Of a stretch of DNA of 51,397 nucleotides, positions 1-51,397 are shown in pieces; position 1 is the first letter of the stretch; each line of letters starts with the position of its first letter. The DNA lies in contig LDXR01000007.1 of NCBI GenBank assembly GCA_001443495.1, positions 1 through 51,397 of the forward strand, written 5' to 3'. This stretch comes from a candidate division NC10 bacterium CSP1-5. Its GTDB lineage: Bacteria > Methylomirabilota > Methylomirabilia > Methylomirabilales > CSP1-5. Under the pieces are notes generated by a model. The model did not search any database and was not told where the DNA came from. It saw nothing but the letters and a program-made list of their open reading frames with translations. The position numbers and the translations under genes were made by a program.

Positions 1-2
1 GC

Positions 3-413
3 GGCTGGCTTAAGGCGATCCGCACTGACGCCCTCGCCGTGATCGCCGCGGCTGACCTTGGTGGCGTGGGGGGGAAGGTCGAGAACGTCGTCACGCTCGC
101 GGAGCGCGCAGAGCGCGAGGGGATCGCCAGGCTGATGGCGGATGCGCCGCCGATGGTCATCATCGTGATGGATGCATTCGTCTTCACACCGAAGCAGGTG
201 ACGCTCCGGAAGGGAACGGCTGTGGTCTGGATCAACCAAGAGGGCGAGACCCACACCGTGACCGCCGATGATAAAAAGTTTGATTCCGGTGATCTGTCCG
301 TCGGTGGAATCTTCGCGTTCACCGTCGCGGAGGCGGGGAGGATCCCCTACTACTGCGATTATCACGGGGGTCGGGGGGGCGTGGATATGGCCGGGGTGCT
401 CATCGTGGAGTGA
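3..413 (+). CDS. Cupredoxin-domain protein, 5' end outside window
   Basis: The reading frame is open from the window edge, so the true start probably lies upstream; a GTG at 39 is the first start-like codon visible. The C-terminal 85 residues form a plastocyanin-like type 1 copper domain. Counting from that GTG, the expected ligands are His72 in ETHTV, Cys106 and His109 in YYCDYHGG, and Met117 in VDMAG. The pattern C-x2-H-x7-M is the one seen in bacterial plastocyanin/amicyanin-like domains. Such domains transfer electrons or bind copper in the periplasm. No signal peptide is visible because the N terminus is missing, and the preceding helical segment (about residues 1-37) is not recognised. 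Family call is firm; the physiological partner is unknown. Confidence 0.8.
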   Translation, partial: GWLKAIRTDALAVIAAADLGGVGGKVENVVTLAERAEREGIARLMADAPPMVIIVMDAFVFTPKQVTLRKGTAVVWINQEGETHTVTADDKKFDSGDLSVGGIFAFTVAEAGRIPYYCDYHGGRGGVDMAGVLIVE

Positions 414-594
414 GAGGAGCAGCACGTTTGGCCCCTCCCTCCAGGCGCATCTGGTAGCTCAGGCCACCCCCACCTGCGCTTTGGCCAACGGGTCCTGTCG
501 TCGGCCACCCCATCCGTCCTCGGAGACTTCACGCACCATTCCATCAAGAAAGAAGCAGCGGTGGCGAAATTCTCCTCCGGGCGGATGGGCGCCC

Positions 595-736
595 GGCCTC
601 CGCCACCCGTTGGCCTATCCAGCTCCGTGTTCACGCTCCGTGCAAGGAAACGACGCACGGATCGCGCCTCGGTTTCCCAGGCCGCCGCACGCCGGGGGGC
701 CCCGCCGCTCTCGGCGATGTCGCTCGGAGCCTGCAG
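595..736 (+). repeat. Dispersed structured repeat, copy A
   Basis: This segment matches the reverse complement of 21846-21973. Fully shared blocks include CTCCGTGTTCACGC (623-636) and GCGCCTCGGTTTCCC (664-678), followed by a similar GC-rich stretch and GTCGCTCG. Between the two blocks this copy has its own hairpin (TCCGTGC pairing with GCACGGA, about 637-662). GGCCT (595-599) can pair with AGGCC (679-683). The conserved blocks with variable hairpins suggest a structured RNA or a non-autonomous repeat, not a coding remnant. It lies downstream of the cupredoxin gene in the same orientation. Confidence 0.55.
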
Positions 737-816
737 GTGCTTCCCGGCCGGAAGCCGAGGGAGGAACGGATTCGTGAGGAGAGGGATGGAGGGCTCGCCG
801 AGCGATGGATCCTGCG

Positions 817-829
817 CGACAAAGTGTCC
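817..829 (+). promoter_or_regulatory. Candidate activator site (UAS)
   Basis: CGACAAAGTGTCC contains the inverted repeat GACA-N3-TGTC. It resembles elements at 1919, 16097 and 19919 that also precede -24/-12 promoters. It ends 119 bp before the -24 box at 948. The GTGTC core also matches what is described for PilR sites (C/G-TGTC). Inferred binding site for a sigma-54 activator. Confidence 0.5.
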
Positions 830-947
830 GGTCTGGATGGGTCCATGCCAGATTGGCCTGGTTCTTCGTCCTCTGCTATCCCGCTCTCTATCCACGGTGA
901 GTGCCCTTCGACCGCAAGATCACGTAGTTACATTTCATGAAGGCATC

Positions 948-963
948 TGGCACGAGCTCTGCT
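948..963 (+). promoter_or_regulatory. Sigma-54 promoter of PilZ gene
   Basis: TGGCACGAGCTCTGCT matches the -24/-12 consensus TGGCACG-N4-TTGCA except for one T to C change and the last base. GG and GC are at the required spacing. Transcription would start near 974, some 55 bases before the PilZ start codon. Confidence 0.7.
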
Positions 964-1029
964 TTGGCCCTTTCGTGTCCGGAGAGGAAACGGGGATCGA
1001 GAACGGGCGCCGCTTTGCGGGGGCACGTG

Positions 1030-1404
1030 ATGGAGAAGAGGAAACGTACCCGGCACAGCTACAAGGGGCCGATCATCTACCGGCGGCTCGGACCGGCCCG
1101 TGCCGGGAGCGTGCACGACCTCAACGAGAGGGGACTGATGGCGGCACTGGCGGAGCGGTTCCCGGTCGGAACCCTGCTCGATCTGCTCCTCTCCCTCGGC
1201 GAGAGATCCATCCGCGCCGAGGCCGAGGTCGTCTGGTCTCAGGACGCTTGCCCGGAGCAGGCCACCTCATGGCTGCATCGGCTGAAGTTCACCAGCCTCG
1301 ATCTTCAGGATCGATTGAGCTTGGAGCTCTTCATCGCGGTCGCCTTCAGCGGCAAGGGGGGTGCCGGCGAGGCGGTCGTGAAAGAGGTCAGGCCAAGGCC
1401 GTGA
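1030..1404 (+). CDS. PilZ-domain protein
   Basis: A 124-residue protein that is essentially one PilZ domain, a cyclic-di-GMP receptor fold. The N-terminal R-x3-R arm is present (R4 and R8 in KRKRTRH). The second motif reads DLNERG instead of D/N-x-S-x-x-G, so the usual serine is replaced by asparagine; ligand binding may be altered. The start at 1030 is chosen because the domain begins right after it; a GTG/ATG further upstream would add a low-complexity tail overlapping the promoter. A strong sigma-54 promoter and upstream element precede it, as they do the minor-pilin operon 1 kb away, suggesting a role in pilus or surface-matrix control. Convergent with the small gene at 1418-1627. Confidence 0.75.
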   Translation: MEKRKRTRHSYKGPIIYRRLGPARAGSVHDLNERGLMAALAERFPVGTLLDLLLSLGERSIRAEAEVVWSQDACPEQATSWLHRLKFTSLDLQDRLSLELFIAVAFSGKGGAGEAVVKEVRPRP

Positions 1405-1417
1405 CGGGGAGCAGCTG

Positions 1418-1627
1418 TCAGGAGCGACGTTGTTTGGCCCCAGGAATCAGCTTCATGACTCGCGTGGTCAGCCCTCGGACCAAAGTGAGCATCGCCGTCC
1501 GCATGGGGGAGGGTAGCTGACGCAGCTTCTTGGAGCCCCAACAGCTGGGACAGGGCTGGAGCGCGTAGCGTGGGTCTCTCCCACCCCGGCACGTCGGGCA
1601 TTCAATCAAGTTTCGGTTTTCTGTCAT
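1418..1627 (-). CDS. Small CPxC zinc-finger-like protein
   Basis: A 69-residue basic protein with two DnaJ-type knuckles, CPTCRG near residue 10 and CPSCWG near residue 27, which together could hold one zinc ion. The C-terminal half is a basic, amphipathic stretch. The ATG at 1627 has a GAGGGGGG ribosome-binding site five bases upstream, and a near-perfect sigma-54 promoter lies just above that, so I regard it as a real gene despite its size. I do not recognise a named family. It is divergent from the minor-pilin operon and convergent with the PilZ gene. Confidence 0.6.
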   Translation of the reverse strand: MTENRNLIECPTCRGGRDPRYALQPCPSCWGSKKLRQLPSPMRTAMLTLVRGLTTRVMKLIPGAKQRRS

Positions 1628-1652
1628 CGTCCCCCCTCAGCAAGGCCTCCTC

Positions 1653-1667
1653 GCAATTCCTGTGCCA
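1653..1667 (-). promoter_or_regulatory. Sigma-54 promoter of CPxC gene
   Basis: Read on the minus strand the site is TGGCACAGGAATTGC, a near-perfect TGGCAC-N5-TTGC. Transcription would begin near 1641, giving a leader of about 14 bases that just contains the ribosome-binding site. Confidence 0.7.
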
Positions 1668-1918
1668 CGGCTGGCTGCTGGAAGTCCCGGAAATAGGAGG
1701 GTTTTACGCACCAGAAGATGCCAACGCGCTGACGGATTCCAAGCGGCTGCAGGGAAAACCGGCAGCTTCACCTCCAACACCATTCCGCAGGGATTCATCT
1801 TTGGGACCCACCGGCTGACCCAACAATCCCGCCCCAATCACACCGATCCATTGCGGCACCCGTCGCCATCTTGGGTCCTGTGCTATCCCGATACACCGAG
1901 CAAGGCAGGCAAAGGCTG

Positions 1919-1931
1919 TGACAAAGTGACC
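1919..1931 (+). promoter_or_regulatory. Candidate activator site (UAS)
   Basis: TGACAAAGTGACC, one of four similar elements in the window; it lies 94 bp before the -24 box of the minor-pilin promoter. It could also serve the divergent promoter at 1653-1667. Confidence 0.5.
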
Positions 1932-2024
1932 GACCTAATCCACGGCGAAGGGCGAGGCTCGGCCAGGACCCACCAAGCATGATTATCTTGTGAAATCAAA
2001 TAGTTACGTTATGGAAACTTTTCC

Positions 2025-2040
2025 TGGTACGCTTACTGCA
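2025..2040 (+). promoter_or_regulatory. Sigma-54 promoter of minor-pilin operon
   Basis: TGGTACGCTTACTGCA has GG and GC at sigma-54 spacing with the ACG extension conserved. It shares a TAGTTAC-RTT stretch just upstream with the promoter at 948. Leader of about 90 bases to the first pilin gene. Confidence 0.7.
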
Positions 2041-2140
2041 AGCAAGCGATACGGATAGGGGTTACTGTCGCCTTTTCTTCGCTCGAATGGAGGGTTTTCG
2101 TTCAGTGCAGTATCGCTGTCGCCCCCGGCGTGACGATCCC

Positions 2141-2500
2141 ATGAAAAGCGCCGGCGGATTTTCACTTGTGGAGGTCCTGATCGCCGCCGCCATTCTTGGC
2201 GTGGTTCTCCTGGCCATTGCCGGTCTATTTTCCACCGGCTACTCCAATGTTGGGACCGCGGGGAGGCGGACAAAGGCGGTGGAGCTTGCCAAGCAGAAGA
2301 TGGAGCAATTGCGGGACGGAATCTTTCCCCCGAGCACGGTCGGCAGCCCGGAGATCGTGGATGGCATTTTCAACCGCTCGTGGACGGTGGCGATCACGGG
2401 TGCGCCGAGCCAGGTAGCCACGGTCAGGGTGACGGTCGCCTGGCCGGACGCCAACCAGGGGACGAGGCAATTGACGTTGACGAGCATGATTGTTCCATAG
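2141..2500 (+). CDS. Type IV minor pilin, PilV-like
   Basis: A 119-residue prepilin. The class III leader is MKSAGG, cut before FSLVE, with the conserved Glu at position +5 of the mature protein, followed by a 20-residue hydrophobic helix. The start at 2141 is chosen because it gives a normal short, basic leader; an upstream ATG at 2087 would lengthen it needlessly. After prepilin-peptidase cleavage the protein should sit in the inner membrane and take part in pilus or pseudopilus initiation. The C-terminal beta region (VRVTVAWPD) resembles PilV/GspI-type minor pilins. First gene of a four-gene operon with PilW-like, PilX-like and heme-protein genes. Confidence 0.85.
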   Translation: MKSAGGFSLVEVLIAAAILGVVLLAIAGLFSTGYSNVGTAGRRTKAVELAKQKMEQLRDGIFPPSTVGSPEIVDGIFNRSWTVAITGAPSQVATVRVTVAWPDANQGTRQLTLTSMIVP

Positions 2501-2514
2501 GGGTGAGTGGCGCA

Positions 2515-3123
2515 GTGAGGGAACAGATCTCGACACGATGGAGGGGTGAGCAGGGCTTTACCGTCGCAGAGGTCCTGATGGCCTCCGTCCTGGTCGCTAT
2601 CATCTTCATTCCGCTGTACACCCTGTTCATGGCTGGCAATAGAACTTTTAACACGGGTGTGGACCGGGCCGAGATCCAGCAAAATGCCCGGGTGGCGCTC
2701 CAGTCGATGAGCCAGGAGATCAGGATGGCAGGCTACGAATCCCCCGGCCTCGCTAATCCTGCGTGTCCTTCTCCGAAGGCGGCCGCCTGCGTGCTGCCGA
2801 CGCAGCTGGCCTCCAAGGTCGGCCTCCGGGGAGACGTGGATGGGGACGGGATGACGGAGGAAGTCGAGTACGAACTCCAGAACTGCGTGAACCAGATCTG
2901 CAACCTGGTTCGGCGGGAACGGGATTGGGCCGACGCGACTTCGACCTGGGGCGCGTGGTCAGCCTACGAAACCATCGCGGGCAACATCGAAGGGTTGACC
3001 GTCACGTATCTCCCCGCCCTGACTCCAAGCCGGGTGCGAGTCCAGGTGAATGTGCGGGAGCCGAATTCGGGCCCTGATGTGGCCTACATGGTCGTCTCGG
3101 ACATGGTCTTGCGGAACCTGTGA
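2515..3123 (+). CDS. Type IV minor pilin, PilW-like
   Basis: A 202-residue prepilin with a 14-residue leader ending EQG, cut before FTVAEV, with Glu at mature position 5 and a long hydrophobic N-terminal helix. The segment QNARVALQSMSQEIRMAGY is typical of PilW/GspJ-like minor pilins. The GTG at 2515 is preferred because GGGGTGAG lies about seven bases upstream; a second GTG at 2503 is possible. A cysteine pair in the middle (NCVNQICN) could form a disulfide in the periplasm. Starts 14 bases after the PilV-like gene. Confidence 0.82.
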   Translation: MREQISTRWRGEQGFTVAEVLMASVLVAIIFIPLYTLFMAGNRTFNTGVDRAEIQQNARVALQSMSQEIRMAGYESPGLANPACPSPKAAACVLPTQLASKVGLRGDVDGDGMTEEVEYELQNCVNQICNLVRRERDWADATSTWGAWSAYETIAGNIEGLTVTYLPALTPSRVRVQVNVREPNSGPDVAYMVVSDMVLRNL

Positions 3124-3139
3124 GCAGGAGATACAGAGC

Positions 3140-4381
3140 ATGATGGATCTCTTGGGTAGGAAGCAGATGGGAGTGTTCAGGGGTGAGCAAGGATCGGTCT
3201 TGGTCATCGCCCTCCTCTTTGCCAGCATCCTCACCATCATGGGCGTCAGCTTTATGACCGTTTCCGGGACCGATATCTCCATCGTCTTTAATGAGACCAA
3301 CCACTCGCAGGCCTTCTATTTGGCCGAGGCGGGGATTGCCGAGGCCACCCGGGTCCTGAGGGATAGCAATGACTGGGACACCCAGTTGGGTGCGCCGCAA
3401 CCCTTCCCCTGTCCGGGCATGGTCCCGGTCCCAGATGGGGGGTGCACCTTCCGCGTCGAGAACGATGCAGCCGACCCGGGCGGGCCGGCAAACGATACCA
3501 ACGACGTCGTGGTCGTCAGGGCCACAGGGACGTTCCGGAACGCCGCTAAGGAGGTGGACATCGGGCTCACGCGCCTCCTCCTCCCCTTCCCCCCCGGGGG
3601 GATCACCTCGGTCGGCGCGAGCACGAACGTCTCCTTCGCCGGAAACTCCTTTGACATCGACGGGAACAACTGGATCCCGCCCTCGGACGACGGGGGGACC
3701 CCTGAGTCGCAGAACAACGCCGCCTGCACCTCCACCACTGCTCCGAAGTTTGGGATCGCGGTGCCCGACGCCGCCACGCAGCTTGGCGTGAAGAACGATC
3801 TCACCAGCCAGCAACAGGACAACGTCATGGGGGCGAACCCGAATCCGCCGTGGGCACCGGTAAGCACCATCCCCAGCATCGGGGTGGATACGACCATCAC
3901 CCAGGCCGAGCTGGCGATTCTCACCGACTACCTCATCCCCCTGGCGACTCTCACGTACAGCGCGGGCACCCAGATCAGCAGCCCGCCGCCAGGGACGCTG
4001 GGGACCCAGGCCAATCCCAAGATTGTCGTCGTCGATGCGACCGGGTATTCGGGCAGCGACCCGGCGCTGACCTTGAACGCCACAAAGGGGGCGGGGATTC
4101 TCATCGTGAAGAACGGGAGCCTCCGCATGTCTGGCAACTCCCAGTGGGTCGGAATTGTTATCGTCATCGGCAATAACGTCGAGATCGACCTGCGGGGGGG
4201 TGGCGACAAGTCGATCTATGGCTCCGTCCTGCTGGCCGAGAATCTGAATGTCGCGACCAATCAGGCCGCGGGGCAGGGCAATGTCAAGGTGCGATTCAGC
4301 TGCCAGGGGATCGATGTGGCCAACACCGCCGGAGGAGGGAGGCTCAGGGGTGCGACCGTCTGGTGGAGGGAAGTCTTCTAA
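3140..4381 (+). CDS. PilX-like pilus assembly protein
   Basis: A 413-residue protein whose N terminus (EQG followed by SVLVIALLFASILTIMGVSF) is the PilX-type prepilin hydrophobic segment, without the Glu5 of ordinary pilins, as is usual for PilX/GspK. The rest is a large exported domain with a beta-rich end (about residues 300-395) containing repeated short strands and glycine turns; I do not recognise a specific domain there. AGGAG lies about ten bases before the ATG at 3140. In known systems PilV, PilW and PilX form a tip complex with the adhesin PilY1. No PilY1 is visible here; the next gene encodes a heme protein. Confidence 0.75.
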   Translation: MMDLLGRKQMGVFRGEQGSVLVIALLFASILTIMGVSFMTVSGTDISIVFNETNHSQAFYLAEAGIAEATRVLRDSNDWDTQLGAPQPFPCPGMVPVPDGGCTFRVENDAADPGGPANDTNDVVVVRATGTFRNAAKEVDIGLTRLLLPFPPGGITSVGASTNVSFAGNSFDIDGNNWIPPSDDGGTPESQNNAACTSTTAPKFGIAVPDAATQLGVKNDLTSQQQDNVMGANPNPPWAPVSTIPSIGVDTTITQAELAILTDYLIPLATLTYSAGTQISSPPPGTLGTQANPKIVVVDATGYSGSDPALTLNATKGAGILIVKNGSLRMSGNSQWVGIVIVIGNNVEIDLRGGGDKSIYGSVLLAENLNVATNQAAGQGNVKVRFSCQGIDVANTAGGGRLRGATVWWREVF

Positions 4382-5183
4382 GGGCCGGTCGCAGAAGCCG
4401 ACCAGCCGCGGAATATTGCCTTGGTGGGAAAAGCTGCTGTACCTGTTCGTGGCCGCGATCGTGGCGACCGTATGGTGGAGCCGGGTCGGGCCTCAACACA
4501 GCGTGGTTTCATTCCCCCCAGCGACAGCTGCCCCTGCCCCTCAACAGAAGGTCGCCGCCCTGCCTCCCCCCAGGGCCGAAGAACCACCGCCACGCCCGTC
4601 AGTACCACTCAGGCAGTGGACCGTCCTCTTCAATTTTCCGACGCCCGGCCAGACTGAGGTCTCCCGCCGGACCAAGATCCAGATCTTCTTCAACCGACCG
4701 GTAGAGCGGGAGGTGACCGAGTGGGCCTTCACGATCTTCCCCTCCACGCCTGGGGACTTCGCATGGCCGCGACCTGATCACCTCGTCTTCACGCCACGGG
4801 GCGCGCTCCAGCCTGACACCGAGTACACCATCTCCCTGACGCCTGTGGACATGTCCCGTGCAAAGGAACCGTACGAGCTGCTCGGAGCCCGCTGGTCCTT
4901 CATCACCGGGCAGGCCCGCACCTATGGGAGGGACATCCAGCCTCTCGTCGGCGCGTACTGTAGCAACTGTCACGCATCCAATGGATCGGCCGCCACCGTC
5001 CCTCTGGGGACGTACCGTGATGTGAGCAAATATGTCGTGCCAGGCCGCTCTGGCGAGAGTCGCTTCTATACGTTCATCCAGGAGCGCCGACATCACATCA
5101 ACATGGCCGATCCGAACCATTCCACCAACACCAAACTGGCGGTCATCAGAGACTGGATCGACGAGGATCGGGGAAGACAATAG
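4350..5183 (+). CDS. Membrane-anchored Ig-like / c-type heme protein
   Basis: A 277-residue protein. It has a basic cytoplasmic tail, one membrane helix (about residues 28-46, LLYLFVAAIVATVWW), a proline-rich linker, an Ig-like domain of the Big_5 type (about residues 90-190) and a C-terminal domain with the heme-binding motif CSNCH (Cys204 to His208). The ending IRDWIDEDRG resembles the last helix of small c-type cytochromes, and INM or one of several histidines could be the distal ligand. The GTG at 4350 has GGAGGGAGG eight bases upstream and overlaps the PilX-like gene by 32 bases, so it is translationally coupled to the minor pilins. A heme protein in this operon position is unusual. Exact function unknown. 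Confidence 0.7.
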   Translation: MRPSGGGKSSKGRSQKPTSRGILPWWEKLLYLFVAAIVATVWWSRVGPQHSVVSFPPATAAPAPQQKVAALPPPRAEEPPPRPSVPLRQWTVLFNFPTPGQTEVSRRTKIQIFFNRPVEREVTEWAFTIFPSTPGDFAWPRPDHLVFTPRGALQPDTEYTISLTPVDMSRAKEPYELLGARWSFITGQARTYGRDIQPLVGAYCSNCHASNGSAATVPLGTYRDVSKYVVPGRSGESRFYTFIQERRHHINMADPNHSTNTKLAVIRDWIDEDRGRQ

Positions 5184-5187
5184 TCTC

Positions 5188-5580
5188 TTACCGGCCAGAG
5201 CGCCGACGCGGCGCCTCCCCTTCGTGCATGAGGTGGGTCATTTCGGCGAAGACCCCGACCGGCATCGACGCGGGCTCCACGTTGATGCTCCCGTTCACCG
5301 CCGCGCCCTCCCGGACAATCAGGGCCTTGGTCGAGATATCCCCCACGAGATGGCCAGTCGGCGACAGCTCCACCCTGCCTGACGCTGACAGATTTCCGCG
5401 AACGAATCCGGCCACGATGATCTCAACGGCAGAGACGTCGGCCTGGACGCGTGCGCCTTCCGCGATGACGACGGTCCCGGTCAAGGTAATCTTTCCCTCC
5501 ATCTCGCCCTGCACCTGGACATCCCCCTCGCCCGCGACCTCCCCTCGAATCATCAGTCCTTTCCCGAAAATGTAAGCCAT
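5188..5580 (-). CDS. Bactofilin
   Basis: A 130-residue bactofilin. These proteins polymerise without nucleotide into a right-handed beta-helix filament and scaffold cell-envelope or polarity machinery. The sequence has the typical repeated short beta-strands (VQVQGEMEGKITLTGTVVI, then VQADVSAVEIIVAG) and polar tails at both ends. The start at 5580 (MAYIFGKG) follows GGAGGGAGG at ten bases; the reading frame continues upstream but without a second such signal. Convergent with the heme-protein gene, with only four bases between the stop codons. Confidence 0.85.
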   Translation of the reverse strand: MAYIFGKGLMIRGEVAGEGDVQVQGEMEGKITLTGTVVIAEGARVQADVSAVEIIVAGFVRGNLSASGRVELSPTGHLVGDISTKALIVREGAAVNGSINVEPASMPVGVFAEMTHLMHEGEAPRRRSGR

Positions 5581-5676
5581 GGCCCGCTGCCTCCCTCCCT
5601 TCAGTCCCCATCTCGCCTCTGGAGTATCTTCCACTCCATCCGGGGTGTCAAGCGTCACGGGTGCCGAGGGCCGTGC

Positions 5677-5692
5677 TGGCACTTAACTTGCA
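5677..5692 (+). promoter_or_regulatory. Sigma-54 promoter of GAF histidine kinase
   Basis: TGGCACTTAACTTGCA fits the -24/-12 consensus TGGCAC-N5-TTGCA exactly. Leader of about 75 bases to the ATG at 5778. No clear copy of the shared activator element is seen at the usual distance, although GGTGTCAAGCGTCA lies just upstream. Confidence 0.7.
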
Positions 5693-5777
5693 GAAACTAG
5701 ACATACGACCCGATGCAGGTCCACTTTTCTCCCCCTCTCCCTTCGCGGGACAAGTTGCGGTCCGGCGGGAGTCAGCC

Positions 5778-8231
5778 ATGAACCGACATCTGGCAAGCCT
5801 TCGAGCGCTCGCGGAGTCGGCGTTTGATCTTGCAGGGGACCTCTCCTGCGAGGCGGTGCTCCAAAGGATTATAGAGCGGGCCGTCGAGCTGGTCGGCTGC
5901 CGATACGGGGCCCTTGTCATCCTGGACGGTGGGGGCCAGATCGCCGAGTTCTACACGGCCGGGATCGATCCGCCCGCCCAGGCTGCGATCAGCCACCTGG
6001 CCGCGTGGAAGGGGACCCTGGGCATCAGCCTCCGCGAGCAGAGGATTCTGCGGGTGGGCGATCTCGCCCGATATCCCCGCCCTCCGAGCTTTTCCCCACG
6101 CCATCCTCCCATGAAGAGCTTCCTGGGGATTCCTGTGTCGGCGCAAGGGCAACTGCTTGGAGAGCTCTATCTCGCCGAGAAGCAGGGGGATAGATGGTTC
6201 AGCGCGGAGGATGAGGCCTTCGTCGGTGCCCTCGCCCGCCAGGCGGCCATTGCCATCAGGAATGCCCACCTCTACGCTGAGGCCCAGGAGGGGGCCAGGC
6301 AGGCCCAGGCTGGCGCTCTTCAGCTCAGGCGGCTCGGCGCCTCTGCAGCGCAGATCACCTCCCAACCCGATCTCGTGCAGAACCTGGACCGGCTCGCGGC
6401 GATTATGGCGGAGGCCTGCGGGGCGCAACGGTGCGCGATTGTGCTGGTGGACGGGGAACGGCCGGGGCTGGTCCGGACAGCGGTCGTCGGCCTTCAGGCT
6501 GAATGTGTCGAGGCGATCGCCAGCCTCCCCCTCGGGCCCGCTGCGGCCTGCTTTGGGACCGCGGAGCATCCGAACGACCTCGTGATCATCGAGGATACCC
6601 ACACCGATCCTTTGACCATCCCCCATCTCCACCGCCTCGAGGCCTGTGGGCTGCGATCGATCTGGTCGGTCCCCATGCGGAGCCGCGAGGGAAGGGTGCT
6701 GGGGACGTTCATGGCGTTTGCGAGCCAGCCCGCTCGCCCGGGCCACGAGCAGGTGGAGATCGCGACCGTGTATGCCCGCCACGTCGCCATCGCTATCGAG
6801 AGCGCCCACTTCTTCCAGCGGATGGAATCGACCAATCGGAGCCTGACGGCTTTGAATCGGGTGGCCCAGACTGTGAACGAGTCGCTGGACCTTCAGGAGA
6901 TCCTCAATGCCGTCCTGGATGCGACGCTGAAGGCGGTCGGCCTCGAGGCGGGCAATATCCGCCTGTGGGATGAACGGGAGGGGGTCTTGACCATGGCCGG
7001 CCACCGGGGAATGAGCGCCGGGTATGTCAATCGGATGCGGCACTTCAGGCCGGGAGAGGGGGTCGCAGGCAAGGTCTTCGAGAGGAGGGAGGTCTTCCTC
7101 GTCGAGGACCTGCGGGAGTATCCGCATCTGAACGATATCGCCCAGAAAGAGGGGGTCCGCTCGGTGGCCAGTATCCCGATCCGCTCCCGCGAAAAGGTCG
7201 TCGGCGTCATGAGCATCCTGAGCCACGGCCAACGTCGGTTCACGCCCGCCGAGATCGATCTCTTGACCGCGATCGGCAACCAGATCGGGACCGCCATCGA
7301 GAATGCCCGCCTGTACCAGGAGGTGCGACGGGCGGCGCTCGAGCTCGAGGCCAAGGTCGAGGAGCGCACCCGCGACCTGGAATCCCTTAACGCGCGGCTC
7401 GAGGAAACCCTGCGCGTCGCCGAAGAAGCCTCGCGCCACAAGTCGGTCTTCTTGGCCAATATGAGCCACGAACTCCGGACCCCTCTGAACGCCATCATCG
7501 GCTTTTCCGAGCTCCTTGAGGACCAACACTTCGGTTCCTTGAACGAGAGGCAGCAGCGCTACGTCGGCAACGTGCTCTCCAGCGGGCGACACCTCCTCGC
7601 CCTCATCAACGATGTCCTCGACATCTCCAAGGTCGAGGCGGGAAAGATCGAGGTGCAGCCCGAGGTCTTTGCTGCAAGGGCGGCCCTGGAGGCCGCGATC
7701 CGCGAGGTGCGGTCTCAGGCGATACGCAGGGGGGTGCGGATGGACCTGGAGATCGAGGAGGGGCTGGCCATGCTCGTTGCCGATCCCCTCCGGTTCAAGC
7801 AAATCCTCTACAACCTCCTCTCGAACGCGGTGAAGTTCACCGATCCGGGTGGAGGTATCCGCCTCTCCGCGCGCATCAGAAGTCTGAAGTCCGAGGTCCG
7901 AGGTCACGCTGACGAGACGGATCTGCAGTTCGGGGGATCACCGACATCGGACATCGGAAATCGGAAATTGGACCTTCACGATGTGGTGGAAATTTCGGTG
8001 GCAGATACGGGGATCGGGATCAAAGCCGAAGACATTCCGAAGCTCTTTCAACCCTTCACCCAGCTCGATGCCTCGCTCGCCCGGAGGTACCAGGGAACCG
8101 GCCTCGGCCTGGCGCTTACCAAGCGGCTCGTCGAGCTGCACGGGGGGCAGATCTGGGCAGAATCCGAAGGCGAGGGCAAAGGGAGCACCTTCACCTTCAC
8201 CTTACCGCTCCGAGGCCAGGTCGCCGCCTAG
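5778..8231 (+). CDS. Soluble sensor histidine kinase with three GAF domains
   Basis: An 817-residue kinase without membrane helices. Three GAF domains (about residues 20-165, 185-340 and 365-515) are followed by a coiled coil and a HisKA domain, whose phosphoacceptor is His564 in MSHELRTPLN. The HATPase domain has the N box (LLSNAVKF), DTGIGI and GTGLGLAL. GAF domains bind small ligands, heme or chromophores; the ligand is not predictable here. Start chosen at MNRHLAS with GGGAG upstream. Residues about 700-735 of the ATPase domain are an in-frame insertion made of short degenerate words (GAAGTCCGA, GACATCGGA), like tracts found between genes elsewhere in the window. No response regulator is adjacent. 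A sigma-54 promoter precedes it. Confidence 0.85.
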   Translation: MNRHLASLRALAESAFDLAGDLSCEAVLQRIIERAVELVGCRYGALVILDGGGQIAEFYTAGIDPPAQAAISHLAAWKGTLGISLREQRILRVGDLARYPRPPSFSPRHPPMKSFLGIPVSAQGQLLGELYLAEKQGDRWFSAEDEAFVGALARQAAIAIRNAHLYAEAQEGARQAQAGALQLRRLGASAAQITSQPDLVQNLDRLAAIMAEACGAQRCAIVLVDGERPGLVRTAVVGLQAECVEAIASLPLGPAAACFGTAEHPNDLVIIEDTHTDPLTIPHLHRLEACGLRSIWSVPMRSREGRVLGTFMAFASQPARPGHEQVEIATVYARHVAIAIESAHFFQRMESTNRSLTALNRVAQTVNESLDLQEILNAVLDATLKAVGLEAGNIRLWDEREGVLTMAGHRGMSAGYVNRMRHFRPGEGVAGKVFERREVFLVEDLREYPHLNDIAQKEGVRSVASIPIRSREKVVGVMSILSHGQRRFTPAEIDLLTAIGNQIGTAIENARLYQEVRRAALELEAKVEERTRDLESLNARLEETLRVAEEASRHKSVFLANMSHELRTPLNAIIGFSELLEDQHFGSLNERQQRYVGNVLSSGRHLLALINDVLDISKVEAGKIEVQPEVFAARAALEAAIREVRSQAIRRGVRMDLEIEEGLAMLVADPLRFKQILYNLLSNAVKFTDPGGGIRLSARIRSLKSEVRGHADETDLQFGGSPTSDIGNRKLDLHDVVEISVADTGIGIKAEDIPKLFQPFTQLDASLARRYQGTGLGLALTKRLVELHGGQIWAESEGEGKGSTFTFTLPLRGQVAA
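7874..7975 (+). repeat. Degenerate short-word tract inside kinase gene
   Basis: Runs of words such as AAGTCCGAGGTCCGAGGTC and ACATCGGACATCGGAAATCGG sit in frame between two strands of the HATPase domain. The same vocabulary appears in the intergenic tract at 33516-33622. The tract keeps the frame open and adds about 34 residues. Confidence 0.55.
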
Positions 8232-8281
8232 CCCCACTCATCCTGTTTGCGCCCACCTCTTCCCCGCACACGCCGACGATC

Positions 8282-9547
8282 CTACCGTCTGCCCTGCGCC
8301 ATGCGGCTGCTCTCCGGCAAGCGGTGTAGCCACACGAGGACGACGACTCCGAGCGCGGCGGCGAGGCCTGCGCTGGAGAAGCCGAGCCCCCACGATAATT
8401 CGGGCGGCGCCAGATCCAGGATGCCTCCGAACACCACCGGACCCAGGACCGCTGCTCCATATCCGAAAAAGGTGTGAAGCGCCTGGGCAGAGCCCATCGT
8501 CCTGGCGTCTGCCAGCTCCGTGACCCCGGTGGAGTAGACCGCGGCGTCCGCAGCGGTGGAAAAGCCGTACACCATACCGAGGCCGAGCAGTGCCGCCCAC
8601 GATGCATCCAACATCCAGCCCATGAGGAGAGAGATGATCCCGCTCAAACTGAGGAGCAGGATCCCCGAAGACGTCCTTCCGATCCGGTCCGACAGGAGGC
8701 CACCGAGAAAGGGCCCTGGGGCAGCCGTGACCAGCATTGCCGCCGCCGCGCCCGCTCCCAAGGCCGCCGCCTCCGTAGGCGCCATCCCTCTGGCGAGAAG
8801 CACGGCGACGAGGAAGGGGGAAAGCCACACCCGCGCCACATAGAGCTCCCAGGCATGCAAGGCGTACCCGGCGGTTAGCAGGACCAGGGGCTTGCTGGTA
8901 AGGGGCTCCAGCGTGAGCCGCCCAGAGCCCCTCGACGCAATGGGGAATTCACCCCTCCCGGTCCCCAGGAGCAGGTGGGCTACCGCGACCCCGCTGAAGG
9001 CCGAGAGCGCCGTAATCAGATAGGACGTCCTCCACCCGAAATGGAGCAGGAGCAGGCTCATGGCTGCGAGGGAGATTGAGGTCCCCAGGTGGAACGCGCT
9101 GATGAACAATCCGACGGCCATCCCCCTCCGCCCCCGGGCAAAGTACTCCGACACGATGCGGATCCCCGGCACATAGACCCCCACGAGACACGGGCCGGCG
9201 ATGAACCGGAGCAGGGAGCCGCTCACAAAGCCTGTGGCCCACAAGGGGAAGAGCAGGTTGGTGATGACGCTTCCCCAGACCGAAAGCAGGAACAATCGCC
9301 GGGGCGGGAAACGATCCGTGAGGGGAATGACAAACAGAGCCGCCAGTGCCAACCCGGCCAGGGTGTTCGAGTAGATCGTCCCTGCCTGAATGTTGCTGAG
9401 CTCCCACTCATTCCGGATCAGGGGAAGGGCGGCCACATAACTCGCAAAGGGCAACTGGACCAGGGCCATGACTCCGCTGACGCCGGCCAGCCAGAGTCCG
9501 TCCTGCCAGTTATGGGAGTGTCTGTGCACTTCCTGATCGGACATCAT
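8282..9547 (-). CDS. MFS transporter
   Basis: A 421-residue major facilitator with about twelve predicted membrane helices. The loop 2-3 motif reads LTDRFPPRRLFL and the equivalent after helix 8 is LSDRIGRTSSG, both characteristic of the superfamily. It resembles the CynX/NimT-type anion porters in overall pattern, but the substrate cannot be read from sequence. The start is set at the first of two ATGs (9547) preceding SDQEVHRHSH; a TTG at 9628 would add 27 residues. It stands alone, in convergent orientation to the kinase gene, with a probable sigma-70 promoter in the AT-rich gap upstream. Confidence 0.75.
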   Translation of the reverse strand: MMSDQEVHRHSHNWQDGLWLAGVSGVMALVQLPFASYVAALPLIRNEWELSNIQAGTIYSNTLAGLALAALFVIPLTDRFPPRRLFLLSVWGSVITNLLFPLWATGFVSGSLLRFIAGPCLVGVYVPGIRIVSEYFARGRRGMAVGLFISAFHLGTSISLAAMSLLLLHFGWRTSYLITALSAFSGVAVAHLLLGTGRGEFPIASRGSGRLTLEPLTSKPLVLLTAGYALHAWELYVARVWLSPFLVAVLLARGMAPTEAAALGAGAAAAMLVTAAPGPFLGGLLSDRIGRTSSGILLLSLSGIISLLMGWMLDASWAALLGLGMVYGFSTAADAAVYSTGVTELADARTMGSAQALHTFFGYGAAVLGPVVFGGILDLAPPELSWGLGFSSAGLAAALGVVVLVWLHRLPESSRMAQGRR

Positions 9548-9654
9548 TCCCTTGGGGAAGGTTCGTCCATCCGGCGGCAACACCAGGGGCAGCGAGAGCG
9601 AGGGCCGCACTCGTGGCTCGCGCGACAAAGCCTCAGCCAGGGTTTACGAGGATC

Positions 9655-9683
9655 GATCTAACACAACGCGTTATATGTGTCAA
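9655..9683 (-). promoter_or_regulatory. Sigma-70 promoter of MFS gene
   Basis: On the minus strand TTGACA (9683-9678) is followed after 17 bases by TAGATC (9660-9655). It lies in an AT-rich island (about 9660-9745) that contrasts with the GC-rich surroundings. The -10 match is only moderate. Confidence 0.45.
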
Positions 9684-9818
9684 CATATTTTGCGCATAGC
9701 ATTAAAACATTTCTATCATTTAACTATTTGTTTTAAAAGATGTTCACGGCTGAATGGAGTGGGATGTATTGGTGAAAAGCTTCCTCAGGAGTGAGGTGTT
9801 CGCGTGGACAGCAGCGGG

Positions 9819-11969
9819 CTACACGGCAGCTTCCCTTGATGTGCCCGAGGACCATCTATCAGGGATCACCCGATACCGCGTCGCCTCGGCGTCGGAGAGC
9901 TGCTTAGCCTTGACGGCCCGCTCGAGTTGCCGGTAGTAGATGCGCGCCGTGGCCGCGTCTACCATCTCGCGCTGGCCGGTGATGGGGTCGGCATACGCGA
10001 CTACGCCCAGGTTCCGCTCCTGGTCGGCGGTCGCATACAGTTCCAGGATCGCGAGCGCCCGCTCCACCGAGTTGATCCATCGAGCCTTGAATGCTTCAAG
10101 CGCAGGTTCCGTGGGCTCTGCGGGTCTTTCGCCGGCGCTCGGAGGGTTCATGATGGCGTTGACGCGGGCCGCTTGGTCCGGCGTGACGACCTTCCCGTGG
10201 AACCCCAGATTGGCGGCGAAGAGAGCCTCCTCTTCGAACTCGGCCCGGTTGCTGAACCCATCCACGGCGTTGATATCTGCAGCCGCCGCGGCGGCCACGA
10301 GCGCCGACCGGTAGTAGTAATACCCTTTCGCGGTCGGATCGGTAAGGTCTTCCTTCGGTTGGGGCGCCGCAAGGTCGAGGAAGAGCCACGTCATGCGGCG
10401 GCTGGCGGTGGCAATGGCATAGGCCTCGTGCTCTACGGTCTCGGGCTGAGTGATCCACGCCCCCAGGGCGAGGGTGCCGATAGGGAGGCCGACCTCCCGC
10501 TCCAACGTCGTGAGGAGTCCAGCTGCCTGCCGGACAGTGCGAGGCTGCTGTACGGAGGGAAGGATCACGGCGTGAACCTGGTCTTTAAGTAAATGCAACA
10601 GGCCCTGGAGATTCCGAATCACGTCCGGGCCGTCGAGGGTCACCTGGAGCGCTATCGTCTGGGAGGGGTGCCTCGCGTCGCGGCAGAGTTGCGCGAGCTT
10701 CCATCGGGCCTCGGGCCGTCCAGGCCCCCGGATGCTTTCTGCATCCACGACGACCATATCGGCCGGCGAGGCCAGCGCCGCCCGGAGGCCGTTCAGATCC
10801 TGTCCGGCCACCGTCACCACCGACCGGCAGAGGGTCACGGGCCGGGGGACGAAGACGATCGGGGGGAGAATGGGTTGCTCGGCCTGCACCAGGCGCTCGA
10901 GTCGCGCGAGATCGAAATCGGGAATCTCGGGGTAGCGGGCGCGCTTCCGGACGACGGGGGGAAACGCCGCATCGTGCCGCGCAATCCCCTCGATGTGTGC
11001 GGGGTGCGCGCTTGTCTTGCGGTGGATCCCGAGCGCGATGGCCCGCACGGTATCCTTCTCGGTGTCATCCGCGTTCAGTGTCACCGTAATCCCCGTTGCT
11101 GCCGCTTTGCCCGTGGCCCGGGCTGCCTCGACTAGCTTCAGCAGCGGGTAGCGCAAATAGGTGTACTGCTCTTGCTGGACCACGCTACGCCCCCCGGTGG
11201 CCGCTGTGTAGTCCAGAACCCCCAGGTTGACCTCCTCGACCTCCGGGGCCACCGCCAGGATCTCTTCAGCCCTCAAGACCGCCCCGGGCAGCTCGGTATG
11301 AACAAATATCTTGTGGCTCCCGAGGACCCAGCCTCGCTCCTGCTGGAGCGCCCGGAGGATCTGGACCGCTACCCGGACATCCTCCGGGCCCTCCACCTTG
11401 GGGAGGTAGATCCCCGCAATGAGGTCCCCGATCTCGCGGATCACCTGATAATAATCGCCGGCCGCCCACTTGGTCCGGAGACTGTTAGGCCGGACCAGGA
11501 TCATCTGTTGCTCGGTGAAGCGGTTCTCCGGTTTGATCATGAAGCGGTCCCCTGTCCGGAGAAAGTGCTCCTCGAGATGGTGCGCCTTGCCCGCCGGGAG
11601 GGCGTTCGCCTTGAGAAATTCGAGTTCTGCCTGGGTTAGACCGCGGCCCCTCAAGGCCCGCACCAAGAGGGTTAGGATGCTGCGGTCGATGTGCTTGCGG
11701 GTCGCGGCCACCGCATCTTCGAGGTCGAGGACGAGGATGTGGGCGGCCGAGCGGGCCGCCTTGACCATGAAGTACCAGTTGGCTCCTGGAAGGATGTGCT
11801 CGATGGATCGAGGGGTGTATTCCCAGGCGAGCTGCTCTATCGCTCTATCGCGGGTCGCACCTGGATCGACCCGCTTCAGGGCATGCCATCGGTCTTCGAC
11901 CTCGGCCTCAGCCTGGTCCTTGTGGCCTCCAAATGCCGCTACTACGTCGTCCCAGGTTCGCTCGTCCAC
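9819..11969 (-). CDS. CitE-like double-domain C-C lyase with C-terminal module
   Basis: A 716-residue protein with two HpcH/HpaI-CitE domains in tandem. Domain 1 (about residues 40-345) keeps the family marks LDLEDAV, LVRPN, LPKVEGPED, HTELPGAV and a KTSAHPAHIE ending. Domain 2 (about 370-625) is clearly related (VVVDAES, GYYYYRSALV, LGFHGKVVTPDQ) but has ILPSVQQP where KVE is expected, so it is probably not catalytic. The last 70 residues (WINSVERAL to ATRYRV) recur almost unchanged near the N terminus of the upstream MaoC-like gene. CitE-like enzymes cleave or form (beta-methyl)malyl-CoA or citramalyl-CoA. With a MaoC hydratase next door, a beta-methylmalyl-CoA/mesaconyl-CoA type reaction pair is plausible but inferred. 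GTG start with GGAGG eight bases upstream. Confidence 0.72.
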   Translation of the reverse strand: MDERTWDDVVAAFGGHKDQAEAEVEDRWHALKRVDPGATRDRAIEQLAWEYTPRSIEHILPGANWYFMVKAARSAAHILVLDLEDAVAATRKHIDRSILTLLVRALRGRGLTQAELEFLKANALPAGKAHHLEEHFLRTGDRFMIKPENRFTEQQMILVRPNSLRTKWAAGDYYQVIREIGDLIAGIYLPKVEGPEDVRVAVQILRALQQERGWVLGSHKIFVHTELPGAVLRAEEILAVAPEVEEVNLGVLDYTAATGGRSVVQQEQYTYLRYPLLKLVEAARATGKAAATGITVTLNADDTEKDTVRAIALGIHRKTSAHPAHIEGIARHDAAFPPVVRKRARYPEIPDFDLARLERLVQAEQPILPPIVFVPRPVTLCRSVVTVAGQDLNGLRAALASPADMVVVDAESIRGPGRPEARWKLAQLCRDARHPSQTIALQVTLDGPDVIRNLQGLLHLLKDQVHAVILPSVQQPRTVRQAAGLLTTLEREVGLPIGTLALGAWITQPETVEHEAYAIATASRRMTWLFLDLAAPQPKEDLTDPTAKGYYYYRSALVAAAAAADINAVDGFSNRAEFEEEALFAANLGFHGKVVTPDQAARVNAIMNPPSAGERPAEPTEPALEAFKARWINSVERALAILELYATADQERNLGVVAYADPITGQREMVDAATARIYYRQLERAVKAKQLSDAEATRYRVIPDRWSSGTSREAAV

Positions 11970-12108
11970 GGCCCCGTCCTCCAGACGCTCGACATTGCCA
12001 AGACGGTTGGTCTTCGGGGGTTTCTATGCGGGCCTTGGATTCAAAACTCTCTTCTTGGTGTCGCCCTGGATAACCTTTGTTGTAGGAAATAGGCGTATAT
12101 TTATATAA

Positions 12109-12123
12109 GCAAGTTCTGTGCCG
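12109..12123 (-). promoter_or_regulatory. Sigma-54 promoter of CitE-like gene
   Basis: Minus-strand CGGCACAGAACTTGC matches YGGCAC-N5-TTGC. Transcription would start near 12097, leaving a leader of about 128 bases. An overlapping sigma-70-like pair (TTGATC, 17 bases, TATAAA) is also present in the same AT-rich stretch, so either polymerase form could act. Confidence 0.55.
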
Positions 12124-12169
12124 ATCAAGCGCTTTTATTTGAGGGATTGAAGCGAGCTTTTGCGGGCGG

Positions 12170-13312
12170 TTAGGAGGGGAGCCCTGACAGGTCCATGAGG
12201 TTGACCACCTGGCCGTGAAGAATACGAGCCCCCCACTGGTTCGTCACCGCGATATCGATCGGGACGATCCGGGCCCCTTTTTCCTCTTGTAAACGGCGGA
12301 TCTCTTCTGGCGGCGGGGCCGTGGCGGCGATGCTGAGCTGATCGCCCGGTTCGATCGGCCCGCCGAAAGCAAGGACCCGGGCCGAGAGGAGGAGGTGGCC
12401 GGGTGAACTTTCGGCCGAGGCCATCGCCATGGTCTCGAGCGCGAGGAGGGGGCTTAGTTGGTGCGGGTAGAGCGGGCCGAAGAGGGCCAGGGTGGCGCGC
12501 ACCAGCTCGGGGGTGATCGTCCTGGTGAAGGTCTGGTGGCGGGGAGTGGCCGGATCGGTGAAGTCATGGACGATGGGGGACACTGCGGGGGTAACATCCT
12601 GGGCCCAGTGTCTCAGCCAGGCGAGTTCTGCGGGGGGAGTGGTACAGATCTCGCCCGCCTTCTCCTGCTTCAGGGTCGCAGTCCCCTCGCAGACGACCTT
12701 GCCCTCGTGGTTGACCGCGCTCACGTGCAGCACTGCCTGGCCCCCCTCCCCGACCTCCTGCACCTCGGCCGATGGCGTGAGACTGTCCCCGAAGTACACC
12801 GGCGCCCGGAAGCGGGCCACGAGTGCCTCGATAGCATAGGCCGGCCGGAGGTGCCCCAGGCTCGCCAGAACGTGACAGACGGTGAAGAGACCATGGGCCA
12901 CCAGCCCGTGGAACCGTGACTGTTCCGCATACGCTCGGTCCAGGTGATAGCGGTTTCGATCCCCCGAGGCCTTGGCGAAGGCCTGCACCATCCATGGGGT
13001 CACAGAGACCGCATCCCCCTGAAGCCGCTCTCCGGCAAAGAACCCCTCGCCGACCTGCTCTCCCCCGCCAGGGCTCAGCGCAGCCAAGAGGCGCGCGCGG
13101 GCCCCCACGTACCTTTTCGCATCGGCCTCCGAGAGCTGCTTGGCCTTGAGCGCCCGCTCCAGTTGTCGGTAGTAGACCCGGATCTTGTTCGCATCCACCA
13201 GCTCGTGCCGGCCGGTAACGGGGTCGGCGTAAGCGACCGCCCCCAGATTCCGCTCCTGATCGGCGGCCGCATAGAGCTCCAGGACCTCGAGGGCGCGCTC
13301 CATGCTGTTCAT
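12170..13312 (-). CDS. MaoC-like hydratase with N-terminal shared module
   Basis: A 380-residue protein. Residues 1-70 are the module shared with the end of the CitE-like protein (MNSMERALEVLELY, then YYRQLERALKAKQLS). Next comes a hotdog domain with the MaoC catalytic pattern GDRNRYHLD...AHG, which supplies the Asp and His of (R)-specific enoyl-CoA or mesaconyl-CoA hydratases. A second, degenerate hotdog half (about residues 240-375) lacks that motif. This double-hotdog layout is usual for mesaconyl-CoA hydratase and related eukaryote-like MaoC enzymes. The ATG at 13312 is preferred for its AGGGG site six bases upstream; a TTG at 13378 would add 22 residues, some of which resemble the matching region of the other gene. 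Same direction as the CitE-like gene, 200 bp upstream. Confidence 0.72.
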   Translation of the reverse strand: MNSMERALEVLELYAAADQERNLGAVAYADPVTGRHELVDANKIRVYYRQLERALKAKQLSEADAKRYVGARARLLAALSPGGGEQVGEGFFAGERLQGDAVSVTPWMVQAFAKASGDRNRYHLDRAYAEQSRFHGLVAHGLFTVCHVLASLGHLRPAYAIEALVARFRAPVYFGDSLTPSAEVQEVGEGGQAVLHVSAVNHEGKVVCEGTATLKQEKAGEICTTPPAELAWLRHWAQDVTPAVSPIVHDFTDPATPRHQTFTRTITPELVRATLALFGPLYPHQLSPLLALETMAMASAESSPGHLLLSARVLAFGGPIEPGDQLSIAATAPPPEEIRRLQEEKGARIVPIDIAVTNQWGARILHGQVVNLMDLSGLPS

Positions 13313-13401
13313 CCATTGCCCCTGAGATGCATCCACTGCCGGTCCCTTCGCACTCCGACGCGAATTCCCTTCTATCAAGGCGGGATGTGGGGCAAACCGG
13401 G

Positions 13402-13417
13402 TGCAAGAATCGCTCCA
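13402..13417 (-). promoter_or_regulatory. Possible sigma-54 promoter of MaoC-like gene
   Basis: Minus-strand TGGAGCGATTCTTGCA keeps TGG, the CG extension and a full TTGCA at correct spacing, with two mismatches at positions 4-5. Leader of about 80 bases to the ATG. Confidence 0.4.
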
Positions 13418-13536
13418 GTCCGGAACTACCCCAACCAGGGCGGCGTGGCCCAGATCGGCGCACCTCTGACCTCATGTACTCGAACCCCTCGATACAGGAT
13501 ACGGATGGGGGCGACGGGTTGGATGTCAAGGGCCGA

Positions 13537-14733
13537 TCACCCGCGCGGACGTCCGATCTGAAACTTTTGTCGCGCGGCGATGGCATCGAGGCCGGCGCGC
13601 GCGCGGGCAGCGGTTTCGGACGAGGGGTCGAGATCGAGCGCGTCGAGGAAGTGGTGATGTGCCTGGGTCACGAGGCCGAGGGAATTCAATTGCACCGAGC
13701 CTGCCCCCACGTGCGCTTCGGCAGCGCCCGGTCCCTCCGGATAGTCGCGCAGGTGGCGTCGGTAGGCGGTGAGCGCGGCGCGCGGGTGGCCGTTCTGCTG
13801 CAGCCAGTCGGCCAGCGCGAGCGAATCCTCCGGCTGGAGGACGCGCCGCGTCTGATCGGGGGCGAGGGTAAAATACACCTGTGCCGCCGTGGCGAAGTCG
13901 CCACGGGCAATCGCTCGGGCAAGGGATTGTGCGGGCGTCTCCCCGCTCTCGGCGGCAGCGGACACCGGCCGGTACTCGGGCGGGCGCCCGGTGACCTCTC
14001 GTCGGTTCCTCAGCCATGCGACGAGGAGTCCCGCCAGAAAGCCGCCGATGTGGGCGCCATACGCTACCCCGCGCCCCGTGCCGCGCGTGATGAGAAAAGG
14101 GAGCAGGTTGTCAGCCAGCAGGTAGAGCCCGAGCACGATTCGGGCCGGTACCATGAACACATTCATGAAGAAGGGGAAGAACACGAACAAGAGCCGAACC
14201 GTATTGCGCGGAAACCAGACGAAATAGAAGCCGAGGACGCCTGAAATGGCGCCGGAGGCCCCGATCAGCGGCAGCGGCGACGTGGAGGCGAAGAGGGTGT
14301 GAAACAGCGTGGCCGCCACTCCGGTCGCCAGATACCAGAAGAGAAAGGGCAGGCGCCCCAGGCGCGTTTCGACGTTGTCGCCGTAGATCCACAGAAAGAG
14401 CATGTTGCCGAAGAGGTGCAGGAAGCCGGCGTGCAAGAACATCGCGGAGAAAAGGGTGACCACGACCGGTGCCGCCGGTCGAAACCCGTATTGGAAGACA
14501 AAGAGATCGTACGCGGATATGTGGGAGAGAATCTCCTCCACCGGGACCCCGGCCGGCAGGATTCCCGTCACGAGGCGCACATACTCCCAGAGCGCCGGGT
14601 CGTTCGGGTCGGGTGCCTGCACGCTGAGTGGCAGCGTGACGAGGAGATACACGGCACAGTTGGCGAGGATGAGGGCATACGTGATGAACGGTATCCCCCG
14701 CGGGTTGGGCGCATCACCGAGTGGAAGGATCAT
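13537..14733 (-). CDS. Rhomboid-family intramembrane serine protease with C-terminal repeat domain
   Basis: A 398-residue protein. About six or seven membrane helices occupy residues 15-245 and carry the rhomboid marks HLFGNMLFLW, the catalytic serine in GASGAISG and the catalytic histidine in GAHIGGF. These enzymes cleave membrane helices inside the bilayer. The C-terminal third is soluble and helical (DFATAAQVYF, LADWLQQNGHPRAAL), consistent with TPR-like repeats for partner binding. The ATG at 14733 has GGAG nine bases upstream. It ends about 225 bp from the MaoC-like gene start in the same direction, but no functional link is evident. Confidence 0.85.
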   Translation of the reverse strand: MILPLGDAPNPRGIPFITYALILANCAVYLLVTLPLSVQAPDPNDPALWEYVRLVTGILPAGVPVEEILSHISAYDLFVFQYGFRPAAPVVVTLFSAMFLHAGFLHLFGNMLFLWIYGDNVETRLGRLPFLFWYLATGVAATLFHTLFASTSPLPLIGASGAISGVLGFYFVWFPRNTVRLLFVFFPFFMNVFMVPARIVLGLYLLADNLLPFLITRGTGRGVAYGAHIGGFLAGLLVAWLRNRREVTGRPPEYRPVSAAAESGETPAQSLARAIARGDFATAAQVYFTLAPDQTRRVLQPEDSLALADWLQQNGHPRAALTAYRRHLRDYPEGPGAAEAHVGAGSVQLNSLGLVTQAHHHFLDALDLDPSSETAARARAGLDAIAARQKFQIGRPRG

Positions 14734-14826
14734 CGTGAGGGCTCCGCGAGGAACCGGTGGGGCCTGTCCCCGGGTGATCGATGACAGTTCCGAGAACGAC
14801 TCGGGGCAGTTCGGCAGGACGCGGCA

Positions 14827-15954
14827 CTATATCCGATAGCTGCTCTGTGCCCCGGCGTGGGTCCATTCGGACTCGGCGACGCGCGGCTTTTCCGCGGTGG
14901 TGTCGCCCATGCCAAGCGGCTTGCCCGCCGCGCGCCAGGCCGCCGTGCCACCTTTGACGCTCGCCACCTGATCAATGCCCATCTGCACCAGGAACTGCGC
15001 TGCCCGGTATGAGCGCATCCCGCGCTGGCAGACGAGCATCACGGGTCGGTCACGCGGCACCTCGTCCAGACGGGATGCCAGGTCTGCCTGGGGCAGGCTC
15101 ACCGCCCCGGGGACGTGCCCGTGCGCGTACTCCTCCGGCTCGCGGACATCCAGGACGACGGTGTCCGGTGGCCGGGCTTCCAATGCGTCGATGTCGATCT
15201 CCCGGACGGGAGCGACGGAAGTCAGCATGGCCCACGCCATGTCGGCCAGGCCACGGTTGGTCGCCTCGATGGCGGTCATGTTCAGCGGGCGCGCCGGGAC
15301 CCCATCGACGAGGGTCGAGATGAAGGCTCGCCGGTCCAGTCGAGCCAACGGATTGTACAACCGCTCAAAGCCGATGGTCGTGTTGGGGCGGCCACACATC
15401 CCCTTGCCGCACGGTCCCTCGAAGTGACCGGGGAAGACGGCCACCCAGTCCGGTAGCTGGAGCAGGCGCGACACGCTCTCGTACTGGGCGGCGGCATCCC
15501 CACCGCCAAAGTCTGGCCGTCCCACGTCGCCGACGAGCAGGGAATCGCCCGTGAGCACCATGGAGGGCTCCGGGCTCCGGGGCGGGTTCACGATCAGGAT
15601 CGAGATCAGCTCCAGGCGATGTCCGGGCGTGTGCAGGACGCGCAGGCGCAGCTGTCCGAGGGGCAGATCCTCTTCGTCCTTCACGGGGCGGAATGGATAG
15701 GCCACCCGTGCCCCCTCGTGCAGGCACAGCTCGGCCCCGTGCTTGGCCTGAAGCTGGCGGGCCCCCGACACGTGGTCCGCGTGGATGTGGGTGTCGATCA
15801 CGTACCGGAGCCGGAAGGTGCGCTCGCGCAACAAGGCTTCGTACTGTTCTGTCTCGATCGACGGATCGACGATCGCCGCCTCATGCGACTGGCGGGACGC
15901 CACCAGGTAGGATGCGCAACCGCAGCGCTCATCCAGGATCTGCTTAAAGTACAT
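14827..15954 (-). CDS. Persulfide dioxygenase-rhodanese fusion
   Basis: A 375-residue protein. The N-terminal metallo-beta-lactamase-fold domain has THIHADH, TPGH, LTGDSLLVGD and FPGHFEG, the iron ligands of ETHE1-type persulfide dioxygenases. The C-terminal rhodanese domain (about residues 250-350) has its active-site cysteine in VCQRGMRS. Such fusions oxidise glutathione persulfide to sulfite and move sulfur between thiols, a sulfide-detoxification role in the cytoplasm. The start MYFKQIL has AGGTGAG directly upstream; a longer frame upstream of it looks non-coding. A sigma-70 promoter lies just before it. Confidence 0.85.
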   Translation of the reverse strand: MYFKQILDERCGCASYLVASRQSHEAAIVDPSIETEQYEALLRERTFRLRYVIDTHIHADHVSGARQLQAKHGAELCLHEGARVAYPFRPVKDEEDLPLGQLRLRVLHTPGHRLELISILIVNPPRSPEPSMVLTGDSLLVGDVGRPDFGGGDAAAQYESVSRLLQLPDWVAVFPGHFEGPCGKGMCGRPNTTIGFERLYNPLARLDRRAFISTLVDGVPARPLNMTAIEATNRGLADMAWAMLTSVAPVREIDIDALEARPPDTVVLDVREPEEYAHGHVPGAVSLPQADLASRLDEVPRDRPVMLVCQRGMRSYRAAQFLVQMGIDQVASVKGGTAAWRAAGKPLGMGDTTAEKPRVAESEWTHAGAQSSYRI

Positions 15955-15979
15955 CGCCTCACCTCTTTGACCCGACGTA

Positions 15980-16008
15980 AGTATTTCCCACGCCGGAGAG
16001 AGTGTCAA
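15980..16008 (-). promoter_or_regulatory. Sigma-70 promoter of persulfide dioxygenase gene
   Basis: Minus-strand TTGACA (16008-16003), a 17-base spacer and AATACT (15985-15980). The -35 is perfect and the -10 has four of six matches; start of transcription near 15973. Confidence 0.6.
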
Positions 16009-16096
16009 GCCCCATAGAGGCCGAGGTTCAGATTACTCTCCCCGAGCAGGAGGGATGACACCCCGGTGAACCGTGCATTGGCGAGGAGGGTGTGAG

Positions 16097-16139
16097 TGAC
16101 AAACTGTCCACCCCGGGATGGCCCGGTGACACAATGGCG
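16097..16139 (+). promoter_or_regulatory. Tandem candidate activator sites (UAS)
   Basis: TGACAAACTGTCC (16097-16109) and TGACACAATGGCG (16127-16139) are spaced exactly 30 bp, about three helical turns, as expected for cooperative activator binding on one DNA face. The second site ends 110 bp before the -24 box at 16249. Confidence 0.5.
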
Positions 16140-16248
16140 ACCTTTGGTCCTTCGCAGGAGCGAGCCTTCGCTCGAAAAGAGGGTTGGATGGCACCGTCGG
16201 GCTCAACAATTCAAGAGCTTGGCCCCCCCTTCTCACGACTCGCATTCT

Positions 16249-16264
16249 TGGCATAGTTGTCGCA
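16249..16264 (+). promoter_or_regulatory. Sigma-54 promoter of receiver-PilZ gene
   Basis: TGGCATAGTTGTCGCA keeps GG and GC at sigma-54 spacing and the TGGCA/GCA ends, with T for C at position 6 and C for T in the -12 element. Leader of about 110 bases. Confidence 0.55.
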
Positions 16265-16386
16265 TCCGAACTCCATCGGTCGGGGTGGGGATCATACGGG
16301 GCCCTCGATATGACCTGTCGGTCCTTGTGGATGAGGGCCGGGCGTGTCGGGCATCGCGGCTCAGGTTACTGGAAGCGAGGGCGTGC

Positions 16387-17139
16387 GTGCGGGTGATGAG
16401 GCAGAGACGGCCGGTTCTAGTCATAGACGACGATCCCCGATCCTGCGAACTCATCACCGCGATTCTTACACGCGTGGGCTTCGAGGTCCGTTCGGCTCCG
16501 GACGGGGCGTCGGGGATCAAACTGGCCGGCATTGTGCAGCCCATCGTCATCCTCCTGGATATGATGATGCCCGGCATCGACGGCCTCGCCACCTTGGCGA
16601 TCCTGAAACGGGACCCAATCCTCGGGGATGTCCCCGTGATCGGCATGACCGCCTCTGCGGACCTGACGTACACCGGGAAGGCCTTCCGTGCCGGAGCCAA
16701 TTTCTTTGTGTCAAAGCCCTTGAGTCAGGCGAGCCTTGTCCGCGTCGTGGAGCTGGCGGCATATAAGGTCGAGCAAGATACCCCGGCGCGCCATCATCGA
16801 CGCCACCCACGTTTCCACGCTGACCTCGTCGTCCGATGCCTCGTGGGCGTGGGCGCGAATGGGTCTCGGGAGCTCGGGGGGACCTCGGGCAACCTGAGTC
16901 TCGGCGGCCTCTTGCTGCTGGTGCCAGAGAAGCTGGCGCTAGGCACCCTCTTGGGGTTGGGGCTCGGGCTCCCCGAGAGGGCCATTTTGGCTGCGGGCAA
17001 AGTGGTGTGGCTGGATCCCCAGCTGACAGCCGACAGGAGGCTCCGCCATGGAATCCAGTTCCTCCGGTTTGGCAGCGACTCGAGTCTCGTGGGGTATCGA
17101 GGTTACCTGACTCAGATAGCTGCGAGCCAAGAATCGTAA
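16387..17139 (+). CDS. Response regulator: receiver plus PilZ domain
   Basis: A 250-residue protein. The receiver domain (about residues 6-125) has the acidic cluster VIDDDP, the phosphoacceptor Asp in ILLDMMMPG and the conserved Lys in VSKPLS. The C-terminal PilZ domain has RRHPR and NLSLGG, both intact cyclic-di-GMP-binding motifs. It therefore links a histidine-kinase signal to cyclic-di-GMP without a DNA-binding domain. The GTG at 16387 has GAGGG five bases upstream; GTG 16393 or ATG 16396 are alternatives three residues in. No kinase gene is adjacent; the orphan GAF kinase at 5778, also under a sigma-54 promoter, is one candidate partner (inference). Confidence 0.82.
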   Translation: MRVMRQRRPVLVIDDDPRSCELITAILTRVGFEVRSAPDGASGIKLAGIVQPIVILLDMMMPGIDGLATLAILKRDPILGDVPVIGMTASADLTYTGKAFRAGANFFVSKPLSQASLVRVVELAAYKVEQDTPARHHRRHPRFHADLVVRCLVGVGANGSRELGGTSGNLSLGGLLLLVPEKLALGTLLGLGLGLPERAILAAGKVVWLDPQLTADRRLRHGIQFLRFGSDSSLVGYRGYLTQIAASQES

Positions 17140-17199
17140 GGGGTGAGGGCGAAGAGAGGCGCGTCGACCAGTGCCCACAGGCCAATCCGAGTCAAAGAA

Positions 17200-18243
17200 T
17201 CACAGGGAGAAGCGATAGGAGGCCGAGAGAAAGAAGCCGAAGTCGGCCCCGGCATCGGCCAGGGTGAAGAGATTCTCGGTGATCCCGAACTGGAGGCGCC
17301 ATGCCGGGGTGGGGGCCCAGCTCAGCCCCAGGGCTGGCCAGTCGGACCAGTCGTCAAAGAAGTCCAGACCGGTGCGGCGAAACGGGGGGCTATTGCCGGT
17401 GATCTGTCCCACGATCGCGAGCCGGGGGGTGAAGCGGTACTCAACCCCGAGCATTCCGGAAAAGATCGGCTGCGCGTTCATGTGGGGATCGTCGAAGCGG
17501 TCCCCGATAGGGATGGTCCCGTTGAGATTCCCGTACAGACTCCATCGGCCCAGGGTCTTCTCCAGGGCAAGCCCGAGGGCGATGTCGGGGCGGCCGCTCC
17601 CCAGGGCCGCATCTGGATCGCCAGACGGAACCTTGAATGCCAACCGCAGCGCCACTGTCGGCGTCGAGGCGGTTTCGCGTAGCTGGGACGGCGCCCACTT
17701 CGCCTGGATCGCCAGATCCCCCACGCCCACGCGGCCTTCCACACCCTCGAGGACGGTTTCCCCGTTGCGGGTGACCCGATAGGTGAACTCATTCTCCATG
17801 TCCCGCCGGCGTTCCTCAGCCCGGACGGGCCGTTCGTAATCGATCAATCGCTCAAACCAGTCGATAAAGCCGTCCATGAATCCCCCGTGAGTGGCGATGA
17901 TGGGCAGGTCGATGCCCAGCTCCCACTCCTCGCCAAGGCCGATCCGCGCCTGGAGGTTTGCGTGCGTCATCTCCAGGTCGAGACGGCCCTGCAAACCCTC
18001 CCGACCCACCTCCGCCGTCAGTGTATTGGTCTCGGTGACGTCCAAGCGAAGACTGACCTGCCTGTGACCCAGGGGGACCGCCCGCTCTGGCACGAACTGG
18101 AAGAAGAGGAGCTGGATGGCGGATTGGTTCCGGATCGCCAGGGGGCCGTGGATCTCCTCGACACCCGCCGCAGGCGGGACCAGAAACGTCCATGAGGCGA
18201 CGCCCGCCGCAAGCGCCCAACGGAACAGTCCGGGTCGCGTCAT
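17200..18243 (-). CDS. DUF3187-family outer-membrane protein
   Basis: A 347-residue exported protein. A signal peptide (MTRPGLFRWALAAGVASWTF, cut after the PPAAG region) is followed by alternating amphipathic strands and a terminal SYRFSL ending in an aromatic-hydrophobic pattern typical of beta-barrels. PLAIRNQSAIQLLF near the N terminus and the general layout fit the DUF3187 family, whose function is unknown. The start at 18243 gives the only sensible signal peptide; no clear ribosome-binding site precedes it. Divergent from the DUF6941 gene. Confidence 0.65.
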   Translation of the reverse strand: MTRPGLFRWALAAGVASWTFLVPPAAGVEEIHGPLAIRNQSAIQLLFFQFVPERAVPLGHRQVSLRLDVTETNTLTAEVGREGLQGRLDLEMTHANLQARIGLGEEWELGIDLPIIATHGGFMDGFIDWFERLIDYERPVRAEERRRDMENEFTYRVTRNGETVLEGVEGRVGVGDLAIQAKWAPSQLRETASTPTVALRLAFKVPSGDPDAALGSGRPDIALGLALEKTLGRWSLYGNLNGTIPIGDRFDDPHMNAQPIFSGMLGVEYRFTPRLAIVGQITGNSPPFRRTGLDFFDDWSDWPALGLSWAPTPAWRLQFGITENLFTLADAGADFGFFLSASYRFSL

Positions 18244-18306
18244 TTGACAGTTGCGTCGGGACCTTCGGCCCGAGTATCGTAGCCCCGAGAGGGAGGGCGA
18301 TTGCAT

Positions 18307-18717
18307 ATGGCCAGATGCGATTGGGCCATCGTGTGTGATTATGCCTTTCTCGATGAAAATCGAAAGATGTGCATGGTCGGCGTCTTTGATCGGATCTTTG
18401 CCACCGCCGTTCCTGCCGTTCACCACCAGGCCTCTTGTGTTCTCAAACTGATCGGGGAACCCAAGGAGCGGGTGCATATCAGGGTTGATATCGTCCGCCC
18501 GAACGGTGACGTGCTCGGCAAGATCGAGGGGACGGGCGAGTTAGGCGATGATGGAACGTCGCAACTAAACCTGGGGATGAGGGGACTCCCTCTTCCTGAT
18601 TTCGGGATCTACGCCTTTAATATCTACATCGATGACCAATTTGAGAAGACGATAGGCATCACAGTCGCCCGGACCCCGGAGAAGACACCTGCGGGGGGCG
18701 AGGGCACCCGACGCTGA
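18307..18717 (+). CDS. DUF6941-family protein
   Basis: A 136-residue soluble protein beginning MARCDWAIVCDYAFLDENRK, with the segment MVGVFDRIFA and a beta-sandwich-like C-terminal part (IYAFNIYIDDQF). The pattern DYA...D...K...GVFD fits the DUF6941 family, small single-domain proteins of unknown role. The ATG at 18307 has AGGGAGGG nine bases upstream; a TTG two codons earlier is less likely. Divergent from the DUF3187 gene with 63 bp between start codons. Confidence 0.65.
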   Translation: MARCDWAIVCDYAFLDENRKMCMVGVFDRIFATAVPAVHHQASCVLKLIGEPKERVHIRVDIVRPNGDVLGKIEGTGELGDDGTSQLNLGMRGLPLPDFGIYAFNIYIDDQFEKTIGITVARTPEKTPAGGEGTRR

Positions 18718-18726
18718 GGGTGCGAG

Positions 18727-18765
18727 AAAAAAGCCCACCGCAACTCATACTGCAAGCGAGCGGCG
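18727..18765 (-). terminator. Weak terminator after hydroxyacyl-CoA dehydrogenase gene
   Basis: On the minus strand CGCCGC pairs with GCGGTG (one G-T pair) across a 18-19 base loop, followed by GGC and TTTTTT. The stem is short, so the call is tentative. Confidence 0.3.
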
Positions 18766-18833
18766 AATGCAAGGGTATACTCCGCGATCAGATCATCGTA
18801 ATCCGGTATGACGAGGACGTCAGAGACAAGACC

Positions 18834-19796
18834 TCACGGATCCCATCCTTGCGCCCTGAGCTTCAGGAGGGCAAAGAGTTTCGCGTCGCGTCCTGCGATG
18901 GCGGCCTCGTGGGCCCCGGGGGGATACGTATAGAATCCCTGGCCCGCCCGCGCCCCGGTGTGGCCCCGGGTTACCTTCTCCGAGAGGCTTCGCTGTGGCT
19001 CCTTGGCTGTTGACAGCTCCGGGTAGAGGTAAGCGGCAATGGCGTGAAAGGTCTGGATCCCGGCGAGGTCCATGATCCGCATGGGCCCGACCGTGGCCCA
19101 CCGAAGCCCCAGTCCGGCCGTCACGGCCAGATCGACCGCCTCGGGACTTGCGATCCCCTCCTCGACCAAGTGGACCGCCTCGCGAACCAGGGCGAACTGC
19201 AGGCGGTTCCACAGGAGACCGGGCACATCCCTTTCCACCCGGATGGGGATGCGGCCGATCCGGCGGGCCAGGTCGCAGGTGAGGTCCACGACGGCGGAGG
19301 AGGTCTGTGTGCCCCGAGTCACTTCCACCGGCGGCATCAGATGGGGTGGATTCATCCAGTGAAGCCCCACCACCCGCTCGGGCCGTGTCGTGGCGGCGGC
19401 GATCGCCGTGATGGAGAGGCCGGAGGTGTTCGTCGAGAGGATTGCCTCCGGAGGTGTGCTGCGATCCAGGGCGGCGAAGATCCGGCCCTTGAGATCGAGA
19501 TCCTCGGGCGCGCTCTCGTTCACGAACTGGACGCCTCTTGCCGCCTCCTCCAGGTCGGTGGTCGTCCGGATCCGGGAAAAGGCCTGAGCCGCTGCAGACG
19601 CAGTGAGAAGCCCGGTCTCCACCATCAATTCCTGGTTCTTGGCGACCCGCGCTCGGGCGGCGGCAAGGGTCTCGTCGTGCCGTGCGTGAAGGCGCACCTC
19701 GTACCCGGCCTGGGCAAGGTGCTGGGCAATGCCACTCCCCATCACCCCCGCCCCGATGACAGCAACCGTCTTGATTTCCTCGATCTTCATGGTCAT
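18834..19796 (-). CDS. 3-hydroxyacyl-CoA dehydrogenase
   Basis: A 320-residue NAD-dependent dehydrogenase. The Rossmann motif GAGVMGSGIA is at residues about 15-24; NESAPEDLDLK and STNTSGLSI are the conserved substrate-side segments, and GLHWMNPPHLMPPVEV corresponds to the catalytic His region of the HBD/FadB family. The C-terminal helical dimerisation domain is complete. It oxidises 3-hydroxyacyl-CoA to 3-oxoacyl-CoA, or the reverse. It stands alone, so a role in fatty acid, butanoyl-CoA or other hydroxyacid metabolism cannot be decided. ATG at 19796 with GGGAG upstream. Confidence 0.82.
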   Translation of the reverse strand: MTMKIEEIKTVAVIGAGVMGSGIAQHLAQAGYEVRLHARHDETLAAARARVAKNQELMVETGLLTASAAAQAFSRIRTTTDLEEAARGVQFVNESAPEDLDLKGRIFAALDRSTPPEAILSTNTSGLSITAIAAATTRPERVVGLHWMNPPHLMPPVEVTRGTQTSSAVVDLTCDLARRIGRIPIRVERDVPGLLWNRLQFALVREAVHLVEEGIASPEAVDLAVTAGLGLRWATVGPMRIMDLAGIQTFHAIAAYLYPELSTAKEPQRSLSEKVTRGHTGARAGQGFYTYPPGAHEAAIAGRDAKLFALLKLRAQGWDP

Positions 19797-19918
19797 TCAG
19801 CTCCCTCTCGAGTCTCGATGCGTCCGGTACCCTGTCCGCACGCGCACAACGTGAGAGGACCGTAACAAAGCCTTGGGCTGATTGCAAGGCTCGCCCCCCC
19901 CTCGTGTGGGCGATTTTC

Positions 19919-19931
19919 GGTCAAGCTGTCC
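19919..19931 (+). promoter_or_regulatory. Candidate activator site (UAS)
   Basis: GGTCAAGCTGTCC matches TGACAAACTGTCC at 10 of 13 positions and ends 93 bp before the -24 box at 20024. Confidence 0.4.
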
Positions 19932-20023
19932 GTCTTCCGTTCGGTTGCAAGCCCCCCCAGAGAATTCAGCGCACACAGACTCTGTCTAATACTCACGGGC
20001 GCTTTCGTGTGCTCGGTACGATC

Positions 20024-20039
20024 TGGAACAACTCTTGCA
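20024..20039 (+). promoter_or_regulatory. Sigma-54 promoter of 70-residue protein gene
   Basis: TGGAACAACTCTTGCA has a perfect TTGCA -12 element and TGG-AC -24 element at correct spacing. Transcription would start near 20050, eighteen bases before the ATG at 20068. Confidence 0.6.
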
Positions 20040-20067
20040 ACCGGGCGTCTCTGGGGGAGTCCTGCCG

Positions 20068-20280
20068 ATGCTCGACGAGCAAGAGATCGAGGCTGGAATG
20101 CTGTTGATCCTCGCCTGCGCAGTTGGTTGGAGCTTCGCCCGGATGTGGAAGCCGGGGATGAACGATATCCCGCACTCCGGCTGCCTGCCCCTAGAGGAAT
20201 ACCTCTTGGAGAGGACCCTTCCACTGGAAGCCGATGAAACGTTTACCGTGTGCGGAAGACCGTGGCTGACGCTCAAGTAG
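20068..20280 (+). CDS. Small protein of unknown function
   Basis: A 70-residue protein with an acidic N terminus (MLDEQEIEAG), a hydrophobic stretch (MLLILACAVGWSFARMW) that could be a short membrane helix, and two cysteines. No family recognised. GGGGGAG lies eight bases before the ATG, and a sigma-54 promoter with an upstream element sits directly above, which argues it is expressed. Possibly co-transcribed with the zinc-ribbon gene 77 bp downstream. Confidence 0.5.
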   Translation: MLDEQEIEAGMLLILACAVGWSFARMWKPGMNDIPHSGCLPLEEYLLERTLPLEADETFTVCGRPWLTLK

Positions 20281-20357
20281 GGTCACTAGGGAATTCAGGA
20301 GTTCCAAGCGCCGTGAGGATCCTGAACTAAAGCGGTCGGAAGAAGGAGATGAGGCAG

Positions 20358-20483
20358 ATGGCCATTATTGCGAAATGCTCGACATGCCCGCGGACCTACG
20401 TGGTGCTCGGCCAACATTCCCGCACCATGAAGGCCGTGTGGGTCTGCCCTCGCTGCAAGCGGGGGCGGAACCTGCCCCGCTAG
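20358..20483 (+). CDS. 41-residue zinc-ribbon protein
   Basis: A very short gene coding for 41 residues. Two CxxC pairs, KCSTCP and VCPRCKRG, are separated by 24 residues with basic ends, a minimal zinc ribbon. AAGGAG lies nine bases before this ATG; another ATG at 20349 abuts the AAGGAG and is too close. Zinc ribbons of this size often bind nucleic acid or ribosomes, but the role here is unknown. Confidence 0.6.
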   Translation: MAIIAKCSTCPRTYVVLGQHSRTMKAVWVCPRCKRGRNLPR

Positions 20484-20569
20484 AGAGTCCCAGAGAATCT
20501 CGCCTTTGTCAGCCTCACAGTTGCGGGATACCCTTCTTTACTCACCTCATCGGGGGTCTGCCTTTTCAA

Positions 20570-20598
20570 TTGACAGCAAACCAAGAAAGATCTATCCT
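20570..20598 (+). promoter_or_regulatory. Sigma-70 promoter before hairpin and rpsU
   Basis: TTGACA (20570-20575), a 17-base spacer and TATCCT (20593-20598). The start of transcription would be near 20605, about 40 bases before a strong hairpin at 20644 and 125 bases before rpsU. Confidence 0.6.
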
Positions 20599-20643
20599 CT
20601 CTCCGACTGTCGATTCTCACGGGACTATCTCTTGAAATTGCCG

Positions 20644-20680
20644 AGGCCGCGAGGACTGAAGTCCCGCGGCCTTCTTGTTG
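20644..20680 (+). terminator. Strong hairpin with T-rich tail (terminator or attenuator)
   Basis: AGGCCGCG (20644-20651) pairs with CGCGGCCT (20665-20672), extended by GGAC/GTCC around a TGAA loop with one bulged A, then TTCTTGTTG. It ends the short transcript starting near 20605 or attenuates rpsU. Confidence 0.6.
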
Positions 20681-20729
20681 AAGCGAGGGTCATCGCGCAC
20701 CGGGAAGGCGTGAGGCCACCGGAGGGAGG

Positions 20730-21008
20730 ATGTCAGAATATAGGCGGCCCGGTGATCCGGGGCGGGAGTCCCTGGCGACCCCCGCGGCCCGTCGTTCCCT
20801 CGAGATCACCGTGGACGAACGAGGGGTCGAATCCGCCCTCCGCGCCTTCAAACGCCTGGTGCAACGAGATGGCATCCTCCGGGAGCTCAGGCGGAGGCAG
20901 AGCTACGAGAAACCGGGGGAACGGAAGCGGCGGAAGGTCCGCGAGGCGGCGCGCCGGCGCCGCCGCCAACTGTCCCGCGCTCTCCGGCGAATGACAGAAC
21001 GCGGGTAA
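20730..21008 (+). CDS. rpsU: 30S ribosomal protein S21
   Basis: A 92-residue protein. Residues about 25-92 are the S21 family: a beta start (LEITVDERG), SALRAFKRLVQRDGIL, RRRQSYEKPGERKR and a very basic C-terminal helix. S21 sits near the anti-Shine-Dalgarno end of 16S rRNA and assists initiation. The N-terminal 24-residue extension before LEITV is longer than usual; GGAGGGAGG directly precedes the ATG, so I keep this start, but a GTG at 20812 is possible. It is followed at 58 bp by an RRM protein, a pairing known from cyanobacterial cold-responsive loci in the opposite gene order. Confidence 0.8.
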   Translation: MSEYRRPGDPGRESLATPAARRSLEITVDERGVESALRAFKRLVQRDGILRELRRRQSYEKPGERKRRKVREAARRRRRQLSRALRRMTERG

Positions 21009-21066
21009 CCGCGCGGGCTCCGGCCGGGCAGCCTGGCGCAGCGGCTTAGACAAAGGAGACAGAGTC

Positions 21067-21402
21067 ATGGGATCGAAAGTGTACGTAGGGAATCTCCCCT
21101 TCGACGTGGACGCAGATCAGCTCCGCACCCTGTTTGAAGAAGGGGGTCACGAGGTGCGGGACGTCAAGATCGTCACCGATCGCGATACCGGCCGGCCCCG
21201 GGGCTTTGCCTTTGTGGAGATGGGCAGCCAAGAGGCGGCACAGGCGGTTATCACGGCCCTCAACGGACGTGACGTGGGGGGGCGCACCCTCACGGTCAGC
21301 ATGGCGCGGGATCGAGAGCCCCGTCGCGGCGGCGGCGGTCCTCCCAGCCGGGGCGGGTTTGGGCGCGGCGGCGGCGGCGGCGGCCGCTGGGATAGGTACT
21401 GA
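21067..21402 (+). CDS. RRM RNA-binding protein with Gly-rich tail
   Basis: A 111-residue protein. A single RNA-recognition motif (residues 4-80) has RNP2 VYVGNL and RNP1 RGFAFVEM. The tail is glycine/arginine-rich (GGGGPPSRGGFGRG), as in cyanobacterial Rbp proteins and eukaryotic GRPs. Such proteins bind single-stranded RNA and are frequently cold-induced. AAAGGAG is about eleven bases upstream of the ATG. Its stop overlaps the next start (TGATG), so the two are coupled. Confidence 0.88.
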   Translation: MGSKVYVGNLPFDVDADQLRTLFEEGGHEVRDVKIVTDRDTGRPRGFAFVEMGSQEAAQAVITALNGRDVGGRTLTVSMARDREPRRGGGGPPSRGGFGRGGGGGGRWDRY

Positions 21403-21587
21403 TGGCCAAGCGAAGGGGAGCCTACCAAGGGGCCAAACGCCAAAAAGAGAAGGCTCGACAGACACGCCAGGAGGAGAAGCGGCGGCGGCGCCAGGAAAGA
21501 AGGCAAACACCCCCAGCCGTTGGGCAGCAAGGGTCCGGGGCCGAGGGCATCCCCCCTGAGCCTCCTGATGAGTCGCCTGGAACATAG
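21402..21587 (+). CDS. Small basic protein following RRM gene
   Basis: A 61-residue, highly basic protein starting MAKRRGAYQGAKRQKEKARQ, then a proline-rich acidic tail. The start ATG overlaps the RRM stop codon. Small KRxGxYxGxKRxKE proteins are commonly found near RRM or ribosomal genes and probably bind RNA; function unproven. A terminator follows directly. Confidence 0.65.
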   Translation: MAKRRGAYQGAKRQKEKARQTRQEEKRRRRQERRQTPPAVGQQGSGAEGIPPEPPDESPGT

Positions 21588-21635
21588 GCGGGAGCCCGAA
21601 CCTCCATTGTCTAGTGCTCCAATGCTCTGAAAACA

Positions 21636-21667
21636 AAAGGCCCGGGGAAACCCGGGCCTTTCTTTTC
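21636..21667. terminator. Bidirectional intrinsic terminator
   Basis: GGCCCGGG and CCCGGGCC (21639-21646 and 21651-21658) form a stem with a GAAA tetraloop. It is flanked by AAAACAAAA on the left and TTTCTTTTC on the right, so it can end both the rpsU-RRM transcript and the leftward tRNA-Ala transcript. Confidence 0.85.
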
Positions 21668-21743
21668 TGGTGGAGGGTAGGGGAGTCGAACCCCCGACCT
21701 CTGCCTTGCGAAGGCAGCGCTCTCCCAACTGAGCTAACCCCCC
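21668..21743 (-). tRNA. tRNA-Ala (anticodon CGC)
   Basis: A complete 76-base tRNA on the minus strand with encoded CCA. The acceptor stem is GGGGGGT with ACCCTCC, including G3-U70, the alanine identity pair. The D arm is TAGCTCAGTTGGGAGAGC, the anticodon stem CTGCC/GGCAG holds loop TTCGCAA, giving anticodon CGC (reads GCG), and the T arm has GGTTCGACTC. Confidence 0.95.
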
Positions 21744-21757
21744 ACGCGCAGCCTATG

Positions 21758-21786
21758 ACTATACTCAACGTCACGAGTGCTGTCGA
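21758..21786 (-). promoter_or_regulatory. Sigma-70 promoter of tRNA-Ala
   Basis: Minus-strand TCGACA (21786-21781), a 17-base spacer and TATAGT (21763-21758). Initiation near 21751, a few bases before the mature 5' end. Confidence 0.65.
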
Positions 21787-21845
21787 GCCTCTTTCGTTCG
21801 TGTCATTTCATTCGATTTCTCGTCTCCCCGCCTCAGGTCAGGGTC

Positions 21846-21973
21846 TGCGAGGGGCTTCGAGCGACGCCTGAGCGGGAGCGGCGGGGACCCCCGTCTGCCG
21901 GCGGCCCGGGAAACCGAGGCGCGTCCCATGCCTCTGTTTGCATCCGGCGTGAACACGGAGGGACCCGGGCCGC
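21846..21973 (-). repeat. Dispersed structured repeat, copy B
   Basis: Reverse-complement relative of 595-736. It shares CTCCGTGTTCACGC and GCGCCTCGGTTTCCC exactly, then a diverged GC-rich block. GCGGCCCGGG and CCCGGGCCGC (21964-21973 and 21901-21910 on the plus strand) can form a ten-pair stem enclosing the conserved core. GGTCTGC near 22030 could also pair with GCAGACC near 21841 to close a structure of about 190 bases. It lies downstream of the gene at 22034-22426 in the same orientation. The gap 21787-22033 holds nothing else I recognise. Confidence 0.55.
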
Positions 21974-22033
21974 AAGGCGGCGAAAGGGTCGCCGCGGGAG
22001 CTTGGCAGAGCGAGGAGCTTCGAGCAGACCCCG

Positions 22034-22426
22034 TCAGCGTTGGGGCTTCTCGGGCCGCGGGCGGGGTCGAAAGAAGAGGACGACGGTGTAGCTGACGCCA
22101 TTGACGCACGGGACCCGGTCGCTATCCCCGATCCACCCGGGGCAGACGAGCACTCCTTCCCGGGTCTCCTGCCGCGCCTTCACCATCTGGTCCACGATCC
22201 GCTCGATCTCGAACCCGCCTCCGTGACACTGGGGATGGTGACAGGGGATCCGCCCTTGAAAGGTGCCACCGACGACACTCATGGTGGACCGGCCGCGTGA
22301 TGTTCCCTCCCCGCGGAGGTCCCGGCCAGAGATCTCGTACTCCACGACGGCGTCCCTGACTTCGGGAAAGGCATTGGCAAAAGGTTGATCAGAGGCCCAT
22401 GCCCTTCGCTCTCCGGATTCAGCCAT
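22034..22426 (-). CDS. Conserved protein with Cys-rich zinc motif
   Basis: A 130-residue protein. The C-terminal half has CHHPQCHGGGF, then VCPGW and VPCVNGVSY, giving four spaced cysteines plus histidines that could bind zinc. The linking helix (FEIERIVDQMVKARQETREG) recalls a small conserved family of unknown function seen in Nitrospirota and NC10-like genomes; I cannot name it. The ATG at 22426 lies 15 bp after the upstream gene's stop, so the two are in one operon. Confidence 0.6.
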   Translation of the reverse strand: MAESGERRAWASDQPFANAFPEVRDAVVEYEISGRDLRGEGTSRGRSTMSVVGGTFQGRIPCHHPQCHGGGFEIERIVDQMVKARQETREGVLVCPGWIGDSDRVPCVNGVSYTVVLFFRPRPRPEKPQR

Positions 22427-22440
22427 ACCCTCGTCCCCGC

Positions 22441-22764
22441 TCACTGCTCGGGCGGGACCCGCTTCAGTTGCTTCTGCTGCAAGATATCTTGAAATGTGAA
22501 GGTCGGACCCTTGGGGATAAAACCGAGGTACACGTACTTCGTGTCCGGGTCCCTGGAGATGACCCACAGGTCTCCCGTCGTCGTGTCCAAGAGATATTCC
22601 AATCCCCCCTGGACCTGGGCCGCGTAGAAGACATATCGCCCCACGGCACCGGTTTGCCGTGTCGCAGGGCTCGCCCCAGGGGGAGGGGACGGCGGCTCCT
22701 GAGCCATGGCCGCCGCTACACCCAGGAAAATCATGGTCAGGGCCGCGATCCCGATGCGTCTCAT
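22441..22764 (-). CDS. Small secreted protein of unknown function
   Basis: A 107-residue protein with a clear signal peptide (MRRIGIAALTMIFLGVAAAM, cut at AMA-QE), a proline-rich linker and a compact region GRYVFYAA...YLLDTTTGDLWVI followed by KYVYLGFIPK. The motif of aromatic strands with DTTTGDLW resembles short beta-propeller-like or DUF repeats but is not a named domain to me. AAAGGAGG lies six bases before the ATG. Exported, function unknown. Confidence 0.65.
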   Translation of the reverse strand: MRRIGIAALTMIFLGVAAAMAQEPPSPPPGASPATRQTGAVGRYVFYAAQVQGGLEYLLDTTTGDLWVISRDPDTKYVYLGFIPKGPTFTFQDILQQKQLKRVPPEQ

Positions 22765-22807
22765 CACTTTCCTCCTTTCGCTGTATGTCCTCCCATGCAT
22801 CGCCACT

Positions 22808-23488
22808 TCAGCTGGAGACATTCCGGCGCAGTCTATTGACCAGCAGATGGGCCTGGCGGGTCGGCTCAGGCACGCGGTAGCCCCCGGTCGCTTTGAGGAC
22901 GATCTCGCGCGCTTGCTGAGTGCTCACCCGGTAGCCGGGAGAGACGTAGATCGGTTCGACCCCGTCTCTCGTGCGCAGGATGATGCCGACCTGCTCACCC
23001 CTATCGATGAGCATCCGAAAACCTCCCCGTTTCTTGGGCGGCTCCTGGTACTCGCCGACCAGGACGCTCTTGGCGCACCCGATCGAGGGCAGATCGAGCA
23101 GGAGGCCCAGGTGGCAGGCGAGTCCAAAGCGGCGAGGGTGGGCGATCCCCTGTCCGTCACACAGCAGGCAGTCGGGCCGCCGCTTGAGGCGCGTCACGGC
23201 CTGCAAGACCGCCGGAGCTTCGCGAAATGAGAGGAGACCGGGGATGTACGGAAAGGTGGCGGGCCTCGTCGCCGTGGCCGTCTCGAGGATCTCGTGATCA
23301 TCGAGGCGCATGACGACCACCGCGGCGTACACCGTCGGGGTGCGCGTGTCGTACGAGACATCGACGCCGGCCACGGTCTCGGTGGGCCTCCGGGCCTCAC
23401 CCAGGTCCAGGCGCCTCCGAAGCGCCTTTTGGATTCGGATCGCCTCGGCGGGCGAAACATCCCAGGGGTGGAGCTTGCGGACCTTCAT
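22808..23488 (-). CDS. nfi: Endonuclease V
   Basis: A 226-residue DNA/RNA repair nuclease that cuts at the second phosphodiester bond 3' to deaminated bases such as inosine. Family motifs are complete: AGVDVSY with the first catalytic Asp, the wedge motif FPYIPGLLSFRE with catalytic Glu, CDGQGIAHPRRFGLACHLG with the second Asp, and GCAKS. Its ATG overlaps the stop codon of thiO by four bases, so it is translated from the thiO transcript. Confidence 0.92.
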   Translation of the reverse strand: MKVRKLHPWDVSPAEAIRIQKALRRRLDLGEARRPTETVAGVDVSYDTRTPTVYAAVVVMRLDDHEILETATATRPATFPYIPGLLSFREAPAVLQAVTRLKRRPDCLLCDGQGIAHPRRFGLACHLGLLLDLPSIGCAKSVLVGEYQEPPKKRGGFRMLIDRGEQVGIILRTRDGVEPIYVSPGYRVSTQQAREIVLKATGGYRVPEPTRQAHLLVNRLRRNVSS

Positions 23489-24588
23489 CGATCCAGGCGG
23501 AAAGGGGAAAGAGACAGGGAGGGCTTTTCGTCCCGCAGCAGTTCGGCCATGAGCTGGCCGGTCACGGGAGCCAGCAGGATCCCGTTTCGGAAGTGACCCG
23601 ACGCGATGTAGAGGCCCGGCGCGCCCGGCACCGGGCCGAGGTACGGCAGCTCATCCGGGGTCGAGGGCCGGAAGCCTGCCCAGGCGGCAAGCATGGGTCG
23701 GCTGCCGAGGGCGGGGACGAGCCTCCGCGCCGCGGCCAGCAACCCCTCGACGCCGGCGGCGGTCACGGACTTTTCGAATCCGACGAATTCCACCGTGCTC
23801 CCGACGACTACCTCGCCGCTCGCCCGCGGGACCACATAGACCTCCCGGCCGTAGAGGATGTGACGAATCAGCTCGCCGCGCGTCTGGATGGAAAGGAGTT
23901 GCCCCCGGGCCGGCCGGATCGGAATCTCGTGATGCACAAGCTCACCGAGCGTCCCTGACCAGGCACCGGCGGCGATGACCACCTGTGCGGCGTGGTAGGT
24001 CTCGGTGAGGGAGCGGACCCCGATCACCCGATCCCCATCCCGCACGATGGCGGTGACGGGCGATCCTTCTACGGTGCGCGCCCCGCTCCGGGCTCCGGCA
24101 AGAGACAAGGCCCGAACCATGCGGGCGTTTTGGACCTGGTGATCGTCCGCAAGGTACAGGGCTCCCCGGATCGCCGGGGTCACATGGGGTTCGGCCTCGA
24201 GCACGTGTCGGCGGTCCCACCACTCGACGGTGAGTCCCCGGCCGCGTTGCTCCTCGAACAGCCGCTTGCCGTACCCCTCATCCTCCTCGGTGAGGAAAGG
24301 GTACAGGAGCCCGGAGCGGAGGACCTCGATATCGATCCCGGTCTCGTTTTTCAACGTCTCCTGGAGGGGACCGAACATCTCGCGGCTCTTCAGGCAGAGG
24401 TCCAGGAACGGGCCGGGAGAGAGACCCTCGGCCTGAGGGGCGAGCATCCCTGCGGCCTCGCCCGAGGCCTCGCACCCGATCCGATCCCGTTCGAGGATGA
24501 GAACCCGCACCCGGGTGCGGGTGAGTTCGAGGGCGATGGAACAGCCGATGATGCCCCCGCCGATGATCAGGACATCCGCCGTCTTCAT
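23485..24588 (-). CDS. thiO: Glycine oxidase ThiO
   Basis: A 367-residue FAD-dependent amine oxidase. The dinucleotide-binding motif IIGGGIIGCSIA is at the N terminus, followed by EASGEAAGMLAPQAEG, which is typical of ThiO. Later segments include AAGAWSG and GFRPSTPDELPYLGPV, and GHFRNGILLAP at the C terminus. It oxidises glycine to iminoglycine for the thiazole half of thiamine. No other thiamine genes are in the window. ATG at 24588. Confidence 0.88.
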   Translation of the reverse strand: MKTADVLIIGGGIIGCSIALELTRTRVRVLILERDRIGCEASGEAAGMLAPQAEGLSPGPFLDLCLKSREMFGPLQETLKNETGIDIEVLRSGLLYPFLTEEDEGYGKRLFEEQRGRGLTVEWWDRRHVLEAEPHVTPAIRGALYLADDHQVQNARMVRALSLAGARSGARTVEGSPVTAIVRDGDRVIGVRSLTETYHAAQVVIAAGAWSGTLGELVHHEIPIRPARGQLLSIQTRGELIRHILYGREVYVVPRASGEVVVGSTVEFVGFEKSVTAAGVEGLLAAARRLVPALGSRPMLAAWAGFRPSTPDELPYLGPVPGAPGLYIASGHFRNGILLAPVTGQLMAELLRDEKPSLSLSPFRLDR

Positions 24589-24639
24589 CCAGCCATCAAT
24601 CGCTGAGCCGTGTCCGGCTCCGGTCTGTTCACCGCATCC

Positions 24640-25416
24640 TCAGGAGGACTCGGCCCGCCGGTTGGTGAGGGAGGCGATGAGATCAATGGGAAGGGGAAAG
24701 ATGATCGTCGAGTTCTTTTCTGTCCCGATCTCCGTCAGGGTCTGGAGGTAGCGGAGCTGGATGGTGATCGGCTCGGCTGCCATGATCCGGGCGGCCTGCG
24801 ACAGCTTCTCCGAGGCCTGGAGCTCGCCCTCGGCGTGGATGATCTTGGCCCGCTTCTCGCGCTCGGCCTCGGCCTGCCGCGCCATGGCCCGCTGCATCTC
24901 GACCGGCAGGTCCACGTGCTTGACCTCGACGACCGTCACCTTGACCCCCCAGGGGTCGGTGTGGTCATCGATGATTCGCTGGAGCTTCCGGTTGATCTCC
25001 TCGCGCTCGGCCAGCAGTTCATCCAGGTCTGACTGTCCGAGGACGCTCCGCAGGGTGGTCTGGGCAATTTGGGAAGTGGCGTAGAGAAAGTCCTCCACCT
25101 CGACGATGGCGGACTCGGGGTTCACCACCCGAAAGTAGATGACGGCGTTCACCTTCACCGAGACGTTGTCCTTGGTGATGACGTCCTGGGTAGGCACGTC
25201 CATGGCCACGATCCTGAGACTCACCCGGACCATCTGGTCTATAAAGGGGATCAGCAGGATCAACCCTGGTCCCTTGCCGCCGACGAGGCGGCCCAGTCGG
25301 AAGATCACCGCTCGCTCGTACTCCTTCAATACCCTGATCGCGCTGGCCAGGATGTAGAGGAGGACGACGAGAAAGACGATCGGAAAGATACCCAAGGAGA
25401 TTAACCCACCCGGCAT
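24640..25416 (-). CDS. Slipin / stomatin-like SPFH protein
   Basis: A 258-residue membrane protein. One N-terminal helix ([17 protein letters not shown]) anchors the SPFH domain ([38 protein letters not shown]), followed by a helical tail with [20 protein letters not shown]. Slipins form membrane microdomain assemblies and are usually paired with NfeD proteases; the NfeD-type gene lies 64 bp upstream here. GGGAGG precedes the ATG. Confidence 0.88.
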
Positions 25417-25480
25417 CGCCTGTACCTCCCTTTGCTCTGTGTCGAGCAGCTCTCCCCAGAGGCGTAGCCATTCCCCGCGT

Positions 25481-26767
25481 CTAGGGAAGTTTCTTGACCT
25501 TCAGCTTGAGTCCCGCGACCGAGGTGACCTGCACCTGCTCCCCGGGCTCCACGCCCTCTGCACAGGTGGCGTTCCAGATCTCCCCCCGGATAAAGATCAG
25601 ACCGTCCGGGTTCAGGCGGGTCCGGGCCACCCCCGCCTGTCCGACGAGGCCCTCACGGCCCGTGGCGGGCTGCCGACGATGGGCCCGGAAAACCGCCCCG
25701 ATGGCAAAGACGAAAAAGGCGGTGGTGGCGGCGGTGACCCCCAGGATGGCTGACAGGGAGATCTGAAGAAATGGGGCAGGGGAATCGATGAGCATGAGGG
25801 AGCCCAGGATCATGGCGGTCATTCCCCCGATGGTGAGGATGCCGTTCGAGACCACCTTGACCTCCGCAACGAAGAGGATCACGCCCAGGATGATGAGGAG
25901 GAGCCCCGCGTAATTGATGGGGAGGGCCTGAAACGCGTAGAAGGCGAGGATCAGACAGATCCCGCCCAGGACTCCCGGCAGGATCGCCCCGGGAGTCGAC
26001 AGCTCGAAATACAGGCCGGCCATCCCCAGGATCAGCAGGATATAGGCGATGGTCGGATTCGAGATGACACTCAGGACTTTGTCCCGAAGGCCCATCTCCA
26101 CCTCGACGATCTTGGCCATTTTGGTCTTCAGGGTGATCCTCCCGGCTCCGGTCTCGACCGTGCGTCCATCGATCTTGGCGAGCAGGTCGGCGCGATTCTC
26201 GGCAACGACATCGATGACCTTCAGCCTGAGGGCCTCGGTGGCGGTGGCCGAGACGCTCTTCCGGACCGCATCCTCCGCCCATGTGGCGTTTCGCCCCCGG
26301 CGCTCTGCCAAGCCCCGGATGTAGGCGGCCGCGTCGTTTTCAATCTTCCTGGTCATCTCCTCATCCGCCTCCCCACCCCCCATCTGCACGGGGTGGGCGG
26401 CCCCGATGTTGGTTCCGGGGGCCATGGCGGCCACATGGGCGGCGATGGTGATGAAGGCGCCCGCCGAGGCGGCCCGCGCCCCGCTGGGGGACACATAGAT
26501 GATGACCGGGGCCGGGGATCGTAGGATCTCCTTGATGATGATGCGCATGGAGGTATCGAGGCCGCCGGGGGTATCCAATTCGAAGACGATCGCGTGGGCT
26601 GCCCCGTCTTCGGCCTTGCGAATGGCACTGACGAAGAAGTCGGCGAGGCTGGGCGCAATGATCCCCTCGACGCGGGCGACGTAGACCTCGTCGGGACTCG
26701 CCCACCCTGCCGGCGTCACCAGGGTGAAAGAGAGGATGAGGAGCAGCAGAAAGCGAAATCGCTTCAT
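25481..26767 (-). CDS. NfeD-family membrane serine protease
   Basis: A 428-residue protein. A signal peptide is followed by a ClpP-like protease domain with the catalytic serine in AASAGAFI and the lysine in [13 protein letters not shown], then four or five membrane helices and a C-terminal OB-fold NfeD domain ([17 protein letters not shown]...VKKLP). Homologues in archaea cleave the slipin C terminus and act in membrane quality control. First gene of the slipin operon. Confidence 0.88.
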
Positions 26768-26837
26768 GATCTTAGACTACTCCGCCCCGTGACATTTTGC
26801 AAGGCGTCTGGCGGGACGCGCGTGGCCGCCCGCCCTG

Positions 26838-26886
26838 GAATGCTGGAAAGCTTGAAGGCTAGAACACTGCCTCCTCGCTTCCCGGC
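26838..26886. repeat. Degenerate short-word intergenic tract
   Basis: GGAATGCTGGAAAGCTTGAAGGCTAGAACACTG, written here only as its key words GCTGGAAAGC, GAAGGC and GCTAGAA, continues as related words up to the stop of the next gene. It is the same kind of low-complexity word tract seen before the hem genes. Confidence 0.35.
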
Positions 26887-27777
26887 CTACTGGCTTGCTA
26901 GCGGCCGTCTGGCTTCCCAGACGGCCAGGAGACCGGGGGCAATATCGGTGAGAGCCTGAATCTGTCGGGCGAAGATCTCCTTGCCTCGCCCCCACGCCAT
27001 GGTCGGCACGCGGTTCCAGGTGTGGGAAGGGCTGCTCAGATCTTCGATGTTGCCATGATCGCTGACGAGGACGAAAAGATGCCGAGAGAGATCCAGCAAC
27101 TCAACCACTGTCGATACAAAGTGATCCAGCCCCTCGAGCAGGTTCACCGCCCGATCCATATTCTGGGCATGCCCGGCCAGGTCGGTCTGGATGTATTCGT
27201 AGTAGGTAAGATCGTGGGCCTCGGTGATCGCCGCCAGCCGCCGTGCCGCCTCATCGGATGAGAGGAGCGGGACCGGGTGGCCCCGAGCCCTGAGCAGGCG
27301 GTTGGTGAAGTCGTGGTAGAGCGCCTCGCCGCGCGCCAGGTCAGTCAGATCTCTGAGACGTATCCCGGCGCTCCGTAGGGCGACGGTGGTCACCGACGGA
27401 AACCTCTGCCGCCGCAGGGCGGAATCGGTAAAGGCATTGGCGCACGCCACCCGCCTGCCGTCGAGCGATGCCCTCCGAAAGATGGAGTGTATGTGGAGCA
27501 TTGAAGCGAGTGTCGGCGTGCAAAACCCCTGGACGTGGCGGCCGGCCAGGAGGGGGGCGTTGAGTCCGGTGAGCATCGCGGTCTGCCCGGTGGCGCTCTG
27601 GGGGAGACCGGGCACCCCCAGCGAGGCGTCAGTCGGCACAACCGCGCAGCCGTCCGTCTCCGGGGCGTGGGTCCGGAAGCACCGGAACCACCGCGTCCGC
27701 GCCACGGCCATGGGGTTTCGCTCGGCGTCCGGCTCACCCAGGCCGAGGCCGTCTACGAGGAGGAGGAGGATACCCAC
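26887..27777 (-). CDS. AlkP-superfamily metalloenzyme
   Basis: A 296-residue hydrolase or mutase of the alkaline phosphatase/phosphoglycerate mutase superfamily. Metal-site motifs are LLVDGLGLGEP at the start, PQSATGQTA with the nucleophile, TDLAGHAQN, and SDHGNIED...SHTWNRVP. Substrate is not clear; cofactor-independent phosphoglycerate mutase and phosphopentomutase share this core but are longer. GTG start with GGAG eight bases before it. It ends near a short-word tract. Confidence 0.75.
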   Translation of the reverse strand: MGILLLLVDGLGLGEPDAERNPMAVARTRWFRCFRTHAPETDGCAVVPTDASLGVPGLPQSATGQTAMLTGLNAPLLAGRHVQGFCTPTLASMLHIHSIFRRASLDGRRVACANAFTDSALRRQRFPSVTTVALRSAGIRLRDLTDLARGEALYHDFTNRLLRARGHPVPLLSSDEAARRLAAITEAHDLTYYEYIQTDLAGHAQNMDRAVNLLEGLDHFVSTVVELLDLSRHLFVLVSDHGNIEDLSSPSHTWNRVPTMAWGRGKEIFARQIQALTDIAPGLLAVWEARRPLASQ

Positions 27778-27834
27778 GGTCTGCTCCTGCCCAGCGTGCC
27801 GGGCAGCCCGGACGCTCGATACTCCCTTCGGCGA

Positions 27835-28638
27835 CTACCGATCCCCGCCCTGCTCTTCCCCGATCTTGGCCTCCTCCCACAGGGCATCCATCTCCTCCAG
27901 GCTGCTCTCTCTGAGCGACTTCCCCCGCTCGGCGATCACCGTTTCGATGTGCCGAAACCGGCGGGTAAACTTCTCGATGCACTTCCGGAGGGCCTCTTCG
28001 GTATTCAGGTTGAGAAACCGGGCGAGGTTGACCAGGCTGAACAGGAGATCTCCCAACTCGGCCTCGGTCGCCTCGGCTCCCTTCCCCATCGCCGCCTTCA
28101 GCTCCGCGAGCTCTTCCTCCACCTTCTCAAGGACCTGGGCGGTCTCTCCCCATTCGAACCCCACCCTGGCCGCTTTGTCTTGCAGGCGCTGGGCTCGGAG
28201 GAGCGCGGGCAGGGTCTTGGGGACCCCAGCCAGCACCGAGACCTCTTTCACCCCGCCCCGCTCGGCCTGCTTCAGCCGCTCCCAGTTCGACAGGACCTCG
28301 GCCGCGGTTTCCGCCCGGCCCTCGCCGAAGACGTGGGGGTGGCGGCGAATGAGCTTGTCCGTGATGCTGCCGAGCACCTCTTTCACCGTGAATTCTCCGA
28401 GCTCCGTGGCGACCTGGGCGTGGAAGACCACCTGGAGCAGCAGATCCCCGAGCTCCTCCTGCAGCTTCTCAGTCTCCCCCTGGTCCAGCGCCTCCAAGAC
28501 CTCGTACGCCTCTTCGATGAGAAAGGCTTTGAGCGACTCTCGGGTCTGTTCTCGATCCCAGGGACAGCCCCCGGGGGCCCGGAGCGTGGCCATGACCTGG
28601 ACCAATCGCTCAAAGAGGGTCCCGCTCGTCTCGCCCAT
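27835..28638 (-). CDS. mazG: Nucleoside triphosphate pyrophosphohydrolase MazG
   Basis: A 267-residue tandem all-alpha NTP pyrophosphatase. The N-terminal MazG core has GCPWDREQTRESL, EEAYEVLEAL and EELGDLLLQVVFHA; the second half repeats with EEELAELKAA and EAELGDLLFSLVNLAR. It hydrolyses NTPs to NMP and pyrophosphate, with roles in ppGpp balance or nucleotide sanitation. GGGAGG precedes the ATG. The gene runs away from the Fur-type regulator gene. Confidence 0.92.
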   Translation of the reverse strand: MGETSGTLFERLVQVMATLRAPGGCPWDREQTRESLKAFLIEEAYEVLEALDQGETEKLQEELGDLLLQVVFHAQVATELGEFTVKEVLGSITDKLIRRHPHVFGEGRAETAAEVLSNWERLKQAERGGVKEVSVLAGVPKTLPALLRAQRLQDKAARVGFEWGETAQVLEKVEEELAELKAAMGKGAEATEAELGDLLFSLVNLARFLNLNTEEALRKCIEKFTRRFRHIETVIAERGKSLRESSLEEMDALWEEAKIGEEQGGDR

Positions 28639-28718
28639 CCGGCCTCCCTTCGCGCTGTACCGGCGCCGCCCTATTATACACCCCGTCGCCCCGCCGACAA
28701 GGCGGGAGCCTTTTCCTC

Positions 28719-28746
28719 TTGACGGCGGCGGCGGATCGACTAGAAT
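28719..28746 (+). promoter_or_regulatory. Sigma-70 promoter of Fur/Zur-type gene
   Basis: TTGACG (28719-28724), a 16-base spacer and TAGAAT (28741-28746). Transcription would start within the palindromic operator just downstream. Confidence 0.55.
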
Positions 28747-28751
28747 CGATT

Positions 28752-28768
28752 TTGCAAATTATTTGCAA
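28752..28768 (+). promoter_or_regulatory. Fur/Zur-type operator
   Basis: TTGCAAATTATTTGCAA is a perfect 8-1-8 inverted repeat overlapping the expected start of transcription, ten bases before the regulator's ATG. The position fits autorepression by the Fur-family protein encoded next. Confidence 0.65.
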
Positions 28769-28777
28769 TATCCGCTC

Positions 28778-29218
28778 ATGCGCCACGGCATCACACATTT
28801 CAAAGACCTCCTGGGTGGGGAGGGATATTCGTGGACTCGGGCCCGGTCGGCGGTCCTGACCGTGCTGTCGACGGTTCCGCGTCCCCTGCGGGCCGAGGAG
28901 ATCCACCGGGCCTTACGCGACGCGCGCATCAACCTGTCGTCGGTCTACCGGGCGCTGCGCCTCTTCGAGCGCCTGAAGGTCGTCCACCGGGTTGAACTAG
29001 GAGAGGGCGCGGCCCGGTACGAGCTGGCCGACGACTACCGGGATCACCATCACCACCTGGTGTGTGACGCCTGCGGGCGCATTGAGGACGTGGCCGCCTG
29101 CCCGGTCGAGGCCGCCGGTCTCACACGTCACATCCGAAAGCGGACCGGCTTTGCGGTCCGGTCCCACGTCCTCGAGCTCTTCGGTCTCTGTCGGGCCTGT
29201 CGGCGAGACGCGCGATGA
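28778..29218 (+). CDS. Fur-family regulator, probably Zur
   Basis: A 146-residue repressor. The N-terminal winged helix has YSWTRARSAVLTVL and INLSSVYRALRLF, and the C-terminal dimerisation domain has DHHHHLVCDACGRIEDV and CRACRR, with the two CxxC pairs of the structural zinc site. The ATG at 28778 follows the operator; the open frame continues far upstream but only as antisense of mazG. The next gene is a ZIP metal transporter and the operator is a clean palindrome, so I favour zinc (Zur) over iron or peroxide sensing; manganese is possible. Confidence 0.82.
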   Translation: MRHGITHFKDLLGGEGYSWTRARSAVLTVLSTVPRPLRAEEIHRALRDARINLSSVYRALRLFERLKVVHRVELGEGAARYELADDYRDHHHHLVCDACGRIEDVAACPVEAAGLTRHIRKRTGFAVRSHVLELFGLCRACRRDAR

Positions 29219-29231
29219 GGAGGTCGGCGAG

Positions 29232-29927
29232 ATGATTTACCTCTATGCAACGGTCGCGGGACTCTCCGATGTCGTGGCCGGCTGGCTTGCCCTGCGCGGG
29301 AAGACCGCGAAGATCGAATCCCGGTATATCATCGGATTCGCGGCGGGGGTCTTGATCGCGGTCAGTTTCCTCGACATCCTCCCGGAGGTGAACATCAAGG
29401 AGGATGCCCTCATCCTGACCCTCGGATTTGTTTCCTTTTACGTCCTGGAAAAGGTGATGATGATCCACGCCTGCGGCGAGAGCGAATGCGAAACGCACCA
29501 CATCGGACCCGTGGCGGTGGTCGGGATGGCTCTGGACAACTTCGTGGATGGGGCGGGGATCGCGGTGGGATATCTCATCGACCCGGTCCTGGGGCTGTCC
29601 ATTACCGCTGCCGTCGTCCTCCATGAGGTTCCGCAGGGGATCACCTCTGCCCTGATCATGCAGCATGCCCAGTGGAGCAGGCCGCGTATCGTTGCAGCCC
29701 TCAGCCTGGCGGGGCTTCTCTATCCGCTGGGGGCCGTGTTGGCGGGGTTCATCCCCGGGCCATTCCACGAGAAGGTCCTGGCCTTTATCGCCGGTGATTT
29801 CATCTACATCGGGGCCAGCGATCTGCTGCCGGAGGCCCATCGGAAATTTAACTGGAAGGTCATCGTTTCGGTGGTGGGCGGGATGGCTTTCATGGGGGTC
29901 CTCCGCCTCTTTGCTCCTCATGTCTGA
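29232..29927 (+). CDS. ZIP-family metal transporter
   Basis: A 231-residue inner-membrane protein with about eight helices. Helix IV has DNFVDGAGIAVGY and helix V has HEVPQGITSAL, the metal-binding pair of ZIP permeases. The variable loop between helices III and IV has His and Cys (HACGESECETHH). It imports divalent metals, most likely zinc given the Fur/Zur-type gene 14 bp upstream. GGAGG is eight bases before the ATG. Confidence 0.88.
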   Translation: MIYLYATVAGLSDVVAGWLALRGKTAKIESRYIIGFAAGVLIAVSFLDILPEVNIKEDALILTLGFVSFYVLEKVMMIHACGESECETHHIGPVAVVGMALDNFVDGAGIAVGYLIDPVLGLSITAAVVLHEVPQGITSALIMQHAQWSRPRIVAALSLAGLLYPLGAVLAGFIPGPFHEKVLAFIAGDFIYIGASDLLPEAHRKFNWKVIVSVVGGMAFMGVLRLFAPHV

Positions 29928-29948
29928 CGTCCCGATCGGGGTCCGAAT

Positions 29949-29964
29949 CGGTACGGGACTTGCA
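29949..29964 (+). promoter_or_regulatory. Sigma-54 promoter of lytic transglycosylase gene
   Basis: CGGTACGGGACTTGCA matches YGGTACG-N4-TTGCA with correct GG/GC spacing. Leader of about 40 bases to the ATG at 30015. Confidence 0.6.
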
Positions 29965-30014
29965 CCACTTGCAATAGAGGCCCCGTAGCGCGTTAATCCT
30001 TTGCGGAAGGGATC

Positions 30015-30674
30015 ATGGGGAAAGCGAGCCGACTCTTGTGGGGACCGCTCCTCGTCGCCCTGCTGCCCGGATATGGAGCGGCGGGCGATGGGGAAATCTA
30101 CCGGCGGATGGATGCCTCCGGCATGGTTCACTATACGAACATCCCTCCCCATCCCGTCATCTCCCGCGGGATCCGGCCTGGCGAGCAGCCCTCTGGGCTC
30201 AAGGCGTTGATCAGGTCCGCCGCCCATCGAGTCGGCCTTGACCCTCGCCTGATCGAGGCCGTCATCGCGGTGGAATCGGACTTCGATCCGTGGGCGGTCT
30301 CTCGCAAGGGGGCGATGGGACTCATGCAGCTCATGCCCGCGACCGCGGACCGCTATGCGGTGCAAAACCCGTTCGATCCCGTGGAGAACATCGGCGGCGG
30401 GACCCGATACCTCCGCGATCTGCTCCATCGTTTTCAGGGGGATCTCCGCTCGGCCCTGGCGGCCTACAATGCGGGAGAGATGGCGGTCGCCACGTACCAG
30501 GGCATTCCCCCCTACCGGGAGACCCGCGAGTATGTGACCAAGGTCTTGGAGCGCTACGGCCAGTCCTCCACTCTGCTCTCTCGCCATGCGTCGCCCTCCG
30601 CTGGGTACCGTTTTTTCAACCCTGATGGGCGTTCCAGCTTTACCAATATCCCGCCCCGGATTTCCCTCCCATAG
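30015..30674 (+). CDS. Lytic transglycosylase
   Basis: A 219-residue periplasmic murein hydrolase. A signal peptide is followed by a short DUF4124-like stretch (EIYRRMDASGMVHYTNIPP), then the SLT domain with catalytic Glu in AVESDFDPWAVS, GAMGLMQLMPAT and ALAAYNAGE. The C terminus repeats the first stretch in degenerate form (YRFFNPDGRSSFTNIPP). It cleaves the MurNAc-GlcNAc bond and may help insert envelope machines such as pili. A sigma-54 promoter precedes it. Confidence 0.88.
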   Translation: MGKASRLLWGPLLVALLPGYGAAGDGEIYRRMDASGMVHYTNIPPHPVISRGIRPGEQPSGLKALIRSAAHRVGLDPRLIEAVIAVESDFDPWAVSRKGAMGLMQLMPATADRYAVQNPFDPVENIGGGTRYLRDLLHRFQGDLRSALAAYNAGEMAVATYQGIPPYRETREYVTKVLERYGQSSTLLSRHASPSAGYRFFNPDGRSSFTNIPPRISLP

Positions 30675-30706
30675 CTGAATCTCTCGCCCGCAGCGGAAGT
30701 TCGCGG

Positions 30707-30735
30707 TTGACAATGTAACGCGGGTAGAGTAGCAT
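30707..30735 (+). promoter_or_regulatory. Sigma-70 promoter of speE-like gene
   Basis: TTGACA, a 17-base spacer and TAGCAT. Start of transcription near 30742, about 30 bases before the ATG; the -35 is perfect. Confidence 0.65.
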
Positions 30736-30773
30736 CGACTGCGTTAAGTGCTCAATTCTTCAGGGGTCGGAAG

Positions 30774-31646
30774 ATGACTACTCTTTCCGGGTTCTACTAT
30801 ATCGACCAGATTGATCGCCATGAGTTCCACGGGTACGCCCTGTCTGGCTCTGTGTACTCCGGGCAGTCGAAGTTTCAGACCATCGAGGTGGTCGAGAGCC
30901 CCAAATTCGGCAAGATGCTGATCCTGGATGGCAAGATCCAGTCGGCGGCCCTGGATGAGCATATCTACCACGAGGCCCTCGTCCATCCGGCGATGCTCCT
31001 GCATCCGCATCCCCGCCGGGTCCTGATTCTGGGCGGTGGGGAGGGGGCCACGCTGCGGGAGGTCCTGCGCTATCGGATGGTGGAGGAGGCTGTGATGGTG
31101 GACATGGATGATGAGGTCGTCCGCCTCAGCCGCACGTACCTCCCGGAGTGGTCAGGGAAGGCGTTTGAGGATCCCAGGGCGACGGTCGTGTGTAAGGATG
31201 CCGTGGATTTTCTCGATGGACCGGTCGGCCTGTTTGATGTGATCATCCACGATATCACCGATCGCGTGACGGGTGACTTCGCTGAAGACTACTACCATGC
31301 GATCCGGCAGCGGTTGGCCGACCGCGGGATGCTCGCCATGCAGGCCCTGGAGCTCAATCTCGGGGATTGTGCGGGACACCGGGGGATTCGGCAGGAGGTG
31401 GGAAGGATCTTTCCCTGGCTTCACTCGTACCGGGCCTACGTGCCTTCCTTTCGGGCCGATTGGGGGTTTGTGCTCGCGACGGCCGCGGAGGCGTTCGACC
31501 CTCTGGCCTCCGGGGTCGTGGAGGGCCGCTTCGGCGAGCGATTGGGACCAGGGGCGGGACCGCGCTTTTACGGACCGGCCGTGCATAGGGCGCTCTTCAC
31601 CCTGTCGGAGGAACTTGCGCATCTCATCGGCCAGAAGAGGGCTTGA
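30774..31646 (+). CDS. speE: Polyamine aminopropyltransferase
   Basis: A 290-residue spermidine/thermospermine synthase-type enzyme. The N-terminal beta domain ([39 protein letters not shown]) is followed by the AdoMet-like fold with [13 protein letters not shown] and VDMDDEV. The usual D-x-x-D-P active-site motif reads HDITDR here, so the proline is changed but both aspartates remain. It transfers aminopropyl from decarboxylated AdoMet to a diamine. Followed 41 bp later by glyA. Confidence 0.82.
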
Positions 31647-31687
31647 ACCTGGCAGCATACCAGCAGGCTTTTCACGGAGAGGAACCA

Positions 31688-32938
<1,251 letters not shown>

Positions 32939-32981
32939 GCTCAGCCGAACGGTTAGGGCGTGACACGGAGGAGCGGCCCTG

Positions 32982-33458
32982 ATGAAGTGCCCCTTTTGCG
33001 GGCAGGTGGAGGAGAAGGTCGTCGACTCGCGGGAGGCCCGCGACGGGGCGGCGATCCGGCGACGCCGGGAGTGCCTGAACTGCAAGCGGCGGTTCACGAC
33101 GTACGAGCGCATTGAAGAGGTCCAGCTCATGGTGGTGAAGAAGGATGGCCGCCGGGAGCCCTTTGATCGCAACAAGATTCTGAGCGGCCTCCTCAAGGCC
33201 ACCCAGAAGAGGCCCGTGAGCGTGGCCGAACTCGAGAAGATCGCCGAGGAGGTCGAGGCCCGCCTGATGGAGCAGCCGGACCGGGAGATGAACTCTGGCG
33301 AGATCGGGGAGCTGATCATGACCCGCCTGTATGAGTTGGACGAGGTCGCCTACGTCCGCTTCGCCTCGGTCTATCGCCAGTTCAAGGATGTGCATGAGTT
33401 TGTGGAGGAGGTGAAGGGCCTGCTGGGGAGCACCCCCCGACGGTCCCGGCAGACGTAG
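32982..33458 (+). CDS. nrdR: Transcriptional repressor NrdR
   Basis: A 158-residue regulator of ribonucleotide reductase genes. An N-terminal zinc ribbon (MKCPFCG and CLNCKRRF) is followed by an ATP-cone domain beginning about residue 49 ([16 protein letters not shown]). It senses ATP/dATP and binds NrdR boxes. GGAGG precedes the ATG. No ribonucleotide reductase genes are in the window; pairing with glyA is common. Confidence 0.95.
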
Positions 33459-33515
33459 CACTCGTGTCGATGACCGTCGACCGATGACGGGTCTCTATGA
33501 ACGATTGACAGGTCA

Positions 33516-33622
33516 CCATTCACTATGAAGTCTGAACGCTCACCTCGGGTTTCGAACCTCCAACGTCGAACCGCGAACATCGGACCTCAGACGTCGGACT
33601 TTGGACGTCGGACATCGGACTG
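33516..33622. repeat. Degenerate short-word tract before ccsA
   Basis: Words such as CGGACATCGGAC, GACGTCGGACT and GAAGTCTGAAC repeat with small changes right up to the ccsA start codon. The same words occur inside the histidine kinase gene (7874-7975). Confidence 0.55.
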
Positions 33623-33628
33623 CCTCTC

Positions 33629-34444
33629 ATGGATGTAATCTTTTTTTACGGGGCCCTGATACTGTATGTCGTGGGGACACTCGCCTATCTGCTCCTCCTC
33701 TGGATCAAAGGCGGCCCCCTCTCCCAGCTCGGCACAGCCGCCACGGTTGGCGGCTTTGCCCTGCACACCCTCGCCCTGCTGGCCCGCCTGATTGCTGCCG
33801 GCCGGCCGCCACTCGGTAATACCTATGAAGCCCTTTCCTTCTTCGCCTGGGCGACGGTCCTGGTGTATCTGGGCCTCGAGCTTCGCTTCCGGCGGAAGGT
33901 CATCGGGGCCTTCGTTCTCCCGATCGTGCTGCTGACGGCGCTCGCCGCGGCCAGCGTGCCGAAAGGGTCCGCGGTATTGAGCCCGGCTTTCCGGAATACG
34001 TGGGTCTGGCTGCATGTTACCTTTGTCCTGTTGGGGAGCGCTGCCCTGGCGCTCACCTGCGGCGTGGGCTTGATGTATCTGTTGCAGGAACGGCAGCTCA
34101 AGTCCAAGAGCCTCGGCGTGATATATTACCGGCTCCCCTCCCTGGACTTTTTGGATGGACTCGGGCACCGGGCGCTCCTGGTGGGCTTTCCCCTGCTCAC
34201 CGCGGGGCTCATCACGGGCGCGATCCAATCCCAGGCCGCCCGGGGCCAGATCCTCATGTGGGACCCGACCCAGCTCCTTTCCCTGGTCACCTGGGTGATT
34301 TACGCGGGGCTCCTGCAGGCCCGGCTTACCGCCGGGTGGCGCGGGCGAAAGGCAGCGCTCTTGGCGATCCTCGGGTTCAGCGCCGTGCTGGCCACCTTTC
34401 TCGGGGTGAGTGTCCTGCTCGGCCGCCCCCATACCTTTAACTGA
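33629..34444 (+). CDS. CcsA/HemX-family cytochrome c assembly protein
   Basis: A 271-residue integral membrane protein with about eight helices. NTYEALSFFAW and the region WVWLHVTFVLLG...LMYLLQE match the CcsA/HemX family of type II cytochrome c biogenesis, in which tryptophan-rich segments handle heme. Located directly before hemA, the usual place for HemX. It may supply heme to c-type cytochromes such as the protein at 4350. The start codon ends a short-word tract and no good ribosome-binding site is seen. Confidence 0.82.
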   Translation: MDVIFFYGALILYVVGTLAYLLLLWIKGGPLSQLGTAATVGGFALHTLALLARLIAAGRPPLGNTYEALSFFAWATVLVYLGLELRFRRKVIGAFVLPIVLLTALAAASVPKGSAVLSPAFRNTWVWLHVTFVLLGSAALALTCGVGLMYLLQERQLKSKSLGVIYYRLPSLDFLDGLGHRALLVGFPLLTAGLITGAIQSQAARGQILMWDPTQLLSLVTWVIYAGLLQARLTAGWRGRKAALLAILGFSAVLATFLGVSVLLGRPHTFN

Positions 34445-34447
34445 GCC

Positions 34448-35719
34448 ATGGTGATCCTGACGGTTGGGCTCAATCACACGACAGCGCCGGTGGAGATCCG
34501 GGAGCGCCTCCACCTTTCTGGGACAGCGCTGCCCCCGTTCTTCGAACGCCTCGTACAGGAGGGGGGAGTCAACGAGCGGCTCGTGCTCTCGACCTGTAAC
34601 CGGGTGGAGGTCTATGCGGTCACAGAGAACCCGGAGCACGCCCAGGTGACGATTCCGCGCCTCTTGGCGGAAGGGACCCGGACTCCGCTCGCCCTCTTTG
34701 AAGACCGGCTCTATTGGCATCGCCACGACGCCGCTGTCCGCCACGCATTCCGGGTGGCCGCGAGCCTCGACTCGCTCGTGCTGGGGGAATCTCAGATTCT
34801 GAGCCAGGTCAAGGCGGCGTACGAGGTAGCCCGAGCCCAGGGGGTGACGGGGCCGATCCTGAACACCTTGATGACGCGGTCGTTAGGGGTGGCCAAGAAG
34901 GTGCGGACGGAGACCGGCATCGGGGAGGCAGCGGTCTCGATCCCCTCGGCAGCCATTGGGCTCGCCAAGACGATCTTCGGCGAACTCAGTGGTCGAACGG
35001 TCCTCATCCTGGGGGCTGGCGAGATGGCGGAGGTGGCGGTCCGGCACCTGAGGGGCGAGGGGGTCCAGGCGGTCGTCGTCGCCCATCGTCACTTCGACCG
35101 GGCGGTCGAGATGGCGGCGCAGCTTGAGGGCCGGGCCGTCCGCTTCGACCAGATCCACCAGGAGCTGCTCCAGGCCGACATCGTGTTGAGCTCCACGGCC
35201 GCCCCGCACCATATCGTTCACCGGGCCGACGTAGAGGAGCTTATCCGCCTCCGGCGCAACCGTCCCCTCTTCCTCATCGATATCGCCGTTCCGCGGGATA
35301 TCGATCCTGCAGTGAACGAGATTGATAATGTCTATCTCTATGACATCGATGACCTGGAAGGGGTGGTGGCCGGCCATCGGCTGGCGCGCGAGCGCGAGGC
35401 AGAGCAGGCGGAGCTCTTGATCGATCGGGAGGTGGCGAGCTTCCTCCGCTGGCTCAAGAGTCTCGAGGTGGTCCCCACGCTCGTGATGCTCAGGCGTCAC
35501 CTGGAGGAGATCCGGGAGGCGGAGCTTGCCAAGGCGCTCAGCCGCCTGCCGGGGCTCACCCCCGCCCAGCAGGACGTGGTGCGGACGTTGGCCCACGGCA
35601 TCATCAACAAGGTCCTGCACCACCCCACCACCGAGCTGAAGCGCCAGTCCGTGAACCGCGACGGCCTCCTCTATGTGAGCGCCTTGCGCCGGCTCTTCGG
35701 CCTCCAGGACGACGACTGA
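34448..35719 (+). CDS. hemA: Glutamyl-tRNA reductase
   Basis: A 423-residue enzyme of the C5 heme pathway that reduces glutamyl-tRNA to glutamate-1-semialdehyde. The N-terminal catalytic domain has GLNHTTAPVE and the active-site cysteine in STCNRVE; GESQILSQVK follows, and the NADPH domain has LILGAGEMAEV. It begins three bases after ccsA, so the two are probably coupled. Confidence 0.95.
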   Translation: MVILTVGLNHTTAPVEIRERLHLSGTALPPFFERLVQEGGVNERLVLSTCNRVEVYAVTENPEHAQVTIPRLLAEGTRTPLALFEDRLYWHRHDAAVRHAFRVAASLDSLVLGESQILSQVKAAYEVARAQGVTGPILNTLMTRSLGVAKKVRTETGIGEAAVSIPSAAIGLAKTIFGELSGRTVLILGAGEMAEVAVRHLRGEGVQAVVVAHRHFDRAVEMAAQLEGRAVRFDQIHQELLQADIVLSSTAAPHHIVHRADVEELIRLRRNRPLFLIDIAVPRDIDPAVNEIDNVYLYDIDDLEGVVAGHRLAREREAEQAELLIDREVASFLRWLKSLEVVPTLVMLRRHLEEIREAELAKALSRLPGLTPAQQDVVRTLAHGIINKVLHHPTTELKRQSVNRDGLLYVSALRRLFGLQDDD

Positions 35720-35721
35720 TA

Positions 35722-35829
35722 GCCGATGACCGATGACCGACGACCGCGGACCGGAGATCCTACTTACCCTCCTACGTCATCGGTGAACGGTCATCGGTCA
35801 TCGTGAACGGTGAACCATGAACCGTGAAC
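35722..35829. repeat. Short-word tract with inverted repeat between hemA and hemC
   Basis: Repeated words CGATGACC, GGTCATCG and GTGAACGG fill the gap. CGATGACCGATGACCG (35724-35739) and CGGTCATCGGTCATCG (35788-35803) are perfect inverted repeats that could form a 16-pair stem with a 48-base loop. The tract runs into the hemC start: the words GTGAAC and ATGAACC supply the start codon, and no ribosome-binding site is seen. Confidence 0.55.
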
Positions 35830-36767
35830 TGCGAATTGGCACTCGGGGGAGCCTGCTCGCCGTCGCGCAGGCGGAGCGGGTCGCGAGCGAGCTCAGGCGC
35901 AGGTACCCGGAGCTTACGCCGGTGCTGGTGAAGATCAAGACCAGCGGCGATATGTTCGCCCACATCCCCCTGTCTCACGTGGGGGGCAAAGGGCTCTTCA
36001 TCAAGGAGATCGAGGAGGCCCTGTTGGATGGTCAAGTGGACGTGGCGGTCCACAGCATGAAGGACGTCCCGACCGAGATCGCCCCGGGCCTCAGCATTGC
36101 CGCTATTCTCGAGCGAGAAGACGCGTCCGACGTCCTCATCTCGCGCCGGGGAGAGAAACTGGATGCTCTGCCCTCCGGCGCCAGGATCGGCACGAGCAGT
36201 CTGAGGCGGCAGGCCCAGCTCCTGCATTTTCGGCCCGACCTGACCGTGGTGCCGCTCCGGGGGAACCTGGATACTCGGCTGAGGAAACTCGACACCGAGG
36301 GACTCGACGCCTTAGTGGTTGCGGCTGCCGGGGTAAACCGCCTCGGGCGGCAGCAGGAGATCACGGAGGTGCTCCCGCTCGAGATCAGCCTCCCCGCTGT
36401 CGGCCAGGGGGCCCTCGGCCTAGAGATTCGTGCACACGATCAGCGGGTACGCGACCTGGTCGAGCCCATGACTCACGGGCCGAGTGCCTTGACGATTGCT
36501 GCGGAGCGGGCCTTCCTCAAGCGGCTCGGAGGGGGATGTCAGGTTCCGATCGCCGCGTATGGGCGGCTCGAGGGGGCCGAGCTTCGTCTCGTGGCACTGG
36601 TGATCAATCCGGACGGGACCGGGGTGGTCCGCGGCGAACGGAAGGGGCCCAGCGCCCTCGCCGAGGAGATCGGGTTCGCCATTGGGGAAGAGCTACTGCG
36701 GCGTGGGGCGGATCGGATCATCCGGGAGCTTTCCGGCACAACCCTCGAGCCTCCCGCCGCCCCCTGA
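35817..36767 (+). CDS. hemC: Hydroxymethylbilane synthase
   Basis: A 316-residue enzyme that joins four porphobilinogens. Family marks are RIGTRGSLLAVAQAE, HSMKDVPTE, GTSSLRRQAQL and the cofactor-binding Cys241 in GGGCQVPIA. It follows hemA in the pathway order. The start MNRELRI is inside the end of a short-word tract, so its first codons may derive from that tract. Confidence 0.95.
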   Translation: MNRELRIGTRGSLLAVAQAERVASELRRRYPELTPVLVKIKTSGDMFAHIPLSHVGGKGLFIKEIEEALLDGQVDVAVHSMKDVPTEIAPGLSIAAILEREDASDVLISRRGEKLDALPSGARIGTSSLRRQAQLLHFRPDLTVVPLRGNLDTRLRKLDTEGLDALVVAAAGVNRLGRQQEITEVLPLEISLPAVGQGALGLEIRAHDQRVRDLVEPMTHGPSALTIAAERAFLKRLGGGCQVPIAAYGRLEGAELRLVALVINPDGTGVVRGERKGPSALAEEIGFAIGEELLRRGADRIIRELSGTTLEPPAAP

Positions 36768-36788
36768 TCCGTGCATGGATCAGCGCGA

Positions 36789-36905
36789 GTGGCCGGTGGA
36801 TGGTGGCTAGTGGCTGGTGCCTTTCAATCAATCACCAACCACCAAACACTAACCACCTCTGAACCCTGAACTCTGAACCGTGAACGATGAAGCATGAGCG
36901 CTGAA
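36789..36905. repeat. Short-word tract before cobA
   Basis: Words GGATGGTGGCTAGTGG, ACCAACCACC, then TGAACCCTGAACTCTGAACC and GATGAAGC, ending at and partly overlapping the cobA start ATGAGCGCTGAACGC. Like the hemC tract it supplies the first codons and lacks a normal ribosome-binding site. Confidence 0.5.
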
Positions 36906-37601
36906 CGCAAAGGCAAAGTGTACCTGGTGGGCGCAGGCCCGGGCGACCCTAGCCTCTTGACCCTGAAGGGGAAGCACTGTCTGGAACGGGCCGAGGTGAT
37001 CATCTACGACACCCTGGCCAATGAGCGCCTTCTGAGTTACGCCCCCCCCGATGCCGAGCGGATCCATGTGGGGAAGCGGGGAGGGGAACATAGTCTGCCC
37101 CAGGAGGAGATCAATCGCCTGGTGATCGAGCGAGCCCGCCGGGGCCAGGTCGTGGTGCGGCTCAAGGGTGGCGATCCCTTCATCTTTGGTCGAGGGGGCG
37201 AGGAGGCAGAGGCGCTCCACGAGGCAGGGATTGCTTTCGAGGTGGTGCCGGGTGTCACGTCTGCCATCGCGGTTCCCGCTTATTCGGGGATCCCCCTCAC
37301 CCACCGGGAGTTGGCCTCGACCGTGGCCTTTGTCACCGGCCACCCGGCCGAAGAGGTTTCGGGGATCGATTGGCGGGCGCTTGCCGGCATCGCCACGGTG
37401 GTCTTCCTCATGGGGACGAAGCGTCTCCCAGAGATCGTGGCAGCTCTCGTGAAGCATGGGCGGCACCGGAGACGCCGGTCGCGGTCATCCGGTCCGGTAG
37501 CTGGCCCCTCCAGGAGACCATCACGGGGAGCCTGCGCGACATCGTGGAGAAGGCTCAGGGGATACGCCCACCCACCGTTATCGTCGTGGGGGAGGTCGTG
37601 A
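36894..37601 (+). CDS. cobA: Uroporphyrinogen-III C-methyltransferase part of a broken cobA-hemD fusion
   Basis: The frame gives 235 residues; residues 1 to about 185 are SUMT/CobA: VGAGPGDPSLLTLKG, VRLKGGDPFIFGRGGEE, VPGVTSAIAVPAYSGIPLTHR and GTKRLPEI. It makes precorrin-2 (siroheme, cobalamin). After HG at about 37457 the frame runs into arginine/serine-rich nonsense, while the proper continuation (APETPVAVIRSGSW, with VVGEVV) is found one frame away in the next entry. Restoring one G near 37458-37465 would join both into a 509-residue CobA-HemD fusion, a known bifunctional type. Confidence 0.8.
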   Translation: MSAERKGKVYLVGAGPGDPSLLTLKGKHCLERAEVIIYDTLANERLLSYAPPDAERIHVGKRGGEHSLPQEEINRLVIERARRGQVVVRLKGGDPFIFGRGGEEAEALHEAGIAFEVVPGVTSAIAVPAYSGIPLTHRELASTVAFVTGHPAEEVSGIDWRALAGIATVVFLMGTKRLPEIVAALVKHGRHRRRRSRSSGPVAGPSRRPSRGACATSWRRLRGYAHPPLSSWGRS

Positions 37602-38422
37602 GACTGCGCGATCAGCTCAGATGGTTCGAGGAGAAACCCCTCTGTGGTCGGCGGATCGTGGTGACCCGAGCGCGAGAGCAACAGGGTGAGTTCGCCGAGC
37701 TCCTCGAGGACTATGGGGCGGAGGTGATCGAATGCCCGACGATTGCCCTCCGTGGGCCGGACGAATGGGGGGCGGTGGATCACGCCCTCGAACGCATCGC
37801 CAGCTTTCATTGGGTGATCTTCACCAGTGCCAACGGGGTCCGCTGCTTTCTCAAGCGCCTGCAAGAAGGGGGCGGAGACCTCAGAGCACTCCACGGCATC
37901 CGGGTGGCCGCGATCGGTCCGGCGACGGCGGCCGCGCTGCAAGAGGTGGGGCTGCATCCGGACCTGGTGCCGGATGAGTACCGCGCCGAGGCGATCCTCG
38001 AGGCCTTGGACCGAGATCTCAGCGGAATGCGTTTCCTCATCCCCAGGGCGGCCGAGGCGCGCGAGGTCCTCCCCGCTGGGCTTCGCGAGCGGGGAGCCCA
38101 GGTCGAGGTCGTGCCCGTGTATCGCACCGTGCCGGTGGCCGATCAGGCCGACGCCGTCCTGGATCTGTTGCGGGCCGGGCAGATCGACGCAGTGACCTTC
38201 ACCAGCTCCTCGACCGTGGTGAACTTTGTCGAGATGCTTCCGGGGCAGGATCTCGCCGCGCTCCTCAAGGATGTGACCATCGCCTGCATCGGGCCGATCA
38301 CCGCCGAGACGGCGGCCCGGTACGGCTTCGCGGCGCACATCATGCCGACCGCGTTTACGATCCCTGCTCTCGCAGAAGCGGTCGCCACGCAACTGCGCTT
38401 TCTCAGGCCGCCCCCGCGCTAA
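37460..38422 (+). CDS. hemD: End of CobA plus uroporphyrinogen-III synthase domain (HemD)
   Basis: In this frame the first 55 residues complete CobA (APETPVAVIRSGSW to VGEVVRLRDQLRWFEE) and the remainder is HemD: RIVVTRAREQQGEFAELL, ECPTIALRG, WVIFTSANGVRCFL and TFTSSSTVVNFV. HemD cyclises hydroxymethylbilane to uroporphyrinogen III. There is no sensible start codon of its own near the beginning, so it depends on the upstream frame. Either there is a real one-base deletion, recoding, or a sequencing/assembly error at 37458-37465. Confidence 0.8.
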   Translation, partial: AAPETPVAVIRSGSWPLQETITGSLRDIVEKAQGIRPPTVIVVGEVVRLRDQLRWFEEKPLCGRRIVVTRAREQQGEFAELLEDYGAEVIECPTIALRGPDEWGAVDHALERIASFHWVIFTSANGVRCFLKRLQEGGGDLRALHGIRVAAIGPATAAALQEVGLHPDLVPDEYRAEAILEALDRDLSGMRFLIPRAAEAREVLPAGLRERGAQVEVVPVYRTVPVADQADAVLDLLRAGQIDAVTFTSSSTVVNFVEMLPGQDLAALLKDVTIACIGPITAETAARYGFAAHIMPTAFTIPALAEAVATQLRFLRPPPR

Positions 38423-38528
38423 TCCGAATTTCGCCCTTGCATCCAGTGTGCTTTCGTGCCAGCATACTCCCGGCTTTCATACTGCGCAGTAGATTGAGAG
38501 ATGCCCGGGTACAAAGGAGGGGTGGGCC

Positions 38529-38798
38529 CTGGCGAAGAAACCCGGGGGAACGACTGCGTTTGTCGTGATCATCATCCTGGGGGCCCTCATCGGTGCTGCC
38601 TTAGGAGAGTTGATCGCCTACCTCTTTCCCGGTGGCATTCTTGACCGCATTTTTTCGCGGGGGATCTCGCCGGGTCTCGATCCGCCGGCCACCCTGGACC
38701 TCAGGATCGTTTCCCTCACCTTCGGCTTCATCGTCCGCATCAATCTCGCTTCCCTCCTCGGGCTCCTCCTCGGCGCTTACATCTACAAACAGCTCTGA
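38529..38798 (+). CDS. DUF4321-family membrane protein
   Basis: An 89-residue protein. Two hydrophobic helices flank the conserved LDLRIVSLTFGFIVRINLAS, which marks DUF4321, a small family of unknown function. AAGGAGG sits eight bases before a CTG at 38529 in frame, which would start LAKKPGG..., giving a normal N terminus; the first ordinary start codon (GTG 38565) has no ribosome-binding site and would cut into the first helix. CTG initiation is therefore likely, though unproven. Confidence 0.7.
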   Translation: MAKKPGGTTAFVVIIILGALIGAALGELIAYLFPGGILDRIFSRGISPGLDPPATLDLRIVSLTFGFIVRINLASLLGLLLGAYIYKQL

Positions 38799-38866
38799 TT
38801 CCTGTTGACACGTCTGGGGCCGTGTGCGATGTTGGGCCCGGTCGTGCCGGCACGAGGGCTGGTGGG

Positions 38867-39451
38867 ATGCACGCAGCGGGTCAGGAGCTGGTTCTGGCCA
38901 TCACGGGGGGGAGCGGAGCGGCTGTTGGGGTGCGCCTCCTGGAGGTGTTGGCCGAGCGCGGCGATGCGGTCCACCTCATCATCTCGCAGGGCGCCGAGAT
39001 CGTCATCCGGGAGGAGACGGGGCGGGCGATCGGGGACCTCAAGGCGTTAGCGACATATTATCATGCGCCGCACGACATGGCGGCGCCCCTCGCCAGCGGC
39101 TCCTACGTGGCCCCGAACATCCGGGCCATGCTCGTCGCCCCCTGCTCCATGAAGACCCTCGCCGCCATCGCATCGGGGTTTGCGGATAACCTCATCGGGC
39201 GGGCGGCGGATGTGATCCTCAAGGAGGGGAAACGCCTGGTCCTCGTGCCGCGCGAGAGTCCGCTCCACGCCATTCATCTCGAAAACCTCCTACGTCTCGC
39301 CCGCCTGGGCGTGACGATCGCGCCTCCGATTCCCCCCTTTTACCAGCGCCCGACCACGATCTCCGAGATGCTCGACCAAATTGTCGGACGGATCCTGGAC
39401 CAGGCGGGGATTCACACGGATCTCACCCGGCGATGGTCGGGGCTTCGGTGA
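38867..39451 (+). CDS. ubiX: Flavin prenyltransferase UbiX
   Basis: A 194-residue flavoprotein that makes prenylated FMN for UbiD decarboxylases. Marks are AITGGSGAAVGVRLLE, the APCSMKTLAAIASGFADNLIGRAADV segment and LVPRESPLHAIHLENLL. The ATG at 38867 gives the standard length; an upstream GTG at 38822 would add 15 residues. No UbiD is in the window. Confidence 0.92.
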   Translation: MHAAGQELVLAITGGSGAAVGVRLLEVLAERGDAVHLIISQGAEIVIREETGRAIGDLKALATYYHAPHDMAAPLASGSYVAPNIRAMLVAPCSMKTLAAIASGFADNLIGRAADVILKEGKRLVLVPRESPLHAIHLENLLRLARLGVTIAPPIPPFYQRPTTISEMLDQIVGRILDQAGIHTDLTRRWSGLR

Positions 39452-39456
39452 GCCGA

Positions 39457-39717
39457 TCAGCGTCGCTCGCCCTCGAATTTTCCGGCCTGAATGTCCGCGA
39501 TCATCTGGCGGTGCTGGCTGGTCATGAGGGCGCGCACCGCCTCGGGGGAAGGGTGTGGTCCGAGGCGCTCGCTGTAGGGCGTCTTGATGTGGGCGACCAC
39601 GGCGCCGCCGCGGTACGCCAGGGTCAGGACGTGAGGGGTATCTCCCCCCACATCCTCAGTCTGGACGTGGTAGGTCTGCTGGCCACGGGAAAGGTTTGTA
39701 TTGAAGCCAGGGATCAT
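39457..39717 (-). CDS. Conserved small protein of unknown function
   Basis: An 86-residue protein starting MIPGFNTNLSRGQQTYHVQTEDVGG, with a C-terminal helix VRALMTSQHRQMIADIQ. The opening pattern (MIPGFNTN...YHVQTED) is that of a small conserved family without known function. GGGAG is seven bases before the ATG. Convergent with ubiX, the stop codons being about five bases apart. Confidence 0.68.
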   Translation of the reverse strand: MIPGFNTNLSRGQQTYHVQTEDVGGDTPHVLTLAYRGGAVVAHIKTPYSERLGPHPSPEAVRALMTSQHRQMIADIQAGKFEGERR

Positions 39718-39812
39718 GGCACGCTCCCGACGACCCTGAACCCGTCTTCGCGGGGGAGAGCTTACCACAGAATGCCGCAGCCTCGCCAGGGATGTGCGGT
39801 CGAGGAGATCAG

Positions 39813-40922
39813 ATGGCGGGTGCGCGGATGAGGGTGGGCGTCCTCTTCGGGGGCCGGTCGGGCGAGCACGAGGTCTCCCTGGCCTCGGCCCGATCCGTAC
39901 TGGCCGCCTTGGACCCTGCTCGGTATGAGGTGCTTCCCATCGGGATCACGCCGCAGGGGGAGTGGGTCTTGGTGAAGGGGGCGGATCAACTGTCGGTGGA
40001 AAAGGGGACCAGGGTCGGCGTCGTCCCGGGGTCGTCGGCACGCCCGTTCGTGAGCATGGAACCGCAGGGGGCGACGGCCCGCTTGCTGCAGGAGTCCATC
40101 GATGTGGCCTTTCCGGTCCTACATGGGACGTATGGGGAGGATGGCACGGTCCAAGGGCTGCTCGAGCTTTTAGGTGTGCCGTACGTGGGGTGCGGGGTCA
40201 TGGCCTCGGCGCTCGGCATGGATAAGGTGGCGACGAAGGCCGCCTTCCAGCAGGCCGGGCTCCCGGTCGTGCCGTATCGCGTGCTCACGGCCAAGTCCTG
40301 GCGGGAAGACCCCACCGCGGTCTTGAGCCTGCTGGAACAGACCTTTGTGTATCCGATCTTCGTCAAGCCCAGCAACCTGGGCTCGAGCGTCGGGGTGAGT
40401 CGGGCGACGCATCGTGTGAGCCTCGATCAGGCCATTGCCGAGGCCTTTCGATACGATCGCAAGATCCTGGTCGAGCAAGGCCTTGACTGCCGGGAGATCG
40501 AGTGTGGGATCCTGGGCAACGACGCGCCGGAGGCGTCGGTCGTCGGCGAGATCGTCCCCAAACGGCTCTGGTACGATTACCGGGCCAAGTATGAGCCCGG
40601 CATGAGCGAGGTGCGGATTCCGGCTCTGCTCCCTCTACCCCTCGCCCGGGATGTCCAGGCACAGGCCATCAGGGCCTATCAGGCGATTGATTGCGCCGGG
40701 ATGGCCCGGGTCGATTTCTTCCTGGAGCGGGCCTCGGCACAGCTCTACGTCAATGAGATCAACACGATTCCAGGTTTTACGGCTACGTCGGTCTATCCCA
40801 AGCTCTGGGAGGCCGGCGGCCTCAGCTACCCGGATCTCGTGGACCGGCTGATCCAACTCGCTCTGGAACGCCACGCCGAGCGGAGTCGGTGGGTCACGAT
40901 CTATCGGCCGACGGATGGTTGA
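39813..40922 (+). CDS. ddl: D-alanine-D-alanine ligase
   Basis: A 369-residue ATP-grasp enzyme making the D-Ala-D-Ala end of peptidoglycan precursors. Marks are VGVLFGGRSGEHEVSLASA, HGTYGEDGTVQGLLE, KPSNLGSSVGVSRA and YVNEINTIPGFTATS. The ATG at 39813 has GGAG seven bases upstream; an ATG at 39828 is the other candidate. Convergent neighbours on neither side; it starts after the small conserved gene on the other strand. Confidence 0.92.
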   Translation: MAGARMRVGVLFGGRSGEHEVSLASARSVLAALDPARYEVLPIGITPQGEWVLVKGADQLSVEKGTRVGVVPGSSARPFVSMEPQGATARLLQESIDVAFPVLHGTYGEDGTVQGLLELLGVPYVGCGVMASALGMDKVATKAAFQQAGLPVVPYRVLTAKSWREDPTAVLSLLEQTFVYPIFVKPSNLGSSVGVSRATHRVSLDQAIAEAFRYDRKILVEQGLDCREIECGILGNDAPEASVVGEIVPKRLWYDYRAKYEPGMSEVRIPALLPLPLARDVQAQAIRAYQAIDCAGMARVDFFLERASAQLYVNEINTIPGFTATSVYPKLWEAGGLSYPDLVDRLIQLALERHAERSRWVTIYRPTDG

Positions 40923-40982
40923 CAACCTGTTCGCACGGCTGGTAGGCTACATCGTGGTTCGGGGAATGCCAGGGGAGGGTCC

Positions 40983-41597
40983 GTGTTTCGGTTGATCCCC
41001 CGCCAAGAAAAGTTCTTCGATTTGTTCAAAGAGGCGGCGCAGAACGCCCTGGGAGGGGCCCAGGCCCTGCAGGAGATGTTCGACCACTATCGGGATCCCC
41101 AAGAATCGTGGAAGAGGATCGTGGACTTTGAGCACGAAGGGGACAAGATCACCCATCGCATCATGCGGATGCTGAACCAGACCTTCATCACCCCCATCGA
41201 TCGGGAAGATATCCATGCGCTCACCACGGCCCTCGATAACGTCATGGATGCCATAGAGGCTGCGGCCTCGCGGATGGTCCTGTATAAGATCGAGGGGGTG
41301 ACCCCTGAGGCCAAGAAGACGTGCGGCATCATCGTGACCTCCGCCGAGCAGATGGTCAAGGCGGTCTCCCACATGCCCAAGCTGGAGGATGTCGAGGAGC
41401 ACTGCATCGAGATCAATCGCTTAGAGAACGCGGCTGACGAGATATACCGGGAGGCCACGGCCGCTCTATTTGACGGCGAGCGCCCACCGCTGGACGTCAT
41501 CAAGTGGAAGGAGATCTACGAGATCCTCGAGACGGCCACCGACCGCTGTGAGGACGTGGCGAATATCGTGGAGAGTATCGCCCTGAAGAACGCCTAA
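40983..41597 (+). CDS. DUF47 family PhoU-like protein
   Basis: A 204-residue helical protein of the PhoU/DUF47 family: FEHEGDKITHRIMRML, PIDREDIHALTTALDNVMD and DRCEDVANIVESIALK. These regulators sit next to Pit transporters and control low-affinity phosphate (or metal-phosphate) uptake; the Pit gene follows at 15 bp. GTG start with AGGGGAGGG upstream. Confidence 0.92.
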   Translation: MFRLIPRQEKFFDLFKEAAQNALGGAQALQEMFDHYRDPQESWKRIVDFEHEGDKITHRIMRMLNQTFITPIDREDIHALTTALDNVMDAIEAAASRMVLYKIEGVTPEAKKTCGIIVTSAEQMVKAVSHMPKLEDVEEHCIEINRLENAADEIYREATAALFDGERPPLDVIKWKEIYEILETATDRCEDVANIVESIALKNA

Positions 41598-41612
41598 CCG
41601 CCGGCTCTCACC

Positions 41613-42605
41613 ATGCCTGACGGCCTGCTCCTCGTTTCCCCAGTCCTGCTCCTGGTCCTGGCGGCAGAGTTTGTCAACGGCTGGACCGACGCCCCAAACG
41701 CCATTGCGACGGTCGTTTCGACCCGCGTCCTCTCTCCCTACCAAGCCCTGATCATGGCCACGGTCCTCAACGTCGCGGGGACGATGTCGGGAACCGCGGT
41801 CGCCGCCACCATAGGCAAAGGCATTGTCAAGCCCGAGGTCATCAATCTCACCACGGTCGGGGCCGCGATGGTGGGGATTATCGTCTGGAGCACGCTGGCC
41901 TGGTACTACGGCCTGCCCACCAGTGAAACTCATGCCCTGGTCGCCGGCCTGACCGGCGCCGGGCTGGCCACCGCGGGGCCATCAGCGCTCCTCTGGGAAG
42001 GGTGGAGCAAGGTCTTGATCGGCCTCGTCTTTTCGACGTTCCTCGGCTTCTTTGGCGGGCTCTTCATCATGGGGACGTTGTACCGGCTGCTGGCCGACAG
42101 CCGGCCGGGAGCTGTCCGGCGAAGCTTTGGACGGCTTCAAATCCTCTCCGCCGCCTTCATGGCCTTCAGTCACGGATCAAACGATGGCCAGAAGTTCATC
42201 GGGGCCTTCAGTCTGGCTCTCCTCCTGGGCGGCATCCTGCCCGAATTCCAGATCCCGCTCTGGGTGATCCTCCTCTGCGCCCTCACCATGGGCGTGGGGA
42301 CCGCCGTCGGCGGCTGGCGGATCGTCCGCACGATGGGACTGCGCCTCACCAAGCTTGAACCGGTGCAAGGTTTTGCCGCCGAGACGGGGGCCGCCCTCAC
42401 CATCGAGTTGGCCTCCCGACTGGGCATCCCCCTGAGCACCACCCACACCATCAGCACGGCGATCGTGGGGGTGGGCACGACCCAGCGCTTTTCCGCCGTC
42501 CGGTGGGGAGTCACCATCGAGATCGTCACTGCCTGGATCCTGACCTTTCCTGTCTGCGGGCTGATCGCGTGGCTGGTGACCAAGGCGTTCGCGGCCCTCC
42601 CCTAA
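41613..42605 (+). CDS. pit: Inorganic phosphate transporter Pit
   Basis: A 330-residue inner-membrane transporter with about ten helices. Two inverted repeats carry the signature NGWTDAPNAIATVVSTRVL and HGSNDGQKFIGAF. It co-imports phosphate with protons or metal. Forms an operon with the DUF47 gene. Confidence 0.92.
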   Translation: MPDGLLLVSPVLLLVLAAEFVNGWTDAPNAIATVVSTRVLSPYQALIMATVLNVAGTMSGTAVAATIGKGIVKPEVINLTTVGAAMVGIIVWSTLAWYYGLPTSETHALVAGLTGAGLATAGPSALLWEGWSKVLIGLVFSTFLGFFGGLFIMGTLYRLLADSRPGAVRRSFGRLQILSAAFMAFSHGSNDGQKFIGAFSLALLLGGILPEFQIPLWVILLCALTMGVGTAVGGWRIVRTMGLRLTKLEPVQGFAAETGAALTIELASRLGIPLSTTHTISTAIVGVGTTQRFSAVRWGVTIEIVTAWILTFPVCGLIAWLVTKAFAALP

Positions 42606-42642
42606 CGCCCTACCTCCCCTTCCGGTTCACTCTGCCCTCCTC

Positions 42643-42671
42643 TTGACATTGTGGGGCAAAGGGCGTATAGA
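42643..42671 (+). promoter_or_regulatory. Sigma-70 promoter before c-di-AMP riboswitch
   Basis: TTGACA (42643-42648), a 17-base spacer and TATAGA (42666-42671), a strong promoter. Transcription would start near 42678, just before the riboswitch. Confidence 0.75.
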
Positions 42672-42696
42672 ATCCGCCGTATCTGCATAGTCAAGA

Positions 42697-42814
42697 AAAC
42701 GCCGAGTTCCCGTCAGGGAAGCGGGGGACCCAAGTCCGAGGGGTGAGTCCCTGACGGTGGCCTGTTGTCCGGACAGGGTGAACTCTCGAACGGGCCAGGA
42801 ATCCTGAGACGCTT
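42697..42814 (+). promoter_or_regulatory. c-di-AMP riboswitch (ydaO-yuaA type)
   Basis: The leader contains the landmark blocks of this class in order: GCCGAG, AGCGGGGGACCCAA, GGGGTGAGTCC, then CTCGAACGGGCCAGGAATCC and a 3' ACGC. In known cases c-di-AMP binding lowers expression of potassium transport or wall genes. The downstream genes encode two TrkA-type potassium-channel regulators, which fits. Confidence 0.88.
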
Positions 42815-42838
42815 CCCGGATTGCTGAAGGAGAGGTCG

Positions 42839-43300
42839 ATGAAGGCGCTCATCGTTGGCTCCGGGCGGATCGGCTCCTTTTTGGCCGGACAATTGGTGGG
42901 CCAAGGCCACGAGGTGGTCATCGTGGACCGTGACCGCACCTCGTTCAAGATGCTGGGGGAGGATCTGGTGGTGGAGCGGACCGCGACCCCGGAGAGGGGC
43001 GAGGTCCAGGCCACCTTCACCGCCAAGACTCGCATGCGGTGCATCGTCGGAAGCGGCAGTGACGAGGAGGTTCTCAAGACGGCTGGCATTCACGGGATCG
43101 ATGCCTTTGTTGCCGTCACGGACAACGATTATGTGAATCTCATGGCCGCCCTGATCGCAAAGGAGCTGCACCATATCCCCCGGGTGATCATAGGGATCAT
43201 CAACCCTCGCCGGCTGGAAATTGCGCGGGAGTTGGGCGTTGAGGCCATCTGCCCCCTCACCCTCGGGGCCCAGTCGATGTTTGAATCTTTGATACGATAA
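42839..43300 (+). CDS. TrkA-N domain protein
   Basis: A 153-residue protein consisting only of a Rossmann RCK-N domain: ALIVGSGRIGSFLAGQL, the acidic end of strand two (VIVDRDRTSF) and CIVGSGSDEEVLKTAGI, DAFVAVTDNDYVNLM. It should bind NAD(H) or a nucleotide and gate a Trk/Ktr potassium channel. No RCK-C domain follows, unlike the next gene. GGAGAGG before the ATG at 42839. First gene behind the c-di-AMP riboswitch. Confidence 0.85.
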   Translation: MKALIVGSGRIGSFLAGQLVGQGHEVVIVDRDRTSFKMLGEDLVVERTATPERGEVQATFTAKTRMRCIVGSGSDEEVLKTAGIHGIDAFVAVTDNDYVNLMAALIAKELHHIPRVIIGIINPRRLEIARELGVEAICPLTLGAQSMFESLIR

Positions 43301-43324
43301 CCGGCCGAAGGGAGAACGGGACGG

Positions 43325-43978
43325 GTGAACGTCGTCATTGTTGGAGGAGGCACCGTCGGCTACCATCTGACCAAGGCCCTCTTGGCCCGTGGTCACGAGG
43401 TGACCGTGATCGAGCCGAACGAAGACCGGTGTAGGCTCTTAATGGAGGGGTGCGGTAAGGTTGTTGTGCGGGGGGAGTGCGACGTCGCCCTGCTTCGGGA
43501 GGCGGGGACCGCGCGGGCCAATGTCCTTATCGCTGTTGCCGATCAGGACGAAACAAACCTGATCGCCTGTCTCTTGGCCAGACGCATCTTAAAGGTTCCA
43601 AGGGTGATTGCACGTGTCGTCGATCCGAAAAACCGGACGACCTTTAAAGAACTGGGGATTAACCTCACCGTGTCCAGTACCGACATCATCTGTAACCTCA
43701 TCGAGCAGGAGGCCATCACCACCGAGATCATTCCGCTCCTCGCCCTCGCGAAGGGTGACCTCGAGATCGTGGAGCTCGTCCTCCCTCCCGACTCTCCAGT
43801 CTTGAGTGTTTCGTTAAAGGATCTCCCACTTCCAGCCGACAGCGTCCTCATCTCCATCATCCGAGGAGACCAGACTGTCTTCCCTCGGGGAAGCACCACC
43901 TTCCGCCCCAACGACACGATCCTGGCACTGACGTCCACCAAGGGAGTGGAACAGCTCAAGCGGGTCTTTTACCGCTGA
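43325..43978 (+). CDS. TrkA potassium-uptake regulator
   Basis: A 217-residue protein with an RCK-N domain (VIVGGGTVGYHLTKALL, VIEPNEDRC, VLIAVADQDETNLIA) and an RCK-C domain (about residues 135-215, IVELVLPPDSPVLSV to FRPNDTILALTS). RCK-C domains often bind c-di-AMP directly. GTG start. It is probably cotranscribed with the first TrkA; the membrane channel partner (TrkH/KtrB) is not in the window. Confidence 0.88.
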   Translation: MNVVIVGGGTVGYHLTKALLARGHEVTVIEPNEDRCRLLMEGCGKVVVRGECDVALLREAGTARANVLIAVADQDETNLIACLLARRILKVPRVIARVVDPKNRTTFKELGINLTVSSTDIICNLIEQEAITTEIIPLLALAKGDLEIVELVLPPDSPVLSVSLKDLPLPADSVLISIIRGDQTVFPRGSTTFRPNDTILALTSTKGVEQLKRVFYR

Positions 43979-43996
43979 CGTGGGGGGAGAATCGGC

Positions 43997-44026
43997 TTGA
44001 CACTGCGCCCTCCTTCCTTGTAGCCT
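43997..44026 (+). promoter_or_regulatory. Sigma-70 promoter of tatA
   Basis: TTGACA, an 18-base spacer and TAGCCT; start near 44033, a dozen bases before the tatA ATG. The -10 is weak. Confidence 0.4.
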
Positions 44027-44045
44027 CTTTCCGAGGGAATGTCCC

Positions 44046-44312
44046 ATGTTCGGCATCGGGATGCCGGAACTGATCGTCATCTTCATCGTTGCCCTGCTGG
44101 TCTTCGGCCCCAAGAAGCTCCCGGATCTGGGCAGGGCCTTGGGCCGCGGCCTGGCGGAGTTCAAGCGAGCCTCCGAGGAGCTCAAAGAGGGACTGAGCGC
44201 CGATCTCCGCCTCGAAGAAGAGGAAACACCTTCACCACAACCTCCCGTCGCTGCCCCACAAACCGCTCCTTCCGAGCCCGCTCCGTCCAAGGGTGATCAG
44301 CCCGATGGCTGA
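44046..44312 (+). CDS. tatA: Tat translocase subunit TatA/E
   Basis: An 88-residue protein with an N-terminal membrane helix ([18 protein letters not shown]) and the following [17 protein letters not shown] hinge and amphipathic helix, then an acidic proline-rich tail. It forms the pore of the twin-arginine translocase for folded proteins. TatC follows, overlapping by eight bases. Confidence 0.92.
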
Positions 44313-45102
44313 TGACAAGATGCCTTTCCTCTCCCACCTGGAGGAGCTCCGAAGGCGGTTGATCGTCTCGCTCATCGCCATCGCCATCGGCTTTGTCCTT
44401 TCGTTCCAATTCTCCGAAGAGATCATGGGGATCCTCAAGCGGATCCTCACGACGACCTTCGCCTTTCAGCGGACCTATCCGTACGTCGTGGTGGTGGCGA
44501 AAGCGGCCCCTCAACTGATCTTCGTCGCCCCGGCGGAGGCCTTCTGGGCCCATATCAAGATCGGCTTCCTCACCGGTCTCATGCTGGCCACACCCGTCCT
44601 CCTCTTCGAGCTCTGGCGGTTCGTCTCCCCGGGCCTGCTGGAGCGGGAGCGCCGCTTCGCCCTCCCGTTCGTGGTCCTCGGGACGGTCTTTTTCTTCGTG
44701 GGCCTGTCCTTCTGCTATTTCGTGGTGCTCCCGTTCGCCATGAACTTCCTCCTCACGTATAAGACCGAGCATCTCACGCCGATGCTCTCTATCGGGCTCT
44801 TCATCGATTTCACGGTCAAGTTCATGATCGCCTTCGGTCTCATCTTTCAACTCCCCCTCCTCATCAGTCTCGCCTCCCGCCTGGGTCTCGTCACCTCCAA
44901 GTTCCTCGCCCAGAACCGCAAGTACGCGGTCCTCATCAACTTCGTCGTTGCCGCGGTCCTTACCCCCACGCCGGACATCTTCAATCAGCTTCTCATGGCC
45001 GGTCCCCTCTGCCTGCTGTACGAGGTGGGGATCTGGGCGGCCCGAATCATCGAGAAGATGCGGAACTCCCCCGCCCCCGAGGAGGCTCCCACAGGGGCGT
45101 AA
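44305..45102 (+). CDS. tatC: Twin-arginine translocase subunit TatC
   Basis: A 265-residue membrane protein with six helices. [15 protein letters not shown] at the start and [20 protein letters not shown] after helix 2 are the signature regions that recognise twin-arginine signal peptides. The ATG at 44305 overlaps the tatA stop, so the two are coupled. Confidence 0.95.
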
Positions 45103-45176
45103 AGACGGGGCTGACTGCCGACACGGCGGGGATCGGGAGTGCGAGAAGAAGGGGACGAGACAGGTGCTGTCCCGGC

Positions 45177-46130
45177 CTAGGCGAGCTCGAGCATCCGGCG
45201 GATGGCGGTCCGGGCCCTGGCGGCGACGCCCTCTGGCACCTTGATCTCAAAGACCATCTCTTGGAGCGAGCGCAGAACCTTCTCCAGGGTGATCCGCTTC
45301 ATGTACTCGCAGACCGCATCTGCCTTGAGGGGGACAAAGGTCTTGTCCGGGCTCCCCTTCTGCAGGGGGTAGAGGATGCCGGTCTCGGTCGCCACGATAA
45401 ACTTCTTGGCGGCCGACGCGGCACTGCGGCGGATCATGCCGCTCGTCGACAGGATGTGAATCCTGTTCTGGAGTTCGGGGGTGTCCTGGGCGAACGCGAT
45501 GCAGTTGGTGGTGCAGCCGCACTCCGGGTGGATAAAGATCTCCCCGGCATCCGGATGGAGGCGCAGGGCCTCATGAAAGTGGCCGGGACGGATCCCGGCG
45601 TGGACGTGGCACTCGCCCGGCCAGACGCGGATGTTCTTCCGGCCGGTCACCCGGGCGACGTAATCCCCCAGGTACAGATCCGGGAGGAAGAGGACTTCGC
45701 GATCAGGGGGGATGGCCTGGACGACCTTCGCGGCGTTCGCCGAGGTGCAGCAGTAGTCACTTTCCGCCTTGACCTCTGCCGTGGTGTTCACATACGAGAC
45801 CACCACCGCCGTGGGATGCTCGGCCTTCCACTGCCGGAGCTCGTCCGCCGTGATGGTGGCGGCCAGAGAACACCCCGCCTCGAGATCGGGGAGGAGGACC
45901 GTCTTGCCGGGGCAGAGGATTGAGGCGGTCTCGGCCATGAAGTGCACCCCGCAGAAGACGATGACTTCCGCATCGGTGCGGGCGGCGGCCTGGGAGAGGC
46001 CGAGCGAGTCCCCGGTAAAGTCAGCCACATCCTGCACCTCGGGGACCTGGTAATTATGGGCCAGGATGACGGCCTTGCGCTCCTCCGTCAATCGGCGGAT
46101 CTCCTGGCTGATGTCGGTGTGTATCGCCAT
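45177..46130 (-). CDS. nadA: Quinolinate synthase
   Basis: A 317-residue iron-sulfur enzyme of NAD biosynthesis. The three cluster cysteines lie in LEAGCSLA, DYCCTSANA-type and HPECGCTTN segments; AHNYQVPEVQDVADFTGDSL and FCGVHFMAETASIL are the substrate-side motifs. It condenses iminoaspartate with dihydroxyacetone phosphate. The ATG at 46130 has GGGAG eight bases upstream. Divergent from nadC. Confidence 0.93.
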   Translation of the reverse strand: MAIHTDISQEIRRLTEERKAVILAHNYQVPEVQDVADFTGDSLGLSQAAARTDAEVIVFCGVHFMAETASILCPGKTVLLPDLEAGCSLAATITADELRQWKAEHPTAVVVSYVNTTAEVKAESDYCCTSANAAKVVQAIPPDREVLFLPDLYLGDYVARVTGRKNIRVWPGECHVHAGIRPGHFHEALRLHPDAGEIFIHPECGCTTNCIAFAQDTPELQNRIHILSTSGMIRRSAASAAKKFIVATETGILYPLQKGSPDKTFVPLKADAVCEYMKRITLEKVLRSLQEMVFEIKVPEGVAARARTAIRRMLELA

Positions 46131-46161
46131 ACGCTTTCTCCCGGACCATCTTTCAGCTATT

Positions 46162-46190
46162 ATGCTAGGGGAATTGTCAGGAGGGGTCAA
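46162..46190 (-). promoter_or_regulatory. Sigma-70 promoter of nadA
   Basis: Minus-strand TTGACC (46190-46185), a 17-base spacer and TAGCAT (46167-46162), lying in the 66 bp between the divergent nadA and nadC starts. Confidence 0.6.
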
Positions 46191-46196
46191 GGGCGA

Positions 46197-47063
46197 ATGC
46201 CTCAAGGCGAGTCAGGGGCCATCCCCCTCCAGGTTCGGCGCCTGATTGAAGGCGCCCTGGAGGAGGATGGGATCAGCGGGGATCTCACCACCGGGGCCCT
46301 GGTCCTCGACGAAGAGTGCGGCCGGGCCGAGGCCGTGGCCCGGGCGCCCGGGGTGCTGGCCGGGACATGGGTATTTGCACAGGTCTTCACCACGGCCGAC
46401 CCCCGCCTGGCGGTTGAGCTTCTGCGGCCGGAGGGGGGTCGGGTCGTCTCGGGGGACACGGTGGCTGCCGTGCACGGCCCCTTGGCCAGCATCCTCAAGG
46501 CTGAACGCGTGGCCCTGAACTTCCTTCAGCGTCTCTCCGGGATCGCGACCGAGACTGCCCGGTACGTGGCGGCGGTAGTCGGCCTGCCGGTCAAGATCGT
46601 GGACACCCGGAAGACCGTTCCGGGGATGCGGTGGCTCGACAAGTATGCCGTGCGGATGGGCGGGGGGTTCAACCACCGGATGAGCTTGAGCGACGGGGTC
46701 CTCGTGAAAGACAACCATCTGGCGGTGGTCAGGGCCCGGGGGGAGAGCTTCAAGGCGGCCGTGGCCCGCATTCGCCAGCGCACGAGCCATCTCGTGAAGA
46801 TCCAGGTAGAGGTCGAGAGTCCGGAGGAGGCCACGGAGGCTGCAGAGGCGGGGGCGGATGCCCTCCTGCTGGATGGGATGTCTCTTGAGCAGATGGAAGC
46901 GGTGGTCCGACGATACGCAGGGAGGATACTCATCGAGGCGTCAGGGGGGATCACGCTGGAAAACGTGCGACGCGTCGCCGAAACCGGCGTCGATCTCATC
47001 TCGGTCGGGGCGCTGACCCACTCGCCTCGGGCCCTCGATATCAGCCTCGACGTCCTGTTATGA
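46197..47063 (+). CDS. nadC: Nicotinate-nucleotide pyrophosphorylase
   Basis: A 288-residue enzyme that decarboxylates quinolinate and adds phosphoribose to give nicotinate mononucleotide. Marks are EDGISGDLTT, LNFLQRLSGIAT, VDTRKTVPGMR and VKDNHL. GGAGGGG precedes the ATG. Together with nadA it makes the de novo NAD pathway; nadB is not seen. Confidence 0.93.
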   Translation: MPQGESGAIPLQVRRLIEGALEEDGISGDLTTGALVLDEECGRAEAVARAPGVLAGTWVFAQVFTTADPRLAVELLRPEGGRVVSGDTVAAVHGPLASILKAERVALNFLQRLSGIATETARYVAAVVGLPVKIVDTRKTVPGMRWLDKYAVRMGGGFNHRMSLSDGVLVKDNHLAVVRARGESFKAAVARIRQRTSHLVKIQVEVESPEEATEAAEAGADALLLDGMSLEQMEAVVRRYAGRILIEASGGITLENVRRVAETGVDLISVGALTHSPRALDISLDVLL

Positions 47064-47089
47064 TCGAATGAAAACCCGAGAGGCCCGCA

Positions 47090-48319
47090 ATGGCCGAACT
47101 GTTTCAGGTGCTGGCCCCTGTGGAGGCGCTCCACCGCCTCCTGCAACATCTCAAGGCTGGGCTCCCGACCGAGGACATTCCGGTTCAGGACGCCCTCGGG
47201 CGGATCCTGGCGGCAGATATCTTCTCGCCCATTGAGCTTCCCACCTTTCCCCGCTCGAACATGGATGGGTATGCTGTCCGCGCGCAGGACACCTTTGGGG
47301 CAAGCGATGGTCTTCCCGCCTACCTGAAGGTGGGTGGCGAGGTCCCGATGGGAGAGGCTCCCCGGGCGTCGGTCCGTCCCGGGGAAGGTGTGAGGATTCC
47401 GACGGGGGCGATGATCCCACACGGGGCTGATGCGGTCGTCATGGTGGAGCATACCCAGGAGGTGGACCCCAGCACGATCGAAGTCACCCGTCCCGTGGCA
47501 CCCGGCGAGAATGTGGTCCGGCGTGGCGAGGATGTGACACGGGGAGAGCGGCTCGTGCCCAAGGGCCATTGTCTTCGGCCCCAGGACGTGGGGGGGCTGC
47601 TGGGGGTCGGGATCCTCACGGTTTCCGTCGTTCGGCGGCCCCGCGTCGTCATCATCGCCACCGGCGATGAGGTGGTTCCGCCCGATTGCGAGCCCGGTCC
47701 CGGACAGGTTCGGGATATCAACACGTACACCATAGCCACCCTGGTGCTGCAGGCGGGGGGCATTCCCCAACCGCTGGGGATCGTCAGGGATGATTACGAC
47801 GCCTTACGGGAGGCGGCGGAGTCCGGCATCACTCAAGGGGATGCCCTGATCATTTCGGCGGGTAGCTCGGTGAGCACCCGGGATATGACCGCGGGGATCA
47901 TCGGGACGCTGGGGAGGCCTGGCGTGCTGGTGCACGGCGTGGCCTTGAAGCCGGGCAAACCTACGATCCTTGCGGTGTGCCAGGACAAGCCGGTCTTCGG
48001 CCTGCCGGGCAATCCGGTCTCCACCTTCGTGACCTTCGATCTCTTCGTTCGCCCGGCGCTGTATCACCTGGCGGGAAGTGCGCCTCCCGAGCGGGCGACG
48101 GTGCGGGCCCGCCTCGCCAAGAACGTGGCCTCCGCCTTCGGGCGGGAGGACTATGTCCCGGTCCGGCTGCTCGAGGAGGGGGGCGAGGTGCTGGCGGAGC
48201 CGGTCTACGGCAAGTCGAACCTGATCTACACTCTGATAAGGGCCCACGGCCTGGTCACCATCCCGCTGAACGTGGGTGGGTTCTCGGCAGGCCAGACGGT
48301 GGAGGTGCGGCGGTTTTAG
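47090..48319 (+). CDS. moeA: Molybdopterin molybdotransferase MoeA
   Basis: A 409-residue enzyme that inserts molybdenum into adenylylated molybdopterin. Marks are SNMDGYAVRAQDT, IPTGAMIPHGADAVV, IIATGDEVV and FGLPGNPVS, with the C-terminal domain IV. It is followed two bases later by a second, fused MoeA. Confidence 0.93.
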   Translation: MAELFQVLAPVEALHRLLQHLKAGLPTEDIPVQDALGRILAADIFSPIELPTFPRSNMDGYAVRAQDTFGASDGLPAYLKVGGEVPMGEAPRASVRPGEGVRIPTGAMIPHGADAVVMVEHTQEVDPSTIEVTRPVAPGENVVRRGEDVTRGERLVPKGHCLRPQDVGGLLGVGILTVSVVRRPRVVIIATGDEVVPPDCEPGPGQVRDINTYTIATLVLQAGGIPQPLGIVRDDYDALREAAESGITQGDALIISAGSSVSTRDMTAGIIGTLGRPGVLVHGVALKPGKPTILAVCQDKPVFGLPGNPVSTFVTFDLFVRPALYHLAGSAPPERATVRARLAKNVASAFGREDYVPVRLLEEGGEVLAEPVYGKSNLIYTLIRAHGLVTIPLNVGGFSAGQTVEVRRF

Positions 48320-48321
48320 CG

Positions 48322-50262
48322 ATGGCCCGACGCAAGGTCTATCTCGAACCGATCCCGCTCGACGAGGCCCTTCAGAAATTCTTTGGGGCCCTTGAGGCCC
48401 GGGGACTGCTCAGGCCGCTCTCCGGCGAGCTGGTGCCGGTGGACGCGGCCCTGGGGCGGGTAACCGCCAGGCCGGTCTGGGCCGCCCTGTCGAACCCGCA
48501 CTACAACGCGGCGGCCATGGATGGCATTGCGGTCCGCGCGGAAGACACCCGGGCCGCCTCAGAAACGGCCCCCGTGCGGTTGAGGGCGCGGGAGCAGTTT
48601 CAGTGGGTCGATACGGGTGACCCGATCCTCCCGCCGCTCAACGCTGTCGTCATGCTCGAGCACCTGTACCCGGTAGGCGAAGAGGAAATCGAGATCCACG
48701 CCCCCGTACCCCCGTGGCACCATGTCCGGGCCATGGGGGAAGACATGGTCGCGACGGAGTTGATCCTTCCCGAAGGACATACCCTCACCCCGCCCGATCT
48801 CGGGGCCATCGCCGGATGCGGTCTGGGTGCCGTTGAGGTCCGCCAACGGCCCCGCGTGGCCGTCATCCCGACCGGGAGCGAGCTGGTCCCACCGGGCAGG
48901 GCCGTGAAGCCCGGCGAGATCATCGAGTTCAATTCCCTGATGCTCTGTGGGATGGTTCGGGAGTGGGGAGGAGAGGCGAACCGCACCGGGATCGTCCCGG
49001 ACGATTTCCCCGCGATCAGGGCCGCCGTCGAGGAAGCGGTGGCGACCCACGACGTGGTCGTCATCAATGCCGGTTCGTCGGCGGGCTCGGAAGACTTCAC
49101 CGCCGCCATCGTGGGGGAACTGGGGGAGCTTCTTGTGCATGGGATCGCGATCCGCCCGGGGCACCCGGTGGTGCTCGGGATCGTCCGGGGCCGCCCCGTC
49201 ATCGGGATTCCGGGGTATCCCGTCTCGGCGGTCATTACCTGCGATCTCTTGGTGAAGCCGATCCTCTATCGCCTCGAGGGGAGGGCGGTTCCGGAGCGGC
49301 CGACGCTCACCGCGACGATGACCCGAAAGATTCTCTCGCCCCTCGGCGAGGATGAGTTCTTGCGGGTCAAGTTGGGGCGGGTAGGGAATAAAGTCGTGGC
49401 GACCCCGCTCTCCCGGGGGGCGGGGGTGATCATGTCTTTGGTCCGCGCCGATGGCATCGTCCGCATTCCCCGCTTCTCCGAGGGGGTGCATGCGGGGGCG
49501 ACCGTCACTGTGGAACTGCTCCGTCGGCCTGAGGAGATCGAAAAGACCATCGTGGCCATCGGGAGTCACGATCTCACGCTCGATCTGCTCGCCAGCCTCC
49601 TCCGGCGACGCCATCCGGATCTCCATCTCTCCTCGACCAACGTGGGGAGTTTGGCTGGGCTCTTGGCCCTGAAGCGGGCGGAGGCCCACATGGCCGGCTC
49701 CCATCTCCTGGACGAGGAGACCGGGGAGTACAACCTCCCCTATGTCGCGCGCCTGCTGCCGGGGGAGAAGGTCGTCGTGCTGACGCTGGTGCACCGCGAC
49801 CAGGGGCTCATCCTCCCCAAGGGCAATCCGAAGGACATCACCACCCTTCTCGATCTGGCCCGCGAGGATGTCGCGTTCGTCAACCGGCAGAAGGGGGCGG
49901 GGACGCGGATACTGCTGGAGTATCGCTTGAAACAACTTGGCATCGATCCGATGCGGATCACCGGATACGAGCGGGAGGAGTATACGCATCTGGCGGTGGC
50001 CGCCGCGGTCAAGGCCGGGGTGGCCGATGTCGGCCTCGGCATCCTCGGGGCGGCCCGGGCCCTCAATCTGGACTTCATTCCCCTCCTGAAGGAGCGTTAC
50101 GATCTCATCATTCCTGAACCTCATTACCGTGACCCTCTCCTGAGACCCCTGCTCGACCTGATCACGAGCGAGGGGTTCAAGCAGGAAGTCGAGGCCCTCG
50201 GCGGCTACGACACCTCGGAGACGGGTCGCGTGGTGAACGGCCCGGCTGCCCCCTGCCGGTAA
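48322..50262 (+). CDS. MoeA-like protein fused to a C-terminal substrate-binding (PBP) domain
   Basis: A 646-residue protein. Residues 1 to about 400 are MoeA (AAAMDGIAVRAEDT, VIPTGSELVPPGR, GIPGYPVS). Residues about 410-640 are a periplasmic-binding-protein-like domain (VAIGSHDLTLDLLASLLRR, VNRQKGAGTRILLEY, ADVGLGILGAARALNLDFIPL), a fusion known in some archaea and bacteria, where it may sense molybdate or tungstate or a cofactor precursor. It could be the tungsten/molybdenum-selective partner of the first MoeA (inference). Start ATG 48322 directly after the moeA stop. Confidence 0.85.
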   Translation: MARRKVYLEPIPLDEALQKFFGALEARGLLRPLSGELVPVDAALGRVTARPVWAALSNPHYNAAAMDGIAVRAEDTRAASETAPVRLRAREQFQWVDTGDPILPPLNAVVMLEHLYPVGEEEIEIHAPVPPWHHVRAMGEDMVATELILPEGHTLTPPDLGAIAGCGLGAVEVRQRPRVAVIPTGSELVPPGRAVKPGEIIEFNSLMLCGMVREWGGEANRTGIVPDDFPAIRAAVEEAVATHDVVVINAGSSAGSEDFTAAIVGELGELLVHGIAIRPGHPVVLGIVRGRPVIGIPGYPVSAVITCDLLVKPILYRLEGRAVPERPTLTATMTRKILSPLGEDEFLRVKLGRVGNKVVATPLSRGAGVIMSLVRADGIVRIPRFSEGVHAGATVTVELLRRPEEIEKTIVAIGSHDLTLDLLASLLRRRHPDLHLSSTNVGSLAGLLALKRAEAHMAGSHLLDEETGEYNLPYVARLLPGEKVVVLTLVHRDQGLILPKGNPKDITTLLDLAREDVAFVNRQKGAGTRILLEYRLKQLGIDPMRITGYEREEYTHLAVAAAVKAGVADVGLGILGAARALNLDFIPLLKERYDLIIPEPHYRDPLLRPLLDLITSEGFKQEVEALGGYDTSETGRVVNGPAAPCR

Positions 50263-50375
50263 GAGGTTCCTTTCGGCGATCCCGTCACGGTCCTGGTGTT
50301 CCGACGAGCGCGCGTCTGGCAGAGACCGTTGCTTCGTCAGGGGATGCCGCACGGGTTCACGCGGTGGAGGAGAGG

Positions 50376-50882
50376 ATGGCGATTCTTACGGATCGGATCT
50401 TCCAGGCAGCCAAACTCGAGGTCCGGCTGTATCAGCGGGTCAAAGCCGACAAGAAGGCGATGAGCCAGGCCGCCGGCGTGGTGCTGCTCTCGAGCGTTGC
50501 GGCCGGCCTCGGAACGATCACGCGGGCGGGATTCGGGGGAGTGGTCCCGGGAACGATCACGGCGCTGATCCGGTGGTGTCTCTGGGCGTTTTTGACCTAC
50601 CAGATCGGCACCAGGCTCCTTCCCGAGGCCCGCACCAAGGCGGATATCGGGCAGTTCGCGCGCACGGTCGGCTTTTCCGCCGCGCCCGGGCTGATCCGCG
50701 TGTTCGGGATCCTGTCTCCGGCCGCCGAGATGGTCTTTCTGGTCGCGGACATGTGGATGCTGGTGGCCATGGTGATCGCGGTGAGGCAAGCCCTCGATTA
50801 TGTCTGGACGGCCCGGGCCGTGGGTGTCTGCGTCCCCGGATGGATCGTGAACATGCTGATCGGGTTCTTGTTCTACGCGTAG
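50376..50882 (+). CDS. YIP1-family membrane protein
   Basis: A 168-residue protein with about four or five hydrophobic helices and a basic N terminus (MAILTDRIFQAAKLEVRLYQRVKADKKA). The layout resembles small YIP1-like bacterial membrane proteins, of unknown function. GGAGGAGAGG precedes the ATG; a GTG at 50364 is possible. Confidence 0.6.
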   Translation: MAILTDRIFQAAKLEVRLYQRVKADKKAMSQAAGVVLLSSVAAGLGTITRAGFGGVVPGTITALIRWCLWAFLTYQIGTRLLPEARTKADIGQFARTVGFSAAPGLIRVFGILSPAAEMVFLVADMWMLVAMVIAVRQALDYVWTARAVGVCVPGWIVNMLIGFLFYA

Positions 50883-50966
50883 GCTGCGCGGATCCCTCGG
50901 ATGCCGGGGGCCATCGCCCCAACATGCAGCCACGTGTGTCCGTCTCCCGGGGAAGGAGGCAATGCC

Positions 50967-51397
50967 ATGACAGGGATATCGATGGAGAATCTCGGCCCTG
51001 CGTTATTCCGCACCGCGGCCCCCGTGGTCCAGGCGGTGCTCCGCATCGGATTGGTCGTCGTGGCGGGCTATGTCGGTGCCCGTTTTCTCCGGGTCGCGTT
51101 GGATCGTCTGGGGTCTGTGCTGATCAAGGCGGGCGAGAGGACCGAGGTGGTGCCCGGCGCGACGCAGCAGCGGGTGGCGACGCTCATCGGCGTGCTCCGG
51201 ACGATCGCCTTGGTCGGGCTGTGGTCGGTGGTCGTGATCGTCTCGCTCGATCAGATCGGGTTGAATGTCACCCCGATCCTGGCCGGGGCCGGGATCGTCG
51301 GGCTGGCGGTGGGCTTTGGTGCCCAGAATCTCGTGCGCGATGTGATCAGCGGATTTTTCATGGTGCTGGAAAACCAGGTGCGGGTCGGGGATGTGGC
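50967..51397 (+). CDS. MscS-family mechanosensitive channel, 3' end outside window
   Basis: The first 143 residues of a small-conductance mechanosensitive channel run off the window edge. Two hydrophobic helices are followed by the pore-lining helix GAGIVGLAVGFGAQNLVRDV and SGFFMVLENQ, the signature of MscS TM3 and start of the beta domain. AAGGAGG lies eight bases before the ATG. It releases solutes on hypo-osmotic shock. Confidence 0.9.
   Translation, partial: MTGISMENLGPALFRTAAPVVQAVLRIGLVVVAGYVGARFLRVALDRLGSVLIKAGERTEVVPGATQQRVATLIGVLRTIALVGLWSVVVIVSLDQIGLNVTPILAGAGIVGLAVGFGAQNLVRDVISGFFMVLENQVRVGDV

Follow-up and report, generated by a model that had tools for sequence, protein, structure and literature searches.

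An active-site lid of a CitE-like lyase shared with the neighbouring MaoC-type hydratase in an NC10 bacterium, and a fused lyase-hydratase paralogue

The lyase and hydratase genes and their shared block

The window, the whole 51,397-nucleotide stretch of DNA analysed here (contig LDXR01000007.1 of the candidate division NC10 bacterium CSP1-5), carries two adjacent genes which, like all their features given below, lie on the minus strand. The first gene in the direction of transcription encodes a MaoC-type hydratase preceded by a module of the lyase (MH), and the second encodes a CitE-like lyase with two tandem barrels and a C-terminal lid (LM; 9819..11969, an ORF of 716 aa). The longest ORF of MH (402 aa) covers 12170-13378, but the GTG at 13336, with AAGGGA upstream, is the likely start, which gives the gene a likely extent of 12170..13336. 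Directly upstream of MH lies a gene for a rhomboid-family membrane protein whose C-terminal part is TPR-like (13537-14733, minus strand). By eye, TTGACC or TTGATC together with TACATAAT or TATATAA was found upstream of LM in three species (positions 11970-12169 in the window) and upstream of the fused gene described below (upstream of L009:7381). The occurrence of such promoter-like sequences ahead of LM in all three species suggests that LM may have its own promoter.

The Pfam model HpcH_HpaI scored 108.5 bits in total in three stretches of LM (cut-off 25), which assigns the protein to the CitE-like superfamily. Barrel 1 (about residues 50-350; 10920..11822) was delimited by alignment with 15 ordinary CitE proteins and barrel 2 (about residues 367-612; 10134..10871) by alignment and by its fold in Foldseek; the shared module directly adjoins barrel 2. 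In MH, the Pfam MaoC_dehydratas (hotdog) model scored 54.4 bits against a cut-off of 27. The double-hotdog hydratase part (12191..13063; Pfam, Foldseek and sequence) includes the Asp/His catalytic motif DxNxxH in the form SGDRNRYH (residues 138-145), which is kept in all fused copies and in both MH proteins. MH is therefore a MaoC-type hydratase.

When LM was compared with MH by BLASTP, a single significant match was obtained, between LM residues 622-699 and MH residues 13-90 (69% identity over 78 residues, ungapped, E 2.7e-32). The DNA of the two modules is 79% identical across 200 bp (E 5e-48). The original prediction, that the C terminus of the lyase and the N terminus of the hydratase carry a duplicated block recognizable in both protein and DNA, is thus confirmed. 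The two tandem HpcH/HpaI barrels, the hydratase-first gene order and the third, fused copy of the module described below were not part of it. No Pfam or NCBIfam model above its own cut-off covers the module. When the module alone was searched, HTH_IclR, DUF6707, Erythro-docking and a TPR protein were hit below threshold in Pfam/NCBIfam, and these were rejected as chance matches.

The shared module is the active-site lid of the lyase

The C-terminal lid of CitE-like and malyl-CoA lyases is a known catalytic element. Such lyases characteristically assemble as trimers or dimers of trimers in which the lid is exchanged with the neighbouring subunit; the models described below are of single chains. 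Several results show that the module is this lid, as found in CitE-like lyases of the malyl-CoA/citramalyl-CoA type. The NCBIfam citE model TIGR01588 matches LM 381-609 and ends at profile position 235 of 288, and the Pfam HpcH_HpaI model also ends ahead of the LM lid; that the citE match breaks off where the lid should begin counts in favour of this assignment. The C terminus of ordinary CitE proteins in related genomes is a segment such as ARRVVEGFEAARAAGRGVFTLDGRMVDEPFVEVERRLLARA, and profiles of their lids are colinear with the module over 54-56 columns. A profile of seven such lids matched the module with a score of 30.7 (E 1.9e-5; at most 15.7 in 40 column shuffles) and a larger lid set matched the module profile with a score of 28.1 (at most 15.8 in 60 shuffles). 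The similarity is remote, with 28-29% identity in the profile alignments and an hhalign probability of 65-78%, and, unlike ordinary lids, the module carries an inserted stretch in its hairpin and follows a longer linker.

The lid of Rhodobacter malyl-CoA lyase (residues 264-318) consists of two helices joined by a hairpin; it closes off the neighbouring subunit's active site, to which it contributes Asp299 (PMC3832036). The Asp of the module motif ELVDAATAR aligns with the lid Asp of ordinary CitE, and this in turn with the LVD of the Rhodobacter enzyme in structure 4l9y. The 4l9y Asp stands at chain position 320, which would be Asp299 after subtraction of a 21-residue tag (chain of 339 residues, published protein of 318). 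The AF2 model of LM barrel 2 plus module, built on an alignment with 30 relatives, had a pLDDT of 82 and a pTM of 0.84 and showed the module as helix-hairpin-helix. Malyl-CoA lyases were the top matches of this model in the PDB (Foldseek). Chain A of 4l9y, with 314 residues modelled, was aligned over 335 columns, and chains B and D, with 264-265 residues and the lid unmodelled, over only 258, which agrees with the three lidless chains described for this structure (PMC3832036). The lid assignment relies on the barrel 2 plus module model, since AF2 predicted the barrels poorly in the complete fused protein (pLDDT 67, pTM 0.38). By profile match, Asp column and fold, the LM lid extends over residues 627-699 (9873..10091), with Asp671 (codon 9957-9959) as the catalytic-type Asp. 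The MH lid, located by sequence comparison, lies at the N terminus together with an extra linker helix (13076..13333); its Asp is Asp62 (codon 13193-13195), followed by ANKI and not AATA.

The barrel residues known from CitE-like enzymes are the Glu and Asp of the DLED motif, Arg76 and the Mg ligands Glu141 and Asp168 in Rhodobacter numbering (PMC3832036). As judged from the alignment with the 15 ordinary CitE proteins, barrel 1 of LM keeps all of them (E84, D85, R160, E226 and D253) and has no lid, and the same holds for barrel 1 in 11 of 11 sequences. In barrel 2 of LM the catalytic Arg is replaced by Gln and the Mg-ligand Glu by Thr, and DLED has decayed. All 12 barrel 2 sequences have lost the Arg (to Gln or Glu) and the Mg-ligand Glu (to Thr, Ser or Arg), have a decayed DLED and bear the lid Asp. 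Nearly every comparison also showed slower evolution in barrel 1 than in barrel 2. The active-site residues are distributed over two places, barrel 1 and the lid that follows barrel 2. With an active barrel that has no lid and a dead barrel that has one, both are needed for one active site, and a complete site would form only if barrel 1 combined with the barrel 2 lid of the same or a neighbouring chain. In the lyase thus described, the active barrel and the lid lie on different halves of the chain, and the second half is a dead barrel.

The lyase resembles the malyl-CoA/beta-methylmalyl-CoA lyases (4L9Y, 5UGR and 4L7Z) in the Glu-Asp pair, Arg and Mg-binding Glu and Asp of barrel 1, in the lid, where a beta-hairpin joins two helices and a catalytic-type Asp is present, and in a fold match over the full length including the lid. 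In contrast to them, LM and the fused protein have two barrels and one lid per chain, barrel 1 carries one part of the active residues and the lid attached to the dead barrel 2 the other, and the lyase is, or formerly was, fused to a hydratase. Malate synthases (3OYX, 3CV2 and 5OAS) likewise have a homologous barrel and a C-terminal hairpin with a catalytic Asp (PMC3832036), but they carry other elaborations and the lid of isoforms A and G closes their own barrel.

A fused paralogue and the lid carried by the hydratase

Besides the two copies in the window, the window's genome has a third copy of the module on a different contig (C5), inside a single ORF of 1013 aa (L009:7366-10407). This ORF is arranged as lyase barrel 1, barrel 2, module and MaoC hydratase, and its one module copy is at the lid position. 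LM and MH are each 75% identical to the fused paralogue, LM to its residues 1-704 and MH to residues 625-1010. At the DNA level, window positions 11968-9873 match L009:7382-9477 and positions 13315-12192 match L009:9271-10394. These matches overlap on the fused gene (L009:9271-9477), so that exactly 207 bp of it, which are the module, occur in both genes, at 9873..10079 in LM and 13109..13315 in MH, close to the originally proposed positions of about 9871-10085 and 13105-13321. MH begins exactly at the lid helix, the break point, and past the break point LM has a short new C-terminal tail (RVIPDRWSSGTSREAAV; 9822..9872) in common with LM of G011. The fused lyase-hydratase gene is the ancestor of LM and MH. 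Fusion of the hydratase and lyase of consecutive CoA steps has thus been followed by fission in nature; a literature search found no account of the lyase-hydratase fusion. The fused gene is followed by convergently oriented genes that encode a xylose-isomerase-like protein and an IclR regulator.

The split pair was found in G000, G010 and G011, three species of the window's genus, always as hydratase and then lyase. The MH lid differs between G000 and G011 by 6.0 nonsynonymous changes per 155 sites and 12.0 synonymous changes per 49 sites (Fisher p 7e-5). The lid is therefore under purifying selection and is being maintained. The A-T-A following the lid Asp is invariant in the nine fused and three LM lids; N-K-I takes its place in both MH lids. 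The lid dN/dS was 0.43 between fused genes and MH and 0.13 between fused genes and LM, and the constraint on the lid was apparently relaxed or altered on the way from the fused gene to MH. After the split, LM has retained the catalytic lid. The MH lid reads as one that would have lost its catalytic role and kept a structural one, its fold being preserved by selection and its tip changed. Most likely it serves assembly or stability and not catalysis, although its conservation could instead mean that catalysis is still performed. To the reading that joins these points, namely a CitE-like lyase lid, a fused ancestor, a split within one genus and a non-catalytic lid in MH, we assign a probability of about 0.85.

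What the hydratase gains from its lid can be explained in several ways. The lid may be a passive relic of the fusion that persists only because the hydratase part folds poorly in its absence. The start of MH exactly at the break point and the faster change of its lid after the split agree with this. The MH lid is, however, constrained at least as much as the hydratase part (dN/dS of 0.135 and 0.245, respectively, between G000 and G011), and we give this explanation slightly less than an even chance. A docking role, in which the MH lid would enter the cleft of LM barrel 1 or the site of the LM lid and tie the two enzymes together so that the CoA intermediate can be handed over, is physically conceivable, since known lyase lids swap onto the neighbouring subunit. 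The swapping in trans in malyl-CoA lyases (PMC3832036), the purifying selection on the MH lid, the covalent joining of both activities in the ancestor and the continued adjacency of the two genes in three species all speak for docking. On the other hand, LM already has its own lid, and the change from AATA to ANKI beside the Asp in both MH lids argues against occupancy of the same active site, so that docking seems doubtful. That the MH lid became a dedicated putative adaptor at the lid-swap site of LM, which would hold both enzymes of the CoA pathway together, is somewhat less probable again. With their split pair, the three species are well suited for asking whether a catalytic lid that is swapped can turn into a docking element.

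Distribution, origin of the split and predicted function

An HMM search of 95 genomes of the phylum Methylomirabilota detected the module in 10. Nine of these, the window's genome included, have the fused gene (about 1010-1120 aa), which is also present in the distant outgroup genomes G002, G004 and G028. The outgroup homologues are about 31% identical in their lyase and hydratase parts and 50-55% in the module; those of G002 and G004 (L024 and L025) have about 50-60 additional residues ahead of the lid. Among the split pairs, the hydratase gene of G010 is cut by a contig end and the lyase gene of G011 is spread across two contig ends; no fused copy was found in the G011 genome, which is 85% complete. 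Weak module-HMM hits (E 0.003-0.07) were short stretches in unrelated frames and were rejected, as were MaoC hits on haloarchaeal plasmids that apparently reached into the module and covered only the hydratase part after realignment. A scan of the whole collection with LM returned close relatives only, all of them Methylomirabilota/NC10.

According to the trees, LM and MH fall inside the genus after the branching-off of G028, a placement supported to this depth only. Constraining the three LM genes together gave an AU p of 0.28, by which a single origin is neither established nor rejected. One event is favoured by the shared end point, since homology to the fused gene stops at the same RY residues in all three LM genes. 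A copy of the fused gene was split within one genus. By the simplest route, the fused gene would have been duplicated in tandem, after which the first copy would have lost its outer lyase part and the second its outer hydratase part; a lid would then remain in both genes, and MH would stand ahead of LM. The observed order, with the module in both genes, is as expected from this route. A search for remnants of the lost outer parts gave only short matches at chance level, a point against this route. The origin of LM and MH is ordinary, a fission of a fused enzyme; the unusual features are the split active site and the orphan lid of the hydratase.

The opposite course, in which the separate pair is ancestral and a crossover inside the shared module joined LM to MH, would also produce a fused gene, but it is very improbable because G028, G002 and G004 all have the fused form and the split is confined to three species of one genus. 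The original prediction of an undescribed docking or self-association domain, unrelated to either enzyme fold, is practically untenable: the module had no Pfam or NCBIfam model and was restricted to LM, MH and the fused proteins among the 95 genomes, as such a domain might be, but in LM it belongs to the enzyme fold as the known lid, identified by profile, residue, fold and position, and its remaining occurrences in the phylum are all within the fused enzyme, as a single copy at the lid position. What appeared to be a new domain is a known catalytic lid left unannotated by general libraries. Its attachment to CoA enzymes, for which a profile search had been proposed, holds in all ten of the 95 genomes that have the module.

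In Foldseek, the fused model matched mesaconyl-CoA hydratase MeaC first, and also malyl-CoA lyase, citramalyl-CoA lyase and itaconyl-CoA hydratase, in accordance with the earlier proposal of consecutive CoA-thioester steps. As the fused model is weak in the barrels, these matches support enzyme classes and not a substrate. The likeliest reading is a hydratase-lyase for mesaconyl- or itaconyl-type CoA esters: the fused enzyme would hydrate a C4-C5 unsaturated CoA ester and then cleave the product. MeaC (8HGN) and the Chloroflexus MaoC protein (4E3E), the top Foldseek hits of the fused paralogue, share the double-hotdog MaoC fold and the GDxNxxH Asp/His motif; unlike them, MH has an N-terminal lyase lid, and identity to them is low (16-17%). 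Two further Foldseek hits, itaconyl-CoA hydratase (8KHG) and (S)-citramalyl-CoA lyase (8KHL) of the itaconate pathway, are likewise a MaoC-type and a CitE-type enzyme of consecutive steps, but they were solved as separate single-domain enzymes.

No NCBIfam equivalog for the MH substrate scored above its cut-off. The fused gene and LM were the only CitE-type genes found in the genome. The gene neighbours, encoding a HAD hydrolase, a transglutaminase-like/TPR protein and an IclR regulator at the fused gene and an MFS transporter and the rhomboid protein in the window, did not fix the substrate. The same genome has three genes for large subunits of the methylmalonyl-CoA-mutase type (L119:6262-8049, L120:6711-8411 and L121:6409-8319) and, next to an IclR-type regulator, a tandem pair of genes for class III CoA-transferases (L118:6440-10170). 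The best NCBIfam hits of these transferases include succinyl-CoA:mesaconate CoA-transferase, far under the cut-off. The mutase-type and tandem CoA-transferase genes fit several CoA pathways.
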